This document shows, piece by piece, positions 1-56,047 of a DNA stretch of 56,047 nt. The stretch is from IMG/VR virus record IMGVR_UViG_3300032342_000007, positions 1 to 56,047 of that record; one strand, 5' to 3'. The notes under the pieces were generated by a model, which saw only the letters and a program-made list of their open reading frames with translations, was not told the DNA's origin and did no database searches. Positions within the stretch are counted from its first letter, which is position 1. The number at the start of each line of letters is the position of its first letter. Both the position numbers and the translations under genes were made by a program. Origin of the DNA: a virus.

Positions 1-1723
1 AGCAGAAGACCCGATTCTCGTAGAGGGCGGTCTTCAAGTTCTCGTAAGGCTCCATCGAGGTATCGACGGAAACCATCTCCGCGTTGTAGCCCTTCATTTG
101 AAGCTGCTGAAGCGTGTCGCGAGACTGGAACGAGTCGAGAGAAACGTTGTTGATGGTGTACCCATGCGCGCTCAGCTCGTAGATGAGGCGTCGAATGTCG
201 CCAAGGATGATTTCGTCTCCGGCAGGCGGCACCACCTGAAGAATGAGATCCACCACGTAGACCGGGGCGCGCTCCATGTACTGACCCTGATCGGAACGAC
301 GAATCACGTCCTTCCAGCCGGAGATGTGGCTCATGCAGAACCCCAGCGCGTCGTTGCGCAGCGCGGGGTCGATGTGAACGTGCCGATGGGCTGTCGGATT
401 GATGATGGGCTTGTTGAGAATGGCCGAAACACCGGCAGGCCCCCGGTCCTCGGTCATCCGAATCATCTTCTCCCAAAGGAAGGTGCCTCCCTTTGAGGGG
501 TCGTAGTTGTACGTGGAGAACGGGTGGCGCTTGTCGCCGAAGAGCCTCTTGTCCTGTTCGACAGCCTCGTGGATCTTCTCTCGCCGCTGAATGAACGGAC
601 TGATGGACACGGTCGCACAGCCAGCAAGGTCGCGGATGGAGCCTTCGAGGTCGCTCTCGAAGTCCGACCGAAAGTCCTCGGGTACATCGAGCACCACCGT
701 GTTCTCGGGCGGCTTGGCGCGCACAACGGCGACTTCCTCCGCGTCGAGAATCTTGGACGGCGTCTGCTCGTTACCAACGAGCACCTGAAACTTCACGGCT
801 GAGAAATTCTCCGGCTTCACATCCCAGAGCGCGTAGTCGCGCACGAACACCGTGGAGTCCTCGCGCGCCGCGCGCACGCGACGGGCGGTGAAGTCGTCGT
901 TCGTCTTCTTTGACGAGACGACGAACAGCATCCCCGGCAGCTTCCCTTTGCGCTGGAAGCGGGACTTCATGCGGCGTTGGACCGAGTTGTAGATGACCTC
1001 GGCGTGGTCCACGTAGCCCATGCGCGCAGCTTCCTTGCCCTTGGTGGGCATGAAGTTGGTTTCGTCGAGCAGGGCGGAAACGGCGTTCAAGCCGAGTGCA
1101 GAGGTGTCGGTCGTGGCGCGAGCCGCGACCCAGACGTTGTGCGGAAAGCGCAGCTCCTTCTTGGTGGGCGTGAACGCGAAGTTCTTCTGGAAGTACGGAC
1201 TCGCTTTGATTTTGGTCGCGATGTTCTCGAACGCGACCTTCACTGCGAGCACTTCGTTCACGGAGAGACAGATGACCGCGATGTTCGAGTCCTTGGCGAG
1301 GCTGAAGGTGGCGTGCGGGTCACGCAGGCAGGAAATCTCGTACAGCACCCGGCAAACGCCGATGCTGGCGGCGAACGTTTTTCCGTAGCCGATGGAACCG
1401 GTCCAGACCGACTCGTGATACCCGCCGGAGAACAGCTCCGTCAGGTCGTCAAGCAACCTCGGGTAGATGCCCTCGCAGGTGTGACCAAGGAAGTAGGGGT
1501 CCTTGATGAACTGCTCCATGTCCACTGGCTGCGTCTTGTACTCGGACTTGTGCAGCGCCTCGTAGAGCCCGCCTTTGACCTGCCCCTCCTTCAGCTCTTC
1601 CATCAACACCTGAAGGGCGGCCCGCTCCTCAGCATCGAGCCCCGCCATCTCCTTCTGGAGCAGCTCTTCGACTTCCTCGACGGTGCGCTGACTGCGACTG
1701 CGACCGCCGCTCTCGTGAATCAA
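1..1723 (-). CDS. terL: Terminase large subunit (partial, 3' end outside window)
   Basis: Packaging motor ATPase and nuclease that cuts concatemeric DNA and drives it into the prohead. About 574 residues are visible and the C-terminus lies beyond the left edge. A Walker A loop (TGSIGYGKT, residues 108-116) and a Walker B site (SALLDETNF, acidic pair D220-E221) form the ATPase. The nuclease part has acidic positions in HIDPALRNDALGF (about residue 449) and SLDSFQSRD (about residue 528), typical of the RNase H-like terminase fold. I chose a TTG start overlapping the terminase small subunit stop (cctTGAtt reading TTG/TGA), with GAGGA about nine bases upstream; an in-frame stop lies just upstream and the first ATG is 25 codons later. 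Co-translated with the small subunit. Confidence 0.9.
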   Translation of the reverse strand, partial: MIHESGGRSRSQRTVEEVEELLQKEMAGLDAEERAALQVLMEELKEGQVKGGLYEALHKSEYKTQPVDMEQFIKDPYFLGHTCEGIYPRLLDDLTELFSGGYHESVWTGSIGYGKTFAASIGVCRVLYEISCLRDPHATFSLAKDSNIAVICLSVNEVLAVKVAFENIATKIKASPYFQKNFAFTPTKKELRFPHNVWVAARATTDTSALGLNAVSALLDETNFMPTKGKEAARMGYVDHAEVIYNSVQRRMKSRFQRKGKLPGMLFVVSSKKTNDDFTARRVRAAREDSTVFVRDYALWDVKPENFSAVKFQVLVGNEQTPSKILDAEEVAVVRAKPPENTVVLDVPEDFRSDFESDLEGSIRDLAGCATVSISPFIQRREKIHEAVEQDKRLFGDKRHPFSTYNYDPSKGGTFLWEKMIRMTEDRGPAGVSAILNKPIINPTAHRHVHIDPALRNDALGFCMSHISGWKDVIRRSDQGQYMERAPVYVVDLILQVVPPAGDEIILGDIRRLIYELSAHGYTINNVSLDSFQSRDTLQQLQMKGYNAEMVSVDTSMEPYENLKTALYENRVFC

Positions 1724-2433
1724 GGCGCGTCCTCGGCAGAACCCAGCTCGACCTCGGCTTCATCGGGAGAGTTTTCCTCCACCCGCTCGGAAACGGTGAT
1801 GTCCACTCCCGCCTTGCCTGCCGCGAGGGAGAGAAAGCGTTCCGCGATGCCGAGCAGCTTACGACGGGACTCCGGACTCGTCAGCGTCTTCCCGACGGAC
1901 TCGTCGTAGCGCTTCGTCACGTCCGTCATGATTTGCGCATCGACCTCCATCTTGCCGAGGTGTCGCTCGTTCAATCCGAGATCCATCTTGAGTTTCGCGA
2001 TGTCCGCCAGAATCTCCCGCCCGGCGCGCATCTCCTGCGTCATCGAGGGCATGAGCTTGTTGATGCCCTTCTCGGTCTTGAAGTCGATCTCGATGCGCTC
2101 CAACTGCATGGCGTAGAGCTTCTCCATCTCCGCCAGCTCATCGAGGCCAACCCTCACCCGCTCAGCCGCCGCCGCGACCACGCGCGGAACTTTGGCAGCC
2201 AGTACAGTGGGCGGCAGACTCAGGCGGTAGTCGGTGAGGACCGAAGTCAGGCTCGGGAGCCCCACGTCTTTGTACTCCCCCATCTCGTTCTGAATGTACT
2301 CGGCCACGACGTAGGCTTGCGTCCCCTCAGCGATGCGCTGGTGGACCTCGGGAAAGCAGTTCAGAGAGCGGAGCCGAACGAACCGGGTTTCGCGGGAGAT
2401 TGGTCGGATACGGTTTTTGCGTGCGGAGCCCAT
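1720..2433 (-). CDS. terS: Probable terminase small subunit
   Basis: A 237-residue, largely alpha-helical protein directly before and overlapping the large terminase gene. The N-terminal part (about residues 1-75) is basic and could hold a DNA-binding helix-turn-helix. A long helical middle (about 85-200, rich in Glu, Lys and Leu) would suit oligomerisation, and the C-terminus is acidic. The assignment rests on position and architecture, not on a diagnostic motif. An in-frame TTG twelve codons upstream has no Shine-Dalgarno and is itself the -35 box of a well-spaced promoter, so I use the ATG at 2433. The transcript would then be leaderless, as the -10 ends seven bases before the ATG. Confidence 0.65.
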   Translation of the reverse strand: MGSARKNRIRPISRETRFVRLRSLNCFPEVHQRIAEGTQAYVVAEYIQNEMGEYKDVGLPSLTSVLTDYRLSLPPTVLAAKVPRVVAAAAERVRVGLDELAEMEKLYAMQLERIEIDFKTEKGINKLMPSMTQEMRAGREILADIAKLKMDLGLNERHLGKMEVDAQIMTDVTKRYDESVGKTLTSPESRRKLLGIAERFLSLAAGKAGVDITVSERVEENSPDEAEVELGSAEDAP

Positions 2434-2440
2434 TGCGAAG

Positions 2441-2469
2441 AGGGTACCAGCAGGATCGAGCTTGTCCAA
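2441..2469 (-). promoter_or_regulatory. Sigma70-like promoter for the terminase genes
   Basis: TTGGAC (-35), 17-base spacer, TACCCT (-10), then seven bases to the ATG of the terminase small subunit. The spacer end CCTGCTGG followed by TAC resembles the promoter at 36973-37001 (CCCTGCTGC then TAC). The predicted transcription start falls on the start codon. Confidence 0.5.
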
Positions 2470-2477
2470 GAGACTAC

Positions 2478-2491
2478 GGACCGTGCGGTCC
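2478..2491. repeat. 14-bp palindrome ggaccg-tg-cggtcc
   Basis: Perfect 6-bp arms around a 2-base centre, in the 106-base gap between the polymerase stop and the terminase small subunit start, just upstream of the -35 box. A near-identical palindrome lies before the gene starting at 25755, and another inside the gene at 50700-50903. An operator role is possible but unproven. Confidence 0.4.
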
Positions 2492-2539
2492 TATGGAAAT
2501 CTCTACGGGCCACTCAAGCCGTCTTAACTCCAGCAGAAA

Positions 2540-4396
2540 TCAGCTCTTGCTCGCCCAACTCGGACCCCCGCCGGTCTCCGCCGTAGCCGGTACCCGCTTC
2601 ATCATTGGGGCCATGCCTTCAATCATCGCTTCCTCGACCTGCTTCTGGACGTGCTTGGAGAACTCCGGGCCTTCGGCGCGATGCTGAACCACGTTCTCGT
2701 CGTGGACCATGTGAACCATGCCAACGCGCGCACCCTTCTCCAAGAGCACCTTGCCCCCGCTCATCGCCTTGCAGCGCTTGTAGACAAGGGGAAGGCTGTT
2801 CTTGAGACCGTCCGCGCCCGAGCCCTGCACAGGAGAGTTGAAGAACGCGTTGTGCTCCGTCTCCGGGTCCAAGAAGCGACGCCGACCCCAGATGGTCCAT
2901 GCCGCTTTCTGTCGCTTCGCGTCTCGAATCGCCTTGGTGTGCCAGTCCTCGACGCCGCTGTACGCCTCAAACCACTTGCGCCGGAACTTGATGGCCTGCC
3001 CTTCGGAGAGGGTCACGCCGTAGCCCGCGCGCGCGTAGAGCACCAGCTTGGGGGCCTGCATCCCGTAGATGAACCCGAAGTTGACCGGCTTCGCTTGTTG
3101 GCGTTGGTCCTTGGAGACCAGCGGCTGCTCGATGCCTGAGAGCAGAGAGGCGGTCACCCGGTGGGCATCGTCCTTGCCCGGCCCAGCGTTGAAAACCGCG
3201 ATGAGGCGCTTGTCCCCGCTGATTTCAGCGACCAGCCGCATCTCGATGTTCGAATAGTCGGCGATGGCCAGCTCGTAACCCTCACCCGCTACGAAGCAAG
3301 CGCGGAAGTCTTTGTCGCGGGGAATCTGCTGAAGGTTCGGCTTGGAAGACGAGTAGCGGCCTGCGCCAGTGAACGGCCAGAACTCGGTGTGGATGCGACC
3401 GGTCTTCGGGTTGACGTGGTTGAGGTACTTCGCACCGAATGATTTCACGCGCTGTGCGACACCTCGGTACTCGATGAACTTCTCGATGATGGGGTGAGAA
3501 GCGGCCAACATCGCCAGCGTCATCTCCTTGGTATCTTGCAGCTTGACGGTGTGGATCTGGTTCGACTCAGGGTCTCGAATTTTCTGCGTGACGCCCATCC
3601 GCCGCATCGACTCCAACACCTGCTCTGGTGAGTCGAGGTTGAAGCGATGCTTCCGTGAGGCGGCAATCATCCCCGGAAATACGAGCTGATTGAACGGGCT
3701 GGGAAGCTCCGCCAGAAGCAGCGCTTCGAGCGCGCGGGCGCGCCCGGCATTGGTGAGAGCGAGCTTCTTCCACTTCTCTTGATCGATTCCAAAACCGTTC
3801 AGCTCGATAGCCGCTTCCGGGAGAATGGCGTTGAACTCGATGACAGCGACGCGAACGAGGTTCTGCGCGATGAGCTTTGCGCGCAAGGAATCACGTAGCG
3901 CCGGAAGGTGCGTGATGTCCTCCGCCGCGTAGTCGATTTGGTCTTTCGTCAGCTCGGGAAGCGTCCAGTCCGAGCCACCCAATTCGGGGGCCTCGGGACC
4001 GATGTTCAGCTCGCGCCGATAGAGCGAGTACAGGTCGTGACCGACGTGCTTGTACCCGTTGTAGAGAAGGTTCGAGGCGCGGAAGGTGTCGAACACACGC
4101 TTCAGTTCGAGGTCGAAGTGCCAGAGAAGCCACTTCTGATCGAACTTGAGGTTCTGCCCGATGGTGAGGCCCGCCGTCTTGTCGAGCGCCTCAACGACCG
4201 GCCCCAGAGTGCCCGTCTTGAACAGGTCAATGACGTAGCGCCCTACCCCGGTGTTGATGGAGCAAAGGCGAACGAGCCCATCGCGGGGGTTCAACGCGGT
4301 GGTTTCAAGGTCGAGCGCGTGCCAAGGCTGCGCCTCTACCTCTCGGGCAATTCGCCCGAGCGCTTCAGCCGACGTGACGTAATCATAGCTAAGCAA
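2540..4396 (-). CDS. polA-like: Family A DNA polymerase with 3'-5' exonuclease
   Basis: Replicative-type phage DNA polymerase of 618 residues, lacking the 5'-3' exonuclease domain of bacterial Pol I. The proofreading domain shows ExoI D29-x-E31 (LDLETTALNP), ExoII around D86 (NLKFD) and ExoIII Y156-x3-D160 (YAAED). The polymerase domain shows motif A around D380 (IADYSNIEMR), motif B R432/K436 to Y444-G445 (RQQAKPVNFGFIYG) and motif C H565-D566-E567 (MVHDEN). All key residues are present, so it should be active. The start is TTG with GAGGGGG a few bases upstream. It follows the basic winged-helix protein in the same leftward unit. Confidence 0.96.
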   Translation of the reverse strand: MLSYDYVTSAEALGRIAREVEAQPWHALDLETTALNPRDGLVRLCSINTGVGRYVIDLFKTGTLGPVVEALDKTAGLTIGQNLKFDQKWLLWHFDLELKRVFDTFRASNLLYNGYKHVGHDLYSLYRRELNIGPEAPELGGSDWTLPELTKDQIDYAAEDITHLPALRDSLRAKLIAQNLVRVAVIEFNAILPEAAIELNGFGIDQEKWKKLALTNAGRARALEALLLAELPSPFNQLVFPGMIAASRKHRFNLDSPEQVLESMRRMGVTQKIRDPESNQIHTVKLQDTKEMTLAMLAASHPIIEKFIEYRGVAQRVKSFGAKYLNHVNPKTGRIHTEFWPFTGAGRYSSSKPNLQQIPRDKDFRACFVAGEGYELAIADYSNIEMRLVAEISGDKRLIAVFNAGPGKDDAHRVTASLLSGIEQPLVSKDQRQQAKPVNFGFIYGMQAPKLVLYARAGYGVTLSEGQAIKFRRKWFEAYSGVEDWHTKAIRDAKRQKAAWTIWGRRRFLDPETEHNAFFNSPVQGSGADGLKNSLPLVYKRCKAMSGGKVLLEKGARVGMVHMVHDENVVQHRAEGPEFSKHVQKQVEEAMIEGMAPMMKRVPATAETGGGPSWASKS

Positions 4397-4421
4397 CCAG
4401 CCCCCTCAGCGCGGCGGTTGC

Positions 4422-5093
4422 CTACTTGTTGACGGTCTTCCGACCCAGAGCAGTCAGCCGGTAGCTCCCCGGCACAGGCTTCTCCACCAGTCCGCCTCGG
4501 ACGGGCCGCCGCAGGCTGTTCCGGGCGTGCGAATTCGCCTTCTTCGCCGACACCGTCTTGAACGCTTCAGCCGCGAGCGACTCGATGGTGCGAACCTCGC
4601 GGTCACCCTTCAGCTCGAAGCACCCGAGCAACAGCTTCTCCTTCTTGTTCAGGTCTTCGAACGTGAGTTCCTTGATGGCAGGCCCTGACTGACCCGAGAC
4701 GGGCTTGTGCTTGTGCTTGTGCTTCGCCGTGGCGGCAGTCTTCGCGCCCGTCCGCGCGGTCTTCGCCGATTTCGCGCGCTTCGTGTACTTCCGCTTCTGC
4801 TTCTTCGGCGCGGCTTCCTCCGAAGCAACCAGCTTCAGCTTCGCGCGCTTCGTGTACTTCCGCTTCTGCTTCTTCGGCGCGTCGTCTTTCTCCGCAGCCG
4901 CTTCAGCTTTCGCTTCCGCCTTAGCTTCTGCCTTCGCCTCGGTCGCGGCGACCTTCGCGACAACCTGCGCCTCCGCCTCCGGGGCGAGAAGCGTCGCCGC
5001 AGCGTGGTCCATACCCTTGGACCTCAGCAGCGCCGCTGCTTTCTCCAGCTCCGCCGAAAGTGAACCGATGGTCTGTCCGTCCGTGTTGCTCAT
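4422..5093 (-). CDS. Basic KYTKR-repeat protein with C-terminal winged-helix-like domain
   Basis: About 223 residues in three parts: an acidic/helical N-terminus with EAKA repeats, a very basic low-complexity middle with two copies of KKQKRKYTKRAK followed by Lys/Ala-rich and KHKHKHK tracts, and a folded C-terminus (about residues 150-223) that resembles a winged helix ending in SYRLTALGRKTV. The layout recalls histone H1-like nucleoid proteins with a DNA-binding head and a basic tail; a chromatin-like or regulatory role in front of the polymerase is inference. I prefer the second ATG (MSNTDG), which has GAGGA about nine bases upstream; the first ATG, five codons earlier, has no ribosome-binding site. 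First gene after the promoter at 5154-5182. Confidence 0.75.
   Translation of the reverse strand: MSNTDGQTIGSLSAELEKAAALLRSKGMDHAAATLLAPEAEAQVVAKVAATEAKAEAKAEAKAEAAAEKDDAPKKQKRKYTKRAKLKLVASEEAAPKKQKRKYTKRAKSAKTARTGAKTAATAKHKHKHKPVSGQSGPAIKELTFEDLNKKEKLLLGCFELKGDREVRTIESLAAEAFKTVSAKKANSHARNSLRRPVRGGLVEKPVPGSYRLTALGRKTVNK
4771..4881. repeat. 42-bp perfect direct repeat inside a CDS
   Basis: Bases 4771-4812 recur exactly at 4840-4881, a 69-base offset (23 codons). Each copy encodes one KKQKRKYTKRAK unit and flanking residues, so the duplication is recent or kept by gene conversion. Confidence 0.9.
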
Positions 5094-5153
5094 GGCTGTC
5101 ATCCTCATAGGGGCGCTGTTCGCCCACGCTGGTAAGATCTACGTTCTTGGTTG

Positions 5154-5182
5154 ACCGTAACAACGCAGATCGGGATAGTCAA
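5154..5182 (-). promoter_or_regulatory. Promoter for the basic protein / polymerase / terminase unit
   Basis: TTGACT (-35), 17-base spacer, TACGGT (-10) with an upstream TGT giving an extended -10. It lies in a 183-base gap after a terminator. The two boxes sit in an inverted repeat, GGTTGAC and GTCAACC, 22 bases apart, which could be an operator. Confidence 0.65.
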
Positions 5183-5246
5183 CCCGCCGAACCGTCGCCA
5201 CGTACCTACTACTTCCTCGCCGCTTTTGGGACCATCTTTTTTCGTC

Positions 5247-5266
5247 AAAAGGAGTGGTGCAACTCC
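5247..5266 (-). terminator. Intrinsic terminator after the giant-protein unit
   Basis: On the minus strand GGAGT-TGCACC-ACTCC forms a 5-bp stem with a 6-base loop, followed by TTTT. It lies 11 bases after the stop of the 71-residue protein and before the next promoter, so it separates two transcription units. The stem is short. Confidence 0.55.
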
Positions 5267-5276
5267 GGCGAAATTC

Positions 5277-5492
5277 TTACGGGTTCGGAACGCCCGTCTC
5301 GCCGTCAACCGGGTCCATCACCGGGTCCACCATCCCGGTTTCGCGGGTGTGCAGGTCCGGCAACCGATCGAGCGCGGCGAGTTCTGAAGCGAGGTTGGTA
5401 GCGACCTCCTTCCAGAAGGCGATGTCCTCAGGCGGAAACTCTTCGAGCGGAATGCGCTCGATCTTGTCCTCGACCCTGTCAGGATTCTTCAC
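5277..5492 (-). CDS. Hypothetical protein, 71 aa
   Basis: Small acidic protein with no recognised domain. Its ATG overlaps the stop of the zeta-toxin-like gene (ATGA), so it is probably co-translated. It is followed at once by a terminator, making it the last gene of the unit that begins with the ParB-domain or giant-protein gene. Confidence 0.65.
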   Translation of the reverse strand: MKNPDRVEDKIERIPLEEFPPEDIAFWKEVATNLASELAALDRLPDLHTRETGMVDPVMDPVDGETGVPNP

Positions 5493-6883
5493 GGAATCTC
5501 CGTCGCTTTCTGGGATTGCACCACGCGCTCGAAGTAGCTCGCATCTCCGTAGTGCTGCTTCACCGCCCCTCCCACGCGTGACTGACTGAAAATCAGCCTC
5601 GGGGTGAAGCCTCCGCGCTCGTCCGGCGCGACGTGGGAATCCATCAGCGCCATCGTGTTCACCTCAGGGATAGCCATCAGCGCCTTGAAGTTGCGCGGGA
5701 GAACTTCATGAAGATGCTTGGTTCGAGGCGGAGGAATGAACCTCATGTTCTTGTGCCCCCGAGCTTCGCTGCGGAGAAGAAGCTCATCCTCGTCCTCGAC
5801 GTACGCCATGACGAGATTGATCTTGTAGCCGCGCTTCCCACTCGGCAGCTTCTTGAGATTGGGAATGAGCGTCTCCAGCATCCACTTCAAGTTCGCGCCC
5901 GTACCGGAGAGCACAAAATTGCAGTGACGCTTCTTGGCCTCTTCGATCAACCGGTTGTTCATCTGCAACGCCTCGTCAACAACGGAGGTCGCACCACTTC
6001 GCGTCTTCAAACGCGCCGCTTCCTGAAACTCTGGCAAGCGAACGACAATCTCGTCCGGGTCCAGCGTCGCCGAGTTGTGGTACTGGTTCCCTTGATGGGT
6101 GGACTTCCCTGCGGCAGGAGGCCCCATGATGAAAGTGAAAGTGGGCTCTTCGTCATCCGGAACCGGGGTGACACCCTTGAACGCCTCGGCGCGCACGTCG
6201 TCCAGCACCGCCTCCTGCATCTTCAGCCGTTCCGGAGTCCAAGAAACGGTGGCAGGGTTGAAATACTTCTCCTTCGTGCTCTTGGGGATGCTCGGATGCG
6301 TATCCACCCAGCCGGACTCAGCCGGGGTTGCGCCTTGATGCCAGCGTCCGGTGAACTCGGAGCCCACCTTGCGCCACGAATGGTCCGCCTGCTTCTGGAA
6401 ATCTCCAGTCCTCCACCTGTGAATGGCTCCAACCTCAGCCTCAACCCCGCGCGTCTCCAGAAAAACGTGGTCCATGCGACGCCAAATCTCTTCGGGCGCA
6501 AGACGGATCTCAGCGGGAGCAACCTCTGCTTCAGATTCGAGATTCTTGAAGTAGGCCCGAAAAAACATCAGAACGTCCAAGTCCTCATCCCAATCCGCAT
6601 CGATCCCGTTCATCGAAAACAGCATCAGCTCCTTCACGTTCTTCAACGACAGCGGCTCGAAAACGCAAAGAGGTCGCCCAGCCTGTGAAGGCAAAAGAGC
6701 AAAGCCACGCGCGCCACGGTCCTCCCAAGCCCCCGCCTCGTAGCGCGTCTGATTGTCGAACGCGTTGCAGTCCCACTCCAACCCGTCCCGCCCAAGTCGC
6801 GGCTTGAACGCAACGTACTTGGTCGGCGGGCCTTTGAGGCGACGCTCCACAACACGATAGAGGTCAAAATCTTCTGGTCGCAT
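5489..6883 (-). CDS. Zeta-toxin-like P-loop kinase protein
   Basis: 464 residues. The C-terminal half (about 245-400) matches the zeta/PezT-type kinase fold: Walker A GPPAAGKST (254-262), a following acidic pair in TLDPDEIV (D275, D277) and a strand-plus-GT motif NFVLSGTG. Zeta toxins phosphorylate UDP-sugars of peptidoglycan synthesis; related phage domains may have other substrates. The N-terminal 240 residues are unrecognised and contain WHQG and SWTPERL segments. No antitoxin-like neighbour is evident; the 71-residue protein downstream is the only candidate. The ATG overlaps the stop of the 2540-residue gene, and the pairing suggests both act together, perhaps as virion or injected proteins. 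Substrate and role are not shown by the sequence. Confidence 0.7.
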   Translation of the reverse strand: MRPEDFDLYRVVERRLKGPPTKYVAFKPRLGRDGLEWDCNAFDNQTRYEAGAWEDRGARGFALLPSQAGRPLCVFEPLSLKNVKELMLFSMNGIDADWDEDLDVLMFFRAYFKNLESEAEVAPAEIRLAPEEIWRRMDHVFLETRGVEAEVGAIHRWRTGDFQKQADHSWRKVGSEFTGRWHQGATPAESGWVDTHPSIPKSTKEKYFNPATVSWTPERLKMQEAVLDDVRAEAFKGVTPVPDDEEPTFTFIMGPPAAGKSTHQGNQYHNSATLDPDEIVVRLPEFQEAARLKTRSGATSVVDEALQMNNRLIEEAKKRHCNFVLSGTGANLKWMLETLIPNLKKLPSGKRGYKINLVMAYVEDEDELLLRSEARGHKNMRFIPPPRTKHLHEVLPRNFKALMAIPEVNTMALMDSHVAPDERGGFTPRLIFSQSRVGGAVKQHYGDASYFERVVQSQKATEIP

Positions 6884-9800
6884 CAGAGCCCCATCGGTTT
6901 GACGTACTTGTCGTAAATCTCTTGCGCCGGACCCGACACGACGACAACGAAGTCCTCGATAGGAACGCCATTGACCGAAAGGAAGTTCTGTTTGCGAGCC
7001 TCCTTGATGAGTTCCACGCGGTCACCCTCGTCTTGACACACAATCCGAAGAAGACGAGACGCATGAACCCCATTGAAAAAGTCGGTCTCGTTGGAGCTGG
7101 TCGCGCCTGTATGAGCGTTTCGATACTTGATGATCTCAGGCGTGGTCTGACGATCCTTCCATTGCGCCGAACCACTTCCTTTGCCGAACGAACCGTACGC
7201 ATCTCCCGGAAAACTCATCACGTCAAGGCGATCCAGCTCGTCCGCAGCAAGAATGTACTTGTAGCGACTCGACGTATTGCCCGCGTTGACCGAGGCGAAC
7301 AGGCTGCTAGAGGCGCTGTTGGTCGTAATCAAGCGCCACATGCCGGTCTGCGCCCCACCAGACGCGAGATCTTCGCTCACCGAATTACCGGCAGCGCCGC
7401 CGTGCTGCGAAGAGGCCGTGCCAGACAAGAGCCGTTGATTGATGCCCGACGGCCCACTGTCACGCAGCGCCTGAATGATAAACTTCGGAGTCTTGGCGGA
7501 GGTCTCAAGAAACTTCAGAATCGGCTCGCCATCTGAGCCTTTTGGAAACCCTCGCCAACGGTCTGGTACCACAAAGCTCTTGAGGCCCGGAGTCACCTCG
7601 GTTTCGACCGCCGAAAAGTATTCTGATGGAATCTTGAGGGGCACCTTCTTCGGGTTGCCGTTCATGTCTGTAGCGGGCTTCGGCTCAGAGCTGGAGTTAC
7701 CGGCGTAGTTGTGGGCGAAGGCGTTCTTCACCCTCTCCCGAAGCCCGCCCACTGTGAAATCCTCGGGCTTCAATTCTCGCTCTACGGCCGGAGCGGCGGA
7801 AAACAAGATTTGGTGGAGCTTCTGAATCTCATGATCTTCAGGCGTCGGCTCGTGCAACACCATGTCCCCGAGTCCCGACGACGCCTTGTCGAGAAGCTCT
7901 TTCAAAACGTCAGTGAGCTTCTCATCGGAACCGAGGTCCAGCTCCGCCACCATCTGACCAACAAGCGCGAAGTAGTGCTCATCAGTCACCATTCGGAGCT
8001 TGTGTTTGCCGGAAGTCCACTCGCGCGCTCCCACCTCCAGCGACTCCCCAGCGGTCTTGACGATGGAGTCCGACTCAGCATTGTAGCTACCAATCCAAAA
8101 GCTGTGCTCCGTGTGTTGGCCGGTGTTCGAAAGGGCCTGCCACCCAACCGCCTTGCCGTTCTTGTCTCGCGCGTCCTTTTTGATTTTGAAAGAGACCATC
8201 AGCTTGGTCACGCCTGCTGTGTCCGTCACTCGCTTGATGTTGAGAGTGCCGGTTGAGCCCCAGAGCGCTGGCCCGTCTGTGGGAAACGCTCTGCCGATAA
8301 GACCGAGCTTGGCGGTCTTGGCGTTGTTGATGTCCTTGAAGGACTGCGCGACAGGAAGCGCGGGGGCGTGCGACGGGAAGTAGGACGGCGTCCCTGAGTG
8401 TGGGGCGATTTTGTCGCCAGCGACCACCTCCTGTTCGATTTCGTCAGGAGTGATGGTCTCCTCTGTGGTGATAAAGGCGGCATCGAGGTCCGCCTTGGAC
8501 ACAGGCAAGAAGAACTTGAGCGTACCGTTCTCGGACTTCTTCTCGATGGCGGGACCGAGGGCTTTCAGATTGAACTTGGCGAGGAACGCCTCGACGGCGG
8601 GGAGCCCACCTTCTTTGTACTTGAGGGCTCGCTTCGTCTCGTCCTCGGTCTGCACTCCAGCCGCGTCCTTCACTTTCCACGGACGAATCTTGACGGGCGT
8701 AGAGCCGTTTTCGGAAGACGCGGCGAACTGCTCAGCGGTCGTCTTGATGGTCTTGATGTAGGGCACCGGCTTCGGGGGCTTCGGAGGAAGCGCGCCCGCC
8801 TCAACCCAACCGGTACTGAACATGAACCGACCGTTGGTCCCCGTCTTAACTCGAAGAGCTTCCGTCAGTGTCTGCTCGACTTTGAACTTCGTCGTGTTCT
8901 TGCGATTGATGGCGTCCTGAACGAAGGCGACCTGCATCATCTTGTTGCCGGGGTGAGTTGCTTCAGCCACCGGCCGCACCATCGTGTCGAAGTCCAGCGG
9001 GGAGATTTTGAAGAGGTCGTCGAAAACCCCACCAAGGTTCCCGGCTCCCTGCTGCTCGTTCACCAGCTTTTCCCAAATGGGGTCTGTGTCGGGCCGAACA
9101 ATCGGATCTGTTCCGGAAGGAATGATCCAGTCCAGAACGCCCTTTCTGGCGAGAGTGGCGTCGGTCAACGGACTCGGCGCGTAATTGGTCGCGACTTGGA
9201 GCGCCTTGAGCGCGGTGGCCGCCGCCGCCGCAATCTCTTCCGGCTTCGCCGGGAGCACCACCGTCGGTTCGGGAAAAGAAAACTCCTCGATGGGGGACGA
9301 AACTTGAGGTGCGGGAACGCTCGCAGAAACCGGAGTAGGCTGGGCACCCCAACCGCCGAGCGCCTTGAGCTTCTTCGCGACGTTCTTCACCCGCTTCAGC
9401 GCGGTGTCGTAGTCGGCTCCGGACTCCCACGCGTGCTGCGCCGCCGCGTCTTTGATGTTGTCCTTGTACGCTGCGAGATTCTTGAGCGCCTTGTAGTAGA
9501 CGCTGTTGGTCTTGATTCCGAGCGAGGCCGCGACCTGCTTGATGTTTGTGAACGACGGCGGCGTAAAACCCTCAGGCTTCGGTACGGAGAATTGACCGGG
9601 TTGCGGAGCAAGGGTAACCGGCTTCGGAACTTGGCCAGCAGCGTAGGCCGAGGCAGGTACGAACCCGACGACACCACCGCTCACGACAAACCCAGCAGCG
9701 ACAGCTCGTTTGATGAAATCCTTGACGCGAGTCCCCACCTCCTCGGCCGACAGGAAATTCATGTGCTTCAGCGCCATGTCTTGGAGCTGCACGTCGAGGG

Positions 9801-12800
9801 GCTCGTCGGGCTTGTAGTGCTGCGGCGAGTTCATGAACCCGAGAAACGTGTGATCGTCTGTCGAGGCCGGTCCAAAAGCCGCCTTCTGCGAAGAAGACGA
9901 ATTGGCGTACTGCGCTTCGCCATCGTTGGCCACCGCTTCAAGGTCAAACCCGCCACCCACCGTCGGAGGCTTCTTCGCGGCCGGGTAGAGACCGGCCGGG
10001 TACAAACCGACAACTCCGCTCTTGATGACGATTTTCGCCACCAACGCCTTCTTGAGGAAATCGGCAACCAAAGAGTCCGACTCGGCGGGAGTGAGACCGA
10101 GGGCGTACCCAGCAGCCACCTTCAATTCGAGTTCGAGAGGCTCGTCCGGATCGTAGGTCTGGAGTACCCCAAAAAGTGCCCTGTCGGACGCGTGAATCGG
10201 ACCGAAAGCCGACTTTTGATCCGCCGACATCTTGTCCGCCCAGATACCGCCTTGGGCCACCAGATTCTTCAGGTCGAATTTCTGAGCTTGAGCTTGAGCA
10301 ACCGTGAGTGGAACTTTCGGTAGAGCCTGTGCGGTCGCGGCCGGAACCGCAGCAACAGCGCCCTCTGGCAACCATCCTCCCGAGAACGTGAACAAGCCCT
10401 TCTTCTTGGTGCGCCTCTCGTAGAGACCGGTGACGAACGTCTCAAAGTCCTTTCGGATGTTCTTCTTGCGTGAAAGAGCCTTGTCGTAAATCCCAGAGGC
10501 CACAACCGCCCCGCCTGCCGCCGCAGACACATAGGGCTCCAACGCCTTGAGATACTCAGCGTCGGAGATTTTCTCAACGGCCTCGATGGCACCCAACATC
10601 ACGGTCGGATCGAAGCTCTGCTTGTTATCAGCGAAGTCCCCCCAGAACTTGTTGTAGTAGGGCGGATTCGGTTCTCCGTACTGGGCGTTCGGATGGTAGT
10701 CCGTCGCGAGGACATCGCCCTCCGGCGTCGAGTGCGTCCACTTCTCGTTCGGCAGGAGGTACTTGAAGCCCTGTTCCTTGTCGATGCCGATGATGGAACC
10801 GTTCGGAAGGCGCAGCAGGTTGCCACCGTGGGTGTCGTGCTGCGAAAGCAACCAGTCGAGAACGTGCTCATCCGCGACATCCTTCTTCTCGGCGGCAGTC
10901 AACGACGCGGGAAGCACGCCAATCAGGCCCGGTAGTTTGTCCCCAAGCCACGGCTGAAGGGTCGCAGGCTTGTCCTTAAAGGTCACTCCTCCGACCGGAA
11001 CGGTTGAGGGCTTCACTGCGGCGGCGACGGTTGCGAAGAGCGCTTGAGACGCGACCTTCCACGGCTCGGGCTTTCCGCTCGACTTGTTGGTCGCCATCTT
11101 CAGCAGGAACTTGTTCCCCGCATCGTCCACGAAGAAATGCTTCTCGCTGGCACCGCCGATACCGACAGCCGGTCCTGCGTGCGTCAAGCTGCTCAGGGAG
11201 GGAAGCTTGGGAGGAACCAGCACCCCGGTGGCGATTACCGAACTCGGGGCGGAGAGCGCGGCGAACTTGAAGGGCTTGCCCTGCACCGTCGAGAAGAACT
11301 TCTCGAAGTCGGAGCGCAGGTTCTCCTTGCGCTTGAGGATCTTGAACGCGGTGTGAGCTTTCGTGACGGGGTTGTCTCCACCCTCCATCGCGTCAATGTA
11401 CGGCTGAACGAGCTTGCGATAGTCCGCCTCCGAAACAGCTTCGATAGCCTGAATGAAGGGCAACGCGGAGTTGAAGTCGAAATCCAGCTTCCCGTTCGCG
11501 CGCGCAGAGTAGAGCGCGTTGTAAACCGGAGGCGAGTTGTTCGGCTTGTAATCCAGCGACAGTTCGTCATCCCCGATGAACTTGAACGCCTGCTCTTTGT
11601 CGATGCCGACGATGTCGCCATTCGTTCGGACGATGAAGTTCCCGGCCTTCGAATCGTGATTGGACACGAGCCAGTCGAGAACTCGCTCACGTTGCAGTTG
11701 CTGGATCTGCTTCTGAGAGAGATTCGTGACGGGCAACTTCGAGAGGTCGGTCGCCACATCAGGAATCATCGACTGAACGGAGCCCCAGCTATCTCCCTCG
11801 CCTGTGGCAACCACCGGCACGTACGTAGAGGCGTCGCCGAGCAGCGCGGCGATGCTCGACGCAACCTGACCCGCGAAAGCCCGGACCTTGGAGGCATCCG
11901 TCTTGTAGAGGAACAGATTCCCAGCCGCGTCCTTGAGGAACTCCTTCGGCTTGTTCCCGCCAAGCTTGGACTTCGCGTTCCCGTGGCTGTCGGCAGCGCT
12001 CGTCAGTGCAGAAATCGGAGGAACGGCGGGAAGAGGACTGCCCGGTGTGGAGGGGGCCACGGGAACAGCAGGCGGCTCCTTCTTCGCGACCACGACCGGA
12101 GCAACCACGGCCGGAGGGAGGGTGACCGGAGGCGGACCGTCCACCTTGTCGAGGAAGTCGTCGAGGTCAAAGCCGTCCGCGTACAGCGCCTTCTTGATGA
12201 CGGTGGTCGCGAAAACTTCGGCCTTGGCAGGCGACCACCCGGCTGCCTTCAGGAAATCGATGACCTGCTTGGCCGGGGCCAGCTTGACGAGATTCGCCCC
12301 GAACCCGCTCACATGCGCCGGGGCGGGTGCCGACTGGAACGCCTTCCAAAGCCCCAGAACCTTGGCCTCGTCCGTGTCTGGTTCGTACCCGAGCTGCGCA
12401 GCCCAGTGCAGAACCTTGGCGTCGGTGGGAACGGCGTTGCCCGCCAGAGCCCCCTGCTTGCCCGCAGGAACCGCAATCGGGGCAGGAGTAGGGGGTACGA
12501 CAGGCTCAGGCGTCGAAACAGGCTTCAGCTCGTGGTGAGCGCCTTGGATGAACTCGGCCACGTCGAAGTCTACGGTCTGCAACGAGCCCACGAGGTGCTT
12601 CAGGAAGGCCAGTGCGTCGCTCGTTCCATAAGCGGACCCGGCTGCCAGCCCTGCAAGTTCAGCGGCGGCACCCTCAAGGGCCTTCGCGCTCCCCGGCCCC
12701 CAGAAGGCACCGGTACCGCCGAGCTTGAGATGCTTGCGCCAAACGTTGAGCGCTTTCGCCTCGTTCGAGTTGGGAAAGAAGCCGAGCGCAACGGCGAGGT

Positions 12801-14505
12801 CGCGCACAAATGTCGAGGTGGGCTCAGCGAAGGCTGAGAGGTCGGGCTTCGGTGGCGCGGGGCCGTCATCCGGAGTGTCGAGATCGGGGCCGGGACCGAG
12901 AGGCTCGGCAGGACCGGCCATGAAGTCGCCAACGTTCCAGTCGGGCAGCATGGCGAGTTTGTTTTGAACGAGGTCCGTCACGAACGCGAGGCGATCAGCC
13001 AACGTCTTGTTGAACTCCGCCGAGGGCACGGGACCGTCCAGCTCAGCAAGTTCTTTCGCCGTCCTTTCGAGAGCGTTGGTGGTCTTCTTGAGGTGGTTCC
13101 GATAGAGGTTGAGCACCTTGGCTTCGTTCGAGTTCGCGGCGAACCCGAGAGCTTTGGCGGCTGCGAGCACCTGCGGATTCGAGGGTGCCGCGAATGGCGA
13201 AAGGTCGGGAACGGTCGCAGGCAGCGCCGTGACCGAGAGCTGCTGCGCCGCTTGCGCCGCGCTCAGCAAGCTCGGGAACTTGCTCTTGGCCGAATCGACC
13301 ACGTAGGAGACGTGGGCTGCGAGCTTCTTCTTCTCTGCCGCAGAGAAGTCGAGACCGCTGATGAAAGCGATGTCTTGCACCGTCCGCGTAATCGCCTTCT
13401 CTGGAGTCCAGCCGCCGCCGCGACTCTTGTCCGACGTGCCGACGTAGAGTCCAATTACCTTGGCCTCGGTCGAGTCCAGCCCCCACCCCATTGCGGAGAT
13501 GACGGCTTGGGTCGCAGGTGCGGTAGGTGAGTCCACCGCTAGGATTGCGTGCTTTATCCAGTCCACCTTGCCGGGCGCGGGCGCAACCACGGGTTCCGGT
13601 ACAGGCGCAGGAGCAGGAACAGGCGCAGGCGTGGCGAGAGAATAACCGTGAGGAAGCGGCTTCGTTTTCTTCTTCTTCGGCGCTTCAGGAGCAGCCGCCG
13701 GAACAGTGGGGCTGACCGCGACCACGGGCGCGGACATCACAGGACCAGTGCCGCCGACGAACGAGAGGGTCATCCCGCTGTCGAAATCACCCTTAACAGT
13801 GACGAGCCCCTTCGCCTTGGCGGCGTTGATGAGCACTTCGACGTGGTCGTGAGCCACCGCGTTCTTCTTGTTGAACTTCACCCGATAAAGCTCGGCGACG
13901 GTGTCGGAGTTGATCTTCGGGTTCTTGTGAAACTGAGCCAGAATAAACGCCTGCGGAGACCCGGCAGAAAACCCGAGGGTCTGGAGCGCGAAATCAAGCG
14001 GGTTCGAAGTCTCGGCGGGCGACGGCGGGCGCGCGTTCGGGCTGGGGGCTTCGGTGGGAAGCTGCGCCGCAGCCTTGGCGGCGGCTTCGGCGGCGGTAGC
14101 CTTCTGGAACCAACCGTTGCCAAACTTTTTGAGAACCCCGGTGTACCAGTTCGCGTTCTTCAACAGCGCGGCACGCTTCTTCGGGTCATTGAAGCCCGCG
14201 TCCTTCAGATATGACAGCAGCTCATCGACATCGAGAGCCTTGCCGCCTGTGACACCGGGAGGAGGCGTGTGCGTGTGGGCGGGCTTTTTGTAGAAAGACT
14301 GCAACCCCGACGGCGTCTCTTGGGGCACGTAGATCCATTCACCGTTGGACTGCTTCTGCACCCGACGGTTGCCGTGCGAAGAAACCCAACCCGGCGGCAA
14401 CCCGGTCGCTTCCTCAAGCGGGGCGGCAACCGAAGAAGTCCCGAAAAACGCAGACAACGTGACGACGGCGTTTTCGGATCTCCAAAAGTCGTTGCCGATG
14501 CTCAC
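6883..14505 (-). CDS. Giant modular protein with two kinase-like domains (2540 aa)
   Basis: Pro/Ala-rich linkers separate many small domains. Residues 330-790 hold four related helical modules, each with a G(F/W/Y)-x-x-(D/N)(S/T)xEAKVL-like signature (near 344, 457, 579 and 710). Residues 836-1075 and 1105-1365 are two copies of a HipA/PI4-kinase-like fold: a strand lysine (K868, K1136), a catalytic loop HDSKAGN (H950-N956) or HDTHGGN (H1223-N1229), and a metal site GIDKEQ (D969, D1242). Residues 1755-1890 look like a third copy that keeps VLDW but has lost the catalytic motifs. Two further tandem modules occur at 1410-1505 and 1520-1618. The C-terminus (about 2240-2540) is a separate globular part. 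The GTG start has AGGAG upstream. Size and setting suggest a virion or injected effector protein; this is inference. Confidence 0.85.
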   Translation of the reverse strand: MSIGNDFWRSENAVVTLSAFFGTSSVAAPLEEATGLPPGWVSSHGNRRVQKQSNGEWIYVPQETPSGLQSFYKKPAHTHTPPPGVTGGKALDVDELLSYLKDAGFNDPKKRAALLKNANWYTGVLKKFGNGWFQKATAAEAAAKAAAQLPTEAPSPNARPPSPAETSNPLDFALQTLGFSAGSPQAFILAQFHKNPKINSDTVAELYRVKFNKKNAVAHDHVEVLINAAKAKGLVTVKGDFDSGMTLSFVGGTGPVMSAPVVAVSPTVPAAAPEAPKKKKTKPLPHGYSLATPAPVPAPAPVPEPVVAPAPGKVDWIKHAILAVDSPTAPATQAVISAMGWGLDSTEAKVIGLYVGTSDKSRGGGWTPEKAITRTVQDIAFISGLDFSAAEKKKLAAHVSYVVDSAKSKFPSLLSAAQAAQQLSVTALPATVPDLSPFAAPSNPQVLAAAKALGFAANSNEAKVLNLYRNHLKKTTNALERTAKELAELDGPVPSAEFNKTLADRLAFVTDLVQNKLAMLPDWNVGDFMAGPAEPLGPGPDLDTPDDGPAPPKPDLSAFAEPTSTFVRDLAVALGFFPNSNEAKALNVWRKHLKLGGTGAFWGPGSAKALEGAAAELAGLAAGSAYGTSDALAFLKHLVGSLQTVDFDVAEFIQGAHHELKPVSTPEPVVPPTPAPIAVPAGKQGALAGNAVPTDAKVLHWAAQLGYEPDTDEAKVLGLWKAFQSAPAPAHVSGFGANLVKLAPAKQVIDFLKAAGWSPAKAEVFATTVIKKALYADGFDLDDFLDKVDGPPPVTLPPAVVAPVVVAKKEPPAVPVAPSTPGSPLPAVPPISALTSAADSHGNAKSKLGGNKPKEFLKDAAGNLFLYKTDASKVRAFAGQVASSIAALLGDASTYVPVVATGEGDSWGSVQSMIPDVATDLSKLPVTNLSQKQIQQLQRERVLDWLVSNHDSKAGNFIVRTNGDIVGIDKEQAFKFIGDDELSLDYKPNNSPPVYNALYSARANGKLDFDFNSALPFIQAIEAVSEADYRKLVQPYIDAMEGGDNPVTKAHTAFKILKRKENLRSDFEKFFSTVQGKPFKFAALSAPSSVIATGVLVPPKLPSLSSLTHAGPAVGIGGASEKHFFVDDAGNKFLLKMATNKSSGKPEPWKVASQALFATVAAAVKPSTVPVGGVTFKDKPATLQPWLGDKLPGLIGVLPASLTAAEKKDVADEHVLDWLLSQHDTHGGNLLRLPNGSIIGIDKEQGFKYLLPNEKWTHSTPEGDVLATDYHPNAQYGEPNPPYYNKFWGDFADNKQSFDPTVMLGAIEAVEKISDAEYLKALEPYVSAAAGGAVVASGIYDKALSRKKNIRKDFETFVTGLYERRTKKKGLFTFSGGWLPEGAVAAVPAATAQALPKVPLTVAQAQAQKFDLKNLVAQGGIWADKMSADQKSAFGPIHASDRALFGVLQTYDPDEPLELELKVAAGYALGLTPAESDSLVADFLKKALVAKIVIKSGVVGLYPAGLYPAAKKPPTVGGGFDLEAVANDGEAQYANSSSSQKAAFGPASTDDHTFLGFMNSPQHYKPDEPLDVQLQDMALKHMNFLSAEEVGTRVKDFIKRAVAAGFVVSGGVVGFVPASAYAAGQVPKPVTLAPQPGQFSVPKPEGFTPPSFTNIKQVAASLGIKTNSVYYKALKNLAAYKDNIKDAAAQHAWESGADYDTALKRVKNVAKKLKALGGWGAQPTPVSASVPAPQVSSPIEEFSFPEPTVVLPAKPEEIAAAAATALKALQVATNYAPSPLTDATLARKGVLDWIIPSGTDPIVRPDTDPIWEKLVNEQQGAGNLGGVFDDLFKISPLDFDTMVRPVAEATHPGNKMMQVAFVQDAINRKNTTKFKVEQTLTEALRVKTGTNGRFMFSTGWVEAGALPPKPPKPVPYIKTIKTTAEQFAASSENGSTPVKIRPWKVKDAAGVQTEDETKRALKYKEGGLPAVEAFLAKFNLKALGPAIEKKSENGTLKFFLPVSKADLDAAFITTEETITPDEIEQEVVAGDKIAPHSGTPSYFPSHAPALPVAQSFKDINNAKTAKLGLIGRAFPTDGPALWGSTGTLNIKRVTDTAGVTKLMVSFKIKKDARDKNGKAVGWQALSNTGQHTEHSFWIGSYNAESDSIVKTAGESLEVGAREWTSGKHKLRMVTDEHYFALVGQMVAELDLGSDEKLTDVLKELLDKASSGLGDMVLHEPTPEDHEIQKLHQILFSAAPAVERELKPEDFTVGGLRERVKNAFAHNYAGNSSSEPKPATDMNGNPKKVPLKIPSEYFSAVETEVTPGLKSFVVPDRWRGFPKGSDGEPILKFLETSAKTPKFIIQALRDSGPSGINQRLLSGTASSQHGGAAGNSVSEDLASGGAQTGMWRLITTNSASSSLFASVNAGNTSSRYKYILAADELDRLDVMSFPGDAYGSFGKGSGSAQWKDRQTTPEIIKYRNAHTGATSSNETDFFNGVHASRLLRIVCQDEGDRVELIKEARKQNFLSVNGVPIEDFVVVVSGPAQEIYDKYVKPMGL

Positions 14506-14569
14506 GTCGAGTCTCCTATCCAGCGCCGAAGGCGCGCCGAGTCATACCTGAGCGGGACAGATCTTGGAA

Positions 14570-15349
14570 CTACGCAACATCCGCCTTCTTGCTTTTCGGA
14601 GCAAGAGTCTCGACGGCCTTCAGCGCTGCCGCATCGAGAATGGGTGCCAAGAATTCGTTGATGTCCGCCCCGGACTCGCGACAGTAGTTGAGCACCTTGT
14701 CGAGCGCTTTTTTCATCGGTCGAGTCATCTGCACATAGACGTGCTCGTTTTTTCCGAACGTGAACACCATGTACGACTGTTGAACGGTGTCACCGTACTT
14801 CGCGAAGAGCGTCTGAATGATGGTGCCGAGGTCTTCAACGGTCTTGGCTTCTTTGGCCTTCTCGTCGAACTCGGCGTGCATCTCCTTCGGAAGCGACTGC
14901 TTCATGCCGCGCTTCACGTCACCAACGAGCTTCTGGAACTGCCGGGTGTCCACGTAGCCCATGAGCTGCTGGAGCGCGTCCTTGCCGTACTTGTCGGCCA
15001 TCTCTTGGTAGAGCTTGAGGAACTTCTCCGGGTTCATCTTGCCGCCGATGACATTCAGACGGACGGTCTCGAACTTCTGAAGGTCTTCGTCCTGCCAGCG
15101 CTTGCCGATGAGAACCGTGCAAGGCACCTCATCAACACCCGCCGCCTGACACGCCTTCCAACGATGCTCACCGCCGATGATGCGGTAGTTGCCGTCTTCG
15201 AGAGCGACCACTTGAATCGCGGCGGTGCAACCGTTCTCTTTGATCTCATCCACGAGGCGCGTGAACATCGCCTCGTCCATGTTCTGCGGGTTCCAAGGAT
15301 TGGCAACCAGCTTCTCAATGGGAATGTGCTTCAGCTCATGCTTGCTCAA
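14570..15349 (-). CDS. ParB/sulfiredoxin-like domain protein
   Basis: 259 residues. The first about 90 residues form a ParB N-terminal (ParB/Srx) domain: IPIEKLVANPWNPQ, then a strand-helix part and the GEHRWKACQAAG motif (G-x-H-R), which in this superfamily binds nucleotide or acts as a nuclease. No following ParB helix-turn-helix or parS-like partner is evident and no ParA is nearby, so partition is unlikely. Phage members are often nucleases or regulators. I use a TTG start with GGAGAA six bases upstream; an earlier in-frame ATG at 15442 would overlap the previous gene by 37 bases and lacks a ribosome-binding site. Confidence 0.7.
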   Translation of the reverse strand: MSKHELKHIPIEKLVANPWNPQNMDEAMFTRLVDEIKENGCTAAIQVVALEDGNYRIIGGEHRWKACQAAGVDEVPCTVLIGKRWQDEDLQKFETVRLNVIGGKMNPEKFLKLYQEMADKYGKDALQQLMGYVDTRQFQKLVGDVKRGMKQSLPKEMHAEFDEKAKEAKTVEDLGTIIQTLFAKYGDTVQQSYMVFTFGKNEHVYVQMTRPMKKALDKVLNYCRESGADINEFLAPILDAAALKAVETLAPKSKKADVA

Positions 15350-15405
15350 GATGGTTCTCCGAGGGTGTGCGGGAGAATCATAGCGCCCCCGAAGCAAGTA
15401 CGGTA

Positions 15406-15621
15406 TCAGTCGCCAAGGAGAACTTCGGCGAGATTTCCGCACTTCCCCGCGACGATGCGCAGCTCACCGCAGAGTTCATGCACCACCTCGTCGAGCTGGT
15501 GATCCTCTCCGGGCTTGTCGATGACCGGCAGTCCTTCGCCCATTTTCTCGATCCACTTGTCGAGAATCTTCTTGGCGCTTTCCAGTTCAGCAACGATGAG
15601 TTCGGGACCGACGGGGAGCAT
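15406..15621 (-). CDS. Hypothetical helical protein, 71 aa
   Basis: Acidic and mostly helical (AELESAKKILDKWIEKM, DEVVHELCGELRIV). Its ATG overlaps the upstream stop in a TGATG arrangement, indicating translational coupling. No domain recognised. Confidence 0.65.
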   Translation of the reverse strand: MLPVGPELIVAELESAKKILDKWIEKMGEGLPVIDKPGEDHQLDEVVHELCGELRIVAGKCGNLAEVLLGD

Positions 15622-16601
15622 CAGTTCTCCTTGGCGACCTTCTCCAGCGTGGCGAGCCCGTAGAGCACGTCCGTTGAAGTGGGATCAACGACGATGAACT
15701 TGTAGCCGATGAGCTTCTCCAGCTTCGCGACGTAACGAAGCTTCTGCTCTTCGCTGGCCTTCGTGAAGTCGTTGTTCGCGAGGAAGTCGAGACAGATGAG
15801 CGAGAAGTTGTGGCCGGGACGAGAACTGCCTGACAGCTCCTTGGCGCGATCAATTGCGAGCCGAACCGTCTCAAGCTGCTCGGGATAGAACTTGAAGTTC
15901 TTGCTGAAGAGCGGTTCTTCGCCGTTGTCTTTCTCGTCCGCGCCCCAGTGATCGCGCGGGGGCACCAACAGCGGGTCCATGCCCTCGCCAGACTCACCTT
16001 CCTCGTACTTGCCGACGAGCTTGTTCGACTTCTTCACCGGGTCGCCTTGCTTGCGAACCTCACGCTCCACCTCTTCGCCTTCGAGACGGTCAAGCGCCTT
16101 CCGCACGACGGCTTCCACCGTCTGGTAGTTCATGTTCTCGCACTTGGTCACCCACGACTCGACGTTGCTGAGCTTGAGGAGACCCGGCCGACACAACTCG
16201 CGCACCTTCGACCAACCGAGCGCGACGAGCCGCTTCTTGACGAGAGGATTCATTCCGTCGAGTTCGATTTCGATGCGGTACCAGATGAGCCTCAGCCGCT
16301 CGGCTTTCTTGTAGTGGAGGCCCAGCTCCTGCTCGGCGTAGTCACGGAAGGTGTTGAACCCCCACGTCGTGAAAATGGGCTTCTTCTCGCGGTCACCGTC
16401 GATGGGTGTGTCGTAGACGGTGAACAGAATCTGAGCGAGATCCATGTAGCCGGTCTCCAACGACTCGACCAATTCCTTGGCTTGGGCTCGAACCTTCTTC
16501 GCCCACGCCTTGGACCCGCGCCCCGAGGAGTCTCCGTCCATAGCCTTGCCGTCCTTGCTCTTGTCCTTGCCGCCGTTGATGACGCTGAAATCCGCTCTCA
16601 C
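15621..16601 (-). CDS. Hypothetical phage protein, 326 aa
   Basis: Not recognised. The N-terminal half is helical with a GFNTFRDYAEQELGLHYKKA stretch that could be a winged-helix or helix-turn-helix, followed by KKRLVALGWSKVRELCRPG. A charged linker (about 185-225) leads to a C-terminal domain (about 230-326) with the conserved-looking FYPEQLETVRLAIDRAKEL and LICLDFLANNDF. The GTG start overlaps the stop of the OB-fold SSB (GTGA). Its place between SSB and ParB-domain genes suggests a role in DNA metabolism or regulation, but nothing more can be said. Confidence 0.6.
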   Translation of the reverse strand: MRADFSVINGGKDKSKDGKAMDGDSSGRGSKAWAKKVRAQAKELVESLETGYMDLAQILFTVYDTPIDGDREKKPIFTTWGFNTFRDYAEQELGLHYKKAERLRLIWYRIEIELDGMNPLVKKRLVALGWSKVRELCRPGLLKLSNVESWVTKCENMNYQTVEAVVRKALDRLEGEEVEREVRKQGDPVKKSNKLVGKYEEGESGEGMDPLLVPPRDHWGADEKDNGEEPLFSKNFKFYPEQLETVRLAIDRAKELSGSSRPGHNFSLICLDFLANNDFTKASEEQKLRYVAKLEKLIGYKFIVVDPTSTDVLYGLATLEKVAKEN

Positions 16602-16942
16602 GCGACCTCCCCGCTCGGTTCTTTCTCCTGCTTCAGCTCTTTCTCCCAGAAAACAACCTCGCGCGCGCGAACCTCGGTGAGGTCGCCGTGCGGTCCGTCG
16701 CGATTCATCAGCTCGCCTTCAACAAGCACGTAAACGCCCTTGGTGAGCCGAGTCCGACAAATACGAACCAGCCCATCCACGTAGACGTTGACCTTGATGT
16801 ACGCCGTCACCACCTGACCACCCGACGCATAGCGGTCCGAGGCGATGTGAAATCCGCAAACCTCCAGCCCGTTGCCAGTCTTCCCGAAGTCGATAGCCCC
16901 CGTGACGTTCCCCGAAACAATGACCTTGTTCAAACCCCTCAT
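16598..16942 (-). CDS. ssb: Single-stranded DNA-binding protein, OB-fold
   Basis: 114 residues. It begins MRGLNKVIVSGNVTG, the classic SSB first strand, continues with an FHIASDRY strand and ends the fold with VEGELMNRDG and VVFWEKE. The C-terminus is PSGEVA and lacks the acidic D-D-D-I-P-F tip that recruits partner proteins; that tip is instead present on the larger SSB-like protein at 25847-26635. The ATG overlaps the RuvC stop (ATGA), with GGAGAA upstream. A recombination rather than replication role is a reasonable guess given its RuvC and nuclease neighbours. Confidence 0.8.
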   Translation of the reverse strand: MRGLNKVIVSGNVTGAIDFGKTGNGLEVCGFHIASDRYASGGQVVTAYIKVNVYVDGLVRICRTRLTKGVYVLVEGELMNRDGPHGDLTEVRAREVVFWEKELKQEKEPSGEVA

Positions 16943-17517
16943 AGCGGTTCTCCGGTGACAACCCGACGCGCCATCCGCATCAGCTCGCTGTCGAGCGTCG
17001 CGACCACAGCTCCGAGCGCGTCGTAGGGATGCTCCAGCATCGACGGAAGAACATCTCGGCAAGACTCGTCCAACAGGGCCTTGCCGTAGCGCACTTTCAA
17101 CGCCTTCTGCACGGTGGTTTTGTCGGAGGTCTTGGAGCCGGTAACAGACTGCTTGAGCTGCTGCGGAGACGCCTGAATCACGGGGATGTTGAACTGTTCG
17201 GACAGCGCAGCAATGGCTCCCCAACACATCGCCATCTTGGCCGCGACCGACGAGCTGCGCGGGAAGCTCATCGTCTCCGCGCAGATGGCGCTGACGGGGC
17301 CGTGCGCACCGTCTGTCGCGAGGTCGCGAAGGAACAAGTAGATCTCGCGCGCGCGACGGACGTTGTCATCGGAGGCGAAGACCTTCTGCTTCTTGGACGA
17401 CTTCTCGGTGCGGAACACACCCATGTTGAGCAAGCGCTCTCCACCCTTAGGCGGGAGTTCCACCACCGCGTAGCCGATGCAGGCAAAACCGGGGTCCAAC
17501 CCAAGTACGACGCTCAT
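16939..17517 (-). CDS. ruvC: Holliday junction resolvase RuvC
   Basis: 192 residues, normal RuvC length. Catalytic acidic residues are D8 (GLDPG), E81 (ICAETMSFP) and the C-terminal H163-P-Y-D166-A (EHPYDALGA), as expected for the RNase H-like resolvase dimer. No RuvA or RuvB is nearby, which is usual for phages, where the enzyme trims branched DNA before packaging. Sits in a tightly overlapping leftward set: zinc-ribbon protein, RuvC, SSB. Confidence 0.93.
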   Translation of the reverse strand: MSVVLGLDPGFACIGYAVVELPPKGGERLLNMGVFRTEKSSKKQKVFASDDNVRRAREIYLFLRDLATDGAHGPVSAICAETMSFPRSSSVAAKMAMCWGAIAALSEQFNIPVIQASPQQLKQSVTGSKTSDKTTVQKALKVRYGKALLDESCRDVLPSMLEHPYDALGAVVATLDSELMRMARRVVTGEPL

Positions 17518-17897
17518 GCGCGCTTCCTCGTGATGCTCTCGAAGCGCTCGTGCAGAGTGATAGCCCCCAATACGTCATCAGCGTCCTGAACCCGAATGAA
17601 GCGGCCCTCGACGCGCTCCAGCGGCTTCCCGCGCTTGAGGCCGAGAACGTTCGTCACGCGCGCGACCGCCACCTTCGTCTCGGGAGAATCGAGCCACCCT
17701 GAATCGTACAGGAAGCACAGCGCGCAGATATTCTCCTGCCCGTAACGCGCGTGCGTGATGCTCCAGTGCGCGGTCGGCTGCTTACACACAGCGCAGTGGA
17801 GATTCGCGGTCGGACCCAACGGACGCAGAACGTGCGTGTTGAGAACCTTCGGCTTCGCGGCAACATCCGGAACGACGGGGGCTGTGGTGGTTTCCAT
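17514..17897 (-). CDS. Small zinc-ribbon protein, 127 aa
   Basis: Contains CAVC and CALC knuckles 22 residues apart, a typical zinc ribbon, in a protein with an N-terminal Thr/Pro-rich stretch. The ATG follows the stop of the Cas4-like nuclease by one base; the stop overlaps RuvC. Function unknown; a DNA-binding accessory to the recombination cluster is plausible. Confidence 0.7.
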   Translation of the reverse strand: METTTAPVVPDVAAKPKVLNTHVLRPLGPTANLHCAVCKQPTAHWSITHARYGQENICALCFLYDSGWLDSPETKVAVARVTNVLGLKRGKPLERVEGRFIRVQDADDVLGAITLHERFESITRKRA

Positions 17898-17898
17898 T

Positions 17899-18759
17899 TC
17901 AAGTCTCCGCGAAGCACTTCTTGACGACCGAGCACTTGTTCGCGCGCGTGCAGGAGTCAGTCGCGCAAACTCTCTCCGGAAGCAAGCCCGAGCGAGTTCC
18001 ATTCGGAATGCTCGTCAGCATGGCCTTGAGATTCACGATGGTCTCTTCGTCGTACTCGACGAAGTGCTCGGCGATGGCTTTGTCCACGCCGTGCTCGCCC
18101 TTGGCCCAGTAGAAGATGATCGACCACTTCAGGCCGCTCAGCCACATGTACGCTTGCGCCTGAATGACGTGCCCGTAGTGGGGGGCCTGCTTCACCTCCC
18201 ACGCGTTCCTGCCGCCGATGGACTTCGCTTCGAGGATGCCCATTCCCGGCAAGCCGGGGAGCACCAAGAATCCGTCGGGGTGTCCCGTCAGACGGAACTC
18301 GTCGTTGACGAAGCTCGCTTCGACGTATTGGAAGGCTTGGTCCCCTCGGCCCTTGCTGACGTTCCCGCACTTCGAGCAGGTCTCTGGGCGAAGAATGACC
18401 TTCTCGGACACGAGGAAGCCCTTCTCGACACCACCGTGCGCGAAGCCGCACCCGAGGCACTTCCACTGCCCGTACAGCACGCCCAGCTCAGGCAGCGCGT
18501 GATTCTGGAGGCCCCAGTGAAGAGAGGTGCCGTGCAGGAAGGTCAGCAGCGTGTCGCCGTTGAGAGTTTCCTTGCGCGTCACCTGATGCTTGGCGCAGAG
18601 CACCTCTTCGCGTGCGCACAGACCCGAAAGTGACGAAATCCGAACGTAGTCGTCGAGCTTCGGCGGATCTTGAATCGACGGTCGCTTCCACTCACGAGCG
18701 AAGAGCTGCTTCAGAGACCCCGAAGCGCGTGTCGCCGTTACCAGTTCTCCGAGCCCCAT
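17899..18759 (-). CDS. Cas4/RecB-type PD-(D/E)XK exonuclease with Fe-S cysteines
   Basis: 286 residues. The nuclease core shows GHPD (D162), E177-A-K179 (ILEAKS) and Q200-x3-Y204 (QAQAY), the RecB/Cas4 motifs. A likely 4Fe-4S site is formed by an N-terminal cysteine (C48 or C55) with C265/C270/C276/C282. An additional zinc ribbon, CLGC with CSKC (101-131), is inserted before the catalytic part. Such phage enzymes resect DNA ends in recombination. It heads the RuvC/SSB set and has AGAGG before its ATG. Confidence 0.8.
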   Translation of the reverse strand: MGLGELVTATRASGSLKQLFAREWKRPSIQDPPKLDDYVRISSLSGLCAREEVLCAKHQVTRKETLNGDTLLTFLHGTSLHWGLQNHALPELGVLYGQWKCLGCGFAHGGVEKGFLVSEKVILRPETCSKCGNVSKGRGDQAFQYVEASFVNDEFRLTGHPDGFLVLPGLPGMGILEAKSIGGRNAWEVKQAPHYGHVIQAQAYMWLSGLKWSIIFYWAKGEHGVDKAIAEHFVEYDEETIVNLKAMLTSIPNGTRSGLLPERVCATDSCTRANKCSVVKKCFAET

Positions 18760-18841
18760 CCGTGCCTCTTGTCCAGCGTCCGAGTTCGATCTTCACTTCA
18801 TCCGTGCGGCTCTATGCCACAAGTTTTCCAACCCTACCAGC
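18760..18841 (-). other. 82-base intergenic gap before the Cas4-like nuclease
   Basis: Contains a possible -10 (CATAGAGC) but no convincing -35 at 16-18 bases and no terminator. Possibly a weak promoter. Confidence 0.3.
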
Positions 18842-19234
18842 TCAGTTGCTCTCGATTTCCCGAAGCAAAATCTCAGCGGGCTCGCAGTGGCAATCCTCTG
18901 CCGACCGCTTGTGCTGCGAGAGCGCTGCACGCTTGCCTTCGGTGTACGCCACGCGAAGCAGCTTCAGCGCCTCATCACGCGGCACGCCGAAGATGCGCGC
19001 CACGCCGTCCACTCGGCCCAGCTCACGCGCGAGACTGATGAACAGGTGCTGAAGCCCTTCCAGCGTCGAGTCCGAGTCATCGTCCCGACCGCTCCAGAAG
19101 TCCGAGACGAGGTGCTGAAGGCGCTCCTCGAACGGCGGCGGTTCCGAACAGACGCAGGTCGGCTCCAAGGTAGGTGAAGGTGTGGGTGCGGGGGGTGCTG
19201 GTGTTGGAGCCGGGGCTGACCGAGCGGCGCTCAT
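18842..19234 (-). CDS. Hypothetical protein, 130 aa
   Basis: An N-terminal Ala/Pro/Thr-rich disordered stretch is followed by a helical part: EERLQHLVSDFWSGRDDD, then ELGRVDGVARIFGVPRDEALKLLRVAYTEGKR, which resembles a helix-turn-helix-like region. C-terminal CHC residues are present. ATGA overlap with the upstream small gene. Function unknown. Confidence 0.6.
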   Translation of the reverse strand: MSAARSAPAPTPAPPAPTPSPTLEPTCVCSEPPPFEERLQHLVSDFWSGRDDDSDSTLEGLQHLFISLARELGRVDGVARIFGVPRDEALKLLRVAYTEGKRAALSQHKRSAEDCHCEPAEILLREIESN

Positions 19235-19425
19235 ACCCGGTCCTCGGGCCGCGCGTTGGCGGCTCGGTGTCGGAGTAGGGAGTCGCCGCGAACGTGCCAC
19301 CAGACGCCCTCCAGAGCCTTCAGGTACAGCGGATCGCCCTCGTAGGCGCGGGTCCGCCAGTACAGCCACCGCACCGCGCTCAAGGCGAAGGCTCGCAGGC
19401 TTTTGACGACCGGTCTACTTTCCAT
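19231..19425 (-). CDS. Hypothetical protein, 64 aa
   Basis: Small, basic and Trp/Arg-rich, with ALSAVRWLYWRTRAYEGDPL and a WWHVRGD segment. ATG with GGGGGC upstream; it overlaps the end of the nuclease gene by 11 bases and the next gene by ATGA. No domain recognised. Confidence 0.55.
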   Translation of the reverse strand: MESRPVVKSLRAFALSAVRWLYWRTRAYEGDPLYLKALEGVWWHVRGDSLLRHRAANARPEDRV

Positions 19426-19942
19426 GACTTGCCCCCTTTTTCAGGCGCTCGAACACTGCCTTGGAGATGACCACCAAGTCGAGCGGTGTTTGCCCCGGAC
19501 GGAAGGGGGTCTCGAAGGTGAGGATGACGGCGGGCTCAGTTCCGGCCGCCGCCGCACCGTGGGCAACCTTCACCCACCACTCCTTTTTGAACGAGATGGA
19601 CGCGTTGTCCGTGCGCTTGTGCTCGTAGTGAAAGTCCTTCGACCCGATGTCGCCGTCGAGAGTGATGTTCTCGAAGCCCGGCTTGTGCAGCTCGCCCCGA
19701 AACGAGATGTCGGACACCTTGAGCGTCTTCGAGTACCGCGACCGGAGTTTACCTCCGGAGTTGGGGAGCCGCCGCCCGCCCAGCTCCTTCGCCAGCCGCA
19801 ACTCGTGCTTCTTCGACCGCGCGTAGCGGTCGTGGTTGTCGTCGAGGTACTTGAGCGTCCGGCCCTTCGGGGCCTCGTCGTTCTTTACGTCAAGGTGCTT
19901 GAGCCGCAACCCTTTCGGCTTCTCGTCGTCATCGTCGCTCAT
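19415..19942 (-). CDS. PD-(D/E)XK nuclease, Holliday-resolvase/VRR-like
   Basis: 175 residues. After an acidic/basic tail, E47 (KKHELRLAKELGG), GD98-I, E107-x-K109 (HYEHKR) and K119/K120 in FKKEWWVKV fit the restriction-endonuclease fold seen in small Holliday-junction resolvases and VRR-NUC-type phage nucleases. Strands VILTFE and LDLVVISK complete the core. Family placement is by motif order only. It would give the phage a second junction or structure-specific nuclease next to RuvC. ATGA overlap with the preceding gene. Confidence 0.6.
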   Translation of the reverse strand: MSDDDDEKPKGLRLKHLDVKNDEAPKGRTLKYLDDNHDRYARSKKHELRLAKELGGRRLPNSGGKLRSRYSKTLKVSDISFRGELHKPGFENITLDGDIGSKDFHYEHKRTDNASISFKKEWWVKVAHGAAAAGTEPAVILTFETPFRPGQTPLDLVVISKAVFERLKKGASHGK

Positions 19943-20277
19943 GGAGCCTCAGGGACTGGCTCTGGCTTCGACGTGTTCGCGGTCAGCTCGACAACACACT
20001 GGAAAACGTACTCCCGGTCCTCTTCAGGAGACCACAGGCGTAGGCGCTCGCCCAGAGCGAGAGTGCCTGTCAGGTCGCGCTCGTCGCCGTTGTCGAACCG
20101 CAACAGGTACTCAAAGCCCTTCTCGGTGGCAGAGATCTTCAGCACCTGCCCAGAGACGGGAACACCTTGCCACTTACCGAGGAACATCCCCTTCACAGGG
20201 AGCTTCGCCTCCGGAGGCGCAATCCAGACGGTGAGGTCATCGCCGTCCTCTCGGCACACCAGTCCGTAGTGCTTCAT
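19939..20277 (-). CDS. Hypothetical beta-rich protein, 112 aa
   Basis: Mainly beta strands (GLVCREDGDDLTVWIAPP, GQVLKISATEKGFEYLLRF), suggesting an OB- or SH3-like barrel. AGGAG precedes the ATG; it overlaps the nuclease gene by ATGA. Function unknown. Confidence 0.65.
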   Translation of the reverse strand: MKHYGLVCREDGDDLTVWIAPPEAKLPVKGMFLGKWQGVPVSGQVLKISATEKGFEYLLRFDNGDERDLTGTLALGERLRLWSPEEDREYVFQCVVELTANTSKPEPVPEAP

Positions 20278-20285
20278 GCTGACTC

Positions 20286-20537
20286 CTATCCGTTGAACTT
20301 CTCGATCTTCACCACCATCGCGCTGAGTCTTTCTGCCATGCGCTTGCGCATCGCCACCAACACCACGCCGTACTCGCTCGCCGACTCCGTCTTCGAGAAA
20401 TCCTTCGTCATTGTGACCATGCCTTTGAGAATGTAGTCCTCCATCTCGTTGGCGATCTCGTTCGCGATGTTCTCCCCGATTTTCTGACGAGCATCGTCCG
20501 GAAGAACTTTGATCAACTGGTTGGCCATCGAGTTCAT
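20286..20537 (-). CDS. Hypothetical helical protein, 83 aa
   Basis: Helical throughout (DDARQKIGENIANEIANEM, then VVLVAMRKRMAERLSAMVVKIEKF). GGAGAA lies before the ATG, which overlaps the stop of a zinc-ribbon reading frame (ATGA). Function unknown. Confidence 0.65.
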   Translation of the reverse strand: MNSMANQLIKVLPDDARQKIGENIANEIANEMEDYILKGMVTMTKDFSKTESASEYGVVLVAMRKRMAERLSAMVVKIEKFNG

Positions 20538-20701
20538 AGGTTCTCCAAGGTTGACTGCTCGAACGGATCTGACGAGCCACGAGTGTGCCCCGCCGGGCAC
20601 CGCCACACCCACTGCATCGGGAACGACAACAAGTGCTCCGGGTCCAGCTCCGCCTGCGCCGGAAGACCGCAAACGGCGCAAGGCGAAGCTTCGGGGGCTA
20701 C
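20534..20701 (-). CDS. Small zinc-ribbon frame lacking a normal start codon
   Basis: A frame of about 55 codons directly after RecA encodes CAVC and, later, CPAGH, a probable zinc ribbon, and its stop overlaps the next gene's ATG (ATGA) as real genes do here. No ATG, GTG or TTG occurs near its beginning. The codon that overlaps the RecA stop in the usual coupled position is GTA (gcGTAGcc), with GAGG just upstream. The nearest upstream in-frame start is a TTG at 20884, deep inside recA. It may use a non-standard start, be a decayed gene, or carry a sequence error. Confidence 0.4.
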   Translation of the reverse strand, partial: VAPEASPCAVCGLPAQAELDPEHLLSFPMQWVWRCPAGHTRGSSDPFEQSTLENL

Positions 20702-22212
20702 GCTACCTCGGTCGCCGGGGTCTCCACTGCCTCTTCCGGGACCGGTTGCAGCCCGAGGTCCTGCACCGGCTCGTTGATGAGCTTCAGGATGGTCTGCTTG
20801 ACCAGCCGGTAGAAGTCCGGGTCGAGCCTCATCCGCTTGTCGATGAGACCCTTCGAGTCGTAGCGGCCTCCGAGGCAGGTCCAATGCGAGCTTTCCTTGG
20901 TGATGATTCCGAGAGCCTGTGCTTCCGCCATCACGGCGTCTTCGTCAAGCACGTCACCCGTCTGCTTGGTGGTGCCGTCCACCATCGCCATCTTGAAGGA
21001 GTCGGTGCGCTTGGCCCCTCCCGCCTTGCTCTTCTCGATGTGGAAAGGGAACTCCACCTCGATGGGAATCGGGTGGTCCTCGTCGGTCTTGTCGAATTCC
21101 CAGACGCCGGGCTTCATCTTCATCTCGACCGAAGCCGCAAAACCGGGAGCCATGCCGCCCGGCTGGACCTCGGGGTTGCCGAACATCACACCGATTTTCA
21201 TGCGGATCTGGTTCGTCAGGAAGACTGTCGGACGACGCTCGCTGTGGAGCCCAGCCATGTTGAGTCCCGAGACGAACTTGCGAACGCCTCTGTTGACGAT
21301 CTTGGCGTTCCCTCCCATCGTCTCCTTCTCAGTGGACTCCTCGATTTCCTTCGCGGGCGTAAGGAACGCGATGGAGTCGAGCGCGATGACATCGCAGTCT
21401 CCGGAACGAACCAGCGCATCACCGATGTCGAGGGACTGCTCAGCGTACTCCGGCACCGACAGCAGGAGCTTGTCGAGGTCGATGCCGTGCCGCAGCGCCC
21501 ACTTCTTGTCGAACGTGCCTTCCACGTCGATGAAGGCGCAGACCGCCTCGCGGTACTTCCGACAGCCGCACGTCGGTTTGATTTCTTCACCGAGAATCGG
21601 CACTCGAATCGTCGCGTGCTCGTCCTCAGGGTCGGGCTGCGTCTCGACGCGAAGCAGCTCCTTCCACTTGTCCCCGTGCGCGTACCAGCGCGCGACCGGC
21701 GCGGAGACCCACTCCTTCTTGGTCTTCTTTTCCGTCAGCGCGACCGCGTCCTCCGCCTTGACCTTCTTGCCCCGCTTCTTCGAGGCGATGACGGTGACCT
21801 CCCCCGTCGTCTCGTCGATGACTTCCGCGTCCTCGACTTCCACCTCGACGAGCTTGGCCCAATGCACGTACTCCCAACAGTTGGAGCACTGGTGCTGGGC
21901 TTCAGCGATGGTCTTGAACAGGAGCGTGGTCTTGCAGGACGACTTCATCCCGAAGATGACGTTGACGCGGCCCTGCGGCCAGCCGCCGCAGAGCGCCTTG
22001 TCCACCTGAAACACCCCGGAAGGGATGCGGAAGGCTTTGGCCACGCGCGCATCGGAGGCGCTGGTGAGGATGAGGTCGCCGTGCTTCTTCTTCAGCTTCT
22101 GAAAAAGCTCGGACGCCAACAGGTGCTGAATTCGCACCGGGTTGCGCTTCGCCGGAGTTTTCTTCTCGTCCTTCGGCTTCTCGTCCTTCTCGTCCTTGCT
22201 TTTTCGGGCCAT
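20698..22212 (-). CDS. recA/uvsX-like: RecA-type recombinase with zinc-ribbon insert and Cys P-loop
   Basis: 504 residues; strand-exchange ATPase. The P-loop is GMKSSCKTT (88-96), where the glycine before the catalytic lysine is C93. The catalytic glutamate lies in FIDVEG (E231), Walker B in VIALDS (275-280), and the L2/DNA-binding region NQIRMKIGVMFGNPE is almost identical to RecA. About 110 residues are inserted after the P-loop helix (109-224); the insert is Lys/Glu-rich and flanked by CSNC (109-112) and CGC (215-217), suggesting a zinc ribbon. The ATG with GAGGGA upstream is preferred to an earlier in-frame start that would overlap the upstream gene. Length exceeds ordinary RecA (about 350) because of the insert and extended ends. 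Confidence 0.9.
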   Translation of the reverse strand: MARKSKDEKDEKPKDEKKTPAKRNPVRIQHLLASELFQKLKKKHGDLILTSASDARVAKAFRIPSGVFQVDKALCGGWPQGRVNVIFGMKSSCKTTLLFKTIAEAQHQCSNCWEYVHWAKLVEVEVEDAEVIDETTGEVTVIASKKRGKKVKAEDAVALTEKKTKKEWVSAPVARWYAHGDKWKELLRVETQPDPEDEHATIRVPILGEEIKPTCGCRKYREAVCAFIDVEGTFDKKWALRHGIDLDKLLLSVPEYAEQSLDIGDALVRSGDCDVIALDSIAFLTPAKEIEESTEKETMGGNAKIVNRGVRKFVSGLNMAGLHSERRPTVFLTNQIRMKIGVMFGNPEVQPGGMAPGFAASVEMKMKPGVWEFDKTDEDHPIPIEVEFPFHIEKSKAGGAKRTDSFKMAMVDGTTKQTGDVLDEDAVMAEAQALGIITKESSHWTCLGGRYDSKGLIDKRMRLDPDFYRLVKQTILKLINEPVQDLGLQPVPEEAVETPATEVA

Positions 22213-22219
22213 TGTTCCC

Positions 22220-22645
22220 TCAGTACGGCGTGTTGGCCTTGCTCGCGGTCGCGGCTGCGCGAACGTCAGCGGACTCGGCTTTGACCTTCTGCTCAACGAA
22301 GTCCTTCGCGTACTGGAAGCAATCGTCGATCTCTTCCTTGTAGCAAGGGACCGTCAAGCCGATGTGGACACGCACCGACTCGAAGTTGCCGATGTTGATG
22401 GTGAGCCCCACCTCGGCATTCACTGTGGCGGGCTGCGTGACGTAGCGGTGGATCGCCAACGTCGCGTCCTCCTTCGTTTCCTGCGGTCCGGTCGGAATCC
22501 CGTGAGACAGATGCTGCCGGGTCACCAGCACGGTCGTGGGTACTTCCTTCGAGCTTTTCTCAGCAAGGAGCCGCTGCTCCCAGACCGACTCAGCCTTCGC
22601 GAGAATCATCAACACCTGCGCCAGCGCTTCTTCTGTCGTTGCCAT
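22220..22645 (-). CDS. Conserved-looking phage protein beside recA, 141 aa
   Basis: Helical N-terminus, then a beta part with LTINIGNFESVRVHIGLTVP and CYKEEIDDCF, and a helical C-terminus. The NIGNFESVRV type of strand pattern is familiar from small phage proteins of unknown role, but I cannot name the family. GAGGAA lies upstream of the ATG; recA starts eight bases after its stop, so the two are probably co-expressed. Confidence 0.65.
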   Translation of the reverse strand: MATTEEALAQVLMILAKAESVWEQRLLAEKSSKEVPTTVLVTRQHLSHGIPTGPQETKEDATLAIHRYVTQPATVNAEVGLTINIGNFESVRVHIGLTVPCYKEEIDDCFQYAKDFVEQKVKAESADVRAAATASKANTPY

Positions 22646-22681
22646 CGTCCGTTCCTCGTTCTTGGTGTCCGAAAATCAGGT

Positions 22682-23560
22682 CTACTCGGCGTCCGTTGCG
22701 ACCAGTGCCGCTTGCATCACACCCGTCTTCTGCCAGCCCGCCGCCACTTCCGCCTTGAAGGAGTCCCACGCGGGGCGACCGCGAATGAGTCCCGGCCGCG
22801 AAGCAAACGCCTTCTCGACGACCGCGATCATCTTCACCGTGTACAACCGACGGCCCGGACGTTCTTCGCCCTCAGCCGTGGTGAACTGGCTGCGCAGCGG
22901 CGTCTTGGGTAGATCGCCCCGACGCTCCAAGTGCTCAAGCGTCACCACGGTGCGTCCGACCGCCTCTGCCAGCACGCCCACCGTGTACAGCGTCTCGGTC
23001 TTCTTCTTCCCGTTCTTGTAGAGCACCTCGCGCTCGTGGCCGACCGTCGAGTTGCGCACACGAACAATCGACGTATCGCGCTCGTCACGCTTCTCGATCT
23101 TCCCGGTCTTCGTCAGAATGTCGCGGATGTGTTCCACGTCTTCGTGCGAGTAGAGCCGGTCCTTGCCCTCGCGCCCCTCCGCATTCGACGGCGGAGGAAT
23201 GGTTCCGTTGCGCTCCCAGAGCCGAATCGCCTGAACAGAAACCCCCAGCCTCCGAGCAATCCGGCCGATGGAGAAGAGCGTGACTTTCCGCCCGTCGATC
23301 TCCACCTCCACCTGCTTCCAGCGAGCACTGACCCGAGTGCGCTTCGCCGAGGACTCCACCTTCTGTTCCGAAAGCCGCGCCTTGCGCGTAGCAGCTCGCG
23401 ACTTGCGGTTGCGTTCGAGCACCAGCGCGCGGTACTTCGGGTCGCTGTCGTACCGCCCGCGACGTTGCTTGTTCCACTCGGTCGAGTTGTCCTCGTACCA
23501 TTCCTTGAACTTCCGAGCTTCGTCGGCAGCCTTCGCTTCTTCAGTCTTGGTTTCGCTCAT
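22682..23560 (-). CDS. MerR-like regulator with two winged-helix domains
   Basis: 292 residues. A basic Arg/Lys-rich N-terminus (1-85) precedes a MerR-type helix-turn-helix (FSIGRIARRLGVSVQAIRLW, about 95-115) with its wing RLYSHEDVEHIRDIL. A second, more divergent copy follows (LYTVGVLAEAVGRTVVTLEHL, wing RRLYTVKMI). No obvious effector-binding cysteines are present. It has its own strong promoter with a palindrome over the -10 region, suggesting autoregulation and possibly control of the recA-to-ParB genes downstream. Confidence 0.8.
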   Translation of the reverse strand: MSETKTEEAKAADEARKFKEWYEDNSTEWNKQRRGRYDSDPKYRALVLERNRKSRAATRKARLSEQKVESSAKRTRVSARWKQVEVEIDGRKVTLFSIGRIARRLGVSVQAIRLWERNGTIPPPSNAEGREGKDRLYSHEDVEHIRDILTKTGKIEKRDERDTSIVRVRNSTVGHEREVLYKNGKKKTETLYTVGVLAEAVGRTVVTLEHLERRGDLPKTPLRSQFTTAEGEERPGRRLYTVKMIAVVEKAFASRPGLIRGRPAWDSFKAEVAAGWQKTGVMQAALVATDAE

Positions 23561-23572
23561 TTGGACATCCTT

Positions 23573-23587
23573 CTACGCAAAGCGTAG
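23573..23587. promoter_or_regulatory. Candidate operator CTACGC-AAA-GCGTAG
   Basis: A perfect 6-bp inverted repeat with a 3-base centre overlaps the -10 box and predicted transcription start of the MerR-like gene. MerR proteins are dimers that bind dyads within promoters, so self-binding is a natural hypothesis. Confidence 0.5.
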
Positions 23588-23609
23588 CAAGTGCTGAAGA
23601 AGTTGTCAA
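23581..23609 (-). promoter_or_regulatory. Strong sigma70-like promoter of the MerR-like gene
   Basis: TTGACA (consensus -35), 17-base spacer, TACGCT (-10). It reads leftward into the regulator 20 bases later; AAGGAT lies before the ATG. Confidence 0.75.
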
Positions 23610-23612
23610 CGC

Positions 23613-24968
23613 TCATGCCACCCACCCCATCTTGGCGTAGAAGCGGTCGCGGTGACCGCCCATCTTCACGCACAGGTTCACCTTCTCATCGCGGAAGTCC
23701 ACGATGACTGGGTCCTTCTTGCCCTCAAACGGACGGAGTATCCGCCCAGACGCCTGCTCGACATCTCCCATCGGAACGGTGAAAAATGCGGTGTCGAGCG
23801 CGGGGATGTCGAGACCCTCGGAAGCGAACTGGGTCGTGGCGAAGATGACCTGCGCCTTGGCGGCCTCGTCAAGCGCGTCCTCGCCCATGCCACCGACGTA
23901 ATAGCCAACGGTCGGAGCGGGGCCAGCCTCGTCTTTCCACTGCACGCGAAGCTCGGCCTCAAGGTCGGAGAGGTGCTTCAGGCGCTCTGAGAGCACCAAA
24001 AGCTTGCGCCCGGCAACAATCGCCAGCACGAGCTGCTCGACCACGACCTTGTTTCGCGCCTTGTTCATGCACATGAACTTCAACAACAGATTCTTCGACA
24101 CCAAATTGGGGTTGAGAGAGGCGGTCTGTACGAGGTTGAAGTTGGTCCACACCTTGCGGACCTTGGGCTTCATCCGCTGCTCGGTGGAAGCGTAGAGGAT
24201 GGGACCGATGTGGAAGTTGAAGACGTTGTCAGCGCCGTCCTTGCGCCGGGGCGTGGCAGAAACCCCCAAGCGCCAACGCGCCTTGAACATCGGCGGAACC
24301 GCGCTCCACGTCTCAGCTCCGATGCGATGAACTTCGTCCGTGATGACCAACCCCGGCCACTCCTTGAAGAGGGGGCCGTAGTCTCGTCCTGCGATGGAAT
24401 GCACCATCGCGATGGCGATGTGCTTGCCCTGAAAGCTGCACTCGTCTTGTTGAATGAGACCGACTTTGGCGTCGGGAAGAAACTGGGCGATGCGTTCCTT
24501 CCACTGGTTGAGCAGGAACTCTTTGTGAACCACGACCAGCGTCGGAACGCCCAACTCGGCGATGAGACCGCACGACCACGTCGTCTTGCCCCACCCCGTC
24601 ACAGCGCGCACGACCCCGCCCAGCGACCCTGTGCGAAATTGCGCAGCAACCGTCTTCAGGGCGATCTGTTGGTCCGGTCGGAGGACACCGTTGAACTTCA
24701 GCGGTCCGGGCCACATGTCGGCACGGCCGTCCGACAGGTCCATCTCGATCTCGTGATGCGCTCGCTTGTTCGAGAGGAAATACTGGCGAGGGATGCCGAT
24801 GAGACCGGGTTCCTTGTCGTTGAACAGGTAGACAGGGCCGGGCGGGTCACCGGGGTGGTCACCCACCTTCTTTGGGTAGATGGTCAGCTTCGCCTTGAGC
24901 CCGGCGAGCTGCATCTCCGTCAGGTCAGCGCGCGGTAGCCACGCCCAACCGGCGACACGAACTTTCAC
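23613..24968 (-). CDS. Superfamily 2 DNA helicase (DEVH)
   Basis: 451 residues. Motif I is AVTGWGKTT (122-130), motif II ITDEVH (D211-H214), motif III SATPRR (237-242), motif V ATTQFASEGLDIP, and motif VI QASGRILRP. The arrangement resembles the RAD25/UvsW group of phage helicases that remodel recombination and origin structures. The N-terminal 90 residues are a separate small domain. The start overlaps the following zinc protein stop by ATGA. All catalytic motifs look intact. Confidence 0.92.
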   Translation of the reverse strand: MKVRVAGWAWLPRADLTEMQLAGLKAKLTIYPKKVGDHPGDPPGPVYLFNDKEPGLIGIPRQYFLSNKRAHHEIEMDLSDGRADMWPGPLKFNGVLRPDQQIALKTVAAQFRTGSLGGVVRAVTGWGKTTWSCGLIAELGVPTLVVVHKEFLLNQWKERIAQFLPDAKVGLIQQDECSFQGKHIAIAMVHSIAGRDYGPLFKEWPGLVITDEVHRIGAETWSAVPPMFKARWRLGVSATPRRKDGADNVFNFHIGPILYASTEQRMKPKVRKVWTNFNLVQTASLNPNLVSKNLLLKFMCMNKARNKVVVEQLVLAIVAGRKLLVLSERLKHLSDLEAELRVQWKDEAGPAPTVGYYVGGMGEDALDEAAKAQVIFATTQFASEGLDIPALDTAFFTVPMGDVEQASGRILRPFEGKKDPVIVDFRDEKVNLCVKMGGHRDRFYAKMGWVA

Positions 24969-25543
24969 TTGGGTGTCCCGTTCGGCGTCGGAGTCCGAGG
25001 CTGCAACAATTCGTTCGTGGTGAGTAGGTCACCGGGAATTGGACCACTGTGGTCAGGAAGCGCAGGCTCCACCTTCGCTGCCAGCTTGAGGGTGCAGGCG
25101 GTACAGGTGCTCATCGCCTTCTCGATGTCGCTGGCCAGCACGGTGTGAACGTCTCCTGCCGCGCAGACAAGGCACGTCGGAACCGCCGGGCCGCGCCCGC
25201 AGGCGTCACAGGGAAGGTCTGCCGGAGACACAGGTCGAAGCTGCACAACCTTCTGCGCCTCACGAACCTGCTCGTCACGCCGCAGTCCTTCGAGAGCGAA
25301 CACCAGAATCTCTTTGTAGGGGGAGTCTCCGCTCGCGCCTTGGCTGACCTTCACCATCTGGTCCCAGATGCGAGAGAGGAACAACGCGTCGTCCACCTGC
25401 TCGGGCGTGATGCCCTTCGGGAACAGAAGCCGAAACGCCCCGCCCGCGCGCGCGAACGTGTCGCCGTGGTTGCGATGCCGCTTCTCGACGAAGAGCCCAG
25501 CCTCACGTCCCAACTGCTCGAATTTGCCTTCGTCCGTTTTCAT
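24965..25543 (-). CDS. Protein with a DUF1599/nucleotide-modification-associated-like domain
   Basis: 192 residues. The N-terminal part (about 20-95) carries HGDTFARAGGAFRLLFPKGI, then DDALFLSRIWDQMVKV and GDSPYKEILVFALEGL, a pattern like the small phage domain found near nucleotide-modification enzymes (DUF1599 type). A second part has four CxxC-type cysteine pairs (CDAC, CLVC, CTAC) typical of a zinc-binding module. The enzymatic role of the family is unclear. Overlaps its neighbours by ATGA on both sides. Confidence 0.55.
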   Translation of the reverse strand: MKTDEGKFEQLGREAGLFVEKRHRNHGDTFARAGGAFRLLFPKGITPEQVDDALFLSRIWDQMVKVSQGASGDSPYKEILVFALEGLRRDEQVREAQKVVQLRPVSPADLPCDACGRGPAVPTCLVCAAGDVHTVLASDIEKAMSTCTACTLKLAAKVEPALPDHSGPIPGDLLTTNELLQPRTPTPNGTPK

Positions 25544-25755
25544 CGAAAGAGCCCCATCACGTTCGGTCGTGCTTCGTTGCTTCGTTGATCTTCAGCCTCC
25601 GCACACACCGCCTCGAACCACGTCGGAGGCGGAACATCGAGCGCGGTCGCTGACTGCCATCGCAGCTCGATTTTTCGCTGCTTGCCACCGGTCTCTTCGA
25701 CAACCGCCACCACGCGGCTCTGCCCGAGGTACAGCGTGGCGAAAATGAGCTTCAT
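25540..25755 (-). CDS. Hypothetical protein, 71 aa
   Basis: Beta-rich N-terminus (MKLIFATLYLGQSRVVAVVEE) and a WFEAVCAEAEDQ helix. GGAG precedes the ATG. A 14-bp palindrome sits 15 bases upstream. No domain recognised. Confidence 0.65.
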   Translation of the reverse strand: MKLIFATLYLGQSRVVAVVEETGGKQRKIELRWQSATALDVPPPTWFEAVCAEAEDQRSNEARPNVMGLFR

Positions 25756-25769
25756 TGGTGGCTCCTCAA

Positions 25770-25783
25770 GGACCGTGTGGTCC
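25770..25783. repeat. 14-bp palindrome ggaccgtgtggtcc
   Basis: Inverted repeat (GGACC and GGTCC arms around GTGT) in the 91-base gap after the large SSB gene, directly before the ribosome-binding site of the 71-residue protein. Similar to 2478-2491 and identical to 50771-50784. Confidence 0.4.
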
Positions 25784-25846
25784 CGTCCGAACGAGGACCG
25801 CGCAGGCGTACCCGCGCGGCCCCCGAAAACTCGGTTCAGCTTCGAC

Positions 25847-26635
25847 TCAGAACGGGATGTCTTCCGACGCGCCGGTCTTGGGCTCGTCAGCTTCCCCGCC
25901 CGCCTCATCCGGCTTCACGCCCGCGAGCATCATCCGCACGTCCTTCGCCGACTTCGGCTCGAACAGCGCGTAGTAGTTGAAGGGGACCAGCTTCGGCAGG
26001 GGCTTTCCGTCCGACCCGAGCTGGAGCTTGAAGGTCCGCTTGAGGTTGCGCATCGCATCCTCGTTCTCGACGGCCTTCGAGTACAGCTCCGACATCTTCT
26101 TGCCCCGGTAGTTGGCAACCTCGTACAGCTTGACGAGGTCAGCCTCCTTCTGGAACTCGTGCTCGTCGCCGATGTTGGGCGACTTGTCGTCGGCGCGGGT
26201 CGCCTTGTAGAGGCACCCGACCAGCGAGCCACGGTCCTTCTTCTTCAACGCGAACTTCTTCAGCGACTTCAGCTTCGCGGGCAGCAGCTTGATCTCGTAC
26301 TGGTGCGTGTTGCCCTTCTTGTCCACGTACTTCGAGCAGTCAACCACCGTGAAGTAGCCCGCCCAGTAGCGGCTCTTCGCCCCGAGGATCTCGCAGCACG
26401 CGGCACCGTCGTCGCTGACAGCCTGCAAGCAGGTCAGCCAGTTCTTGAAGTCGCCGTTGATCTTGGGGTTGTGTTCGTGGAAGCACAGCGGTTCGTCGTC
26501 GAGGAAGATGAGTTCCTTCGTCGTACCAACCGGCATCCAGAACCGATTCGGCCCGTACATCTGAGCGATTCGGTCTTCCTCGCGCTTGTTGCCCTCGAAG
26601 CCTTCAGTTGCCCAGCTCTGCTTTTGCTCAGCCAT
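25847..26635 (-). CDS. Large ssDNA-binding protein with SSB-type acidic tip
   Basis: 262 residues. It does not show the SSB OB-fold signature but has the features of phage replicative SSBs: a basic aromatic core (SRYWAGYFTVVDCSKYVD, FALKKKDRG, LKRTFKLQL), a Lys-rich middle, and a disordered acidic C-terminus ending EDIPF. In cellular SSB the last residues D-D-D-I-P-F recruit partner proteins, and T7/T4 SSBs have an analogous acidic tail. It lies between replication genes and has its own promoter with an AT-rich leader. CxxC-like residues suggest possible metal binding. Confidence 0.7.
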   Translation of the reverse strand: MAEQKQSWATEGFEGNKREEDRIAQMYGPNRFWMPVGTTKELIFLDDEPLCFHEHNPKINGDFKNWLTCLQAVSDDGAACCEILGAKSRYWAGYFTVVDCSKYVDKKGNTHQYEIKLLPAKLKSLKKFALKKKDRGSLVGCLYKATRADDKSPNIGDEHEFQKEADLVKLYEVANYRGKKMSELYSKAVENEDAMRNLKRTFKLQLGSDGKPLPKLVPFNYYALFEPKSAKDVRMMLAGVKPDEAGGEADEPKTGASEDIPF

Positions 26636-26667
26636 GTTTGTTTATCTCGCTTGGTTATTGGTTATTT

Positions 26668-26696
26668 TCGCTACAGCGCACAGCGACTACGTTCAA
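26668..26696 (-). promoter_or_regulatory. Promoter of the large SSB gene
   Basis: TTGAAC (-35), 17-base spacer, TAGCGA (-10). The -35 overlaps the stop of the upstream gene. The 32-base leader is AT-rich with a duplicated AATAACC, unusual in this GC-rich DNA, and may favour high expression. Confidence 0.5.
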
Positions 26697-27028
26697 AAGG
26701 GACGGTCATCATCCGTTCCCACCTGAACCCCTGCGGTCACCTCCTTCTTCGGTTGATCCGTTTTCTCGCTGCCGTCCGTTTTCGACCCGTTGTCCTTCTT
26801 CGACTTCTTCTTGTCCTCGACCAACTGAATCCGATCGACAAGACCACTTACCACCGACTCACAACCCGTACACAAGTCCTCGAACCGGAAAACTTCGACC
26901 CCCTTCCGCGTCAGCACCCACGGCTCCGGGTTCAACTTCGGCAACCCTTGGGCATAGGGGACCGACTGCATGTCGTACGGCTTCCCGCATCGGTCACAAA
27001 TCATGTTGAAGCTGACGTGAACGGACAC
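26693..27028 (-). CDS. Zinc-ribbon protein with SSB-like C-terminal tip, 111 aa
   Basis: An N-terminal ribbon (CDRC and CTGC, about 40 residues apart) is followed by a Lys/Asp/Ser-rich disordered tail ending TDDDRPF, very like the SSB C-terminal peptide. GTG start with AAGGAG upstream. It may interact with the same partners as SSB; that is inference. Lies immediately upstream of the large SSB gene. Confidence 0.65.
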   Translation of the reverse strand: MSVHVSFNMICDRCGKPYDMQSVPYAQGLPKLNPEPWVLTRKGVEVFRFEDLCTGCESVVSGLVDRIQLVEDKKKSKKDNGSKTDGSEKTDQPKKEVTAGVQVGTDDDRPF

Positions 27029-27052
27029 GGAAAACTCCTTCGTGCGCGGTTC

Positions 27053-27283
27053 CTAGCAACTGGGGACCGGCTTGTCAAAGGTTCCGAACACCAGCTCGAC
27101 TTCGGTCTCGAACGGACCCTCCAATTCCAACTGGGCCTTGAACCTGTCGTGCTCGGACGCGGTGATCGCCAGCAGGACAGCACCGGCAGCGCTCCCCACG
27201 AACGTCACCCCCAACTCAAATCGGAACGTCCCATACGCGTCTTTTCGAAACCAAACCTCCTTCGCCAGCGCCTTGAGCCTCAC
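27053..27283 (-). CDS. Hypothetical protein, 76 aa
   Basis: Beta-rich (FRFELGVTFVGSAAGAVLLA, ELEGPFETEVELVFG). The GTG start overlaps the primase stop (GTGA). No domain recognised. Confidence 0.55.
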   Translation of the reverse strand: MRLKALAKEVWFRKDAYGTFRFELGVTFVGSAAGAVLLAITASEHDRFKAQLELEGPFETEVELVFGTFDKPVPSC

Positions 27284-28341
27284 GGCCGCACCCCCGGCGG
27301 ACCGATGAGTTCGTTCGCTTCGGTGGGCGTGAGGTCGTCCGGGTCGTCCCCGTCCCTCATGCTGACGATTTTGCACGGCAGGCGCTTGCTGATTTTCTCA
27401 CACCACGCCTCAGCCGCCTCCCGGCCCGGCTTGTCCCCATCAGGAACAATGACGACGCGGTTGAAGAAGCGCACCAGCTTTTCAAGCTGGAAGTCAGACA
27501 GGTGAGTGCCCATCACCGCACCAGTCGCGTAGCCATAGCTCTGAAGGCGCATCACGTCGAAGAAGCCCTCAGTCAAACAACCGACCCCAGTGCCGTTCTC
27601 GGTGAAGAACTGCTCGCCGTAGACGTAGTAGTCGCGCTTGAAACCTTTCGCGTGCATGTACTTCGGCGTCACGCCCTCGCGAAAGGCGCGACCGGAGTGG
27701 CCCACAAGCCGACCCTTGCAGTCTCGAATCGGAATGGTGATGCGCCCGAACTTGGCGTCCCAGCACACCTCCCACTTCTTCAAGACCTCAAGGGAAAAAC
27801 GCCGCTCGTTGACGAGGTAGTTCCGGATGCCTGCGGAACTGTGGTGTTCGATGGGGAGGAACTTTTCGATGAGTGTTTCCTCAGGAAGGATTCGCAAATC
27901 CTTCTCCGCCAGCCCCATCCCGAATGAGAGCTGGACGCCCTTGATACCCGCGACTTCCTTCTGGGGATCGAACACGGGCCGCGCACTCACCTGTTCGGGG
28001 TTCTGCAAGCGCTTACCCTGCGCCTCCAAGCGCTCACCCATCTGCTCGACCGTCATGCCATTGTGCGCGCTGACAAAGTCGAAGACCTCGCTCTGGTCTT
28101 CTCCGGAGCGCGCCTGAATCTTCCACAGCAACTCGGTGAGGCTGCCCTTGAAGTTGCAAGCGTGACAGGTGCAGCCGCTGTTGCCCTCTGAGATGGCAAC
28201 GCTGAACGACGGATGGTTGTCTACCAGCTTGGCGTGAGTCCAAGGCGCGAGTGGGCACGAGGAATAGATCCACTGCCCGCCCGGCTTGATTTTCGAGCAG
28301 CCGAGCTTCCGCAACATCACTTGGATGTGAGCGCTGTTCAT
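27280..28341 (-). CDS. DnaG-type primase (zinc-binding plus Toprim)
   Basis: 353 residues. The N-terminal zinc module has C29, C57, C59 and C62 with nearby histidines. The Toprim domain carries the catalytic glutamate in LTEGFFD (E258) and the metal site PDGDKPG (D301, D303), with DGDDPDD further on. It lies beside a separate DnaB-type helicase gene. The chosen ATG overlaps the upstream stop as TGATG. It synthesises RNA primers at the fork. Confidence 0.88.
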   Translation of the reverse strand: MNSAHIQVMLRKLGCSKIKPGGQWIYSSCPLAPWTHAKLVDNHPSFSVAISEGNSGCTCHACNFKGSLTELLWKIQARSGEDQSEVFDFVSAHNGMTVEQMGERLEAQGKRLQNPEQVSARPVFDPQKEVAGIKGVQLSFGMGLAEKDLRILPEETLIEKFLPIEHHSSAGIRNYLVNERRFSLEVLKKWEVCWDAKFGRITIPIRDCKGRLVGHSGRAFREGVTPKYMHAKGFKRDYYVYGEQFFTENGTGVGCLTEGFFDVMRLQSYGYATGAVMGTHLSDFQLEKLVRFFNRVVIVPDGDKPGREAAEAWCEKISKRLPCKIVSMRDGDDPDDLTPTEANELIGPPGVRP

Positions 28342-28673
28342 CAGTCCGCTCGCTTCTCTGCGGGCTTCTGGGGCGGCGGGGCAACCCACTGCCGAAACAT
28401 CGCGTCAAAGCGCTTGTTCTTCACCGAGCCCTCATTGGAGTGGTGGTTGTTCCGCTTCTTTCCGCTGCTGGTGAGCTTGATTTTTTCGGTGGGACCAAAC
28501 GCCGAATCGAGCGAGAGGTAGCCGTACTCCGCAAGACGACTGCGCGCGATGGCAAACGCGTTCAAGAACCGCTCCTTGTTCGGTCCTTTAAGCGTCAGGT
28601 AAATCGCATAGGTGGTGTGCTTCAACAACGGAGGGAGAGGAACAGCAGCCGGTGGTGGTCCGAAAAACAGCAC
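28341..28673 (-). CDS. Hypothetical protein, 110 aa
   Basis: Proline-rich N-terminus, a KERFLNAFAIARSRLAEYG helix, and a basic C-terminal tail with KKRNNHH and KNKRF. GTG start with AAGGAG upstream. Lies between primase and helicase and may be a primosome accessory; no domain recognised. Confidence 0.55.
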   Translation of the reverse strand: MLFFGPPPAAVPLPPLLKHTTYAIYLTLKGPNKERFLNAFAIARSRLAEYGYLSLDSAFGPTEKIKLTSSGKKRNNHHSNEGSVKNKRFDAMFRQWVAPPPQKPAEKRAD

Positions 28674-28682
28674 GGGAACTCC

Positions 28683-30023
28683 TTAGAAGGGAACGTCGGG
28701 GTTGGAGGAACCAAACGGATCTGGATTTGTGGAAGGAGCGGCGTCGCTGCCGCCCGGACTGCCGTCGCCGGTACCGGAGCCAGCGACTCGGGGCTTCTCG
28801 GAGAAGTCCATCGTGTCGAAGTCCCAGTTGCACTCGATTTCATCGGACTCGCCTTCGCGCACCTTGAGCCCTTTGAGCATCATCGTCTTCGCCCGCTTCA
28901 TCTCGTCGGTCTGGATGAGACCGTACATGAGATCCGCATTCCACCCCGCCACGTCGGTGAGCGCAACGGACTCGGCCTGCACCGTCTTGACCTGCCCGGC
29001 CTTCACGTCACGATTGAACTGCATCGTGACGATGATGGGCACCTTGCGCCGCTTGTTGATGCGCTTCAGCTCGTCGAAGACGTTGGCCGCGCGCTCGGTG
29101 CGCGTCAAGCCCGCGACCTTGAGCAGGTACGCACCGTCGAGCACCACGATGTCGGGCTTGGCTTCTTCGACGGCTGCGTCGAACGACTCCATCGAGAAGT
29201 CGAAGTCACCGCCGACAATCATGAAGTTCGGCGAATTCACGAACTCCGCAACGCCGTCGTAGAGCTTCTTCTCCATGAACACGCCGAGGCGGCCCTTGCG
29301 GAGAGCCCCATACGGGAGCTTGAGCTTGAGCGCGTACCAGCGGAGCGCGATGCGCGCCTTCGCCATTTCGGTGGTCGCGTACAGCACGCGGCAGGGGCGC
29401 TTGGTCACGCCGTCCAACTCGGTCATCTGCTGCTCCCACGCGCAGCCCGCGACCATCAGCGAGAGCCAAGTTTTCCCGATGCCAAGCCGCGCCACGAAGA
29501 GCACCAAGTCTTCGGGCCAGAAACCCATCGTCGCTTCGTTGACGGAGTCCCACGGCGACAGCACGCCGGTCAGGCCCTTCTTGATGCGCTCGTAGTAGTC
29601 GAGCACCTCGGGGCCGAGTCCGGGCAGACTCTCAATCAGCGTACCCGCGAGCTTCTCTTTGCGAAGCTCCGTCATCGCGTTTTCGAGAGTGCTCAGTCCC
29701 TTGCGCGGCTCGGTCTCGATTTGCTTCAGCAGCGTGCTGCAAGTCGCGTGAAGCAGCTTCGCGAGCTTGCGATCCATGATGCAGTCGATGAAGTAGTCAG
29801 AGGCTCCAGCGATGGAGTCATCGAGCGCGGTGCTGGTGGCGTGACAGACGATTTCAATCGGCGGAAGGTCGGGATGCTGCTTGGAGTAGTTGAGGATGAA
29901 CTCCCACGCGGCGCGGCCTTCACCGGCCATGTGTTCGAGCGTGATGCCTCGGGCGAGCGCCTTCCGGAGCCCCGGTCGTCCTTCTCGCAGCACCGCGACG
30001 ATGAAGCCCTTGTCGAAGTCCAT
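28683..30023 (-). CDS. dnaB-like: DnaB-type replicative helicase
   Basis: 446 residues. A short helical N-terminal domain (1-100) precedes the RecA-like motor: Walker A RLGIGKTWL (about 179-187), Walker B IVVLDGAYLL, and MQFNRD as the polar motif after it. The C-terminus is a long Gly/Ser/Asp-rich tail ending NPDVPF, resembling an SSB tip and unusual for DnaB. Neighbours are the loader, a paralogue of the initiator C-terminus and the primase, giving a complete primosome set. Confidence 0.9.
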   Translation of the reverse strand: MDFDKGFIVAVLREGRPGLRKALARGITLEHMAGEGRAAWEFILNYSKQHPDLPPIEIVCHATSTALDDSIAGASDYFIDCIMDRKLAKLLHATCSTLLKQIETEPRKGLSTLENAMTELRKEKLAGTLIESLPGLGPEVLDYYERIKKGLTGVLSPWDSVNEATMGFWPEDLVLFVARLGIGKTWLSLMVAGCAWEQQMTELDGVTKRPCRVLYATTEMAKARIALRWYALKLKLPYGALRKGRLGVFMEKKLYDGVAEFVNSPNFMIVGGDFDFSMESFDAAVEEAKPDIVVLDGAYLLKVAGLTRTERAANVFDELKRINKRRKVPIIVTMQFNRDVKAGQVKTVQAESVALTDVAGWNADLMYGLIQTDEMKRAKTMMLKGLKVREGESDEIECNWDFDTMDFSEKPRVAGSGTGDGSPGGSDAAPSTNPDPFGSSNPDVPF

Positions 30024-30024
30024 C

Positions 30025-30621
30025 TCAGCCTCCCTTCTTGAAGCTCAGTGGAACGCGGGCCATCAATTCGGCAGGGGGAGAAGTCTGATCAGGGTGGTCC
30101 TTGAACCATTGCATCAGCTCCGCGACCGCCGGGTGTTGTTCGACTTCGATTTTCGGCTGCTGCGCTTCCGGCATCAGCGTCTCCGCCATCACGAAGAGCC
30201 AGCCGACGGTGGGCACGATGGGCGACTTGGGGAACCGCTCCCGGATGCTGCCCCAGTTTCCGAAGACGTGCCGGAAGTACAACTCGACGAGCGACGCCGA
30301 GTATTTCTGGATGAGCTTGACGGTGAGCCCGACTTCCTTCCCGCCCTTCGGTTTTCCGTCCTCCATCACGAACCAGCGCGCGGTCACCAGCCCCGGATGG
30401 TAGGCCGCCATCAGCTCCTCCCAGACCACTTCGAGCTGACGCACCGAGCCTCGCGGAACATGCCGCTGCGGCCCCGGTCCCTTCAAATTCTTCGCGAACT
30501 GCGCTTTCTTCTGGCGCGCCGCAGTCTTCACGTCGTTCCGTTCGCGTTGAGCTTTGCCTCGCGCTTGAGCGCCTTTCACCAACAGCTCCAGCGCCGTTTT
30601 CCGCTCCGAGTCCGCGCTCAC
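30025..30621 (-). CDS. Primosome accessory related to initiator C-terminus, 198 aa
   Basis: A basic, Gln/Lys/Arg-rich N-terminus leads to a domain (about 65-185) that aligns by eye with the C-terminal domain of the initiator-like protein at 31376-32692: VVWEELMAAYHP versus QVWRAEMAKHYP, FGNWGSIRERFPKSP versus IANWKSLVKRYEKSP, and a shared LMPEAQ. This suggests duplication. GTG start overlaps the loader stop (GTGA). It may help couple helicase and initiator. Confidence 0.6.
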   Translation of the reverse strand: MSADSERKTALELLVKGAQARGKAQRERNDVKTAARQKKAQFAKNLKGPGPQRHVPRGSVRQLEVVWEELMAAYHPGLVTARWFVMEDGKPKGGKEVGLTVKLIQKYSASLVELYFRHVFGNWGSIRERFPKSPIVPTVGWLFVMAETLMPEAQQPKIEVEQHPAVAELMQWFKDHPDQTSPPAELMARVPLSFKKGG

Positions 30622-31379
30622 GGTGAACCCTTCTCGAAGATTTTGGTGCGATTCGATTTCATCTCTGCGACGCGACGGTTGTCACCCGTGATTGGAATCT
30701 CGTAGAGCACGCGACCAACCTGCTCGTGCCACGCAAGCTGAATCGCACCCAGCTCGACGAACGTCAGGATGGAAGTGAAAAAAGTGGGACGCTTCGCAGC
30801 CGCGCGGTCGATGACCAGCGACTTCCAGTTGAAAAAAGAATCCGAAAAATCGGTCGGGTCGATGTCGTCGATGATGAGAACCTTCGCTCGACGAATCAGA
30901 GTCTCGACGAGGCCGCAGTCACCGAACTCTCGGTGAAAGCGAACCGCATCACGCAGGTCGCTCGCACGCGTAAAGTAGATGCTCCGGTCGGTGAGGTGCC
31001 CGTACCAGCCCTCGTTGAGGAGCTTCGCGGGGATTTCCTTCCCTCGCGCATCGAGCTTCAGTGGCTTCAGCTCCCCCGTTTCGTCAAGTTCGCGTTCTTC
31101 GAAGCGACGCAAGCCCGCCTTCGCGAGCTGAATCGCGGCGGTGGTCTTCCCAACTCCAGCTTGGCCGGAGAACCAGTAGCCCAGCCCCTGCCAAACGAAC
31201 TCGGTCTGGTGCTTCAGGTAGTTCCCGACCGCGAGCAGCGCGTCGGGCGTGCAGTCGGAGAGCTTGCAGTCCCAGATGTTCGCCGGGGTGTTGAACACCG
31301 CCTGCGCGTCCGCCCCCGACAGGGGCCACTTCGGTCTCGTCGGTCCTTCGGCGAGATCCGCTTCGTCCACTTCGCTCAT
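30618..31379 (-). CDS. dnaC-like: AAA+ helicase loader, DnaC-like
   Basis: 253 residues. Walker A SGQAGVGKTT (71-80) and Walker B KVLIIDDID (D171-D172) with a short ASDLRDAVRFHREFG stretch between, as in DnaC/IstB-type loaders. A long insert (about 95-130) separates the P-loop from the next strand. Downstream of the initiator (ATGA overlap) and upstream of the helicase. Expected to place DnaB at the origin. Confidence 0.85.
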   Translation of the reverse strand: MSEVDEADLAEGPTRPKWPLSGADAQAVFNTPANIWDCKLSDCTPDALLAVGNYLKHQTEFVWQGLGYWFSGQAGVGKTTAAIQLAKAGLRRFEERELDETGELKPLKLDARGKEIPAKLLNEGWYGHLTDRSIYFTRASDLRDAVRFHREFGDCGLVETLIRRAKVLIIDDIDPTDFSDSFFNWKSLVIDRAAAKRPTFFTSILTFVELGAIQLAWHEQVGRVLYEIPITGDNRRVAEMKSNRTKIFEKGSP

Positions 31380-32692
31380 AGCTTGTCCCCCTTCAACTTC
31401 GGCGCGCGGAACACCTCTTGCGCGAGTTCCGGCGGAAGAAGCTCACCGGGGTTCGCGCGCTGCCACGCGGCTACGCGGTCCTTCAACGCCTGCACCTGCT
31501 GGGCTGGAGTCACAGCCCCCTCGACGCCCTGCGCCTCCGGCATCAGGTCCTTGACCTTCCACTCTGCCTGAAGCGTGTTCGGCGTCGCCGGAAAGTTCGG
31601 GCTCTTCTCGTAGCGCTTCACCAGCGACTTCCAGTTCGCGATGACCCATCGGGCGTACACGAGCGTCGCCTCCAGCCCGTAGTCGTCCATCAGGGAAAGA
31701 ACGTTTTTCGCCTCGCAGCTTTTCGACGGCTCCGCCAGCAACCCGTCCTTGCCGACGGTCAGCCACTGCTTGTGCCCGAGCGGGACCTTTGGGTAGTGCT
31801 TCGCCATCTCAGCCCGCCAGACCTGCTCGACCTTGGCGACGGCGTTCAGGCGGTCCTGTTGGGCCGCTGTGCGGGCTTTGGCTTCAAGAGGGGTCACGGC
31901 GGGGGTCTCCTTCGAAAGTGGCTCCACGGCCCGCACAGGCGGCGGAGGGGGGCTCCCGGAACCGGGGGAGGGTCGGTCGGTCGGCCGGTCGGCCGAGCGG
32001 TCGGTCGGCTGGTCGTCGGTCGGTCGGTCGAGTCGTGTCGGTCGGGCGGCTTCCGACGCTTTTGGAACGGCCGCGAGACGCAGTGTTGGAGAGAGGCTGT
32101 TCCCCCTCTCTTCAAAGAGATTTTTGTTCTCTTCAGACCTGTTCTCTTCATTATCGGCAAATTTTGCCGGGGTAAGGCCGGAAATATTTGCCGGGGTAAG
32201 GCCGGAAATATTTGCCGGGGTGGGATATGTCGTACCCCGGCAATCGTTGCCGGGGTTACCGGGGTCAGAATTGCCGGGGTGGTCAGGAGTAGTCCAAGGA
32301 AAACCGTGCGCTTCCATACGCAGTTGCGCGCGTGACTCGGAGGCGTCCGTCGCACGCACATGGTCGGCGCGGCGGCGCGCTTTGGCCTCCTTCGCGGCCC
32401 ACTCCACGGTTCTGAGCTGCCAAACGTGCTCCAGAAGCCAGTACCGGGACGACTTTCCGTGCCGGTGTTCGACCCGCAAGAGCTTCTCTTTTTCGAAGAA
32501 GCGGACCGCTGACCGGACCGTGCGCACGCTGAGGGTCACCTCGCGCGCGATGGTGTGGATGCTGGCCCACGCGAACTGGTTCTTGCCCACGTTGCGCAGA
32601 ATTTCGGCGTAGACCAGCTTCTGCGCGGGCGTGAGTTCCGGCGTCACCTTCAGCCAGACGGTGTTGACCGAAAAGCCCGAGGCGAAGCTCAT
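31376..32692 (-). CDS. Replication initiator-like protein with winged helix and internal iterons
   Basis: 438 residues. The N-terminus (about 18-85) is a winged helix: LTPAQKLVYAEILR, then SIHTIAREVTLSVRTVRSAV and a wing KLLRVEHR. The middle (130-260) is low complexity: GLTPANIS repeats, then PTD/RPTD repeats and prolines. The C-terminal domain (270-400) is shared with the 198-residue protein downstream. The DNA encoding GLTPANIS carries the iterons of the candidate origin, as in lambda gene O. An ATGA overlap couples it to a small upstream basic peptide. Confidence 0.75.
   Translation of the reverse strand: MSFASGFSVNTVWLKVTPELTPAQKLVYAEILRNVGKNQFAWASIHTIAREVTLSVRTVRSAVRFFEKEKLLRVEHRHGKSSRYWLLEHVWQLRTVEWAAKEAKARRRADHVRATDASESRAQLRMEAHGFPWTTPDHPGNSDPGNPGNDCRGTTYPTPANISGLTPANISGLTPAKFADNEENRSEENKNLFEERGNSLSPTLRLAAVPKASEAARPTRLDRPTDDQPTDRSADRPTDRPSPGSGSPPPPPVRAVEPLSKETPAVTPLEAKARTAAQQDRLNAVAKVEQVWRAEMAKHYPKVPLGHKQWLTVGKDGLLAEPSKSCEAKNVLSLMDDYGLEATLVYARWVIANWKSLVKRYEKSPNFPATPNTLQAEWKVKDLMPEAQGVEGAVTPAQQVQALKDRVAAWQRANPGELLPPELAQEVFRAPKLKGDKL
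31972..32050. repeat. GGTC-rich low-complexity tract
   Basis: About 80 bases built from cggt/ggtc tetramers inside the initiator-like gene, encoding RPTD-like repeats. Variation in repeat number would shift the linker length. A DNA-level function is possible since it lies close to the iterons. Confidence 0.6.
32105..32281. other. Candidate replication origin: iterons beside an AT-rich element
   Basis: Iteron core TTGCCGGGGT occurs at 32164, 32188, 32212, 32247 and 32271, once inverted at 32234-32243 and partially at 32258-32265. The first three are 24 bases apart, within an exact 24-base repeat containing GGAAATATT. A palindrome CGGCAAA-T-TTTGCCG lies at 32155-32169. Bases 32105-32162 are markedly AT-rich in otherwise GC-rich DNA, like an unwinding element. 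The cluster lies in the initiator-like gene beside loader and helicase genes, as in lambda. An origin role is inferred, not shown. Confidence 0.65.
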
Positions 32693-32802
32693 CGAGCCAC
32701 CAACGAATTCAAGGTGCGCCTACGGCGAAGTTCTGGCCACCGGAAGCTGTTGCGTTGCTCCCTCAGGAACGAAGGAGTTGATCCCTCTCGTTTCCCGGCC
32801 AT
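32689..32802 (-). CDS. Short basic peptide before the initiator, 37 aa
   Basis: Arg-rich peptide (RWPELRRRRTLNSLVAR) whose stop overlaps the initiator ATG (ATGA). GGGGGA lies eight bases before its ATG. It could be a coupled leader peptide. The longer in-frame extension upstream reads through repeats and looks non-coding. Confidence 0.35.
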   Translation of the reverse strand: MAGKREGSTPSFLREQRNSFRWPELRRRRTLNSLVAR

Positions 32803-32946
32803 GCGCGGTCCCCCAGCTCCAGAGATTCTTCTGACCGCGCCGCGTGCGCAGAAAAAAGCGGGCGGATCTGGGTTCGCCGTCCCAGCAGAGGTCGGGAGCT
32901 GCACCCTCGCTGAAAACCCCAGATCCACCCTAGACCAGAAAGTGAC

Positions 32947-33156
32947 ATGTCGATCTTGGCTCCCAATCCGTTTGACATCGTTCCGGCGAGGAACGAGGCG
33001 GCGGACTTCTACGCCCGCATCCGCGAAGCCGTCAAGAGCTTCGCGCGCGCTACCGAAAGCGTCGCGAGTTGGAGTTTTCCACAGCCCAACTCTCGTCGAG
33101 AAACGAACGGATCTTGCTTCGTTTCCCACAGGCTGACGCATCGCCTCTCCCTCTAA
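32947..33156 (+). CDS. Possible small rightward gene, 69 aa
   Basis: The first about 43 codons have the genome's coding style and encode MSILAPNPFDIVPARNEA followed by an amphipathic helix. The remainder runs across the DnaA-box-like repeats and looks less protein-like. No good ribosome-binding site. It could be a remnant or a true short gene facing the leftward replication genes. Confidence 0.3.
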   Translation: MSILAPNPFDIVPARNEAADFYARIREAVKSFARATESVASWSFPQPNSRRETNGSCFVSHRLTHRLSL

Positions 33157-33185
33157 CGAAAAACTTCTCCACAGGTTTCCCACAG
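33075..33185. repeat. DnaA-box-like cluster in a gene-poor stretch
   Basis: Four same-direction repeats of type TTNYCCACAG: ttttccacag (33075), tttcccacag (33122), ttctccacag (33165) and tttcccacag (33176). They differ by one or two bases from the DnaA box TTATCCACA. They lie in 32803-33249, the longest stretch without a convincing gene, upstream of the initiator operon. A weak promoter candidate (TTGACG, 18 bases, TAGAAG; 33035-33006, leftward) lies nearby. Probably part of origin or replication control. Confidence 0.5.
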
Positions 33186-33249
33186 CCTCTTGCGGACGCA
33201 CCTCTCCCAGCACGGCGACCGCCGCGCCGATTCCCCCGGCGGCGCGCGG

Positions 33250-33507
33250 CTACTTCGCGCTCGCCTCCGAAACCCAGCCCTTCCCTCCGCACGTCGGACA
33301 CGTTGCCGACGTGACCAGCGACCACCGACCGCTCAGCAGCTTGAGTTTTCCGCTCTTCCGCAGCCGCTGGAGTTCTCGGTCCAGTCGTTGGTCGTACGTC
33401 TGCGTGGAAAGTCCCAGCGCCTCGCGCATCTCTTTGTTCGACTTCGGCCCCTTCGTCAGCAATGAGGCCACTCGGCTCTCCGTCACCTCTCCGTCCTTTC
33501 GTTTCAT
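33250..33507 (-). CDS. Winged-helix protein with zinc knuckle, 85 aa
   Basis: A helix-turn-helix (SNKEMREALGLSTQTYDQRLDREL) is followed by a wing (KLKLLSGRWSLV) and a C-terminal CPTCGGKGW, half of a DnaJ-like zinc finger. A very good Shine-Dalgarno (AGGAGG) precedes the ATG. Likely a DNA-binding regulator; it follows the VWA gene in the same direction and precedes the gene-poor repeat region. Confidence 0.7.
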   Translation of the reverse strand: MKRKDGEVTESRVASLLTKGPKSNKEMREALGLSTQTYDQRLDRELQRLRKSGKLKLLSGRWSLVTSATCPTCGGKGWVSEASAK

Positions 33508-33514
33508 GTTCCTC

Positions 33515-35449
33515 CTAGTTGTTGCGCAGATACTTCGTGAAGCTGGAGGCGACGATCTGCACGAGCCCCTCCCCCAGTCTTTCGGTTTTCATTCGACGCC
33601 AGTTGGCAGGCGCTCCCAGCATGAAAGAGAGCTGCGAGTCCTTCATCTCATCCCCGATGATGATGCCGGTCACACTCATTCCCGAGCGGCGGGCGTGGCG
33701 AATTTCGCTGCGCGCGTGAGTCAGCAGTGACTGGGTCGAGAATCGGTTGATGGTTCGAGTCGCGTGCGTCGGTGCGCCATCAGTGATGAGGATGAGGTGC
33801 TTCGCCTCGTTGCCCTGCTCCATGAAGCGCACCGCCACACGAAGCGCCAAGTGCAGCGGAGTCGCGCCCGCGACCTTCGCTTCATCCGAAGAGAAGTTCA
33901 GGCGTCCGGGCCGGAATCGAGAGATGTCGATCTCGCCCATTTTGAGCGATTGGAATCCCCAGACATGGAAATCCACGAAAGGGAACAGCAGCGAAGCTTC
34001 CAGCGTTCGACACGCGCGCTCCGCCTGCTCACTCTTCGCGCCTCCCATCGAACCAGAGCGATCCAGCAACACGAGCGCCTTGAAGCCGCGCCCGCTCTGC
34101 TCGGTCCGGAAACACGGCACCGACTGGCGCGAGACCAAGCCCTCGATGTACGCCGACACGTCGATTTCGCTGCCGGAGTCGTGGAGCGTGTACCGCCGCC
34201 GACCCAACACCCGGTAGAAGACCGAGCGCAGGCGCTGGACTGAACCGCGATCTTCCAAAGCGGGCATCTCACTCTTGCGCACGCCAACGTCCTTCAAGTT
34301 CACCTTGCCGTAGGCGTTCTTGCTGATCCACCCGTCGTGCTCCATCTGCTGGCCGAGCGTTTTCATCGCGCGCTCGACAACCTCAGCCATCTTCGTTCCG
34401 GAAGAGGCGAGGAACTCCTCCAGCTTTCCGGCGTCCTTGGTGTCCAGCGTCGAAACGAAGTCGGCAACCTTCTGACCCTTCTCCCGCTCTTCTTTCGTCG
34501 GGTACTTGGTCGGCTTCACGTCATCGCGCCACGAGTAGAGCGCGGAGGGGCAGCCCATCACTTCGAGCAGCTTTTCGAACGCCCTTGAGCGTGCTCCCGC
34601 GTCTTTCAGGACCGCACGGTCTTCGGGCGGTGGAGCTTCCTCGGGGGTCGTCGAGGTCCGATTCTTCAGCCGCTGGAGCGCCTGCGCGGCGAGGCTCTGG
34701 GTCTGCGGGTTCTGCGGCGCTCGGCGGGGCTGGGCTATCTCAGAGACGAACTGCTGCATGAGCCACTTGGAAACCGCCAGCGTCGCAGCGAAGCCCCGGC
34801 GCTCCACCTTCAGCAACGCCTCTTCCATCGCCGGGCGCAGGTAGTCGTACGGCCCCGTCGGAGGCTCGACCTTCGCCGAGACGACGCACAGGTACGTCGA
34901 GGGGCAGAGGTGCGCGCGCCCGATGAACTTCAGCACCATGTGCTTGTGCATGGCCTGCATCTCGATGAAAGAGCCCGGATACAACAGCGCCCAGAGCGAC
35001 TCGACGCGCGCGTCTTCGAGGATGCCGATGATGACCGAGAGCAGCTCTTTGAGATGATCCGCGTGGTGGTCCTCCAGCGCCTGACCTTGCAGCGCGAACG
35101 ACTTCTTCACCTGCTCGACGTAGAGCCGGATGAACGCGACCTTCCCCTCGATGCTTGACTGGAAAAGGATGTGGGCCAGCTCGTGTTCGACGATGCGGTA
35201 GAAGAACGGGTTCTTGAACGGCGCGAGAATCTCGTGGCCGTCGGTGCTCGGGAAGTTGCCTTCCTTCAGCCACAGCTTTCGCTGCGCGAGCCCTGCGAAG
35301 GTTGCGACCGTTTTGTACGCGGCTCCCCGAACATCTTCCTCTCGCCCCCGCTGGTAGAGCGAGTTGAGGTCGATGGTTCGGTTCGGATCAAAGATGGACC
35401 TCTCCAGCTCGACGGCTTCCGCCCCCTCCACCACCTCGAAGTTGCTCAT
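33515..35449 (-). CDS. VWA-domain protein with HExxH motif (CobT-like)
   Basis: 644 residues. An HExxH motif, H89-ELA-H93, is followed about 50 residues later by ILEDARVE, as in CobT-like and related metallopeptidase-type proteins. The C-terminal VWA domain has the MIDAS motif DRSGSMGG (about residue 465) with later T and D positions in LITDGAP. VWA proteins of this kind act with MoxR/CobS-type AAA+ ATPases as metal-insertion or remodelling chaperones; the ATPase is encoded immediately upstream with an ATGA overlap. The phage substrate is unknown. Confidence 0.8.
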   Translation of the reverse strand: MSNFEVVEGAEAVELERSIFDPNRTIDLNSLYQRGREEDVRGAAYKTVATFAGLAQRKLWLKEGNFPSTDGHEILAPFKNPFFYRIVEHELAHILFQSSIEGKVAFIRLYVEQVKKSFALQGQALEDHHADHLKELLSVIIGILEDARVESLWALLYPGSFIEMQAMHKHMVLKFIGRAHLCPSTYLCVVSAKVEPPTGPYDYLRPAMEEALLKVERRGFAATLAVSKWLMQQFVSEIAQPRRAPQNPQTQSLAAQALQRLKNRTSTTPEEAPPPEDRAVLKDAGARSRAFEKLLEVMGCPSALYSWRDDVKPTKYPTKEEREKGQKVADFVSTLDTKDAGKLEEFLASSGTKMAEVVERAMKTLGQQMEHDGWISKNAYGKVNLKDVGVRKSEMPALEDRGSVQRLRSVFYRVLGRRRYTLHDSGSEIDVSAYIEGLVSRQSVPCFRTEQSGRGFKALVLLDRSGSMGGAKSEQAERACRTLEASLLFPFVDFHVWGFQSLKMGEIDISRFRPGRLNFSSDEAKVAGATPLHLALRVAVRFMEQGNEAKHLILITDGAPTHATRTINRFSTQSLLTHARSEIRHARRSGMSVTGIIIGDEMKDSQLSFMLGAPANWRRMKTERLGEGLVQIVASSFTKYLRNN

Positions 35450-36306
35450 GCAATCGCGCCCTCAGAAACCTTGAGGCCGAAGATGCTCGTGATGCGCGCC
35501 TTCACCGTGTCGCGGTCATCGCCGTCGAATTTTCCGATGAGAATGCGCAAGGCCCTCGGAAGACCGACTGACGCGATGTCTTCGATGGCTTGCTGAACGT
35601 CTCGCGGCGAGAGCGCGTACTCCATCGCCTTCTGCCGCGTCTCGATGGCGAGCTGGAGCACGCGGTCCAGCGTCTTCGGCTCCAGCTTCTTCAGCAGCTC
35701 CGCGTCCACCACCTCGGTCAGGATGGCCTTCTCCTGCGCCGGGTTGGGGTACTCCAGTGCGAGCAGACGGAAGCGACTCTTCAAGTCCTCGTTCAGCGCA
35801 TAGACGCCGCCGTACACCGCCGTGTTCATCGTGCCGACGAACCAGAGCTTCGCGCCTGCGTTCAGCTTGAAGACCTTCTGGCACTCCGGCACCTCGATGC
35901 GCCGCCGGAAGTCAGCCAACCCGTTGAGCACCTTCTGCATCTGCGGCGACAGGCCGTTGATTTCCTCCAGCACGAGGATGCACTGGCCCACTTCGTTGGC
36001 GATTTCAAAGGCCGTGGTCAGCGGCCCCAGCACGAATGGTGTCTCGCCACCACGCAGCAGATGATGCCCAATCAGGTGGCTGCGCCGCACGTCTTCCGAG
36101 CAGTCGAACGTGATGATGGGGCACTTCTTCAGCGCGGCGAAGGTTTGGAACGAGAGCGTCTTGCCGATGCCCTTCGGGCCAACCAGCACGAGGTTCGAAC
36201 GGAACATCAACCCCTCGTAGAGGCCGTGTAACCCGAAGACATCGACGAACTTCAGCCCCTCCCTCGGCGCGTATTCCTCCGTGGGAATTCGCTCAACGCT
36301 ACTCAC
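35446..36306 (-). CDS. MoxR/CobS-type AAA+ ATPase
   Basis: 286 residues. Walker A GPKGIGKT (43-50), Walker B CILVLEEING (about 109-118), a sensor-like GTMNTA and an arginine in LKSRFRLLAL match the MoxR/CobS clade. The GTG start overlaps the stop of the gene before it (GTGA) and its own stop overlaps the VWA gene (ATGA), giving a fixed three-gene set. Together they probably form an ATP-driven remodelling complex. Confidence 0.85.
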   Translation of the reverse strand: MSSVERIPTEEYAPREGLKFVDVFGLHGLYEGLMFRSNLVLVGPKGIGKTLSFQTFAALKKCPIITFDCSEDVRRSHLIGHHLLRGGETPFVLGPLTTAFEIANEVGQCILVLEEINGLSPQMQKVLNGLADFRRRIEVPECQKVFKLNAGAKLWFVGTMNTAVYGGVYALNEDLKSRFRLLALEYPNPAQEKAILTEVVDAELLKKLEPKTLDRVLQLAIETRQKAMEYALSPRDVQQAIEDIASVGLPRALRILIGKFDGDDRDTVKARITSIFGLKVSEGAIA

Positions 36307-36914
36307 GCCCCTGCCTTCTTCTTCTTCGGTTTCTGGGTCTTCGCGTCAGCGGCGAGGACCGCCGCACCGAAGGCCGCGCCTTCGACGACGGCTTGCTTCT
36401 CGGCGTTGAAGCTGGCGAACGCCGCCTCGGTCAGGGACTCGATTTCTCCCGAGGCTCCCACGGTGAGCGCGAACGACACCTTCTTCAGCGCATCCACAGC
36501 AGGACCATCGAGCTTCCCAGTCTCGATGAGGGCTTGGATCTTCGACGGGTTGAGCACCGTCGTGGTGACCTTGTCGTAGACCGCGCTCTCCTCGATGCCG
36601 TTCACCGCGAGCAAGGTCTTGAACTTCTCCTCCTCAGGCAGCTTGGAGATCTTCTTGTCCACGCGAACCGTGCTGCCGTTCATCTCGAACTTGCGGCCTC
36701 CGGTGTCCGTCTCGATGCCGATCTTGCTCGCGTCGTCGAGCAGGCTCAGGCGCAGCAGCTCCATGCGCTTCTCCAGCCGATCTTTCATCCACCGAGCGAG
36801 CGAGTAGGTGGTCAGCTTCTCTCCTGTCGAGAGGCTCTCGATCGGCAGGTGCATCACCTCGCCACTCGACATCGGCTTGACTTCGGACTCGACCAGCTTC
36901 ACGAGGGACTTCAT
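36303..36914 (-). CDS. Hypothetical protein of the MoxR/VWA set, 203 aa
   Basis: First gene of the AAA+/VWA operon. Lys/Glu-rich helical N-terminal half with WMKDRLEKRMELLRLSLLDD, a small beta part (GRKFEMNGSTVRVDKKI), a helical second half, an Ala-rich stretch and a KPKKKKAGA basic tail. No family recognised; it may be the substrate or adaptor of the ATPase pair. GGAGAAA precedes the ATG. Confidence 0.65.
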   Translation of the reverse strand: MKSLVKLVESEVKPMSSGEVMHLPIESLSTGEKLTTYSLARWMKDRLEKRMELLRLSLLDDASKIGIETDTGGRKFEMNGSTVRVDKKISKLPEEEKFKTLLAVNGIEESAVYDKVTTTVLNPSKIQALIETGKLDGPAVDALKKVSFALTVGASGEIESLTEAAFASFNAEKQAVVEGAAFGAAVLAADAKTQKPKKKKAGA

Positions 36915-36972
36915 GGCGTTTCTCCGTTCAACATGCGGGTGAGGCTCCTTCGTACCAAAGAGGTCTGACACC

Positions 36973-37001
36973 CGAGTAGCAGCAGGGATGCTGTTTGTCA
37001 C
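36973..37001 (-). promoter_or_regulatory. Promoter of the MoxR/VWA operon
   Basis: GTGACA (-35), 17-base spacer ending CCCTGCTGC, TACTCG (-10). The spacer resembles those of other promoters in this window. Leader of about 55 bases. Confidence 0.5.
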
Positions 37002-37063
37002 GTAACTTATTTCAACCGCTGGGGAATCCGAGACCCGCCCTCTCGTGTGCGGTAGAGTTGGGC

Positions 37064-37372
37064 ATGGCCTACTACTACGCGACCGTGCCCGGCGTGTTCC
37101 CGGTACCCGACCCTGAAAAGGGACCAACCATCGTCTACAGCACGCGATTGCTGATGGAGCACGCGCTGTTCGACATGAAGGTTCAGGCGCAGCGGCTCGA
37201 TGTTGAGCTGGATGGCACCCGAGCTTTCCGCACGGACGAGCGGTACATCGAACGATTTCAGAAAGATCAATTCGGCTACGTCATCTTGTTCGGTGACAAA
37301 AAGGTCTACTGGACGACGACAAATCCGGTAGGAGCTGATGCGGAAACCGAGTCCCGATGGAGAGCACTATGA
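37064..37372 (+). CDS. Hypothetical protein, 102 aa
   Basis: First gene of the rightward cluster, starting MAYYYATVPGVFPVP. Contains HALFDMKVQAQRLDVELDG and a FGYVILFGDKKVYW strand pair. A -10-like TAGAGT ends five bases before the ATG, so the mRNA may be leaderless; no clear -35 was found. It overlaps the next gene by ATGA. Confidence 0.65.
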   Translation: MAYYYATVPGVFPVPDPEKGPTIVYSTRLLMEHALFDMKVQAQRLDVELDGTRAFRTDERYIERFQKDQFGYVILFGDKKVYWTTTNPVGADAETESRWRAL

Positions 37373-37980
37373 GCGTCGTTGCTTTCAAGCCGACCGCGAA
37401 GGATCTTTTCACGCGGTTCGAGGTTCTGTTCTGGAGCTTGTTCCTCGGCATCCCTACCGCCCTCGGCGTCGGTGCTCATCTGACGCCGCAAGATCCGCCT
37501 GTGCCCTTCGTGGGCTGGGCGATTCTCTGGGCGGCCATCGGCGGCATGTGGCTCGTTGCAGTGCTGTTCTTCATTCGCAGGTGGAAGCAGCTCAACCTGT
37601 ACCGCTTTCGCATCGACCCGGTCGGACTGATGGTGGGCTGGAAAGAAGACAAGCACTGCGTGTCGGGCGAGATGGTCGAGCGCGAGCTGACGGCCGTCCT
37701 TGCGCGGCTGACTCCGACGTACCCTGAAGCTGCGAAGGCCCTGCGCGGCTGCGTCGTGGTGATGACCGAACCCACGTTCATGTGCTGGCCGGGTCCGGGC
37801 TTCGCCGCACGCAAGGTCGCAGGCGTGCAGGACGGTCAACTGATGTTCGTGGGCTGGCACGAGGACCTGAAGTCAAGTGCGTTGCAGCACGAGCTGGCAC
37901 ATCGAGTCCTTCAGGTGTACGCGGGAGATCCAGTAGAGTCGGTCGCTCACGAGATGATGACGAAACTGGGTGTCAGCTAG
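37369..37980 (+). CDS. Membrane protein with HExxH metalloprotease motif, 203 aa
   Basis: Two hydrophobic segments (about 18-38 and 47-70) form an N-terminal hairpin. The C-terminal soluble part has ALQHELAHRVLQVYAG, with H174-E-L-A-H178 as a zincin-type zinc site, and a later HEMM. The gene may encode a membrane-bound peptidase acting during lysis or on a host envelope protein; catalytic activity is inferred from the motif only. GGAGAG precedes the chosen ATG, which overlaps the upstream stop (ATGA). Confidence 0.7.
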   Translation: MSVVAFKPTAKDLFTRFEVLFWSLFLGIPTALGVGAHLTPQDPPVPFVGWAILWAAIGGMWLVAVLFFIRRWKQLNLYRFRIDPVGLMVGWKEDKHCVSGEMVERELTAVLARLTPTYPEAAKALRGCVVVMTEPTFMCWPGPGFAARKVAGVQDGQLMFVGWHEDLKSSALQHELAHRVLQVYAGDPVESVAHEMMTKLGVS

Positions 37981-37990
37981 GAGACGGACG

Positions 37991-38275
37991 ATGGCGAAGA
38001 AGACGACGCGGAAGAGTTCAAAGCCGACTTCCAAGCCCAGCGGCGCTGCGATGGCTGCCGCCGAAGCGATGCTTGCCCCACTGCGCGACCTGTTGGTCAC
38101 TTCGGTCAAGCAGAACGAGCTGAACGCCCAGATGCTCACGGACTTGAACGACCGCGTCGAGAAGCTGGCGGGGCAGCTCGACCAACTTCAGAAGATCGCC
38201 CCCGCCGATTCCAAGCTCCTCACCGAACCCGCCCCTGTCCCCGTTTCATCCCTGCTCACCGAGTCCCCTCAATGA
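37991..38275 (+). CDS. Coiled-coil protein, 94 aa
   Basis: A basic Lys/Ser/Thr N-terminus, then an amphipathic heptad region (LLVTSVKQNELNAQMLTDLN, DRVEKLAGQLDQLQ) and a Pro/Val tail. AGGAGA precedes the ATG; ATGA overlap with the next gene. Function unknown. Confidence 0.65.
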   Translation: MAKKTTRKSSKPTSKPSGAAMAAAEAMLAPLRDLLVTSVKQNELNAQMLTDLNDRVEKLAGQLDQLQKIAPADSKLLTEPAPVPVSSLLTESPQ

Positions 38276-38721
38276 CCGAAGAAGCTGCGCAGCCAACGTA
38301 CGACAAGAAGAAGCTGTGGAAGCTACTCCTGCTCGTAGTGCCTGCGCTCATCTCCGGCGCGTCGAGCTATTTGAAGTCTCGGGCGGAAGCGACTGACCAA
38401 GCGAAGGCGACCTTCGAGCACATGGAGGCGGACATCGACGCCCTCCAAGAGGCCGTGTCCAAAGTCGTCGAAGTGAACTACGTGCAGTCAGCGGAAATCG
38501 TTGTGCTGAAAGAACAGCTCGAATCAGCGAACAAGCGCGCTGAAGCCGTGCATCACTGGGCTGCGCTTCCCGCACCGGCTGTTGCAAAGCCACCGCCCTC
38601 GGGCGTGAACATGGACTCTGCCGACATGGACGGCGTCCCGGACGGACCGAAGGCGGCCATTCGTCGCAACAAGCCGCAGAGCTTCGATGCCGTCTTGCAG
38701 AACTACAAGTCGAAGAAGTGA
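38272..38721 (+). CDS. TM plus coiled-coil protein, possible inner-membrane spanin
   Basis: 149 residues with one transmembrane segment near the N-terminus (about 15-34), then a long charged coiled coil (about 38-90, LKSRAEATDQAKATFEHM) and a disordered tail. This layout is that of Rz-type inner-membrane spanins, although a holin or structural role is possible. It is followed ten bases later by a putative outer-membrane lipoprotein, which supports a lysis role. Confidence 0.5.
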   Translation: MTEEAAQPTYDKKKLWKLLLLVVPALISGASSYLKSRAEATDQAKATFEHMEADIDALQEAVSKVVEVNYVQSAEIVVLKEQLESANKRAEAVHHWAALPAPAVAKPPPSGVNMDSADMDGVPDGPKAAIRRNKPQSFDAVLQNYKSKK

Positions 38722-38731
38722 GGGGGTTCAC

Positions 38732-39268
38732 ATGAAGCGCGCAATCTCTCTGGTCCTCGTGGTCGCTTTGTCCGGCGGCTGCGCGACGGTTCCTGCCCTC
38801 GCGCCGACGGTCGCCATCAACGTCGAGAAGCGGGTCGAAAGCCGCCCCTTGCCGCCCGACCCCTCCACGGAGGCCCTGCCGCCCGGTACGCCTGCCGACG
38901 ACTGGGTCCTGCCCTTGGAGGCGGGTTCGTGCCTCGACAAGGCCGGAAAGGCCGTTTCCGGCGCTGTGGGACCGTGTCCCAGCCTCAGCGGCATCTCCCT
39001 GAGCGAGTCTCGGGCCGCCCGAGCCAAGCTCTTCCAGATTCGCTACCCCGAACTGCGTCGCCTGTACGAGGCGGACCGTATGGTCTGGTCCGCGCACCGG
39101 GAGCTGTACGAAGAGCGCCTTCAGCAGGCCGACCAGAAGATTCGGGACATGCAGCCCAACTGGTTCGAGCGGCACGCGGTTCAACTTGGTGTGGTTGGAG
39201 GGTTCGTTCTCGGGGCCGCCCTGACGGTGAGCCTGACGTACGCGATTCACCAAACCACCAAGCCGTAG
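38732..39268 (+). CDS. Lipoprotein with C-terminal TM, possible unimolecular spanin
   Basis: 178 residues. A short signal sequence ends in an ALSGGC lipobox (Cys17; slightly atypical at -3), then a proline-rich stretch, two further cysteines, a helical middle (about 85-145, RRLYEADRMVWSAHRELYEE) and a C-terminal transmembrane helix (about 150-171, LGVVGGFVLGAALTVSLTY). An outer-membrane anchor plus an inner-membrane anchor in one chain is the unimolecular spanin layout, used to fuse outer and inner membranes at lysis. AGGGGG precedes the ATG. Confidence 0.55.
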   Translation: MKRAISLVLVVALSGGCATVPALAPTVAINVEKRVESRPLPPDPSTEALPPGTPADDWVLPLEAGSCLDKAGKAVSGAVGPCPSLSGISLSESRAARAKLFQIRYPELRRLYEADRMVWSAHRELYEERLQQADQKIRDMQPNWFERHAVQLGVVGGFVLGAALTVSLTYAIHQTTKP

Positions 39269-39302
39269 GGTTGGATCTCTTTCGCTGGTTCTGGAGCTGG
39301 GT

Positions 39303-39620
39303 ATGTTCGCTTGTCTTCTCTGTGGCGCAGCCACGCAGTCTCTCACCGCCAATCGCCTGTGCCACCTGTGCGAGGTTCGCTGGCAAGACTCGCTGGAGTT
39401 CAAGCGCGCGGCCTACTTCGCGAAGCTGAAGCGAGAAGGTCCAGCAGCCGTCGCGTTCGCGGACTTTGTTTTCGGCAAGCAGAAGGAGCGGCAGGCGGAC
39501 GAGGCAGAAGCGAAGAGCCCGGAGCGCAAGGCGGAGAAGGAAGCCGCTGAAGCGAAATGGGAGGCTGAGAAAAAGAACGGCGTGCTCGCACCGAAACCGT
39601 CGAAGCCCAACGGTGTCTAG
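39303..39620 (+). CDS. Zinc-ribbon protein with charged tail, 105 aa
   Basis: CLLC and CHLC knuckles 16 residues apart in the first 25 residues, then a long Lys/Glu/Ala helical tail. Its TAG stop shares CTAG with the TAG of the facing leftward gene, leaving no room for a terminator. Confidence 0.65.
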   Translation: MFACLLCGAATQSLTANRLCHLCEVRWQDSLEFKRAAYFAKLKREGPAAVAFADFVFGKQKERQADEAEAKSPERKAEKEAAEAKWEAEKKNGVLAPKPSKPNGV

Positions 39621-39907
39621 GTCGGCTCCGCTTCCAGCTCGACGCTGAGCTTCTCCGACGCCAGCTTCCGGGCCTTGTCCAGAATGCGCGCCTGAGCGGG
39701 CTCGTCCTCGACCAGCTTCGTGACGTTGAGCATGACCATGTAGACGGCGAGGATCGCCGTCAGCTCCAGCTCGTCGTGCTCCGCAGGGGTCAGCAGTTCT
39801 CCGCGTTGGCGCTGAGAGATTTCCAGCCCCTTCGCAACGTTCACCCCCACGAGGTCGCGGTGGTACTGCGCGGCGGCGCGCTTCCGGTCGATGTACTTCG
39901 GTTGCAC
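39617..39907 (-). CDS. Hypothetical helical protein, 96 aa
   Basis: Helical (HDELELTAILAVYMVMLNVT, then DEPAQARILDKARKLASEKL). GTG start with GGAGGG upstream. Its stop overlaps that of the convergent zinc-ribbon gene. No domain recognised. Confidence 0.65.
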   Translation of the reverse strand: MQPKYIDRKRAAAQYHRDLVGVNVAKGLEISQRQRGELLTPAEHDELELTAILAVYMVMLNVTKLVEDEPAQARILDKARKLASEKLSVELEAEPT

Positions 39908-39923
39908 GAGAACCCTCCGAACG

Positions 39924-40139
39924 TCACTTGAGTCGAGTGAGTACGAGTCCCACGCGAACGGACATCGTGCCGTGCGAGAACAGGTGCGTCACCTGCTCGA
40001 CGCGATAGACGCCGAGCGGCAGTTGGTTCGCGTTGGTGGGCGGGTGACTCCAGTCGATGAACTCTCCTTGTCGAGGAAGCACCGAGTCGCGCAGGTCAAA
40101 CGTGGTCTCGTTTTCAGCCGTTTCGAATGTGATGTTCAT
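39924..40139 (-). CDS. Hypothetical protein, 71 aa
   Basis: Beta-rich with FDLRDSVLPRQGEFI and GVYRVEQVTHLF strands. ATGA overlap with the preceding gene and GGAGA upstream. Not recognised. Confidence 0.6.
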   Translation of the reverse strand: MNITFETAENETTFDLRDSVLPRQGEFIDWSHPPTNANQLPLGVYRVEQVTHLFSHGTMSVRVGLVLTRLK

Positions 40140-40345
40140 TTGTTGTCTCCTTCAAAGTAGTACCGGGTCGCGGCGATCCGACGGCTGCGCGTTTGCTGCG
40201 TTGCCGCGTCGATTGCCTTCTGAAGGTTGGCGATTTGTCGGCGCACGGAAGTCAGGTGCGCTTGTCCGGCGTCTTGGTTCGAGGCCGCGTCCTCCAACAG
40301 GTCGAGAATCTTCTTGGCTGAAATCGGGGACAGCTCCACGTTCAC
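40136..40345 (-). CDS. Hypothetical helical protein, 69 aa
   Basis: A coiled-coil-like segment (LTSVRRQIANLQKAIDAAT) follows SPISAKKILDLLEDA. GTG start overlapping the upstream stop (GTGA). Not recognised. Confidence 0.6.
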   Translation of the reverse strand: MNVELSPISAKKILDLLEDAASNQDAGQAHLTSVRRQIANLQKAIDAATQQTRSRRIAATRYYFEGDNK

Positions 40346-41016
40346 GGCGTACCCCCGAGGCGACGAACCACAGGTCCACCATCGAACACGAGCTTCATGT
40401 CGTCAGGCAGGGTCTGTAGCCCGCCCTTCTTGATGTCCGTCGCGCAGCCGACCCACAGCTCTTCGAGTACCTCCAGCGGAAGGCGGCTGCTCCGCCTCTC
40501 TTGGTGCAGCTCGGCGTCCCAGACCTTCCGCGACATCCGCGACTCAGGCAGCAACTTGCCGTCCAGCCGCAGTTCCTTCCGCCCGCCGAAGCTGCTCTCC
40601 AGCGTGCGCAGCCAGACACGAACCAGATCCGCTCGCACGCACTCCGCGTACTCAATGCTCGTACCGTAGGCGGAGTCCTCACCGCCCGCGACGAAGCACG
40701 CTTTCTCGAACGGCTCACGCGAACAGCTCAGCTCCAACGCCTTCAGCAGCGCGCTCTGCTCCTCGGCGCGAGGCGTGCCGACCTCTGGCTTGAAGTGGAC
40801 CTGCTTGTTCGAGCTGAAGCACTTGCCCTCGTGTCCCGGCTGGAGCGCGCACGAATACGCCGTGATGGGCAACGCGCCGCCGCAGTACACGCGCACGTCG
40901 AAGTAGCCGTCCGTGTGAACGACCAGTCGCGTGCCCTCGCGTGCGCGCGCGAGAAGGAACAGCCGCAGGTCGTGGGCGAGCTTCTGTTCCTCAGGCGTGC
41001 GGTCGTTGTCGTTCAT
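40342..41016 (-). CDS. Hypothetical protein downstream of Ku, 224 aa
   Basis: Mixed alpha/beta with scattered cysteines (CGGALPITAYSCAL, LELSCSREPFEKACF, YAECVRADLV, VGCATD). The cysteine pattern could be metal-binding but no canonical ribbon is evident. The ATG overlaps the Ku stop (ATGA), so it is translated with Ku and might assist it. Not recognised. Confidence 0.6.
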   Translation of the reverse strand: MNDNDRTPEEQKLAHDLRLFLLARAREGTRLVVHTDGYFDVRVYCGGALPITAYSCALQPGHEGKCFSSNKQVHFKPEVGTPRAEEQSALLKALELSCSREPFEKACFVAGGEDSAYGTSIEYAECVRADLVRVWLRTLESSFGGRKELRLDGKLLPESRMSRKVWDAELHQERRSSRLPLEVLEELWVGCATDIKKGGLQTLPDDMKLVFDGGPVVRRLGGTP

Positions 41017-41858
41017 GCGGTCTTCTTCGCCTTCTTGGCGGGCTTCGCGTCGGACTTCACCTCGGGCTTCGCCGTCGCGGTCTTCGCGTCGATGCTGGCC
41101 TTCAGCGCCGCCATCAGGTCGAGAACCGGGACCATCGTCTTCGTCGGCACCGCGATGGTGATGGGCTCGCCCTTCACCTTCTGCTCGATGATGCCGCGCA
41201 GCTTCTCTTGGTGCTCATCCTTGTACTTGCCGGGCTCGAAGGCTGCGACCGCCTGAGCCTCCACGAGCTGCGTCGCCAGAGCGACCTCAGCGGGAGTCAC
41301 CTCGGTCTCGCCCAGCGGTACCTCAGCAGGGCTCCGCACTTCGTCGGCGTAGCGGAGCTGCTGCAAGGCCAGTCCGTCCCAGCCCGCGAGGGTCCGCACG
41401 ACGGCGACGTGCTCGCGCCCGCGCGAGGCATAGCGGACCACCGCCGCACGCTTGGTCTCCGACAAGGTCACCATGAGCAGCCGGAACGCGCGCTCCGCGC
41501 CCTTGTCCGGCCCGAGGAAGTAGAGGGTGTCGAGATAGAGCGGGTCGATGCTCTCAGCCGGAACGAACTCCGCGATTTCCATCCGCTTGTCTGACTCCGG
41601 TTCGAGCGCCTTCAGCTCTTCCTCGCTGAAGACGACGTACTGGTCCTTCGCGAACTCGTAGCCCTTGACGATGTTGTCCTTGGTGACGACCTCGCCGGTC
41701 TCCGGGTCGTACATCTGCTGCTTCAGGCGGGTCTTCTTCTCAGCGTGGAGCTGGTTGAAGCTGATCTTGGTGCTCGACTCGCTGGCCGAGTAGACCTTGA
41801 CCGGGATGTTCACCAGACCGAAGGACAGCATGTTCGACTGCATGGAGCGAAGGGCCAC
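41013..41858 (-). CDS. ku: Ku-family DNA end-binding protein
   Basis: 281 residues, normal for bacterial Ku. Recognisable segments are an N-terminal SFGLVNIPVKVYSA, FNQLHAEKKTRLKQQMYDPE, KGYEFAKDQYVVFSEEELKAL, IDPLYLDTLYFLGPD and a C-terminal Lys/Ala-rich tail (KPAKKAKKTA) like the DNA-binding tails of other Ku proteins. Ku rings thread on DNA ends and recruit LigD for end joining; some mycobacteriophages use Ku to circularise genomes with short cohesive ends. No LigD is visible here, so a host ligase would be needed. GTG start with AAGGAGA upstream. Confidence 0.93.
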   Translation of the reverse strand: MALRSMQSNMLSFGLVNIPVKVYSASESSTKISFNQLHAEKKTRLKQQMYDPETGEVVTKDNIVKGYEFAKDQYVVFSEEELKALEPESDKRMEIAEFVPAESIDPLYLDTLYFLGPDKGAERAFRLLMVTLSETKRAAVVRYASRGREHVAVVRTLAGWDGLALQQLRYADEVRSPAEVPLGETEVTPAEVALATQLVEAQAVAAFEPGKYKDEHQEKLRGIIEQKVKGEPITIAVPTKTMVPVLDLMAALKASIDAKTATAKPEVKSDAKPAKKAKKTA

Positions 41859-41885
41859 GGTGGTTCTCCTTGAGGGTTATGAGGG

Positions 41886-41914
41886 TGTGATGTTGCGCGC
41901 CTCGTGATTGTCAA
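41886..41914 (-). promoter_or_regulatory. Promoter of the Ku gene
   Basis: TTGACA followed by ATC (-35 as in other promoters here), 17 bases, then a weak -10 ATCACA. The 27-base leader contains a good Shine-Dalgarno. Confidence 0.45.
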
Positions 41915-41921
41915 CTCGACC

Positions 41922-42044
41922 TCAGAACCCCTTCGGCCAGACGTTATGGGTGGCGTGCTCTTTCATCACGGCGCGAAGCATCGTCTGCATCTGTTCCTTC
42001 GAGACCTTCTGCTCGTCAGCCGCCGCGTACATCGCGAGAATCAT
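41922..42044 (-). CDS. Very small protein, 40 aa
   Basis: Helical MILAMYAAADEQKVSKEQMQ followed by a short helix and WPKGF. Its ATG overlaps the upstream stop (ATGA). It runs up to the Ku promoter. The longer in-frame extension is a shadow of the Cys-rich gene. Confidence 0.5.
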   Translation of the reverse strand: MILAMYAAADEQKVSKEQMQTMLRAVMKEHATHNVWPKGF

Positions 42045-42394
42045 CGCGTCTTGCCCGCACTGCTCTCGGATGAGGTGTCGGGTGAAGCTGAGGAGGAGCG
42101 CGAAAGGGATTGCAGCCGCCTGATCATCTCCTCCCGGTACGAGTTGAACAGGGTCGCGCTGCAACCCACCCCCACCCCCATCACCCGCTCCATCTCCGCT
42201 CGTAGCTCGGGCGTCCCGTCGATGTACATTCCGCACCGCCACTGAATCCCCACCTGACGCAGGTAGGGACAGCCGATTTTCTTGTCCCATGTCAGTCCGT
42301 CCTCTTGCATCTGGTAGCTACTGAAACCGCACGGTCCTCTGCGACACTCAAACCCACAGCCAACGCATTCACCCTTGCTCCCCGGCGCGCTCAC
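42041..42394 (-). CDS. Cys-rich small protein, 117 aa
   Basis: Seven cysteines (CVGCGFECRRGPC, then GCPYLRQVGIQWRCG and VGCSATLF), suggesting one or two zinc sites or an Fe-S cluster, then a helical, Ser-rich C-terminus. GTG start overlapping the upstream stop. Not recognised. Confidence 0.6.
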   Translation of the reverse strand: MSAPGSKGECVGCGFECRRGPCGFSSYQMQEDGLTWDKKIGCPYLRQVGIQWRCGMYIDGTPELRAEMERVMGVGVGCSATLFNSYREEMIRRLQSLSRSSSASPDTSSESSAGKTR

Positions 42395-42594
42395 CGCTTG
42401 TTCCGTGAGACCAGCGAGTCCGCCTCCGCGAGCGCCTGCTTCTGGCTCTCCGGGTCATCCGGGTAGAAGTAGAAGCGCGCGACCACCGGCCCGTCGCGAT
42501 GCCCGACGACTTCGTAGAACCGGTTGTCCTCGTGAACGGTGCCGTCCACGTACGCGTTCGGGTGGTTGATGTGAAAGGGGCGCGACGGGCTCAT
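42391..42594 (-). CDS. Hypothetical protein, 67 aa
   Basis: Small alpha/beta protein (DNRFYEVVGHRDGPVVARFY then a helix QKQALAEADSLV). ATGA overlap with the preceding gene. Not recognised. Confidence 0.6.
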   Translation of the reverse strand: MSPSRPFHINHPNAYVDGTVHEDNRFYEVVGHRDGPVVARFYFYPDDPESQKQALAEADSLVSRNKR

Positions 42595-42941
42595 GGTTTC
42601 TCCTTGGGCAGCAGGTCGAGCGCGGCTTTGAACGCGTCCGCCTCGCCCTGCGCTTTCTTCTGACGTGCTTCGAGAACCTTTCGCAGCGTTGTGTCAGCCT
42701 CCGCCTCCGACAACGCGGCGACGGCTGTGCTGAAGATGCCGCCGACCTTGGGCAGGTCCGAAAACCGAATGCGCTTCAGGCCAATTGGCGCGTCCCGCTC
42801 TTCGTTGGACTCCACAGCAGTGAGCGTGTTCTTCGTGCGCGTGTACTGGAGCACTCGCCGCCTGACGCTCGCCTTGCCGTCGGTGGCGATAGCCGACACG
42901 AGGTGAAGGCTGACCTTCTCCGGCTCGACTTTATCGGTCAC
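42591..42941 (-). CDS. Hypothetical protein, 116 aa
   Basis: Beta N-terminus (KVSLHLVSAIATDGKASVRR) and a helical C-terminus (SEAEADTTLRKVLEARQKKA). Overlaps both neighbours by ATGA. Not recognised. Confidence 0.6.
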   Translation of the reverse strand: MTDKVEPEKVSLHLVSAIATDGKASVRRRVLQYTRTKNTLTAVESNEERDAPIGLKRIRFSDLPKVGGIFSTAVAALSEAEADTTLRKVLEARQKKAQGEADAFKAALDLLPKEKP

Positions 42942-43963
42942 GGCTTCTCCCCCTTCTTGGTTGCACCCTCGACGAGCTTCTCGACCTTCTTCGTTTCAGG
43001 GAAGGTCAGCGGGGGCGGCTTGCCGTTCACTTCGGCCAGCTTTTGGATGCCGGACTCGACGATGGTGCTGTGGACGTAGGCTTCGACCTCGGTCTTCGCC
43101 GCGTGGACCACCTTGTCCATGTGCTCAGCGAGCTGCTTCACCATGAACGGAGCGGAGTCCGACATCTTCCGCTCTGCCGTGCTCATCGCGTCCAGCACCG
43201 CCTTGCGCTTCTCCTTGGTGGGCGACTTGTCGTCGATCAGCGCTTTCATCAGAGCCATCGCGTCCCCCATGAACTTCATCGCGTGCCGGGCGTCCTTCTC
43301 GATGTCGTCGTGGAAGCGCTCCACCTCCATCTGCTCCGGACAGCTCTCCATCGCCTTGCCGCCGACGTACTGAAGCGTGCAGGGCACCCCGCCACCCATG
43401 CCGACACTCGACACCATGTGAGCCCACTGAGCCTCGGAGAGCGCGACCTCGACCAGCCCGCCGTGGACTCCCCCGAAGTGCCAGTCACGCCCGTGCGAGC
43501 GCTGGCGCGTCGAGCGGCCAATGCTCAGGGTCATGTAGTGCTGGTGCTTGAAGGGCGACCCGAAGAGCGACGTATGCCCCGAGACGCGACTCACCTGCAC
43601 GAAGCCGTAGGACGGGTGCGTCTCAGGTTCCCACTCCCCAAGCAGCTCCGCGCGCTCGTCCATCTTCGCCTTGCGCTGGACCTCGTAGACGTGGGCCTTC
43701 TCCTGCCACTCAGGGGGCAGGTCCACGACCGTGCGCACCTTGGCGAAGTCGATCTTCTTCACGTCAGCCATCTCGTACTCGCCCCGGAAGTAATGCCCGT
43801 TGGAGACACCGCCGTCGGCGTCGATGAAGTCGTAGTTCACCGTGGTCGTGTCCGAAGTCGTGCCGTCACCTCCGACGCGGGTGATGAGCGCAGGCCGGTC
43901 CCCCACCACGATGACATCGCCTTCCTTGAAACGCTGGTCTCGGTCCTGCCATTTCTTAGCCAT
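42938..43963 (-). CDS. Conserved-looking phage protein, 341 aa
   Basis: An N-terminal beta region (FKEGDVIVVGDRPALITRVG, SH3-like) is followed by GFVQVSRVSGHTSLFGSPFK, a VEVALSEAQWAHMVSSVGMG strand-helix with GVPCTL, and a helical C-terminal half (about 215-341). The SEAQWA...GxGVPCT pattern occurs in phage proteins of unknown role. A TTGACA promoter has its -10 only five bases before the ATG, so the mRNA should be leaderless. First gene of the leftward set that runs to 41922. Confidence 0.7.
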   Translation of the reverse strand: MAKKWQDRDQRFKEGDVIVVGDRPALITRVGGDGTTSDTTTVNYDFIDADGGVSNGHYFRGEYEMADVKKIDFAKVRTVVDLPPEWQEKAHVYEVQRKAKMDERAELLGEWEPETHPSYGFVQVSRVSGHTSLFGSPFKHQHYMTLSIGRSTRQRSHGRDWHFGGVHGGLVEVALSEAQWAHMVSSVGMGGGVPCTLQYVGGKAMESCPEQMEVERFHDDIEKDARHAMKFMGDAMALMKALIDDKSPTKEKRKAVLDAMSTAERKMSDSAPFMVKQLAEHMDKVVHAAKTEVEAYVHSTIVESGIQKLAEVNGKPPPLTFPETKKVEKLVEGATKKGEKP

Positions 43964-43968
43964 GCCCT

Positions 43969-43997
43969 GTCCTATCGGCAGGGGTATGGATTGTCAA
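43969..43997 (-). promoter_or_regulatory. Leaderless-type promoter
   Basis: TTGACA, 17-base spacer beginning ATC and containing ACCCCTGCCGA, TAGGAC, then five bases to the ATG of the 341-residue protein. The spacer block is shared with promoters at 45929-45957 and 49593-49621. Confidence 0.7.
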
Positions 43998-44005
43998 TGC
44001 AAGGG

Positions 44006-44467
44006 CTACTCGTCGCGCTTGACATGCGTGACCACGCCGGAAAGGACGACTCGGCGGGCCATGTGCGGTTTCTTGCTCAGCAGCTCCTTCGAGTACGAGG
44101 GTATGACTCCGGCGGCCACCGAAACGGTGACGTGCGCCACCGGGGCGAAGCTGGAGTCGCGAGTCACTCCCGGCGCAACCGGGTAGTCCGCCTTGACTGC
44201 CTGAGCTTTCTCATCTGCCGCCCACCCCGTGACACTGAACTTGATGCTCTTGCCCATCGGGGCGGCGGAAATCTCGTCATCCGAGGGTTCGAACTTCAGA
44301 GTGAGGTGGTGAGCGTGCGTCACGGTGAGCAGCGGAAGACCGGTTTCGTCCCGCCACCACTTCAGAAGGCGCGTGCGGCTTGACGTGTCGAGAACGATGG
44401 CGAGGTACGAACGGTCACCCGTCTCAACGAGGCCACGAAGCTGTTCAGTCAACGTAGAGAGACTCAC
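44006..44467 (-). CDS. 2H phosphoesterase-like protein, 153 aa
   Basis: Two H-x-T motifs in hydrophobic strands, H54-L-T56 (HHLTLKF) and H112-V-T114 (AHVTVSV), 58 residues apart, are the signature of the 2H phosphoesterase fold (LigT, cyclic phosphodiesterases, tRNA-ligase CPD domains, phage anti-CBASS enzymes). An opening strand YLAIVLD and a C-terminal strand VVLSGVVTHV suit the fold. Substrate unknown: RNA ends with cyclic phosphate or cyclic nucleotides are candidates. GTG start; a -10-like TAGAAC ends six bases upstream, so leaderless translation is possible. Confidence 0.65.
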   Translation of the reverse strand: MSLSTLTEQLRGLVETGDRSYLAIVLDTSSRTRLLKWWRDETGLPLLTVTHAHHLTLKFEPSDDEISAAPMGKSIKFSVTGWAADEKAQAVKADYPVAPGVTRDSSFAPVAHVTVSVAAGVIPSYSKELLSKKPHMARRVVLSGVVTHVKRDE

Positions 44468-44526
44468 GAACGGGTTCTATCACTCCTTGATCGGTTTGAG
44501 CCCTACGCTGCCAAGCAAGTCAGCCG

Positions 44527-44781
44527 TCATTCGCCCTCCGTTCTGGGGTTGGTCGCCGCCTTCTTCAGCGGAGCCCCGCGCGCCAGCAGCTCTTCGTGGA
44601 ACTTCTTCGCCAGCTCCGGGACAACCTCGTTCCCCGGCGCACCGACGGCGATGACGATGGTGAACGGCCAGCGCTCGGGCGTAGTGAAGCCGTTGAGCAC
44701 GAACGCAGAGCCGTTGAGCTTCGCGTACGTCACGAGCTGATCCATCGTCATGTACCGAATCGTCTCCCACGCGTCAGCCAT
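44527..44781 (-). CDS. Hypothetical protein, 84 aa
   Basis: Starts MADAWETIRYMTMDQLVTYA, then a strand FTIVIAVG, and ends in a helix and Lys/Thr-rich tail. GGGAGG precedes the ATG. It follows the structured non-coding stretch at 44817-44991. Not recognised. Confidence 0.6.
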   Translation of the reverse strand: MADAWETIRYMTMDQLVTYAKLNGSAFVLNGFTTPERWPFTIVIAVGAPGNEVVPELAKKFHEELLARGAPLKKAATNPRTEGE

Positions 44782-44816
44782 CACCTGCCTCCCAATCCGA
44801 GGTTCTTCAGCGAAAA

Positions 44817-44991
44817 AGGCCCCAGAGGAATCGAACCCCTGTACAGGACCGCGTGCCACGTCTGGCAGGGCGCTGACCGGTCAACAGCACCAGCCCATAC
44901 CCTCAGCAGCATCGTCCCGCTAAGGACGGCACCCCGTTCGCGTCATTCCGAGAACCCACTGCAACCCGCTAAGGCGGCAGCTCGGAGGCCC
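44817..44991 (-). ncRNA. Possible structured RNA with tRNA-like 3' end
   Basis: A 218-base gap without a coding frame. The minus strand ends in a T-arm, AGGGG-TTCGATT-CCTCT, followed by GGGGCCT, which can pair with GGGCCTC 150 bases upstream (seven pairs, two G-U). Between them are hairpins: CCGC-CTTA-GCGG inside CCGAG/CTCGG, CGTCC-TTAGCG-GGACG, a 7-bp GGTGCTG/CAGCGCC and TGCCA-GACG-TGGCA. It is too long for a normal tRNA and has no recognisable anticodon or D arm. It could be a tRNA-like or tmRNA-like RNA, or simply structured leader. Confidence 0.35.
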
Positions 44992-44999
44992 AGTCTTTC

Positions 45000-45797
45000 T
45001 TAGATTTGATCCTTCACCCCAGTCCAGTCGTAGTCGAACACCCAGTTCACCGGCTTCATGTCGATCTTCACGAGGAAGTCCGTCATCAGGCCCGCCCCCA
45101 CCTTGTTGCGGCTATGGACCACCACCGTTCCCGGCCGTGTCTTCACCGGCATCTTCTTGATGTAGTAGGCCAAGTCGAGCCCATCGAGTTCCTTCCGGTT
45201 CGGATGAACGTCGAGCCACTCGCGCAAAGTCGAGTCACCGGGGTCGTGGACATCGAAGTCAAGGAAGAGGAAGTCCGCGCGCTTTTCCCGGAGCAGCTCG
45301 ATGCCGTCCCGAATCACCTTGGTCTGCACGAGGTCGTGCGAAGGACCGAACCACTTCTCGAACCGGTCCAGTCGCGACTGCTTGTCCTCCAGCACGACGA
45401 TGCGTTTCCCTACGGCTCGCAGTTCGGGCACCAGAACGTCGAGAATTGGAAGAGGACCACGCTCTTGTTCGACCCGCCGCAACAGAGACAGACCTTTGAA
45501 GTCGAGTTGTTCTCCACCGGGGCCTTTGCCTGCCCGTTTTTCCTCATCGCGGGCGGCTTCGAGGGCGTGCCCCCAAGCGTGGGCGATTTCGCGGGGCTCT
45601 TCGTCGAGGGGGAGGTCAAGTTCCCGGCAGACGGAGGCGAGCTGTTCGAGGAATCCGGAGGTGCGAACGGAAGTCCGTCGTTTCTCACTTCGGCGGGCGT
45701 CATCTCTCTCTTGAATGAGGAGTCGTCGCTTCCGTTTTTGGAAAGCGTCCCAGCCCGACACCACGTCGATGCGCTCGTCTTCCTTGTGATTTCCCAT
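45000..45797 (-). CDS. Receiver-like (cREC-type) protein, 265 aa
   Basis: The C-terminal half (about 130-265) looks like a receiver fold of the cyclic-phosphate-processing type: RIVVLEDKQSRLDRF, ADFLFLDFDVHDPGD as the acidic strand, and TVVVHSRNKVGAGLM, the HSxNxxGxxxM-like signature. Such domains occur with RNA-repair enzymes. The N-terminal part is basic and helical and lies in a frame overlapping another plausible gene. GGAG lies eight bases before the ATG. The nearby 2H phosphoesterase-like gene fits a shared RNA or nucleotide pathway. Family placement is by eye. Confidence 0.55.
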   Translation of the reverse strand: MGNHKEDERIDVVSGWDAFQKRKRRLLIQERDDARRSEKRRTSVRTSGFLEQLASVCRELDLPLDEEPREIAHAWGHALEAARDEEKRAGKGPGGEQLDFKGLSLLRRVEQERGPLPILDVLVPELRAVGKRIVVLEDKQSRLDRFEKWFGPSHDLVQTKVIRDGIELLREKRADFLFLDFDVHDPGDSTLREWLDVHPNRKELDGLDLAYYIKKMPVKTRPGTVVVHSRNKVGAGLMTDFLVKIDMKPVNWVFDYDWTGVKDQI

Positions 45798-45922
45798 AGC
45801 TCGATCTCCACGGAGTAAGGCTTCACGGTGAACGTCGCGACGAACACCAGCTTCTTCGCGCCGCTCGCGTCCGTGCCCTTGTAGTAGGCCCCTGCTCGCA
45901 AATCCTTGTATGCGATACCCAT
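45410..45922 (-). CDS. Overlapping zinc-ribbon protein with disordered linker, 170 aa
   Basis: The N-terminus (1-55) is a beta-rich domain (GAYYKGTDASGAKKLVFVAT, KPYSVEIELWEI). A long Ser/Pro/Thr/Lys linker (85-135) leads to a zinc ribbon CLCC and CPNC at the very C-terminus. A TTGACA promoter has its -10 six bases before the ATG. The last 388 bases are shared, in another frame, with the receiver-like gene, and both frames show coding-like composition and complete motifs. Confidence 0.6.
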   Translation of the reverse strand: MGIAYKDLRAGAYYKGTDASGAKKLVFVATFTVKPYSVEIELWEITRKTSASTWCRAGTLSKNGSDDSSFKREMTPAEVRNDGLPFAPPDSSNSSPPSAGNLTSPSTKSPAKSPTLGGTPSKPPAMRKNGQAKAPVENNSTSKVCLCCGGSNKSVVLFQFSTFWCPNCEP

Positions 45923-45928
45923 AGTGGC

Positions 45929-45957
45929 GTATTAGGAGCAGGGGTAGGGATTGTCAA
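45929..45957 (-). promoter_or_regulatory. Leaderless-type promoter
   Basis: TTGACA, 17-base spacer beginning ATC and containing TACCCCTGC, TAATAC, then six bases to the ATG. The best -10 of this promoter family. Confidence 0.75.
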
Positions 45958-45975
45958 TTCGCACGGGAGTGGCAC

Positions 45976-46311
45976 ATGGGAACGAAGGTTTACGGAGCGA
46001 GCGACGACCTCATCGAGTTCGAAGGGGACGTACACGGCGAGGTGGGCTACTCCGATGCGGGCTACATCGGCTTGACGCCTGAGGAAGGCGCGACGCTGCT
46101 CGTCTTCGACGACGGCACTCAGCTCGCGATCCGCTACGGCAAGCCGGGGCTCGGCGGGGTGTGGCACATCACCGCGCTCCGCAAAGGCCCCCTGTTCGAC
46201 CGAATCGACGTGTGCGAGGACGAGAACGCCGACCCCTACTCGGACGTGGCGCACTTCGCGACCGGTCTGAAGAGCTGCATCGCAGCCGCCCGCTGGGAGC
46301 GGGTGAAGTAG
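45976..46311 (+). CDS. Hypothetical protein, 111 aa
   Basis: Acidic, beta-rich (LLVFDDGTQLAIRYGKP, GVWHITALRKGPLFDRIDVC). GGGAG precedes the ATG. Divergent from the zinc-ribbon gene at 45922. The next gene starts directly after its stop. Not recognised. Confidence 0.65.
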   Translation: MGTKVYGASDDLIEFEGDVHGEVGYSDAGYIGLTPEEGATLLVFDDGTQLAIRYGKPGLGGVWHITALRKGPLFDRIDVCEDENADPYSDVAHFATGLKSCIAAARWERVK

Positions 46312-46629
46312 ATGCACACCGAAATCACGAAGATGCCCCGGTGCCGCTGGTGCGACAAGGAGCCGGAATTCACGCCCACCATCGCGGACACCTCGGTTTG
46401 CCAGCACTGTGGCGCAATGCAGAGCCCAGCCCTCAAGCTCAGCGCCCCGGCGGGCAGGAAAACTCTGTTGGTCTACCTGAACCCCGACGACGGCTTGTTC
46501 GTCGAGGTCGAGAAGCTGGACGGGTCGGTCGCGAGATTTACCTTCAGCCCCGCGCGGCTCGAAGCGGCGGGCGTCCTGCATCGGTCACCCGTACTACTCA
46601 ACGGGAAGAAGCTCGACTCGCCACTGTAG
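46312..46629 (+). CDS. Zinc-ribbon protein, 105 aa
   Basis: CRWC and CQHC knuckles 16 residues apart, followed by a beta domain (TLLVYLNPDDGLFVEVEKLD). Co-transcribed with the preceding gene; convergent with the zinc-ribbon gene on the other strand one base later. Function unknown. Confidence 0.65.
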   Translation: MHTEITKMPRCRWCDKEPEFTPTIADTSVCQHCGAMQSPALKLSAPAGRKTLLVYLNPDDGLFVEVEKLDGSVARFTFSPARLEAAGVLHRSPVLLNGKKLDSPL

Positions 46630-46630
46630 G

Positions 46631-46852
46631 TCAGCGACGCTTTCGGGCGTGGGCGATTGGCGGCTCTGGCAACAGCAAATCGCCGCGCTGGAAGATCTTC
46701 GTCTGGATGGGGGCGTAGATGATGTTGAACAGGCACCCACAGTGACCACATTCGAAGTCGTGCTGGCACTCGTCTGCATCGATGACAGTGCCGTCGAATT
46801 GCGACGATTGGCTCAGCTCGCGGCTGTGGCACTGAGGGCAGGTGGTGGTCAT
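46631..46852 (-). CDS. Zinc-ribbon protein, 73 aa
   Basis: CPQC and CGHC knuckles (26 residues apart), with an intervening DECQHDF, then a basic tail RKRR. Last gene of the leftward set beginning at 49573. Function unknown. Confidence 0.65.
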   Translation of the reverse strand: MTTTCPQCHSRELSQSSQFDGTVIDADECQHDFECGHCGCLFNIIYAPIQTKIFQRGDLLLPEPPIAHARKRR

Positions 46853-46856
46853 GCGC

Positions 46857-47705
46857 TCACCAGAGGTCGTAGAAGGTGATGCTGCTGTCCTTCAGGATGA
46901 GGCGCGCCCAGTCGGAGAGCTTCTGCTGGATGAAGCCTCGCGGCTCGGTGTCGCTCGCGCCAGACTTACTGTACTTGCTCATCGCGGGCTCGACGAACTT
47001 CGTGTAGGCGTGGAGCACGACCTTGTTGATGGCCTTCTTGCCGCCCACCGCGCTTGTCTTCGGCAGCTCGGTTTCGAGGTAGTCCAGCGCCTTCGCCGCC
47101 GCAGCATTCAGACCAACCGCCGCCTTCTTCGAAGCCAGCTTGTTGACCTGAGAGACCGTGTAGAGCTGCCAGTCGTTGGCGTCGAAGTCCGGCTTCGGAA
47201 TCGAGACCGGCTTCGCCTTGAATGCGCCCGTTGGGTAGCTCTTCACGAGGGCGTCGAGGTCGTCCGGATCAGGCTCGGACTTCTTCCCCACCATCGCGAA
47301 GCCGGGCAGTCCTCGGGTCTTCACAATCGTAGGCTCTTCCGGCTCTGCGCCGGGGCCGTCGGACGGACCGGGTTTCTTGAGGGCGAGCGTCAGCTTCCCG
47401 GCCGAATCGGCGTTGTCGCTCGCGTAGAGCACGTACTTCTTCAGCTTGGTCGCCGTGACTTCCAACCGGTGCAGAAGCTTCGTGAGGTCAGCAACCTCAG
47501 CAGCCGTCATCTCGTGCGCGGCCTTCAACAGCGGCGGCAACTGCGACTGCGCGGTGGCGAACGCTTTCGAGGCGGTCTTCATCACTTCGACTTGGTTCGC
47601 CATCTCGATGGCGGCCACCTCAAGCGTGGTGGCTGCGTTGGTACGCGCGTCACCGGAGCCTTCGTTCAACAGAGCGTGCATCTCGGTCAGGAGAGTCGTG
47701 TTCAT
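46857..47705 (-). CDS. Hypothetical protein, 282 aa
   Basis: Helical N-terminal half (ANQVEVMKTASKAFATAQSQ; KAAHEMTAAEVADLTKLLHR), a disordered Pro/Glu/Asp middle, and a helical C-terminus with KKAINKVVLHAYTKFVEPAM. A -10-like TAGATC within the dyad GTGAT-AG-ATCAC ends six bases before the ATG, so leaderless expression and local regulation are possible. Not recognised. Confidence 0.65.
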   Translation of the reverse strand: MNTTLLTEMHALLNEGSGDARTNAATTLEVAAIEMANQVEVMKTASKAFATAQSQLPPLLKAAHEMTAAEVADLTKLLHRLEVTATKLKKYVLYASDNADSAGKLTLALKKPGPSDGPGAEPEEPTIVKTRGLPGFAMVGKKSEPDPDDLDALVKSYPTGAFKAKPVSIPKPDFDANDWQLYTVSQVNKLASKKAAVGLNAAAAKALDYLETELPKTSAVGGKKAINKVVLHAYTKFVEPAMSKYSKSGASDTEPRGFIQQKLSDWARLILKDSSITFYDLW

Positions 47706-47717
47706 GGTGGTGATCTA

Positions 47718-48071
47718 TCACGGCTCATGCAGACGACGCGATTCCTCGTTGATGGCTCCAAGGACCTTATGGAGGCGGTTGAACAGCGTCACGCGCATCG
47801 TCTTCCCGAAGCGCGCAGGAGACGGCTGCATCCCCGGAATCGGCTCCAGAATCTTGCAGAGCGTGTCGATTTCTCTGAACTTCAGGAAGTGGAGGTCGCA
47901 GTTCTCACCGCCGAACTCGGCGTGGTTCCGCATCCCGTAGAGGAAGCCCCCTTGCACGCCCACGCTCTGACAGTGGCGGTCGTAGTGCTCTGACGCGAGC
48001 TTCTGGAGGAACTCCACCTCTGGAAGCGTCATGCGGATCTCAGCGGAGATGTCGTACTGGAACTTGGTCAC
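47718..48071 (-). CDS. Hypothetical protein, 117 aa
   Basis: YDISAEIRMTLPEVEFLQKL, then a His/Cys-containing region (HYDRHCQSVGVQGGFLYG, GENCDLHF) and a helical C-terminus. GTG start overlaps the upstream stop. Not recognised. Confidence 0.6.
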   Translation of the reverse strand: MTKFQYDISAEIRMTLPEVEFLQKLASEHYDRHCQSVGVQGGFLYGMRNHAEFGGENCDLHFLKFREIDTLCKILEPIPGMQPSPARFGKTMRVTLFNRLHKVLGAINEESRRLHEP

Positions 48072-48523
48072 GGTCGCTTCTTCCCGTTCTTGTCGTAGCC
48101 GCCCGGCTTGTCGTAGTCCCCGCGCGCGACGGCGATTTGGTCCGCGATGAAGCACTTCACGACGTGGTCGGGGCAGCGGTCCAGCAGGCTCTTTGCTTCG
48201 TCGAAGTCCTTCTGCCTCAGCGCCTTCTTCACGAGCGGCATGAAGTACGCCTCGACCTTCTTCGCAAGCGCTTCGTGCTCTCTGAGCGACTTCGTGTAGC
48301 TCGCCGTCAGCTCCAGCTCGTCTTCACTGATGAGCGCGTCGATGTTCCACGACCCAAAGAAGCCATCGTCCACCCCCTTGTCCAATCGCACGCCACCTTC
48401 GATGTCTGCGATGTGCGCGCGGATGGTGCGAACGCCCTCGTGCAGGTAGCCCTTCACCTTGACCTTCTTCCCGACTGCGAACCTTGAAGGAACGGGACGG
48501 ATGGATTTCACGGAGTCACCCAC
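48068..48523 (-). CDS. Hypothetical protein, 151 aa
   Basis: N-terminal beta barrel-like region (FAVGKKVKVKGYLHEGVRTI), then a helical part (LREHEALAKKVEAYFMPLVK) and a basic C-terminus. GTG start overlapping the upstream gene by eight bases. Not recognised. Confidence 0.6.
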   Translation of the reverse strand: MGDSVKSIRPVPSRFAVGKKVKVKGYLHEGVRTIRAHIADIEGGVRLDKGVDDGFFGSWNIDALISEDELELTASYTKSLREHEALAKKVEAYFMPLVKKALRQKDFDEAKSLLDRCPDHVVKCFIADQIAVARGDYDKPGGYDKNGKKRP

Positions 48524-48779
48524 AGACGTATTCGAGAGCCGCGTTGTAGACCTGCCGGGCGTCGCGAGCGCACTGCTCGACCGCCTTCTTGAGCGCGTCG
48601 CGGTCCTCAGGGTTCAGCTCCCCCTTCAGGACCATGCCCTCCACGAGCTGCGCCGTGATGACGCGAATCCGCTGCTTGTCGTGCTCGGAGTAGCCGTCGC
48701 CGAGCTTCATCTTCTCGTGCTCCTCCCAAAGCGGCCCGCTCGGAGCCGCCTTGGGTGTCTTCGTCTTCTTGGACTTCAC
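48516..48779 (-). CDS. Hypothetical helical protein, 87 aa
   Basis: Basic N-terminus (KSKKTKTPKAAP) and two helices (DKQRIRVITAQLVEGMVLKG, EDRDALKKAVEQCARDARQV). GTG start overlapping the upstream stop (GTGA). Not recognised. Confidence 0.6.
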   Translation of the reverse strand: MKSKKTKTPKAAPSGPLWEEHEKMKLGDGYSEHDKQRIRVITAQLVEGMVLKGELNPEDRDALKKAVEQCARDARQVYNAALEYVCG

Positions 48780-49573
48780 GGCAGCACCTCGGCCTCTTCC
48801 GCCGCCTGCGCCTTCACCGTCGCGTACGCCAGCTCCACCTTGAGCTGCGTGATGCGCTTGGTCAGGTACTCGTCGTCCTCGGTGTACCCACGGTCGTGGC
48901 TCTTCTTCAGCTCGTTCTCGTAGGAGTCGATCTGGTGCTGGTGCCCCACGACCTCCGCAAAGTGGGGGCCGATCTTCCGGTCGTCCCAGATGACGGGCTG
49001 GTCTGCGTACTCCGCCGCGAGCGCTCGCCAAGCCGACGCCACCTCTGCCGGGAACGCGCGCAGCTTCTTGCAGTCCCGGTTCGGACAGCGAATCATCAGC
49101 GAGCCCTTCCGCTCCACGACGAAGAAGGTGGTGAACTGGCAGTGTGGGCACTTCTGGGCAGCGCCGATGAGCTTCAGCTCGGCGTCTCCGCACGCCCGAC
49201 GACGAACGCCTTCCGCTTTCGCCTTTCGATGCGCCGCCGCCGCCAGCTCCTTCAGCGCTCGCAGGTCATCCATGTGGCGAGGCTCGGGGAACTCGTCGGA
49301 GGGTGGCATTCCTTGGTCGTTGGCGCTGTGCGAAGGACCGGTGAACTCCGGGCGACCGAGCAGCTTGAAGCAGACCTTGTGGTAAAGGGCGAACTTGCCG
49401 TCCATGTCGGCCAGCTCCGTGTTGCCCGTGGAGCCGCTCAGGTTGCCGTACCCGTCGTAGCTCCCCGACGCAGTGTCACCGTCTGAGCCCTGCACGACAG
49501 CCTTCCCCATCCAGCCATGACCTTCTCGAACCGAGTGGTCGCAGCCCTTGCAGTCCCAAGAAAAGAAGCCCAT
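48776..49573 (-). CDS. Zinc-binding phage protein starting MGFFSWDCKGC, 265 aa
   Basis: The N-terminal CKGC and the GFFSWDCKGC opening are familiar from phage proteins of unknown role. A central ribbon (CPHC and CPNRDC) and a C-terminal coiled-coil-like helix (about 215-255) follow. The TTG beginning the TTGACA promoter box is an in-frame false start; the ATG has GGAGG upstream. Leader of about 13 bases. Confidence 0.7.
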   Translation of the reverse strand: MGFFSWDCKGCDHSVREGHGWMGKAVVQGSDGDTASGSYDGYGNLSGSTGNTELADMDGKFALYHKVCFKLLGRPEFTGPSHSANDQGMPPSDEFPEPRHMDDLRALKELAAAAHRKAKAEGVRRRACGDAELKLIGAAQKCPHCQFTTFFVVERKGSLMIRCPNRDCKKLRAFPAEVASAWRALAAEYADQPVIWDDRKIGPHFAEVVGHQHQIDSYENELKKSHDRGYTEDDEYLTKRITQLKVELAYATVKAQAAEEAEVLP

Positions 49574-49592
49574 GTGCCGCCTCCGATGGTGT

Positions 49593-49621
49593 GTTACATC
49601 GGCAGGGGTGTCGATTGTCAA
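49593..49621 (-). promoter_or_regulatory. Promoter, leftward, of divergent pair
   Basis: TTGACA with ATC, 17-base spacer containing ACACCCCTGCCGA, TGTAAC (-10). It faces away from the rightward promoter at 49637. Unlike others, the following gene has a short leader with a Shine-Dalgarno. Confidence 0.65.
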
Positions 49622-49636
49622 CTAAGCCCTCTCGTG

Positions 49637-49664
49637 TTGACAATCCGCGCCTTGTCGATATGAC
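49637..49664 (+). promoter_or_regulatory. Leaderless-type promoter, rightward
   Basis: TTGACA with ATC, 16-base spacer ending CTTGTCGA, TATGAC, then six bases to the ATG at 49671. Confidence 0.65.
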
Positions 49665-49670
49665 TCATCC

Positions 49671-50048
49671 ATGAGCCTCGACGTGTGCCTCACAGGACCG
49701 GAAACCGAGAAGACGTGTATCTGCACGGACTGCGGTCACGAGCACACGCGCAAGCAGAGCGAGACCCTCTTCGAGTCCAACATCACGCACAACCTCAACA
49801 CGATGGCTGAGGCCGCAGGCATCTACCAAGCGCTGTGGCGGCCGGAAGAACTGAACGCCACCACGGCGGAACAGTTGATCGCCCCGCTCACCGAGGGATT
49901 GAAGTTGCTCCGCGCCGAGCCGGAGAAGTTCAAGGCGTTCGACGCAAAGAACGGCTGGGGAACCTACGAGCAGTTCATTCCGTGGGTGGTCCAGTACCTC
50001 GAAGCCTGCAAAGAGCACCCCCTCGCAACCGTGAAGGTGAGCCGATGA
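49671..50048 (+). CDS. Conserved-looking phage protein, 125 aa
   Basis: Starts MSLDVCLTGP, with a CICTDCGHEH zinc knuckle, then SNITHNLNTMAEAAGIYQAL, WRPEE, and NGWGTYEQFIPWV. This ITHNL...GIY.ALWRPEE pattern is widespread in phages with no known function. Leaderless promoter. ATGA overlap with the next gene. Confidence 0.75.
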   Translation: MSLDVCLTGPETEKTCICTDCGHEHTRKQSETLFESNITHNLNTMAEAAGIYQALWRPEELNATTAEQLIAPLTEGLKLLRAEPEKFKAFDAKNGWGTYEQFIPWVVQYLEACKEHPLATVKVSR

Positions 50049-50344
50049 AAACCGTCAACGTCGTTGTGTACCGAGTCGGGAAGCCTGCTCGTGTCGAGGC
50101 GATTCCTGACACCCTCGAAGCCCAGCAAGCCATCGTCGGCGGGGACATCAAGGACTGCATCCTCGACCACCTCACGGTCATCTACGGAGCGGAGGCGGCG
50201 GACACCGGCCAGCCTCCGAACCGGCAGGTCGGCCGCATCTTCGTGCTCGGGAACTTCTTCATCTGTCGCACCGACGAAGAGGGCTGCACCGCTCCGCTCA
50301 CGAAGAAGGACCGCGCTTTCCTGAAGAAGAACTACGCTCTCTGA
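50045..50344 (+). CDS. DUF3846-like protein, 99 aa
   Basis: Opens with NVVVYRVGKPARVEAIPDTL, then EAQQAIVGGDIKDCILD and a C-terminal GNFFICRTDEEG, which resemble small phage/actinobacterial proteins of the DUF3846 type (LQ-x-hVGG-xI motif). Role unknown. ATGA overlap with the preceding gene. Confidence 0.6.
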   Translation: MKTVNVVVYRVGKPARVEAIPDTLEAQQAIVGGDIKDCILDHLTVIYGAEAADTGQPPNRQVGRIFVLGNFFICRTDEEGCTAPLTKKDRAFLKKNYAL

Positions 50345-50347
50345 CCG

Positions 50348-50683
50348 ATGGTTCCTGACACCTCACCCACGGTCCCGGTCAGCCGGGGCCACTCGAACCC
50401 CATCTACACCGTCTCGTACTCGTCTCAGGACACGGCCACCGCGACGTGCGACCCGTGGCAGCAAACTCAGACCGCGACGTACTCCGGGTCCACGTACGTC
50501 GCGTACGCGCGCCCGCGCGCGGAGGTGGACTACGCGGCTCTGCTCAGGGAGTCCCGTCGGGCTGCGTCGATGGTGCCGCCCCCTCGGGAGAACCGGGCTC
50601 GTACGAAGCTCCACGTTCGCGCCAGACGGGGTTTCCAGCAGATGGCCCGCCTGCCCTGCTACCGGGGCTCCCGGACGCGCTGA
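50348..50683 (+). CDS. Hypothetical protein, 111 aa
   Basis: Ser/Thr-rich N-terminal half (TVSYSSQDTATATCDPWQQT), a basic C-terminus (RENRARTKLHVRARRGFQ). Starts three bases after the preceding stop; no strong ribosome-binding site. Probably coding but not recognised. Confidence 0.5.
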   Translation: MVPDTSPTVPVSRGHSNPIYTVSYSSQDTATATCDPWQQTQTATYSGSTYVAYARPRAEVDYAALLRESRRAASMVPPPRENRARTKLHVRARRGFQQMARLPCYRGSRTR

Positions 50684-50699
50684 GGGGCCGCCAGAGCCC

Positions 50700-50903
50700 T
50701 CAGAAGGGCACGTCGGCATAGTCCTCGGTCGGCACTTGCGCGTCCTCGGCCTCGACGAAGGGAATCGCGGGGACCGTGTGGTCCTCACGGCAGGTGCAGG
50801 GCATCGTGAGGTAGACGGCGCGACCCTCGTCGTCCATCTCGTAGAAGATCTCCAAGGTGCCGGTGTCCGCGCACGCGCCACAGTCGATGTCGTCGGTAGC
50901 CAT
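50700..50903 (-). CDS. Zinc-binding protein with SSB-like C-terminal tip, 67 aa
   Basis: CGAC and CTC cysteines about 34 residues apart could bind metal. The acidic C-terminus ends EDYADVPF, close to the SSB tip. The in-frame TTG at 50936 is the -35 box of the promoter and not a start. It contains a third copy of the 14-bp palindrome. Divergent from the gene at 50951. Confidence 0.6.
   Translation of the reverse strand: MATDDIDCGACADTGTLEIFYEMDDEGRAVYLTMPCTCREDHTVPAIPFVEAEDAQVPTEDYADVPF
50771..50784. repeat. 14-bp palindrome ggaccgtgtggtcc inside a gene
   Basis: Identical to 25770-25783. Here it encodes part of the EDHTVPA segment, so it may be coincidence. Confidence 0.35.
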
Positions 50904-50907
50904 GCCC

Positions 50908-50936
50908 AGTTCTGTTGCGGCAGACGCGCTTGTCAA
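50908..50936 (-). promoter_or_regulatory. Leaderless-type promoter with weak -10
   Basis: TTGACA, 17-base spacer, AGAACT (poor match), then four bases to the ATG at 50903. Confidence 0.4.
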
Positions 50937-50950
50937 CGAAACTGCGGAAC

Positions 50951-51850
50951 ATGTCCCACCGGACCAACTTCCGCAGGCTGGCAGGGCTCAGTGATGAGCG
51001 AACGCTGACGGTCGCCCGCCTCGGCGAGCGAATTGTGACGGCGGAGGACCTCGGACGCTTGGACGAGCGCGCAGCCTTTTCCGTGGGCACTCGGCGTCAG
51101 TGGAAGCGCGGGGAGCACCTCAAGACCAGCAAGGGCTGGAAGCGGCTGAAGAAGTCGGAGCGCACACCTCCGAAGTCTGACCCGGAGCCGACCTCCGTCA
51201 ACGCACCGTTCGAGCGCATGAAAAGCAGCGCGGCGAAAATCGCTGCCGCGACCGCGAAGTCCGCGCTGCTTGGCAATCTCACCGCGATGGGCAGCTTCAT
51301 GGGAGGCAACGGCGAAGGGATGTCGAAGCAGCCCGGCTTCAAGTACGGATCTTCCTACGAGGCTGTGGCGACGGAAGGCACGCCGATGAAGAGCCGGAAG
51401 ATGCCTGCGGCTTTCAAGGCCGAGGTGATGGACGACATCGAGCAGACGGACCCGCAGATGAAGCAGTGCTACTACAACGCGCAGACGCTCGCGCTGAGGA
51501 ACCCCGAGCGCTACACCTACGTCGATGGGTACGTGAACGCAGGCTTCGGCTTCCCCATCCAGCACGGGTGGTGCGTCGCGCGCGACGACGACGGCGAGCA
51601 GTACATCGTGGACCCGACGCTGCGGCACGACCAATCCAAGGGCGCGACCGAAAACAACCTGACGATTGGCGAGATCCCCGAAGGTCACGAGTACGTCGGA
51701 AAGGAATTCCCACGAGAGATGGTCAGCGACCGCTGGAAGACCGGCATGGCGGGGAGCCTCTACGACTGGCCGCCGTACTACCCCTTGATGCGCTCGGAGC
51801 CGGATTGGGCGGTGGCGAAGAAGACCAAGGCTGTCGATTTCGGAGACTGA
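50951..51850 (+). CDS. Putative cysteine-protease/transglutaminase-like protein, 299 aa
   Basis: The N-terminal half is basic and helical with an Ala/Gly-rich stretch. The C-terminal half shows C173 in KQCYYNAQTLAL, H205 in IQHGWCV and D221 in IVDPTL, with YVDGYVNAGFGFPI between: the order Cys, His, Asp of papain/transglutaminase-like folds, and of small phage proteins with a C-N-A / H-x-W / D-P-T pattern. Activity is inferred from spacing only. Weak ribosome-binding site. The following small gene starts two bases after its stop. Confidence 0.6.
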   Translation: MSHRTNFRRLAGLSDERTLTVARLGERIVTAEDLGRLDERAAFSVGTRRQWKRGEHLKTSKGWKRLKKSERTPPKSDPEPTSVNAPFERMKSSAAKIAAATAKSALLGNLTAMGSFMGGNGEGMSKQPGFKYGSSYEAVATEGTPMKSRKMPAAFKAEVMDDIEQTDPQMKQCYYNAQTLALRNPERYTYVDGYVNAGFGFPIQHGWCVARDDDGEQYIVDPTLRHDQSKGATENNLTIGEIPEGHEYVGKEFPREMVSDRWKTGMAGSLYDWPPYYPLMRSEPDWAVAKKTKAVDFGD

Positions 51851-51852
51851 TC

Positions 51853-52080
51853 GTGAACCCTCGCATCACCAAAAAGCTCGAAGCCCTGCGCGCGCAGCTC
51901 GCTGAAGAGGACTCTCCCGAGTTCGAAATGGCGCGGGTCATCGTGGCGGCGCTCAACGGCCGAAAGCCGTCCAGAACGGTCGCCAAGTTGTACGTGGATC
52001 GAGTCGGCATCACCGTGACACACGAGAACGGAACCGTGGACGAGTTCGAGTTCTCCACCCGCCAAATCAAGAAGGTGTAG
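51853..52080 (+). CDS. Hypothetical protein, 75 aa
   Basis: GTG start two bases after the preceding stop. Helical N-terminus (ITKKLEALRAQLAEED) and beta C-terminus (VGITVTHENGTVDEFEF). Its stop abuts the stop of the facing gene. Not recognised. Confidence 0.6.
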   Translation: MNPRITKKLEALRAQLAEEDSPEFEMARVIVAALNGRKPSRTVAKLYVDRVGITVTHENGTVDEFEFSTRQIKKV

Positions 52081-52296
52081 TCAGCGTTGAAGCGTCTGAA
52101 GGCGCTCGACCAGCTTCTCAGCTTCCTCCGCCGCGAGCTGGAACGCCTTCACCTGAGAGGCGACCGCCATTGCCATCGTAGGGTCGTCCTTGCGCAGCTC
52201 GACCTCCAGCACAGCCAGCGCCGCCTCAGCCTTTCGGCCTTCTGTGACCAGTACGCCAAGAATCGCGCGCACGGTCTTCAAGTCTGAAGTAGCCAC
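52081..52296 (-). CDS. Hypothetical helical protein, 71 aa
   Basis: Fully helical (AEEAEKLVERLQTLQR at the end). GTG start; a -10-like TAGGTC ends six bases upstream, so a leaderless mRNA is predicted. Follows the endolysin stop by 38 bases. Not recognised. Confidence 0.6.
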   Translation of the reverse strand: MATSDLKTVRAILGVLVTEGRKAEAALAVLEVELRKDDPTMAMAVASQVKAFQLAAEEAEKLVERLQTLQR

Positions 52297-52302
52297 CGGT
52301 CA

Positions 52303-52332
52303 GACCTAAAGGATCTTGCCCCGGAAGGCCAA
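52303..52332 (-). promoter_or_regulatory. Leaderless-type promoter
   Basis: TTGGCC, 18-base spacer, TAGGTC, then TGACCG to the GTG start. Lies right after the endolysin stop. Confidence 0.45.
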
Positions 52333-52334
52333 TT

Positions 52335-53054
52335 CTAGGGGCTGACGCTCTGTTCGGAAGCCACGGTAGCCAGCGTGCGCATCATCTTCGCATCAGCCAC
52401 GCCGTCCATTGGAAGCTGCCACGCGCGCTCGAAGGCGAGAATGGCCTGCTGTGACCTCGGCCCGATGTCGCCGTCGAGGTCCCCGCCGTACATCTTCAGC
52501 TTCTGAAGCAGGGTCTGAAGCTCGACGTTCGAGAGCTGAAAACTCGCCCCATACGTCGCCACCATTTTCGCCTCGACTCCAGCGCTCGTCACGACGCTCT
52601 TCGCGCAGGCTGCCAGCCACGGGGCCGCCGCATCGCCGGTTCCGAAGTGGTTGAAGTGCCAATCTTCGGAGCCGCGTTGGTGGTCCTTGCGGTGGCAGTA
52701 CCAGCCGTACGACGCCATCATCTCGTCGAACGCCTGCTTGGTCATCCCGAACGACTTGAGACAGGCGTCCGTCGCCACGTCGATGGAGAAGCCGAAGTTG
52801 TGCCCCGAGTAGCCGGGAGGCTGCACGCCGGACTTCGTCATCATCGCCTGAAGGCTGGCCTCGGGAGAGCGGAACATGTCGGAGCACCGCAGCTTCTTCC
52901 CCGTGCCCGCCTCGACCGCCAAGAAGGCCGGAACCGCGTCGGGGTGCAGCAGGGCTGCGCTCGGTGGGAAGTAGTCGCCAGCAGGAACCCCGCCCTTGCC
53001 TGTTCCGTAGATGCCCAGCACGCCCGGTACTCGCTTCAGCAGCATCGTCAGCAT
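52335..53054 (-). CDS. Endolysin: M15 peptidase plus peptidoglycan-binding domain
   Basis: 239 residues. The M15/VanY-type zinc peptidase has S83-G-H85-N-F-G-F-S-I-D92 (SxHxxGxxxD) and E130-D-W-H133 (ExWH), which supply the zinc ligands and catalytic acid. The C-terminal domain (176-232) is a peptidoglycan-binding type 1 repeat (LQTLLQKLKMYGGDLDGDIG, QQAILAFERAWQL). It cleaves peptide cross-links of the cell wall during lysis. No signal peptide is evident, so a holin would be needed. GGAGA precedes the ATG. A TM protein lies just upstream in the same direction. Confidence 0.88.
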   Translation of the reverse strand: MLTMLLKRVPGVLGIYGTGKGGVPAGDYFPPSAALLHPDAVPAFLAVEAGTGKKLRCSDMFRSPEASLQAMMTKSGVQPPGYSGHNFGFSIDVATDACLKSFGMTKQAFDEMMASYGWYCHRKDHQRGSEDWHFNHFGTGDAAAPWLAACAKSVVTSAGVEAKMVATYGASFQLSNVELQTLLQKLKMYGGDLDGDIGPRSQQAILAFERAWQLPMDGVADAKMMRTLATVASEQSVSP

Positions 53055-53064
53055 TCGTGTCTCC

Positions 53065-53538
53065 TCAGTGACCTGCGTCCACAGGGGCTTCGGCTCGATC
53101 CAATTTCGACTTCCCGCTCTTCGGTCCCGGTCCACCCATCCAGCTCATCATCGCAGGCGACTTGAGCGTTGTCGGTTTCGCCCGAGCCTGCAACATGTCC
53201 ATGCGCAGCTCTTCAACCTGCTCCGCCTTGTTCTTTATATCCTTCGTCCGCTTCACCAACATGTCCATGCGGTCGTTGACCACGTCGAGCTTCATCACCG
53301 TCACGTCGTACTCGCGTGCATCCATCTTGGTTCGAACCCAGTCGGGCCGCTGGCACTCCGAGAGTACGCGGGCGTCCACGGCGTCCATGACTTCAACGCG
53401 TAGCTGCGTTCGCTCGTAGATTCCGGCGCACACCCAGACCAAGGTGATGAGACCTGCGAAGAAGACGATCTTCAGCACGAGCCAAATCAGCGGTCTGAAC
53501 AAATCGTCGAACAGCGAGTTCGTCGGGTCAGGCTTCAT
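53065..53538 (-). CDS. TM plus coiled-coil protein before the endolysin, possible holin or spanin
   Basis: 157 residues with one transmembrane segment (about 15-40, LIWLVLKIVFFAGLITLVWV), then a coiled coil with repeated Met (about 45-125, VVNDRMDMLVKR) and a basic tail. Rz-like inner-membrane spanins share this layout, and the location directly before the endolysin supports a lysis role; a holin is less likely given the long periplasmic part. ATG follows the upstream stop immediately. Confidence 0.55.
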   Translation of the reverse strand: MKPDPTNSLFDDLFRPLIWLVLKIVFFAGLITLVWVCAGIYERTQLRVEVMDAVDARVLSECQRPDWVRTKMDAREYDVTVMKLDVVNDRMDMLVKRTKDIKNKAEQVEELRMDMLQARAKPTTLKSPAMMSWMGGPGPKSGKSKLDRAEAPVDAGH

Positions 53539-53820
53539 TCATTGTTTCCTCAAGGCGGCCCGAACGAGCTGAAGAGCAGCTCGTCCTTTTTCAGTGCTGC
53601 GAACAGCTCGATCTGACAGCAGGCCCTCCAGTCTCTTGAGGAGTACCGGGGGCAAGGGGAGGCGAAGAGTACCAGCTTTCTTGCGGATCTCAGCTACTCC
53701 CCAAGCCGTTGTTTCCTTTGGATCGTCAGCCACCGCGTTGCGAATATCCAGCAACCAAACCAGCGCATCGGCCCGCGAATCACACAACCGGCCTACCACC
53801 GTGAACGTCCGTCGAGCCAC
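53539..53820 (-). CDS. Hypothetical protein, 93 aa
   Basis: GTG start with GGGGG upstream. Helical with SRADALVWLLDIRNAVADD and LLKRLEGLLSDRAVRSTEKG. Its stop touches the start of the TM/coiled-coil gene. Not recognised. Confidence 0.6.
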   Translation of the reverse strand: MARRTFTVVGRLCDSRADALVWLLDIRNAVADDPKETTAWGVAEIRKKAGTLRLPLPPVLLKRLEGLLSDRAVRSTEKGRAALQLVRAALRKQ

Positions 53821-53863
53821 GTCAGTACCCCCAGATCCAGAGTTCAGCTTCTCCCAGCGCCAG

Positions 53864-54301
53864 CTACCCGCACACGTCTTCGAGGAATTCCCAGAAGCTG
53901 GTTCCCCACTTCTCCGACCACCCGCGCTTTCGCGCGAGCGCTTCCATACGGCGATACGCCTCTTCCATCTGACCTATCTCGGCAACCTTGCGAAGGGCAA
54001 CCTCTGCTTTCTCGATTTCGATCTCCGCTGCCGACAGCGCCTCATCCTCCGAGAGCGGTTTCCGGGTAATAGCCTTCGCGACCTCCAAGTCGGTGAGCAG
54101 CAAGTTTTCACCCGCGCTCGCCAGCGACTCCGAGTACAGCGACAACTCAGGGGCCACGGTGGTGAACAGCTCCTGCCACGTCTTCGGGGCGATGGTCAGT
54201 GCGCCGTTCAACGCCACGGACGGAATCGAGTCCTGAACGATTTTGCGCACGAGCTTCCGCAGGCGCACAGCCTCGTAAACAAGTTTGAGAACCTCGACCA
54301 T
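53864..54301 (-). CDS. Hypothetical helical protein, 145 aa
   Basis: Helical throughout (LKLVYEAVRLRKLVRKIVQD; SLASAGENLLLTDLEVAKAI; EEAYRRMEALARKRGW), ending WGTSFWEFLEDVCG. GAGG before the ATG and its own promoter. First gene of the set leading to the endolysin. Not recognised. Confidence 0.65.
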   Translation of the reverse strand: MVEVLKLVYEAVRLRKLVRKIVQDSIPSVALNGALTIAPKTWQELFTTVAPELSLYSESLASAGENLLLTDLEVAKAITRKPLSEDEALSAAEIEIEKAEVALRKVAEIGQMEEAYRRMEALARKRGWSEKWGTSFWEFLEDVCG

Positions 54302-54324
54302 CGAAGCGCACCTCGATCGCCTTC

Positions 54325-54353
54325 GTCCTACGCGTGTACCCGAGTCACCGCAA
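54325..54353 (-). promoter_or_regulatory. Promoter of the lysis-side leftward unit
   Basis: TTGCGG, 17-base spacer, TAGGAC, then a 23-base leader with a Shine-Dalgarno. It overlaps the end of the YkgJ-like gene. Confidence 0.45.
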
Positions 54354-54890
54354 CCGTGCAGCGGCGGTGTACTTCGCGAAGACGCTCAGCAGCTCAGGCG
54401 GACCTCGGGCCGCGCGCTTCGTGCCCTCCCAGACCAGCAAGATGAGGTGCTTCTTCGCTACCCGGTCAAGCAGCTTCTTTCCGTGCCAGCCCGTGAATCC
54501 GCCCGGCACGACCTCGCGCGCGTGGAAGAACTGAATCCCGGTGGCCTTCGTGAACGCGCCCTCAGGACGCATTGCGGACCACTCCAACAGCACGCCGCAC
54601 TTGTCGGGCCGTTCTTCCTCTCGAAGCAAAGGGAACAGCGCCACCTTTGGGAACGGCAGCGGCACGTCTTTCGGCTCACCCAAGAGGGTGTGGCCCTGCT
54701 GGATTGGGAGAAGAACGTTGATCTCCGCCAGCCAATGGCAACTGTACTCAGCGCACTCAGTCGGACGCGTCGCATAGACGGCGCAGCCCTTCTCGCACTG
54801 GTTCGGGCAGACCCGGTACTCAGGCTTGTCGAGGGTAGGGATTCTCAGCGTCGAGCAGCACGCCGTGCAGCCACCGCATTCGCGTGTCAT
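54345..54890 (-). CDS. YkgJ-like Cys-rich protein, 181 aa
   Basis: Starts with CGGCTACC (C-x2-C-x3-C-C type), followed by CPNQCEKGCAVY, TRPTECAEYSC and W, which match the YkgJ/UPF0153 family of proteins with a metal-chelating CxxCxxxCC cluster. The C-terminal part has EEERPDKCGVLLEWSAM and FFHAREVVPGGF. Metal-binding is likely; biochemical role unknown. Leaderless promoter. Divergent from NadD. Confidence 0.65.
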   Translation of the reverse strand: MTRECGGCTACCSTLRIPTLDKPEYRVCPNQCEKGCAVYATRPTECAEYSCHWLAEINVLLPIQQGHTLLGEPKDVPLPFPKVALFPLLREEERPDKCGVLLEWSAMRPEGAFTKATGIQFFHAREVVPGGFTGWHGKKLLDRVAKKHLILLVWEGTKRAARGPPELLSVFAKYTAAARLR

Positions 54891-54896
54891 ATGGGG

Positions 54897-54925
54897 GCTC
54901 TATCAACAGGCCGCGCGATTGTCAT
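54897..54925 (-). promoter_or_regulatory. Leaderless-type promoter
   Basis: ATGACA (one off TTGACA) with ATC, 17-base spacer containing GGCCTGTTGA, TAGAGC, then six bases to the ATG at 54890. Confidence 0.6.
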
Positions 54926-54977
54926 GCTCGGCCGCCGTCGATTTCTTCACCGCCTCGATTCGAGGTAGAAACACTCA

Positions 54978-55553
54978 ATGACCACCATCGCTCTGCTTGG
55001 CGGATCTTTCGACCCTCCGCATCTCGGACACCTCGCAGGAGCGAAGTGGGTGCTGCGCCAGAGCGGTATCGACGAAGTCTGGCTTCTCCCGGCGTTGAAG
55101 CACGGGTTTGGCAAGAACCTGACCCCGTTCAAGGACCGGATGGAGATGACCCGGTTGCTCGTGAAAGGGGTGTCCGGTGCGTCGGCCTCCGACGTGGAAA
55201 CGAAGGCAGGCAGCAGTGGGCGGACGGTGGACCTGCTGGAGTACCTCACCAAGAGGTACCCCCAGTTCAAGTTCCGGTTCGCAGTCGGCACGGACATCCT
55301 CGCCGACCTACACAAGTGGAAGGACCCAGAGCGGGTGAAGGAACTCGCGCCCCTGCTCGTGGTGCCCCGCGCAGGGTACGCCGCGTCAGAGCTGCCGGAG
55401 GTCTCGTCCTCTCAGATTCGGACCGCGCTGGCCGACGGCAGTGACGTGAGCGCGTGGTTGACGCCCGAGGTGGAGAAGTACATCCGCGCGCACGGTCTCT
55501 ACGGCGCGTCCGTGCGCGAGCGGATGGAACGCCTGCTCGCGAACTACCTCTGA
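54978..55553 (+). CDS. nadD: Nicotinate-nucleotide adenylyltransferase, NadD-like
   Basis: 191 residues. GGSFDPPHLGH (8-18) is the nucleotidyltransferase HxGH motif, FAVGTDILADLHKW matches the conserved GxDxxxxxxxW motif, and SSSQIR (143-148) is the SSSxxR motif. The enzyme joins nicotinate mononucleotide and ATP to make deamido-NAD, replenishing host NAD. Its presence in a phage could support NAD supply or counter NAD-depleting defences. A -10-like TAGAAA ends six bases before the ATG without a clear -35. Confidence 0.93.
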   Translation: MTTIALLGGSFDPPHLGHLAGAKWVLRQSGIDEVWLLPALKHGFGKNLTPFKDRMEMTRLLVKGVSGASASDVETKAGSSGRTVDLLEYLTKRYPQFKFRFAVGTDILADLHKWKDPERVKELAPLLVVPRAGYAASELPEVSSSQIRTALADGSDVSAWLTPEVEKYIRAHGLYGASVRERMERLLANYL

Positions 55554-56047
55554 GGGTAGCTCGGCATCCGCTGCCCTGCGCTGATGACCTGCGCCACTCG
55601 CGCGTTGAAGAGTCCGCAAGACTGAGCGGCGTTGGCGGCCCAGAAGCACGGCTTGCCGTTCTGCCTCTGGTTGCCGCAGGTGCCGAAGCACTCGCCGGGC
55701 CGGAGATTGCCGGGAGCCCCAACGCGCAGGTGGACACACGGGTGCTGCGCGACGCGAACGGCTTCTTCCGTTCGGACGTTGCGTGCCTCAGTGGGCGCGC
55801 TCTCGACCCGGACGGCTTGGGTTGAGGGGGCGGGGTGCAGTGGATGTGACGCGACCAGCGGCTGGGCCTGCGGACCCTCACCGCGCGGGGGCGGCTGGTA
55901 GGCGGGCAGCTTGTCTGGGGACTCGAACAGCATCGCTCGCTTCTGCGCGATGGAGACGTTCGCCGCCACCTGCGCCGGGAGCGCCTCCAACAGAGGCTTC
56001 GGGGGTTCCGGCGGCGGCTCGGGAGCAGGCGGAGGTTCGGGCGGGGG
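55544..56047 (-). CDS. Pro-rich, Cys-containing protein (5' end outside window)
   Basis: The frame is open to the right edge. The visible part begins with a Pro/Glu/Ala repeat region, then QAQPLVASHPLHPAPSTQAV and a C-terminal Cys cluster (ECFGTCGNQRQNGKPC, SCGLF). Its stop overlaps the NadD stop by about ten bases in convergent orientation. Metal-binding is possible. Not recognised. Confidence 0.5.
   Translation of the reverse strand, partial: PPPEPPPAPEPPPEPPKPLLEALPAQVAANVSIAQKRAMLFESPDKLPAYQPPPRGEGPQAQPLVASHPLHPAPSTQAVRVESAPTEARNVRTEEAVRVAQHPCVHLRVGAPGNLRPGECFGTCGNQRQNGKPCFWAANAAQSCGLFNARVAQVISAGQRMPSYPQR

Follow-up and report, generated by a model that had tools for sequence, protein, structure and literature searches.

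The closest described systems to the recombinase reported here are bacterial RecA (PF00154; E. coli structures 3cmw and 1u98), UvsX of phage T4 (phrog_97; PDB 3io5) and the RecAs of cultured Rhizobium, Rhodobacter, Vibrio and Stenotrophomonas phages. The fold of RecA places the P-loop and the L1 and L2 loops after the C-terminal ends of parallel strands, and the connection from the P-loop helix to the next strand lies at the opposite edge. RadA/Sms is another RecA-family ATPase, which carries an N-terminal C4 zinc motif, a Lon-like C-terminal domain and the KNRFG motif. The P-loop of T4 UvsX (GPSKSFKSN) has a phenylalanine at the position of the glycine before the lysine, and the enzyme is an active ATPase, which converts ATP to ADP and AMP (PMC3016280).

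The window, that is, the whole stretch of 56,047 nucleotides analysed here, comes from the 56-kb IMG/VR viral record IMGVR_UViG_3300032342_000007. It encodes a RecA/UvsX-type protein in an ORF that starts with ATG at 22212 and stops with TAG at 20698-20700 on the minus strand. The gene and its main elements are the following:

20698..22212, minus strand: RecA/UvsX-type recombinase with a Cys4 insert, 504 aa (Pfam, PHROG and model fold match)
21925..21951, minus strand: P-loop GMKSSCKTT, residues 88-96, with the Cys93 codon TGC at 21936-21934 (same in the relative L001)
21547..21894, minus strand: insert, residues 107-222 (about 115 residues), from the P-loop helix to the strand with the catalytic Glu (alignments; dN/dS 0.10)
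21877..21888, minus strand: first cysteine pair, C109-x2-C112 (CSNC); of 27 diverse family members, all keep C109 and 26 keep C112
21562..21570, minus strand: second cysteine pair, C215-x-C217 (CGC); each in 26/27 diverse family members
21520..21522, minus strand: catalytic glutamate E231 (RecA E96 equivalent; FIDVEG), invariant in 56 aligned RecAs

By sequence and fold, the 504-aa protein is a RecA/UvsX recombinase that lies outside the bacterial RecA equivalog. It matched Pfam RecA (PF00154) with an E-value of 4e-48 (164.6 bits, the cut-off being 27) and the UvsX-like phrog_97 with 1.9e-45, and its model matched RecA filament structures with a Z of 32.0 (310 residues, 3.5 A to 3cmw), while the model of a short-insert relative, L019, matched RecA filament structures at Z 34. 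The score for TIGR02012, the bacterial RecA equivalog, was 168.2 bits, far under the cut-off of 325.3. Common to the window protein and bacterial RecA are the core fold, the catalytic Glu, the Walker B Asp, the equivalents of Q194 and K248/K250, and L2; bacterial RecA differs in having no Cys4 insert and a constant P-loop glycine (80 loci, the best among the matches listed). T4 UvsX is likewise a phage recombinase in a replication/recombination module and without a P-loop glycine before the lysine, but it has no Cys4 insert, and the sequence of 3io5 matched the window protein weakly (E 0.12). The RecAs of the cultured phages named above, at about 27-35% identity, share recurrent non-Gly P-loops and a similar operon, in which a resolvase and a Cas4-like gene adjoin recA, but they also lack the insert. 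An identity as RadA/Sms was rejected: the C4 zinc motif of that protein is N-terminal, whereas the window protein has its Cys4 set within the ATPase core, between the P-loop and the catalytic Glu, contains no KNRFG motif and gave no match to TIGR00416 (sms).

Alignment of 27 diverse members of the insert-bearing family (<70% identity to each other) showed that Walker A G88 and K94, E231, Walker B D279, Q335 (RecA Q194) and K394/K396 (RecA K248/K250) are invariant. Since all the catalytic residues other than the P-loop position are conserved in this way, ATPase activity is expected, and the mode of action should be like that of other RecA/UvsX recombinases.

The P-loop helix ends near Q106, and the insert starts directly after it. 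Between the P-loop motif and the Glu there are 135 residues, compared with 22-25 in insert-free RecAs, which gives a net extra length of ~110 residues. Profile searches of viral contigs recovered some 40 RecAs of environmental viruses in which this site likewise carries CxxC...CxC (or CxxC...CC), and in this Cys4 family the distance from the P-loop end to the Glu ranges from 37 to 138 residues. Despite this spread in loop length, all four cysteines are kept in 25 of the 27 diverse members. L040 lacks the second pair, and in L034 the pattern is shifted; the remaining cysteines of the window protein are less conserved. The shortest Cys4 forms are CFSCFKSLEECECRKK (L029) and CANCWQFDCKCKN (L110). 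Judged from these alignments, the insert is a family trait, of which the window protein carries an enlarged version. A loop of 39-40 residues without cysteine pairs occupies the insert site in L045, L047, L051, L069, L073 and L086. L045, with a 40-residue loop, and L118, with all four cysteines, are sisters, which suggests a loss of the metal site in L045.

A sequence-only reading of this DNA had described a GMKSSCKTT P-loop with a TGC codon on the minus strand, a near-canonical L2, and about 110 residues with CSNC and CGC ahead of the catalytic glutamate; these descriptions agree with the ORF reading (Cys93), with the L2 found here, NQIRMKIGVMFGNPEVQPGG, and with the length comparison (135 vs 22-25). 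It had also called the insert zinc-ribbon-like: the Cys4 module is borne out by near-invariant cysteines in a large viral RecA family, while the zinc itself is inferred.

The contig IMGVR_UViG_3300032164_000015 (L001/L018), the sole close relative at the first IMG/VR pass, shares 94% amino acid and 92% nucleotide identity with the window recA. L001 has the same TGC codon in the P-loop and the same insert, save for a 3-residue indel in its charged middle; a sequencing error at the TGC codon is therefore unlikely. Between the two genes dN/dS was 0.10 for the insert and 0.09-0.13 for the core, indicating purifying selection on the insert, and the parts of the insert adjoining the cysteine pairs, residues 107-140 and 165-222, showed 16 synonymous changes and no amino acid change. 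The dN/dS of ~0.1, together with the shared codon and insert, argues for a functional gene and against an assembly error.

The P-loop cysteine, unlike the insert, is not a family trait. It breaks the Walker A consensus GxxxxGK[ST], with Cys replacing the Gly before the Lys. In the 27 diverse members this position is Gly in 17, Cys in 5, Ser in 4 and Ala in 1, and in 126 viral loci, some of them redundant, it is Gly (100), Cys (10), Ser (8), Asn (6), Leu (1) or Ala (1); in bacteria it was Gly in 80/80 loci, the best 80 among the matches listed. The second-closest relative, L098 (57% identity), has a similarly enlarged insert and the normal glycine (GMKSAGKTY). Cultured phages provide GPESSCKTN (Rhizobium phage RHph_Y1_11), GPEDSAKTS (Rhodobacter phage RcZahn) and GFESSNKTN (Vibrio phage PJ32), and other relatives among cultured phages have a normal P-loop glycine. 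Since T4 UvsX, with its Phe, and other phage proteins also deviate from the canonical Walker A, this motif, though required of bacterial RecA, is no defining feature of phage recombinases. In a tree that covered 56 viral RecAs and left out the P-loop column and the insert, the minimum was 12 changes for the P-loop residue and 6 for the Cys state. Because of these recurrent changes and the Gly of L098, Cys appears to be one of several tolerated states. It is also found without the insert, in RHph_Y1_11, L080 and L122, and most insert-bearing RecAs have Gly or Ser, so that the two features are not visibly coupled; a paired test on the tree, with 2-3 independent pairs, too few for significance, found no association. 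The Gly-to-Cys change is thus probably no special switch, but one of the substitutions repeatedly tolerated in phage recombinases. The altered ATP use or redox control that the sequence-only reading had proposed finds no support in this cysteine, given the Gly of L098 and of 17/27 members and the recurrence of Ser, Ala, Cys, Asn and Leu; a normal glycine in relatives is what that reading had itself named as evidence against its proposal. A search of the accessible literature found no paper on substitutions of RecA Gly71.

The recA region is devoted to replication and recombination, with a Pol I-type polymerase, SSB, primase, DnaB-like helicase and helicase loader. Around recA, the order SF2 helicase, MerR-like gene, 141-aa protein, RecA, resolvase, Cas4-like exonuclease, RuvC is common to most of the close insert-bearing relatives. 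The genes of the window are given below with their occurrence in 39 insert-bearing and 28 insert-free loci, the latter picked for carrying at least one of these operon genes, so that their rates are not an independent estimate:

23613..24968, minus strand: SF2 helicase (Pfam ResIII 9.5e-24; phrog_16 helicase); 37/39 insert-bearing, 28/28 insert-free loci
22220..22645, minus strand: 141-aa gene directly upstream of recA (phrog_25619, unknown function); 36/39 insert-bearing, 25/28 insert-free loci
19415..19942, minus strand: Holliday junction resolvase-like gene, downstream (phrog_2002 1e-14); 37/39 insert-bearing, 26/28 insert-free loci
17899..18759, minus strand: Cas4/RecE-like exonuclease (phrog_2506 1e-22); 33/39 insert-bearing, 25/28 insert-free loci
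17514-18002, minus strand: 162-aa Cys-rich protein with a CxxC...CxxC motif (HCAVCKQ...ICALC) in its sequence
16939..17517, minus strand: RuvC-like resolvase (Pfam RuvC 9e-10)

Beside the bacterial-type RecAs of other viruses, the SF2, 141-aa, resolvase and Cas4-like genes were each found in 1/35 loci. These operon genes are about equally frequent around insert-bearing and insert-free RecAs; the insert is a feature of the enzyme and not of a special operon. No partner gene clearly tracking the insert was found in the 39 insert-bearing and 28 insert-free loci. The MerR-like gene (35/39 vs 12/28) and the 162-aa Cys-rich protein, seen only beside insert-bearing RecAs (14/39 vs 0/28), differ in frequency, which in both cases may reflect kinship and flank length. 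The 141-aa protein has a motif that is roughly TINxGNFESxRVxVxLTVPCYxEEIDxxYxxAKxFVExKV, and is a good candidate to serve as a recombination mediator in the manner of UvsY. At 69 loci it likewise lies directly upstream of a phage-type RecA, whether insert-bearing or insert-free.

In the AlphaFold2 model of the window protein the core is confident, the cysteine-bearing ends of the insert are moderate and its middle is poor (pLDDT about 48-60); in L019, in which the stretch has 48 residues, the cysteine region reaches a pLDDT of about 89-97. Fold searches of PDB and BFVD returned mainly RecA-type folds, which filled the lists, and nothing for the insert itself. Zinc is the usual ligand of four-cysteine sets of this type. 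The conserved cysteines and the confident local prediction support a small Cys4 knuckle, probably a zinc module.

The window gene probably encodes the phage's own strand-exchange ATPase, which would act in the recombination and repair of phage DNA. Its Cys4 module (CxxC...CxC), placed where the P-loop helix leads on to the next core strand, most likely holds one zinc ion. RecA topology would put this module on the side of the central sheet that faces away from L1, L2 and the ATP site, at its N-terminal edge, and it is for this reason expected to project on the filament exterior, away from ATP and the DNA axis. The simplest role for an exterior module would be that of a docking or stabilising arm. 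The loop between the cysteine pairs seems to have grown to about 100 residues in the window phage and its nearest kin, with much of it predicted to be flexible, and the P-loop Gly-to-Cys change would be a tolerated one at a position that drifts in phage recombinases. As a whole, this account of a working RecA/UvsX ATPase with an exterior zinc-binding Cys4 arm for docking or stabilisation, and with a tolerated P-loop cysteine, is fairly likely on the sequence comparisons and models. It is possible, and we suggest it tentatively, that these proteins form a widespread undescribed group of phage RecAs, in which exterior zinc arms recruit a phage partner (such as the mediator-like 141-aa protein, the helicase or the resolvase) and the arm has turned into an accessory domain in the lineage of the window.

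Other explanations give the P-loop cysteine a larger part. It could be a specific redox or metal switch that acts together with the Cys4 insert on ATP use, as the location of Cys93 in the ATP-binding loop, its retention in the 94% relative and the rank of Cys as the commonest replacement of Gly in the family (5/27) might suggest. However, L098 combines a similarly long insert with Gly, most insert-bearing RecAs have Gly or Ser, the Cys of RHph_Y1_11, L080 and L122 occurs without an insert, and the paired tree test, of low power with its few pairs, gave no association, all of which makes such a switch highly unlikely. The broken Walker A consensus could alternatively mark a damaged P-loop, in a degenerate or non-hydrolysing RecA serving as a structural filament or as a regulator of the host RecA. 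This is very unlikely, as all the other catalytic residues are invariant, dN/dS is about 0.1, and T4 UvsX departs at the same position yet hydrolyses ATP (PMC3016280).

The insert itself could be a purely structural clip, with the helix-strand connection stapled by a Cys4 knot and a long middle that is only a neutral spacer and has no partner. Constant cysteines around an inter-pair loop of hugely variable length and sequence would fit a clip, as would the low confidence of the insert middle in the window protein, and the sisters L118 (with the cysteines) and L045 (a 40-residue loop with none) suggest that the knot can be lost. But residues 107-140 and 165-222, without an amino acid change from L001 against 16 synonymous ones, are under more constraint than a neutral spacer would be, and we regard the clip as rather doubtful. 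Against the docking or stabilising arm stand the equal frequency of the operon genes beside insert-free RecAs, with no clear partner, the pLDDT of about 48-60 in the insert middle, and the deviating cysteine patterns of L040 and L034. An intein, or its remnant, was rejected as the source of the insert and has a negligible probability. Inteins do occur in the family, but at three sites other than that of the insert and in proteins that each also carry the Cys4 insert:

1301-3334 in L025: intein in the P-loop (GPKS^SSKTT)
908-3301 in L024: intein after the catalytic Glu (NNEG^TWDQ)
2408-4660 in L110: intein in L2 (VMFG^SPETTPGG)

In addition, the cysteine pairs of the insert are conserved family-wide, and no intein or Hint domain was found in the window protein, for which Pfam gives RecA alone at E-values up to 1.

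An insert-specific search of 50,697 phage records gave only a 32-residue end match, and the top matches of four full-length family queries against phage records were too short to contain the insert, as judged by length. In bacterial genomes, the best 80 among the matches listed were ordinary RecAs with no CxxC at the site. Among the matches examined, the insert was thus absent from isolated phages and from bacterial genomes. A zinc or Cys4 insert in phage RecA was described in no paper found in a search that covered little of the subscription literature, and this silence is a weak sign of novelty. A single clade for all 34 insert-bearing rows was rejected (p 2.9e-5, on a tree with long branches and an unknown root), which is compatible with either gain or loss of the insert.

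RecA is much studied, yet this environmental viral group has a probable zinc module within the ATPase core. If the arm docks partners, it could replace or complement separate mediator proteins as a built-in device, and could also be a handle in the engineering of recombinases, UvsX-type enzymes being those that drive isothermal amplification. Phage recombinases have repeatedly lost the "invariant" glycine of the P-loop, and this may be regarded as a natural mutational series on the role of the residue.

Elsewhere in the 56-kb window, in which no tRNA genes were found, the following were located:

6883-14505, minus strand: ORF of 2540 aa, with no PHROG match at E 0.01
14570-15442, minus strand: ParB-like nuclease gene (phrog_26387, 8e-63)

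Follow-up and report, generated by a model that had tools for sequence, protein, structure and literature searches.

Described origins within initiator genes

The closest described systems are replication origins that lie inside the gene of their own initiator. In the lambda record, iterons are located at 39034, 39054, 39078 and 39101 inside O, with spacings of 20, 24 and 23, and work on Stx phages describes an origin built alike, whose iterons are occupied by O dimers (PMC7466680). In the plasmid pSK41, four Rep boxes are found at the centre of rep and the origin-encoded central region forms a linker, while in pPR9 the N-terminal domain and the origin have been replaced en bloc by a phage-type PF13730 (HTH_36) domain (PMC5703833). 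Cultured Pseudomonas phages also have O-like initiators; in TC7, for example, the gene contains six copies of ACCCCCGCAG, 17-23 bp apart, and a ‘replication P family’ gene lies next to it.

Here we analysed one entire virus record of 56,047 bases (the window), in which 32103-32280 is very probably the phage replication origin, consisting of an iteron array and an unwinding element that both fall within the initiator's own coding sequence. We infer this function from the repeats, their conservation at the DNA level, the relatives and the low GC content next to the array. By analogy, the 438-aa initiator and its array would work like lambda ori in O and the origins of pSK41 and pPR9. As in the lambdoid ori, dyad iterons are placed 20-24 bp apart in mid-gene, after the DNA-binding N-terminus and ahead of the C-terminus, an AT-rich unwinding region lies on the 3' side of the iterons, and the loader gene comes next. 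Unlike in lambda, the loader is an AAA+ DnaC/IstB-like protein, helicase and primase are phage-encoded, and the iteron sequence is different.

An earlier sequence-only reading of this DNA had proposed that the layout mirrors lambda ori within O. This is borne out by the architecture rather than by sequence homology of the whole protein, which matched neither PF04492 (Phage_rep_O) nor, in a profile comparison, lambda O. In a control, lambda O itself matched PF04492 at 5.7e-36, whereas the window protein matched HTH_36 instead. Given this strong control match, the window initiator is not to be filed in the lambda O family. For its C-terminal domain, hhalign against lambda O gave a probability of 0.5% (a single lambda sequence being a weak target), and no fold match was found. 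The initiator shares the Pfam family PF13730 (HTH_36) with pPR9. Unlike pSK41, the window is a phage and not a plasmid, and no relation was detected between the two C-terminal domains; the window protein gave no RepA_N (PF06970) match at E-values up to 1, and the families listed for its 20 relatives do not include RepA_N either. The N-terminal domain is ~32% identical to that of the TC7 initiator over 83 aa, but the C-terminal domain is unmatched there, the TC7 gene is shorter and its repeats are different.

The initiator gene and its neighbourhood

The initiator gene (31376-32692; this and all genes, domains and iterons below, as well as the AT-rich block and the leader, are on the minus strand, unless stated otherwise) encodes 438 aa, with a winged-helix N-terminal domain, a linker predicted to be disordered that contains the putative origin DNA, and a helical C-terminal domain. 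Its match to Pfam HTH_36 bears out the earlier proposal that a winged-helix gene hosts the array. The protein also matches several PHROG ‘replication initiation O-like’ families. The N-terminal domain aligns with PHROG 391 and 678 (O-like) and with the related initiator families 270 and 186 at E-values from 3e-10 to 3e-6, and matches to these PHROG initiator families extend to as many as 10 of 20 relatives.

As had also been anticipated from the sequence, loader and helicase genes are found close by. The initiator is followed by an AAA+ helicase loader of the DnaC/IstB type (253 aa; 30618-31379), a 198-aa protein (30025-30621), a DnaB-like replicative helicase (28683-30023) and a DnaG-type primase with a Toprim domain (27280-28389). 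Immediately upstream of the replication genes, the window encodes a pair of proteins comprising an AAA_5 ATPase and a VWA-domain protein (33515-36306); comparable AAA_5/VWA pairs stand ahead of the initiator in two other loci, L004 and L005.

The iteron array and the AT-rich block

Exact copies of TTGCCGGGGT are found on the plus strand at 32164, 32188, 32212, 32247 and 32271, and on the minus strand at 32234, with a near copy carrying one mismatch at 32256. The five direct copies and the one inverted copy are those of the sequence-only reading, as is the exact 24-base spacing of three of them (32164, 32188, 32212); the successive spacings of the direct copies are 24, 24, 35 and 24. All six exact copies fall within 117 bp, and the sole exact copy in the 56 kb outside the array is located at 8945. 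Among the other 10-mers of the window, none has even four non-overlapping copies per 130 nt.

The array unit is the dyad CGGCA-N5-TGCCG. In coding direction, iteron 1 (32271-32280) is only a half-site, ACCCCGGCAA, and is read as HPGN. Iteron 2 (32234-32256) is a perfect 23-bp palindrome, ACCCCGGCAA-CGA-TTGCCGGGGT, formed by the 32234/32247 pair and read as NPGNDCRG. Iterons 3 (32203-32221; read as TPANIS) and 4 (32179-32197) are both ACCCCGGCAAATATTTCCG, while iteron 5 (32155-32173) is ACCCCGGCAAAATTTGCCG, with the dyad CGGCAAAATTTGCCG. The latter adjoins an AT-rich, purine-biased stretch with three GAAGAGA repeats (32103-32154), a candidate DNA unwinding element that is kept in a close relative (L001). 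In line with the AT-rich block of the earlier reading, the 50 bp past the array have a GC content of 38% vs a gene mean of 64%, which places them in the lowest 1.3% of the gene's windows. The array lies ~410 nt into the coding sequence, between the regions encoding the DNA-binding and C-terminal domains. Just beyond the AT-rich block, the linker region also contains a GGTC-rich, microsatellite-like tract (31971-32049) of period 4 with ~20 copies, which is shorter in L001.

Conservation as DNA

As the iterons lie in a coding sequence, they are also translated, and the sequence-only reading had noted as its main doubt that they encode a GLTPANIS repeat. Three tandem in-frame TPAN(I/K) units are indeed present. 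On the coding strand, three tandem copies of ACCCCGGCAA translate as (T)PAN or (T)PAK, and the repeats might be a protein-level feature, a repeated TPANISGL linker, to which the DNA repeat would be secondary. In line with such an explanation, shuffles that preserve the protein gave 6 copies per 130 nt once in 2000, while codon shuffling of the gene gave this density in 0/2000 (maximum 4). However, in another frame ACCCCGGCAA is read as HPGN and NPGN, and the inverted copy translates as CRGT; one and the same 10-mer thus occupies two reading frames as well as both orientations.

A close comparison is offered by L001, which shows 71% best-segment identity and in which the iterons and the AT block are kept. 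Where a residue is unchanged between the two phages, its codon is also the same in 55 of 59 cases in the iterons and AT block; the N-terminal domain has 44 such codons out of 83 (Fisher p=1e-7), and the C-terminal domain 97 out of 126 (p=0.007). The contrast is seen at four-fold sites as well. Between the iteron cores, L001 has changed ATATTTCCGG to GGTGCCG, and the dyad CGGCA-N5-TGCCG is retained. The linker encoded by the origin is predicted to be disordered, with pLDDT values mostly below 50 from residue 133 to 266. The iteron repeats are conserved as DNA and not merely as protein.

We therefore rejected a protein repeat as the cause of the array and consider it extremely improbable. The objection fails because of the differing frames and orientations, the frozen synonymous sites and the 23-nt period of the relatives described below, which is unable to encode a repeated peptide. 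In the window, the spacing of 24 nt yields the peptide repeat TPANISGL as a by-product.

A 23-nt period in related initiators

Searching with the helicase turned up distant relatives, and 32 viral loci were identified with four aligned helicases. Using an HMM of the initiator C-terminal domain, we obtained 22 distinct initiators, all from uncultured phages, with diverse N-terminal domains. Upstream of the region for the C-terminal domain, self-matches are most frequent at a 23-nt offset, which 13 of these 22 genes show, compared with a mean of 0.08 and a maximum of 1 in the codon-shuffle control, and 8 genes have a second peak at 46 nt. None of 139 other long ORFs from the same loci shows 23-nt self-matches. 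When matches at 22, 24 and 33 nt are added, L022 is the sole initiator that lacks an array; the signal is weak in L013, L018, L023 and L026. A survey of exact 9-mers missed most arrays, which were recovered by mismatch-tolerant and periodicity tests.

The motifs mostly differ between phages, for example GGACAGATTTGTCC (L024), GTACACCTGCGTGTAC (L031), TGTTCCCAAAAGGGAACA (L027) and GGGAGCGAAAACGCTCCC (L021), and by eye most of them are unrelated. Likeness is seen between the motifs of L019 and L024, and among those of L010, L011 and L013. As 23 cannot be divided by 3, each copy falls into another frame than the one before it. Moreover, as the motif sequences are largely different, the period is not explained by common descent of one repeat, even if the relatives lack statistical independence. 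Of 14 phage arrays examined, 11 have significant dyad symmetry (p<=0.015), as does lambda; the arrays of L019, L025 and L029 are the three without significant dyads. Across the relatives, the 50 bp after the last iteron rank among the GC-poorest windows of the gene (median rank 1.8%), and in most cases their coding strand is rich in purines (median rank 4.5%). Judging from these comparisons, about twenty related phages appear to have the same layout, mostly with another repeat sequence.

The N-terminal domain as iteron reader

The N-terminal winged-helix domain (residues about 12-90; 32423-32659; Pfam HTH_36 E=6.6e-7) is the predicted iteron reader. Its model, with pLDDT values of 75-93 across most of residues 21-90, is a general winged helix. 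The best fold match has a Z-score of 9.8, and 4pt7, ‘Structure of initiator’, reaches 8.8; as the matches are tied with CRP and others, they do not single out a family. Two structures of initiator/Rep with DNA, 4pt7 and 5kbj, are within the fold list. Sequence searches of solved structures with the N-terminal domains of the initiator and of two relatives returned nothing useful.

Only two relatives carry a recognition helix of the form RETxxR, namely L009 (RETVNR) and L018 (RETINR); this helix contains the residues with which E. coli CRP contacts TGTGA. In the L009 gene, TGTGA/TCACA occurs 15 times vs 1.9 expected (0/500 shuffles), and in the L018 gene 4 times vs 1.2 expected (p=0.026). No other member combines this helix with an enrichment of TGTGA. 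The pairing of the RETxxR helix with TGTGA-type repeats, which was noticed post hoc and concerns two loci, supports the N-terminal domain as the iteron reader.

The C-terminal domain and its paralogue

The helical C-terminal domain (residues 268-438; 31379-31891) is conserved across all 22 initiators, as judged by HMM and alignment, and its model has a pLDDT of 81. It is predicted to recruit the loader or helicase. The 198-aa protein between loader and helicase is a stand-alone paralogue of this domain (blastp E=1e-9, 31% over 106 columns, with HMM agreement) and is present in L001 too. The C-terminal domain has no PHROG match, and comparison of its fold with the PDB and BFVD gave no convincing match, the best viral probabilities being 0.94, 0.84 and 0.80, all with E>0.2.

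We tentatively suggest, at somewhat less than even chances, that the DNA-binding domain and its origin form a self-contained cassette in one gene, whose sequence turns over or is exchanged from phage to phage, with the loader-recruiting C-terminal domain, the position of the array and the 23-24 nt register remaining constant. The recognition helix would then predict the iteron half-site, and the C-terminal domain, which is additionally encoded on its own, would represent an undescribed fold that recruits helicase or loader.

Initiation and the upstream region

In the proposed mechanism, initiator dimers would bind the dyad iterons via the N-terminal winged helix and wrap the DNA, and the adjacent purine-biased, AT-rich stretch would melt. 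The C-terminal domain, perhaps together with the stand-alone paralogue, may recruit the AAA+ loader, which would place the phage's own DnaB-like helicase, and then the primase. The origin-encoded peptide would serve as a disordered linker. Cumulative skew had been put forward as a check of the origin but gives it no support: neither GC nor TA skew has an inflection at the array (block-shuffle p=0.24), and the extremes lie at other places. The iteron-type origin embedded in the initiator gene, as first read from the sequence, is nevertheless supported by the repeats, the frozen synonymous sites and the relatives with 23-nt periods.

Upstream of the initiator, a non-coding leader (32741-32980) is 90-98% identical to L001, whereas its surroundings are mostly 60-83% identical. 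In it, a U run comes after a long hairpin (32859-32930), with modest folding z-scores of -1.5 to -2.8, and the leader thereby resembles an intrinsic terminator of the upstream operon. The leader is probably the upstream operon's end combined with the start of the replication operon. An Rfam scan gave no family reaching the gathering score.

The gene that holds the array is the first of this replication operon, downstream of the leader and its terminator-like hairpin, and winged-helix folds resemble CRP/MarR regulators. The iterons might thus mainly act as an operator, through which the initiator represses or pauses transcription of its own operon while replication begins elsewhere. We consider this very unlikely, as the array is placed ~410 nt inside the coding sequence and not at a promoter, is consistently followed by an AT-rich stretch, and has a layout that equals the proven origins of lambda and pSK41. 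Autoregulation could nevertheless exist alongside origin function.

Four DnaA-box-like 9-mers lie within 110 bp (33075-33184), 400-500 bp upstream of the initiator start: TTTTCCACA at 33075, TTTCCCACA at 33122 and 33176, and TTCTCCACA at 33165. L001 shares three of these sites, placed in conserved islands, which would fit a true origin in the upstream non-coding region (32741-33190) with the iterons as auxiliary elements. Yet the strict consensus TTWTNCACA is matched by one site only, and none of 17 other initiator loci has a strict site from 900 nt upstream of the start to 1.4 kb into the gene; the intragenic array, unlike these sites, is lineage-wide. Such an upstream origin is therefore very unlikely, and DnaA boxes as a lineage-wide second origin were rejected, as strict sites are absent from the other loci. 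Part of the origin could still be located at the upstream DnaA-box-like sites of the window, next to the intragenic array that we favour.

Implications and further observations

The window thus appears to carry a known kind of origin, with unusually good comparative support. In the cellular genomes that were scanned, we found no relative of the helicase and no member of the lineage. With it, a lineage of uncultured phages joins the small set of intragenic iteron origins and adds some twenty putative initiator/iteron pairs. Because each gene carries its own target site, the co-change of winged-helix initiators and their sites becomes testable, as does the tolerance of a coding sequence for an origin. 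A 23-nt period inside an O-like gene may also serve as a practical origin marker for uncultured phages.

Elsewhere in the window, a family A DNA polymerase with a 3'-5' exonuclease domain is encoded at 2540-4396, much of the replication machinery thus being phage-encoded. A RecA/UvsX-like protein (20698-22296) is hit by the RecA profile in two stretches and has an insertion of ~115 residues past the Walker A region, with CxxC and CxC motifs.
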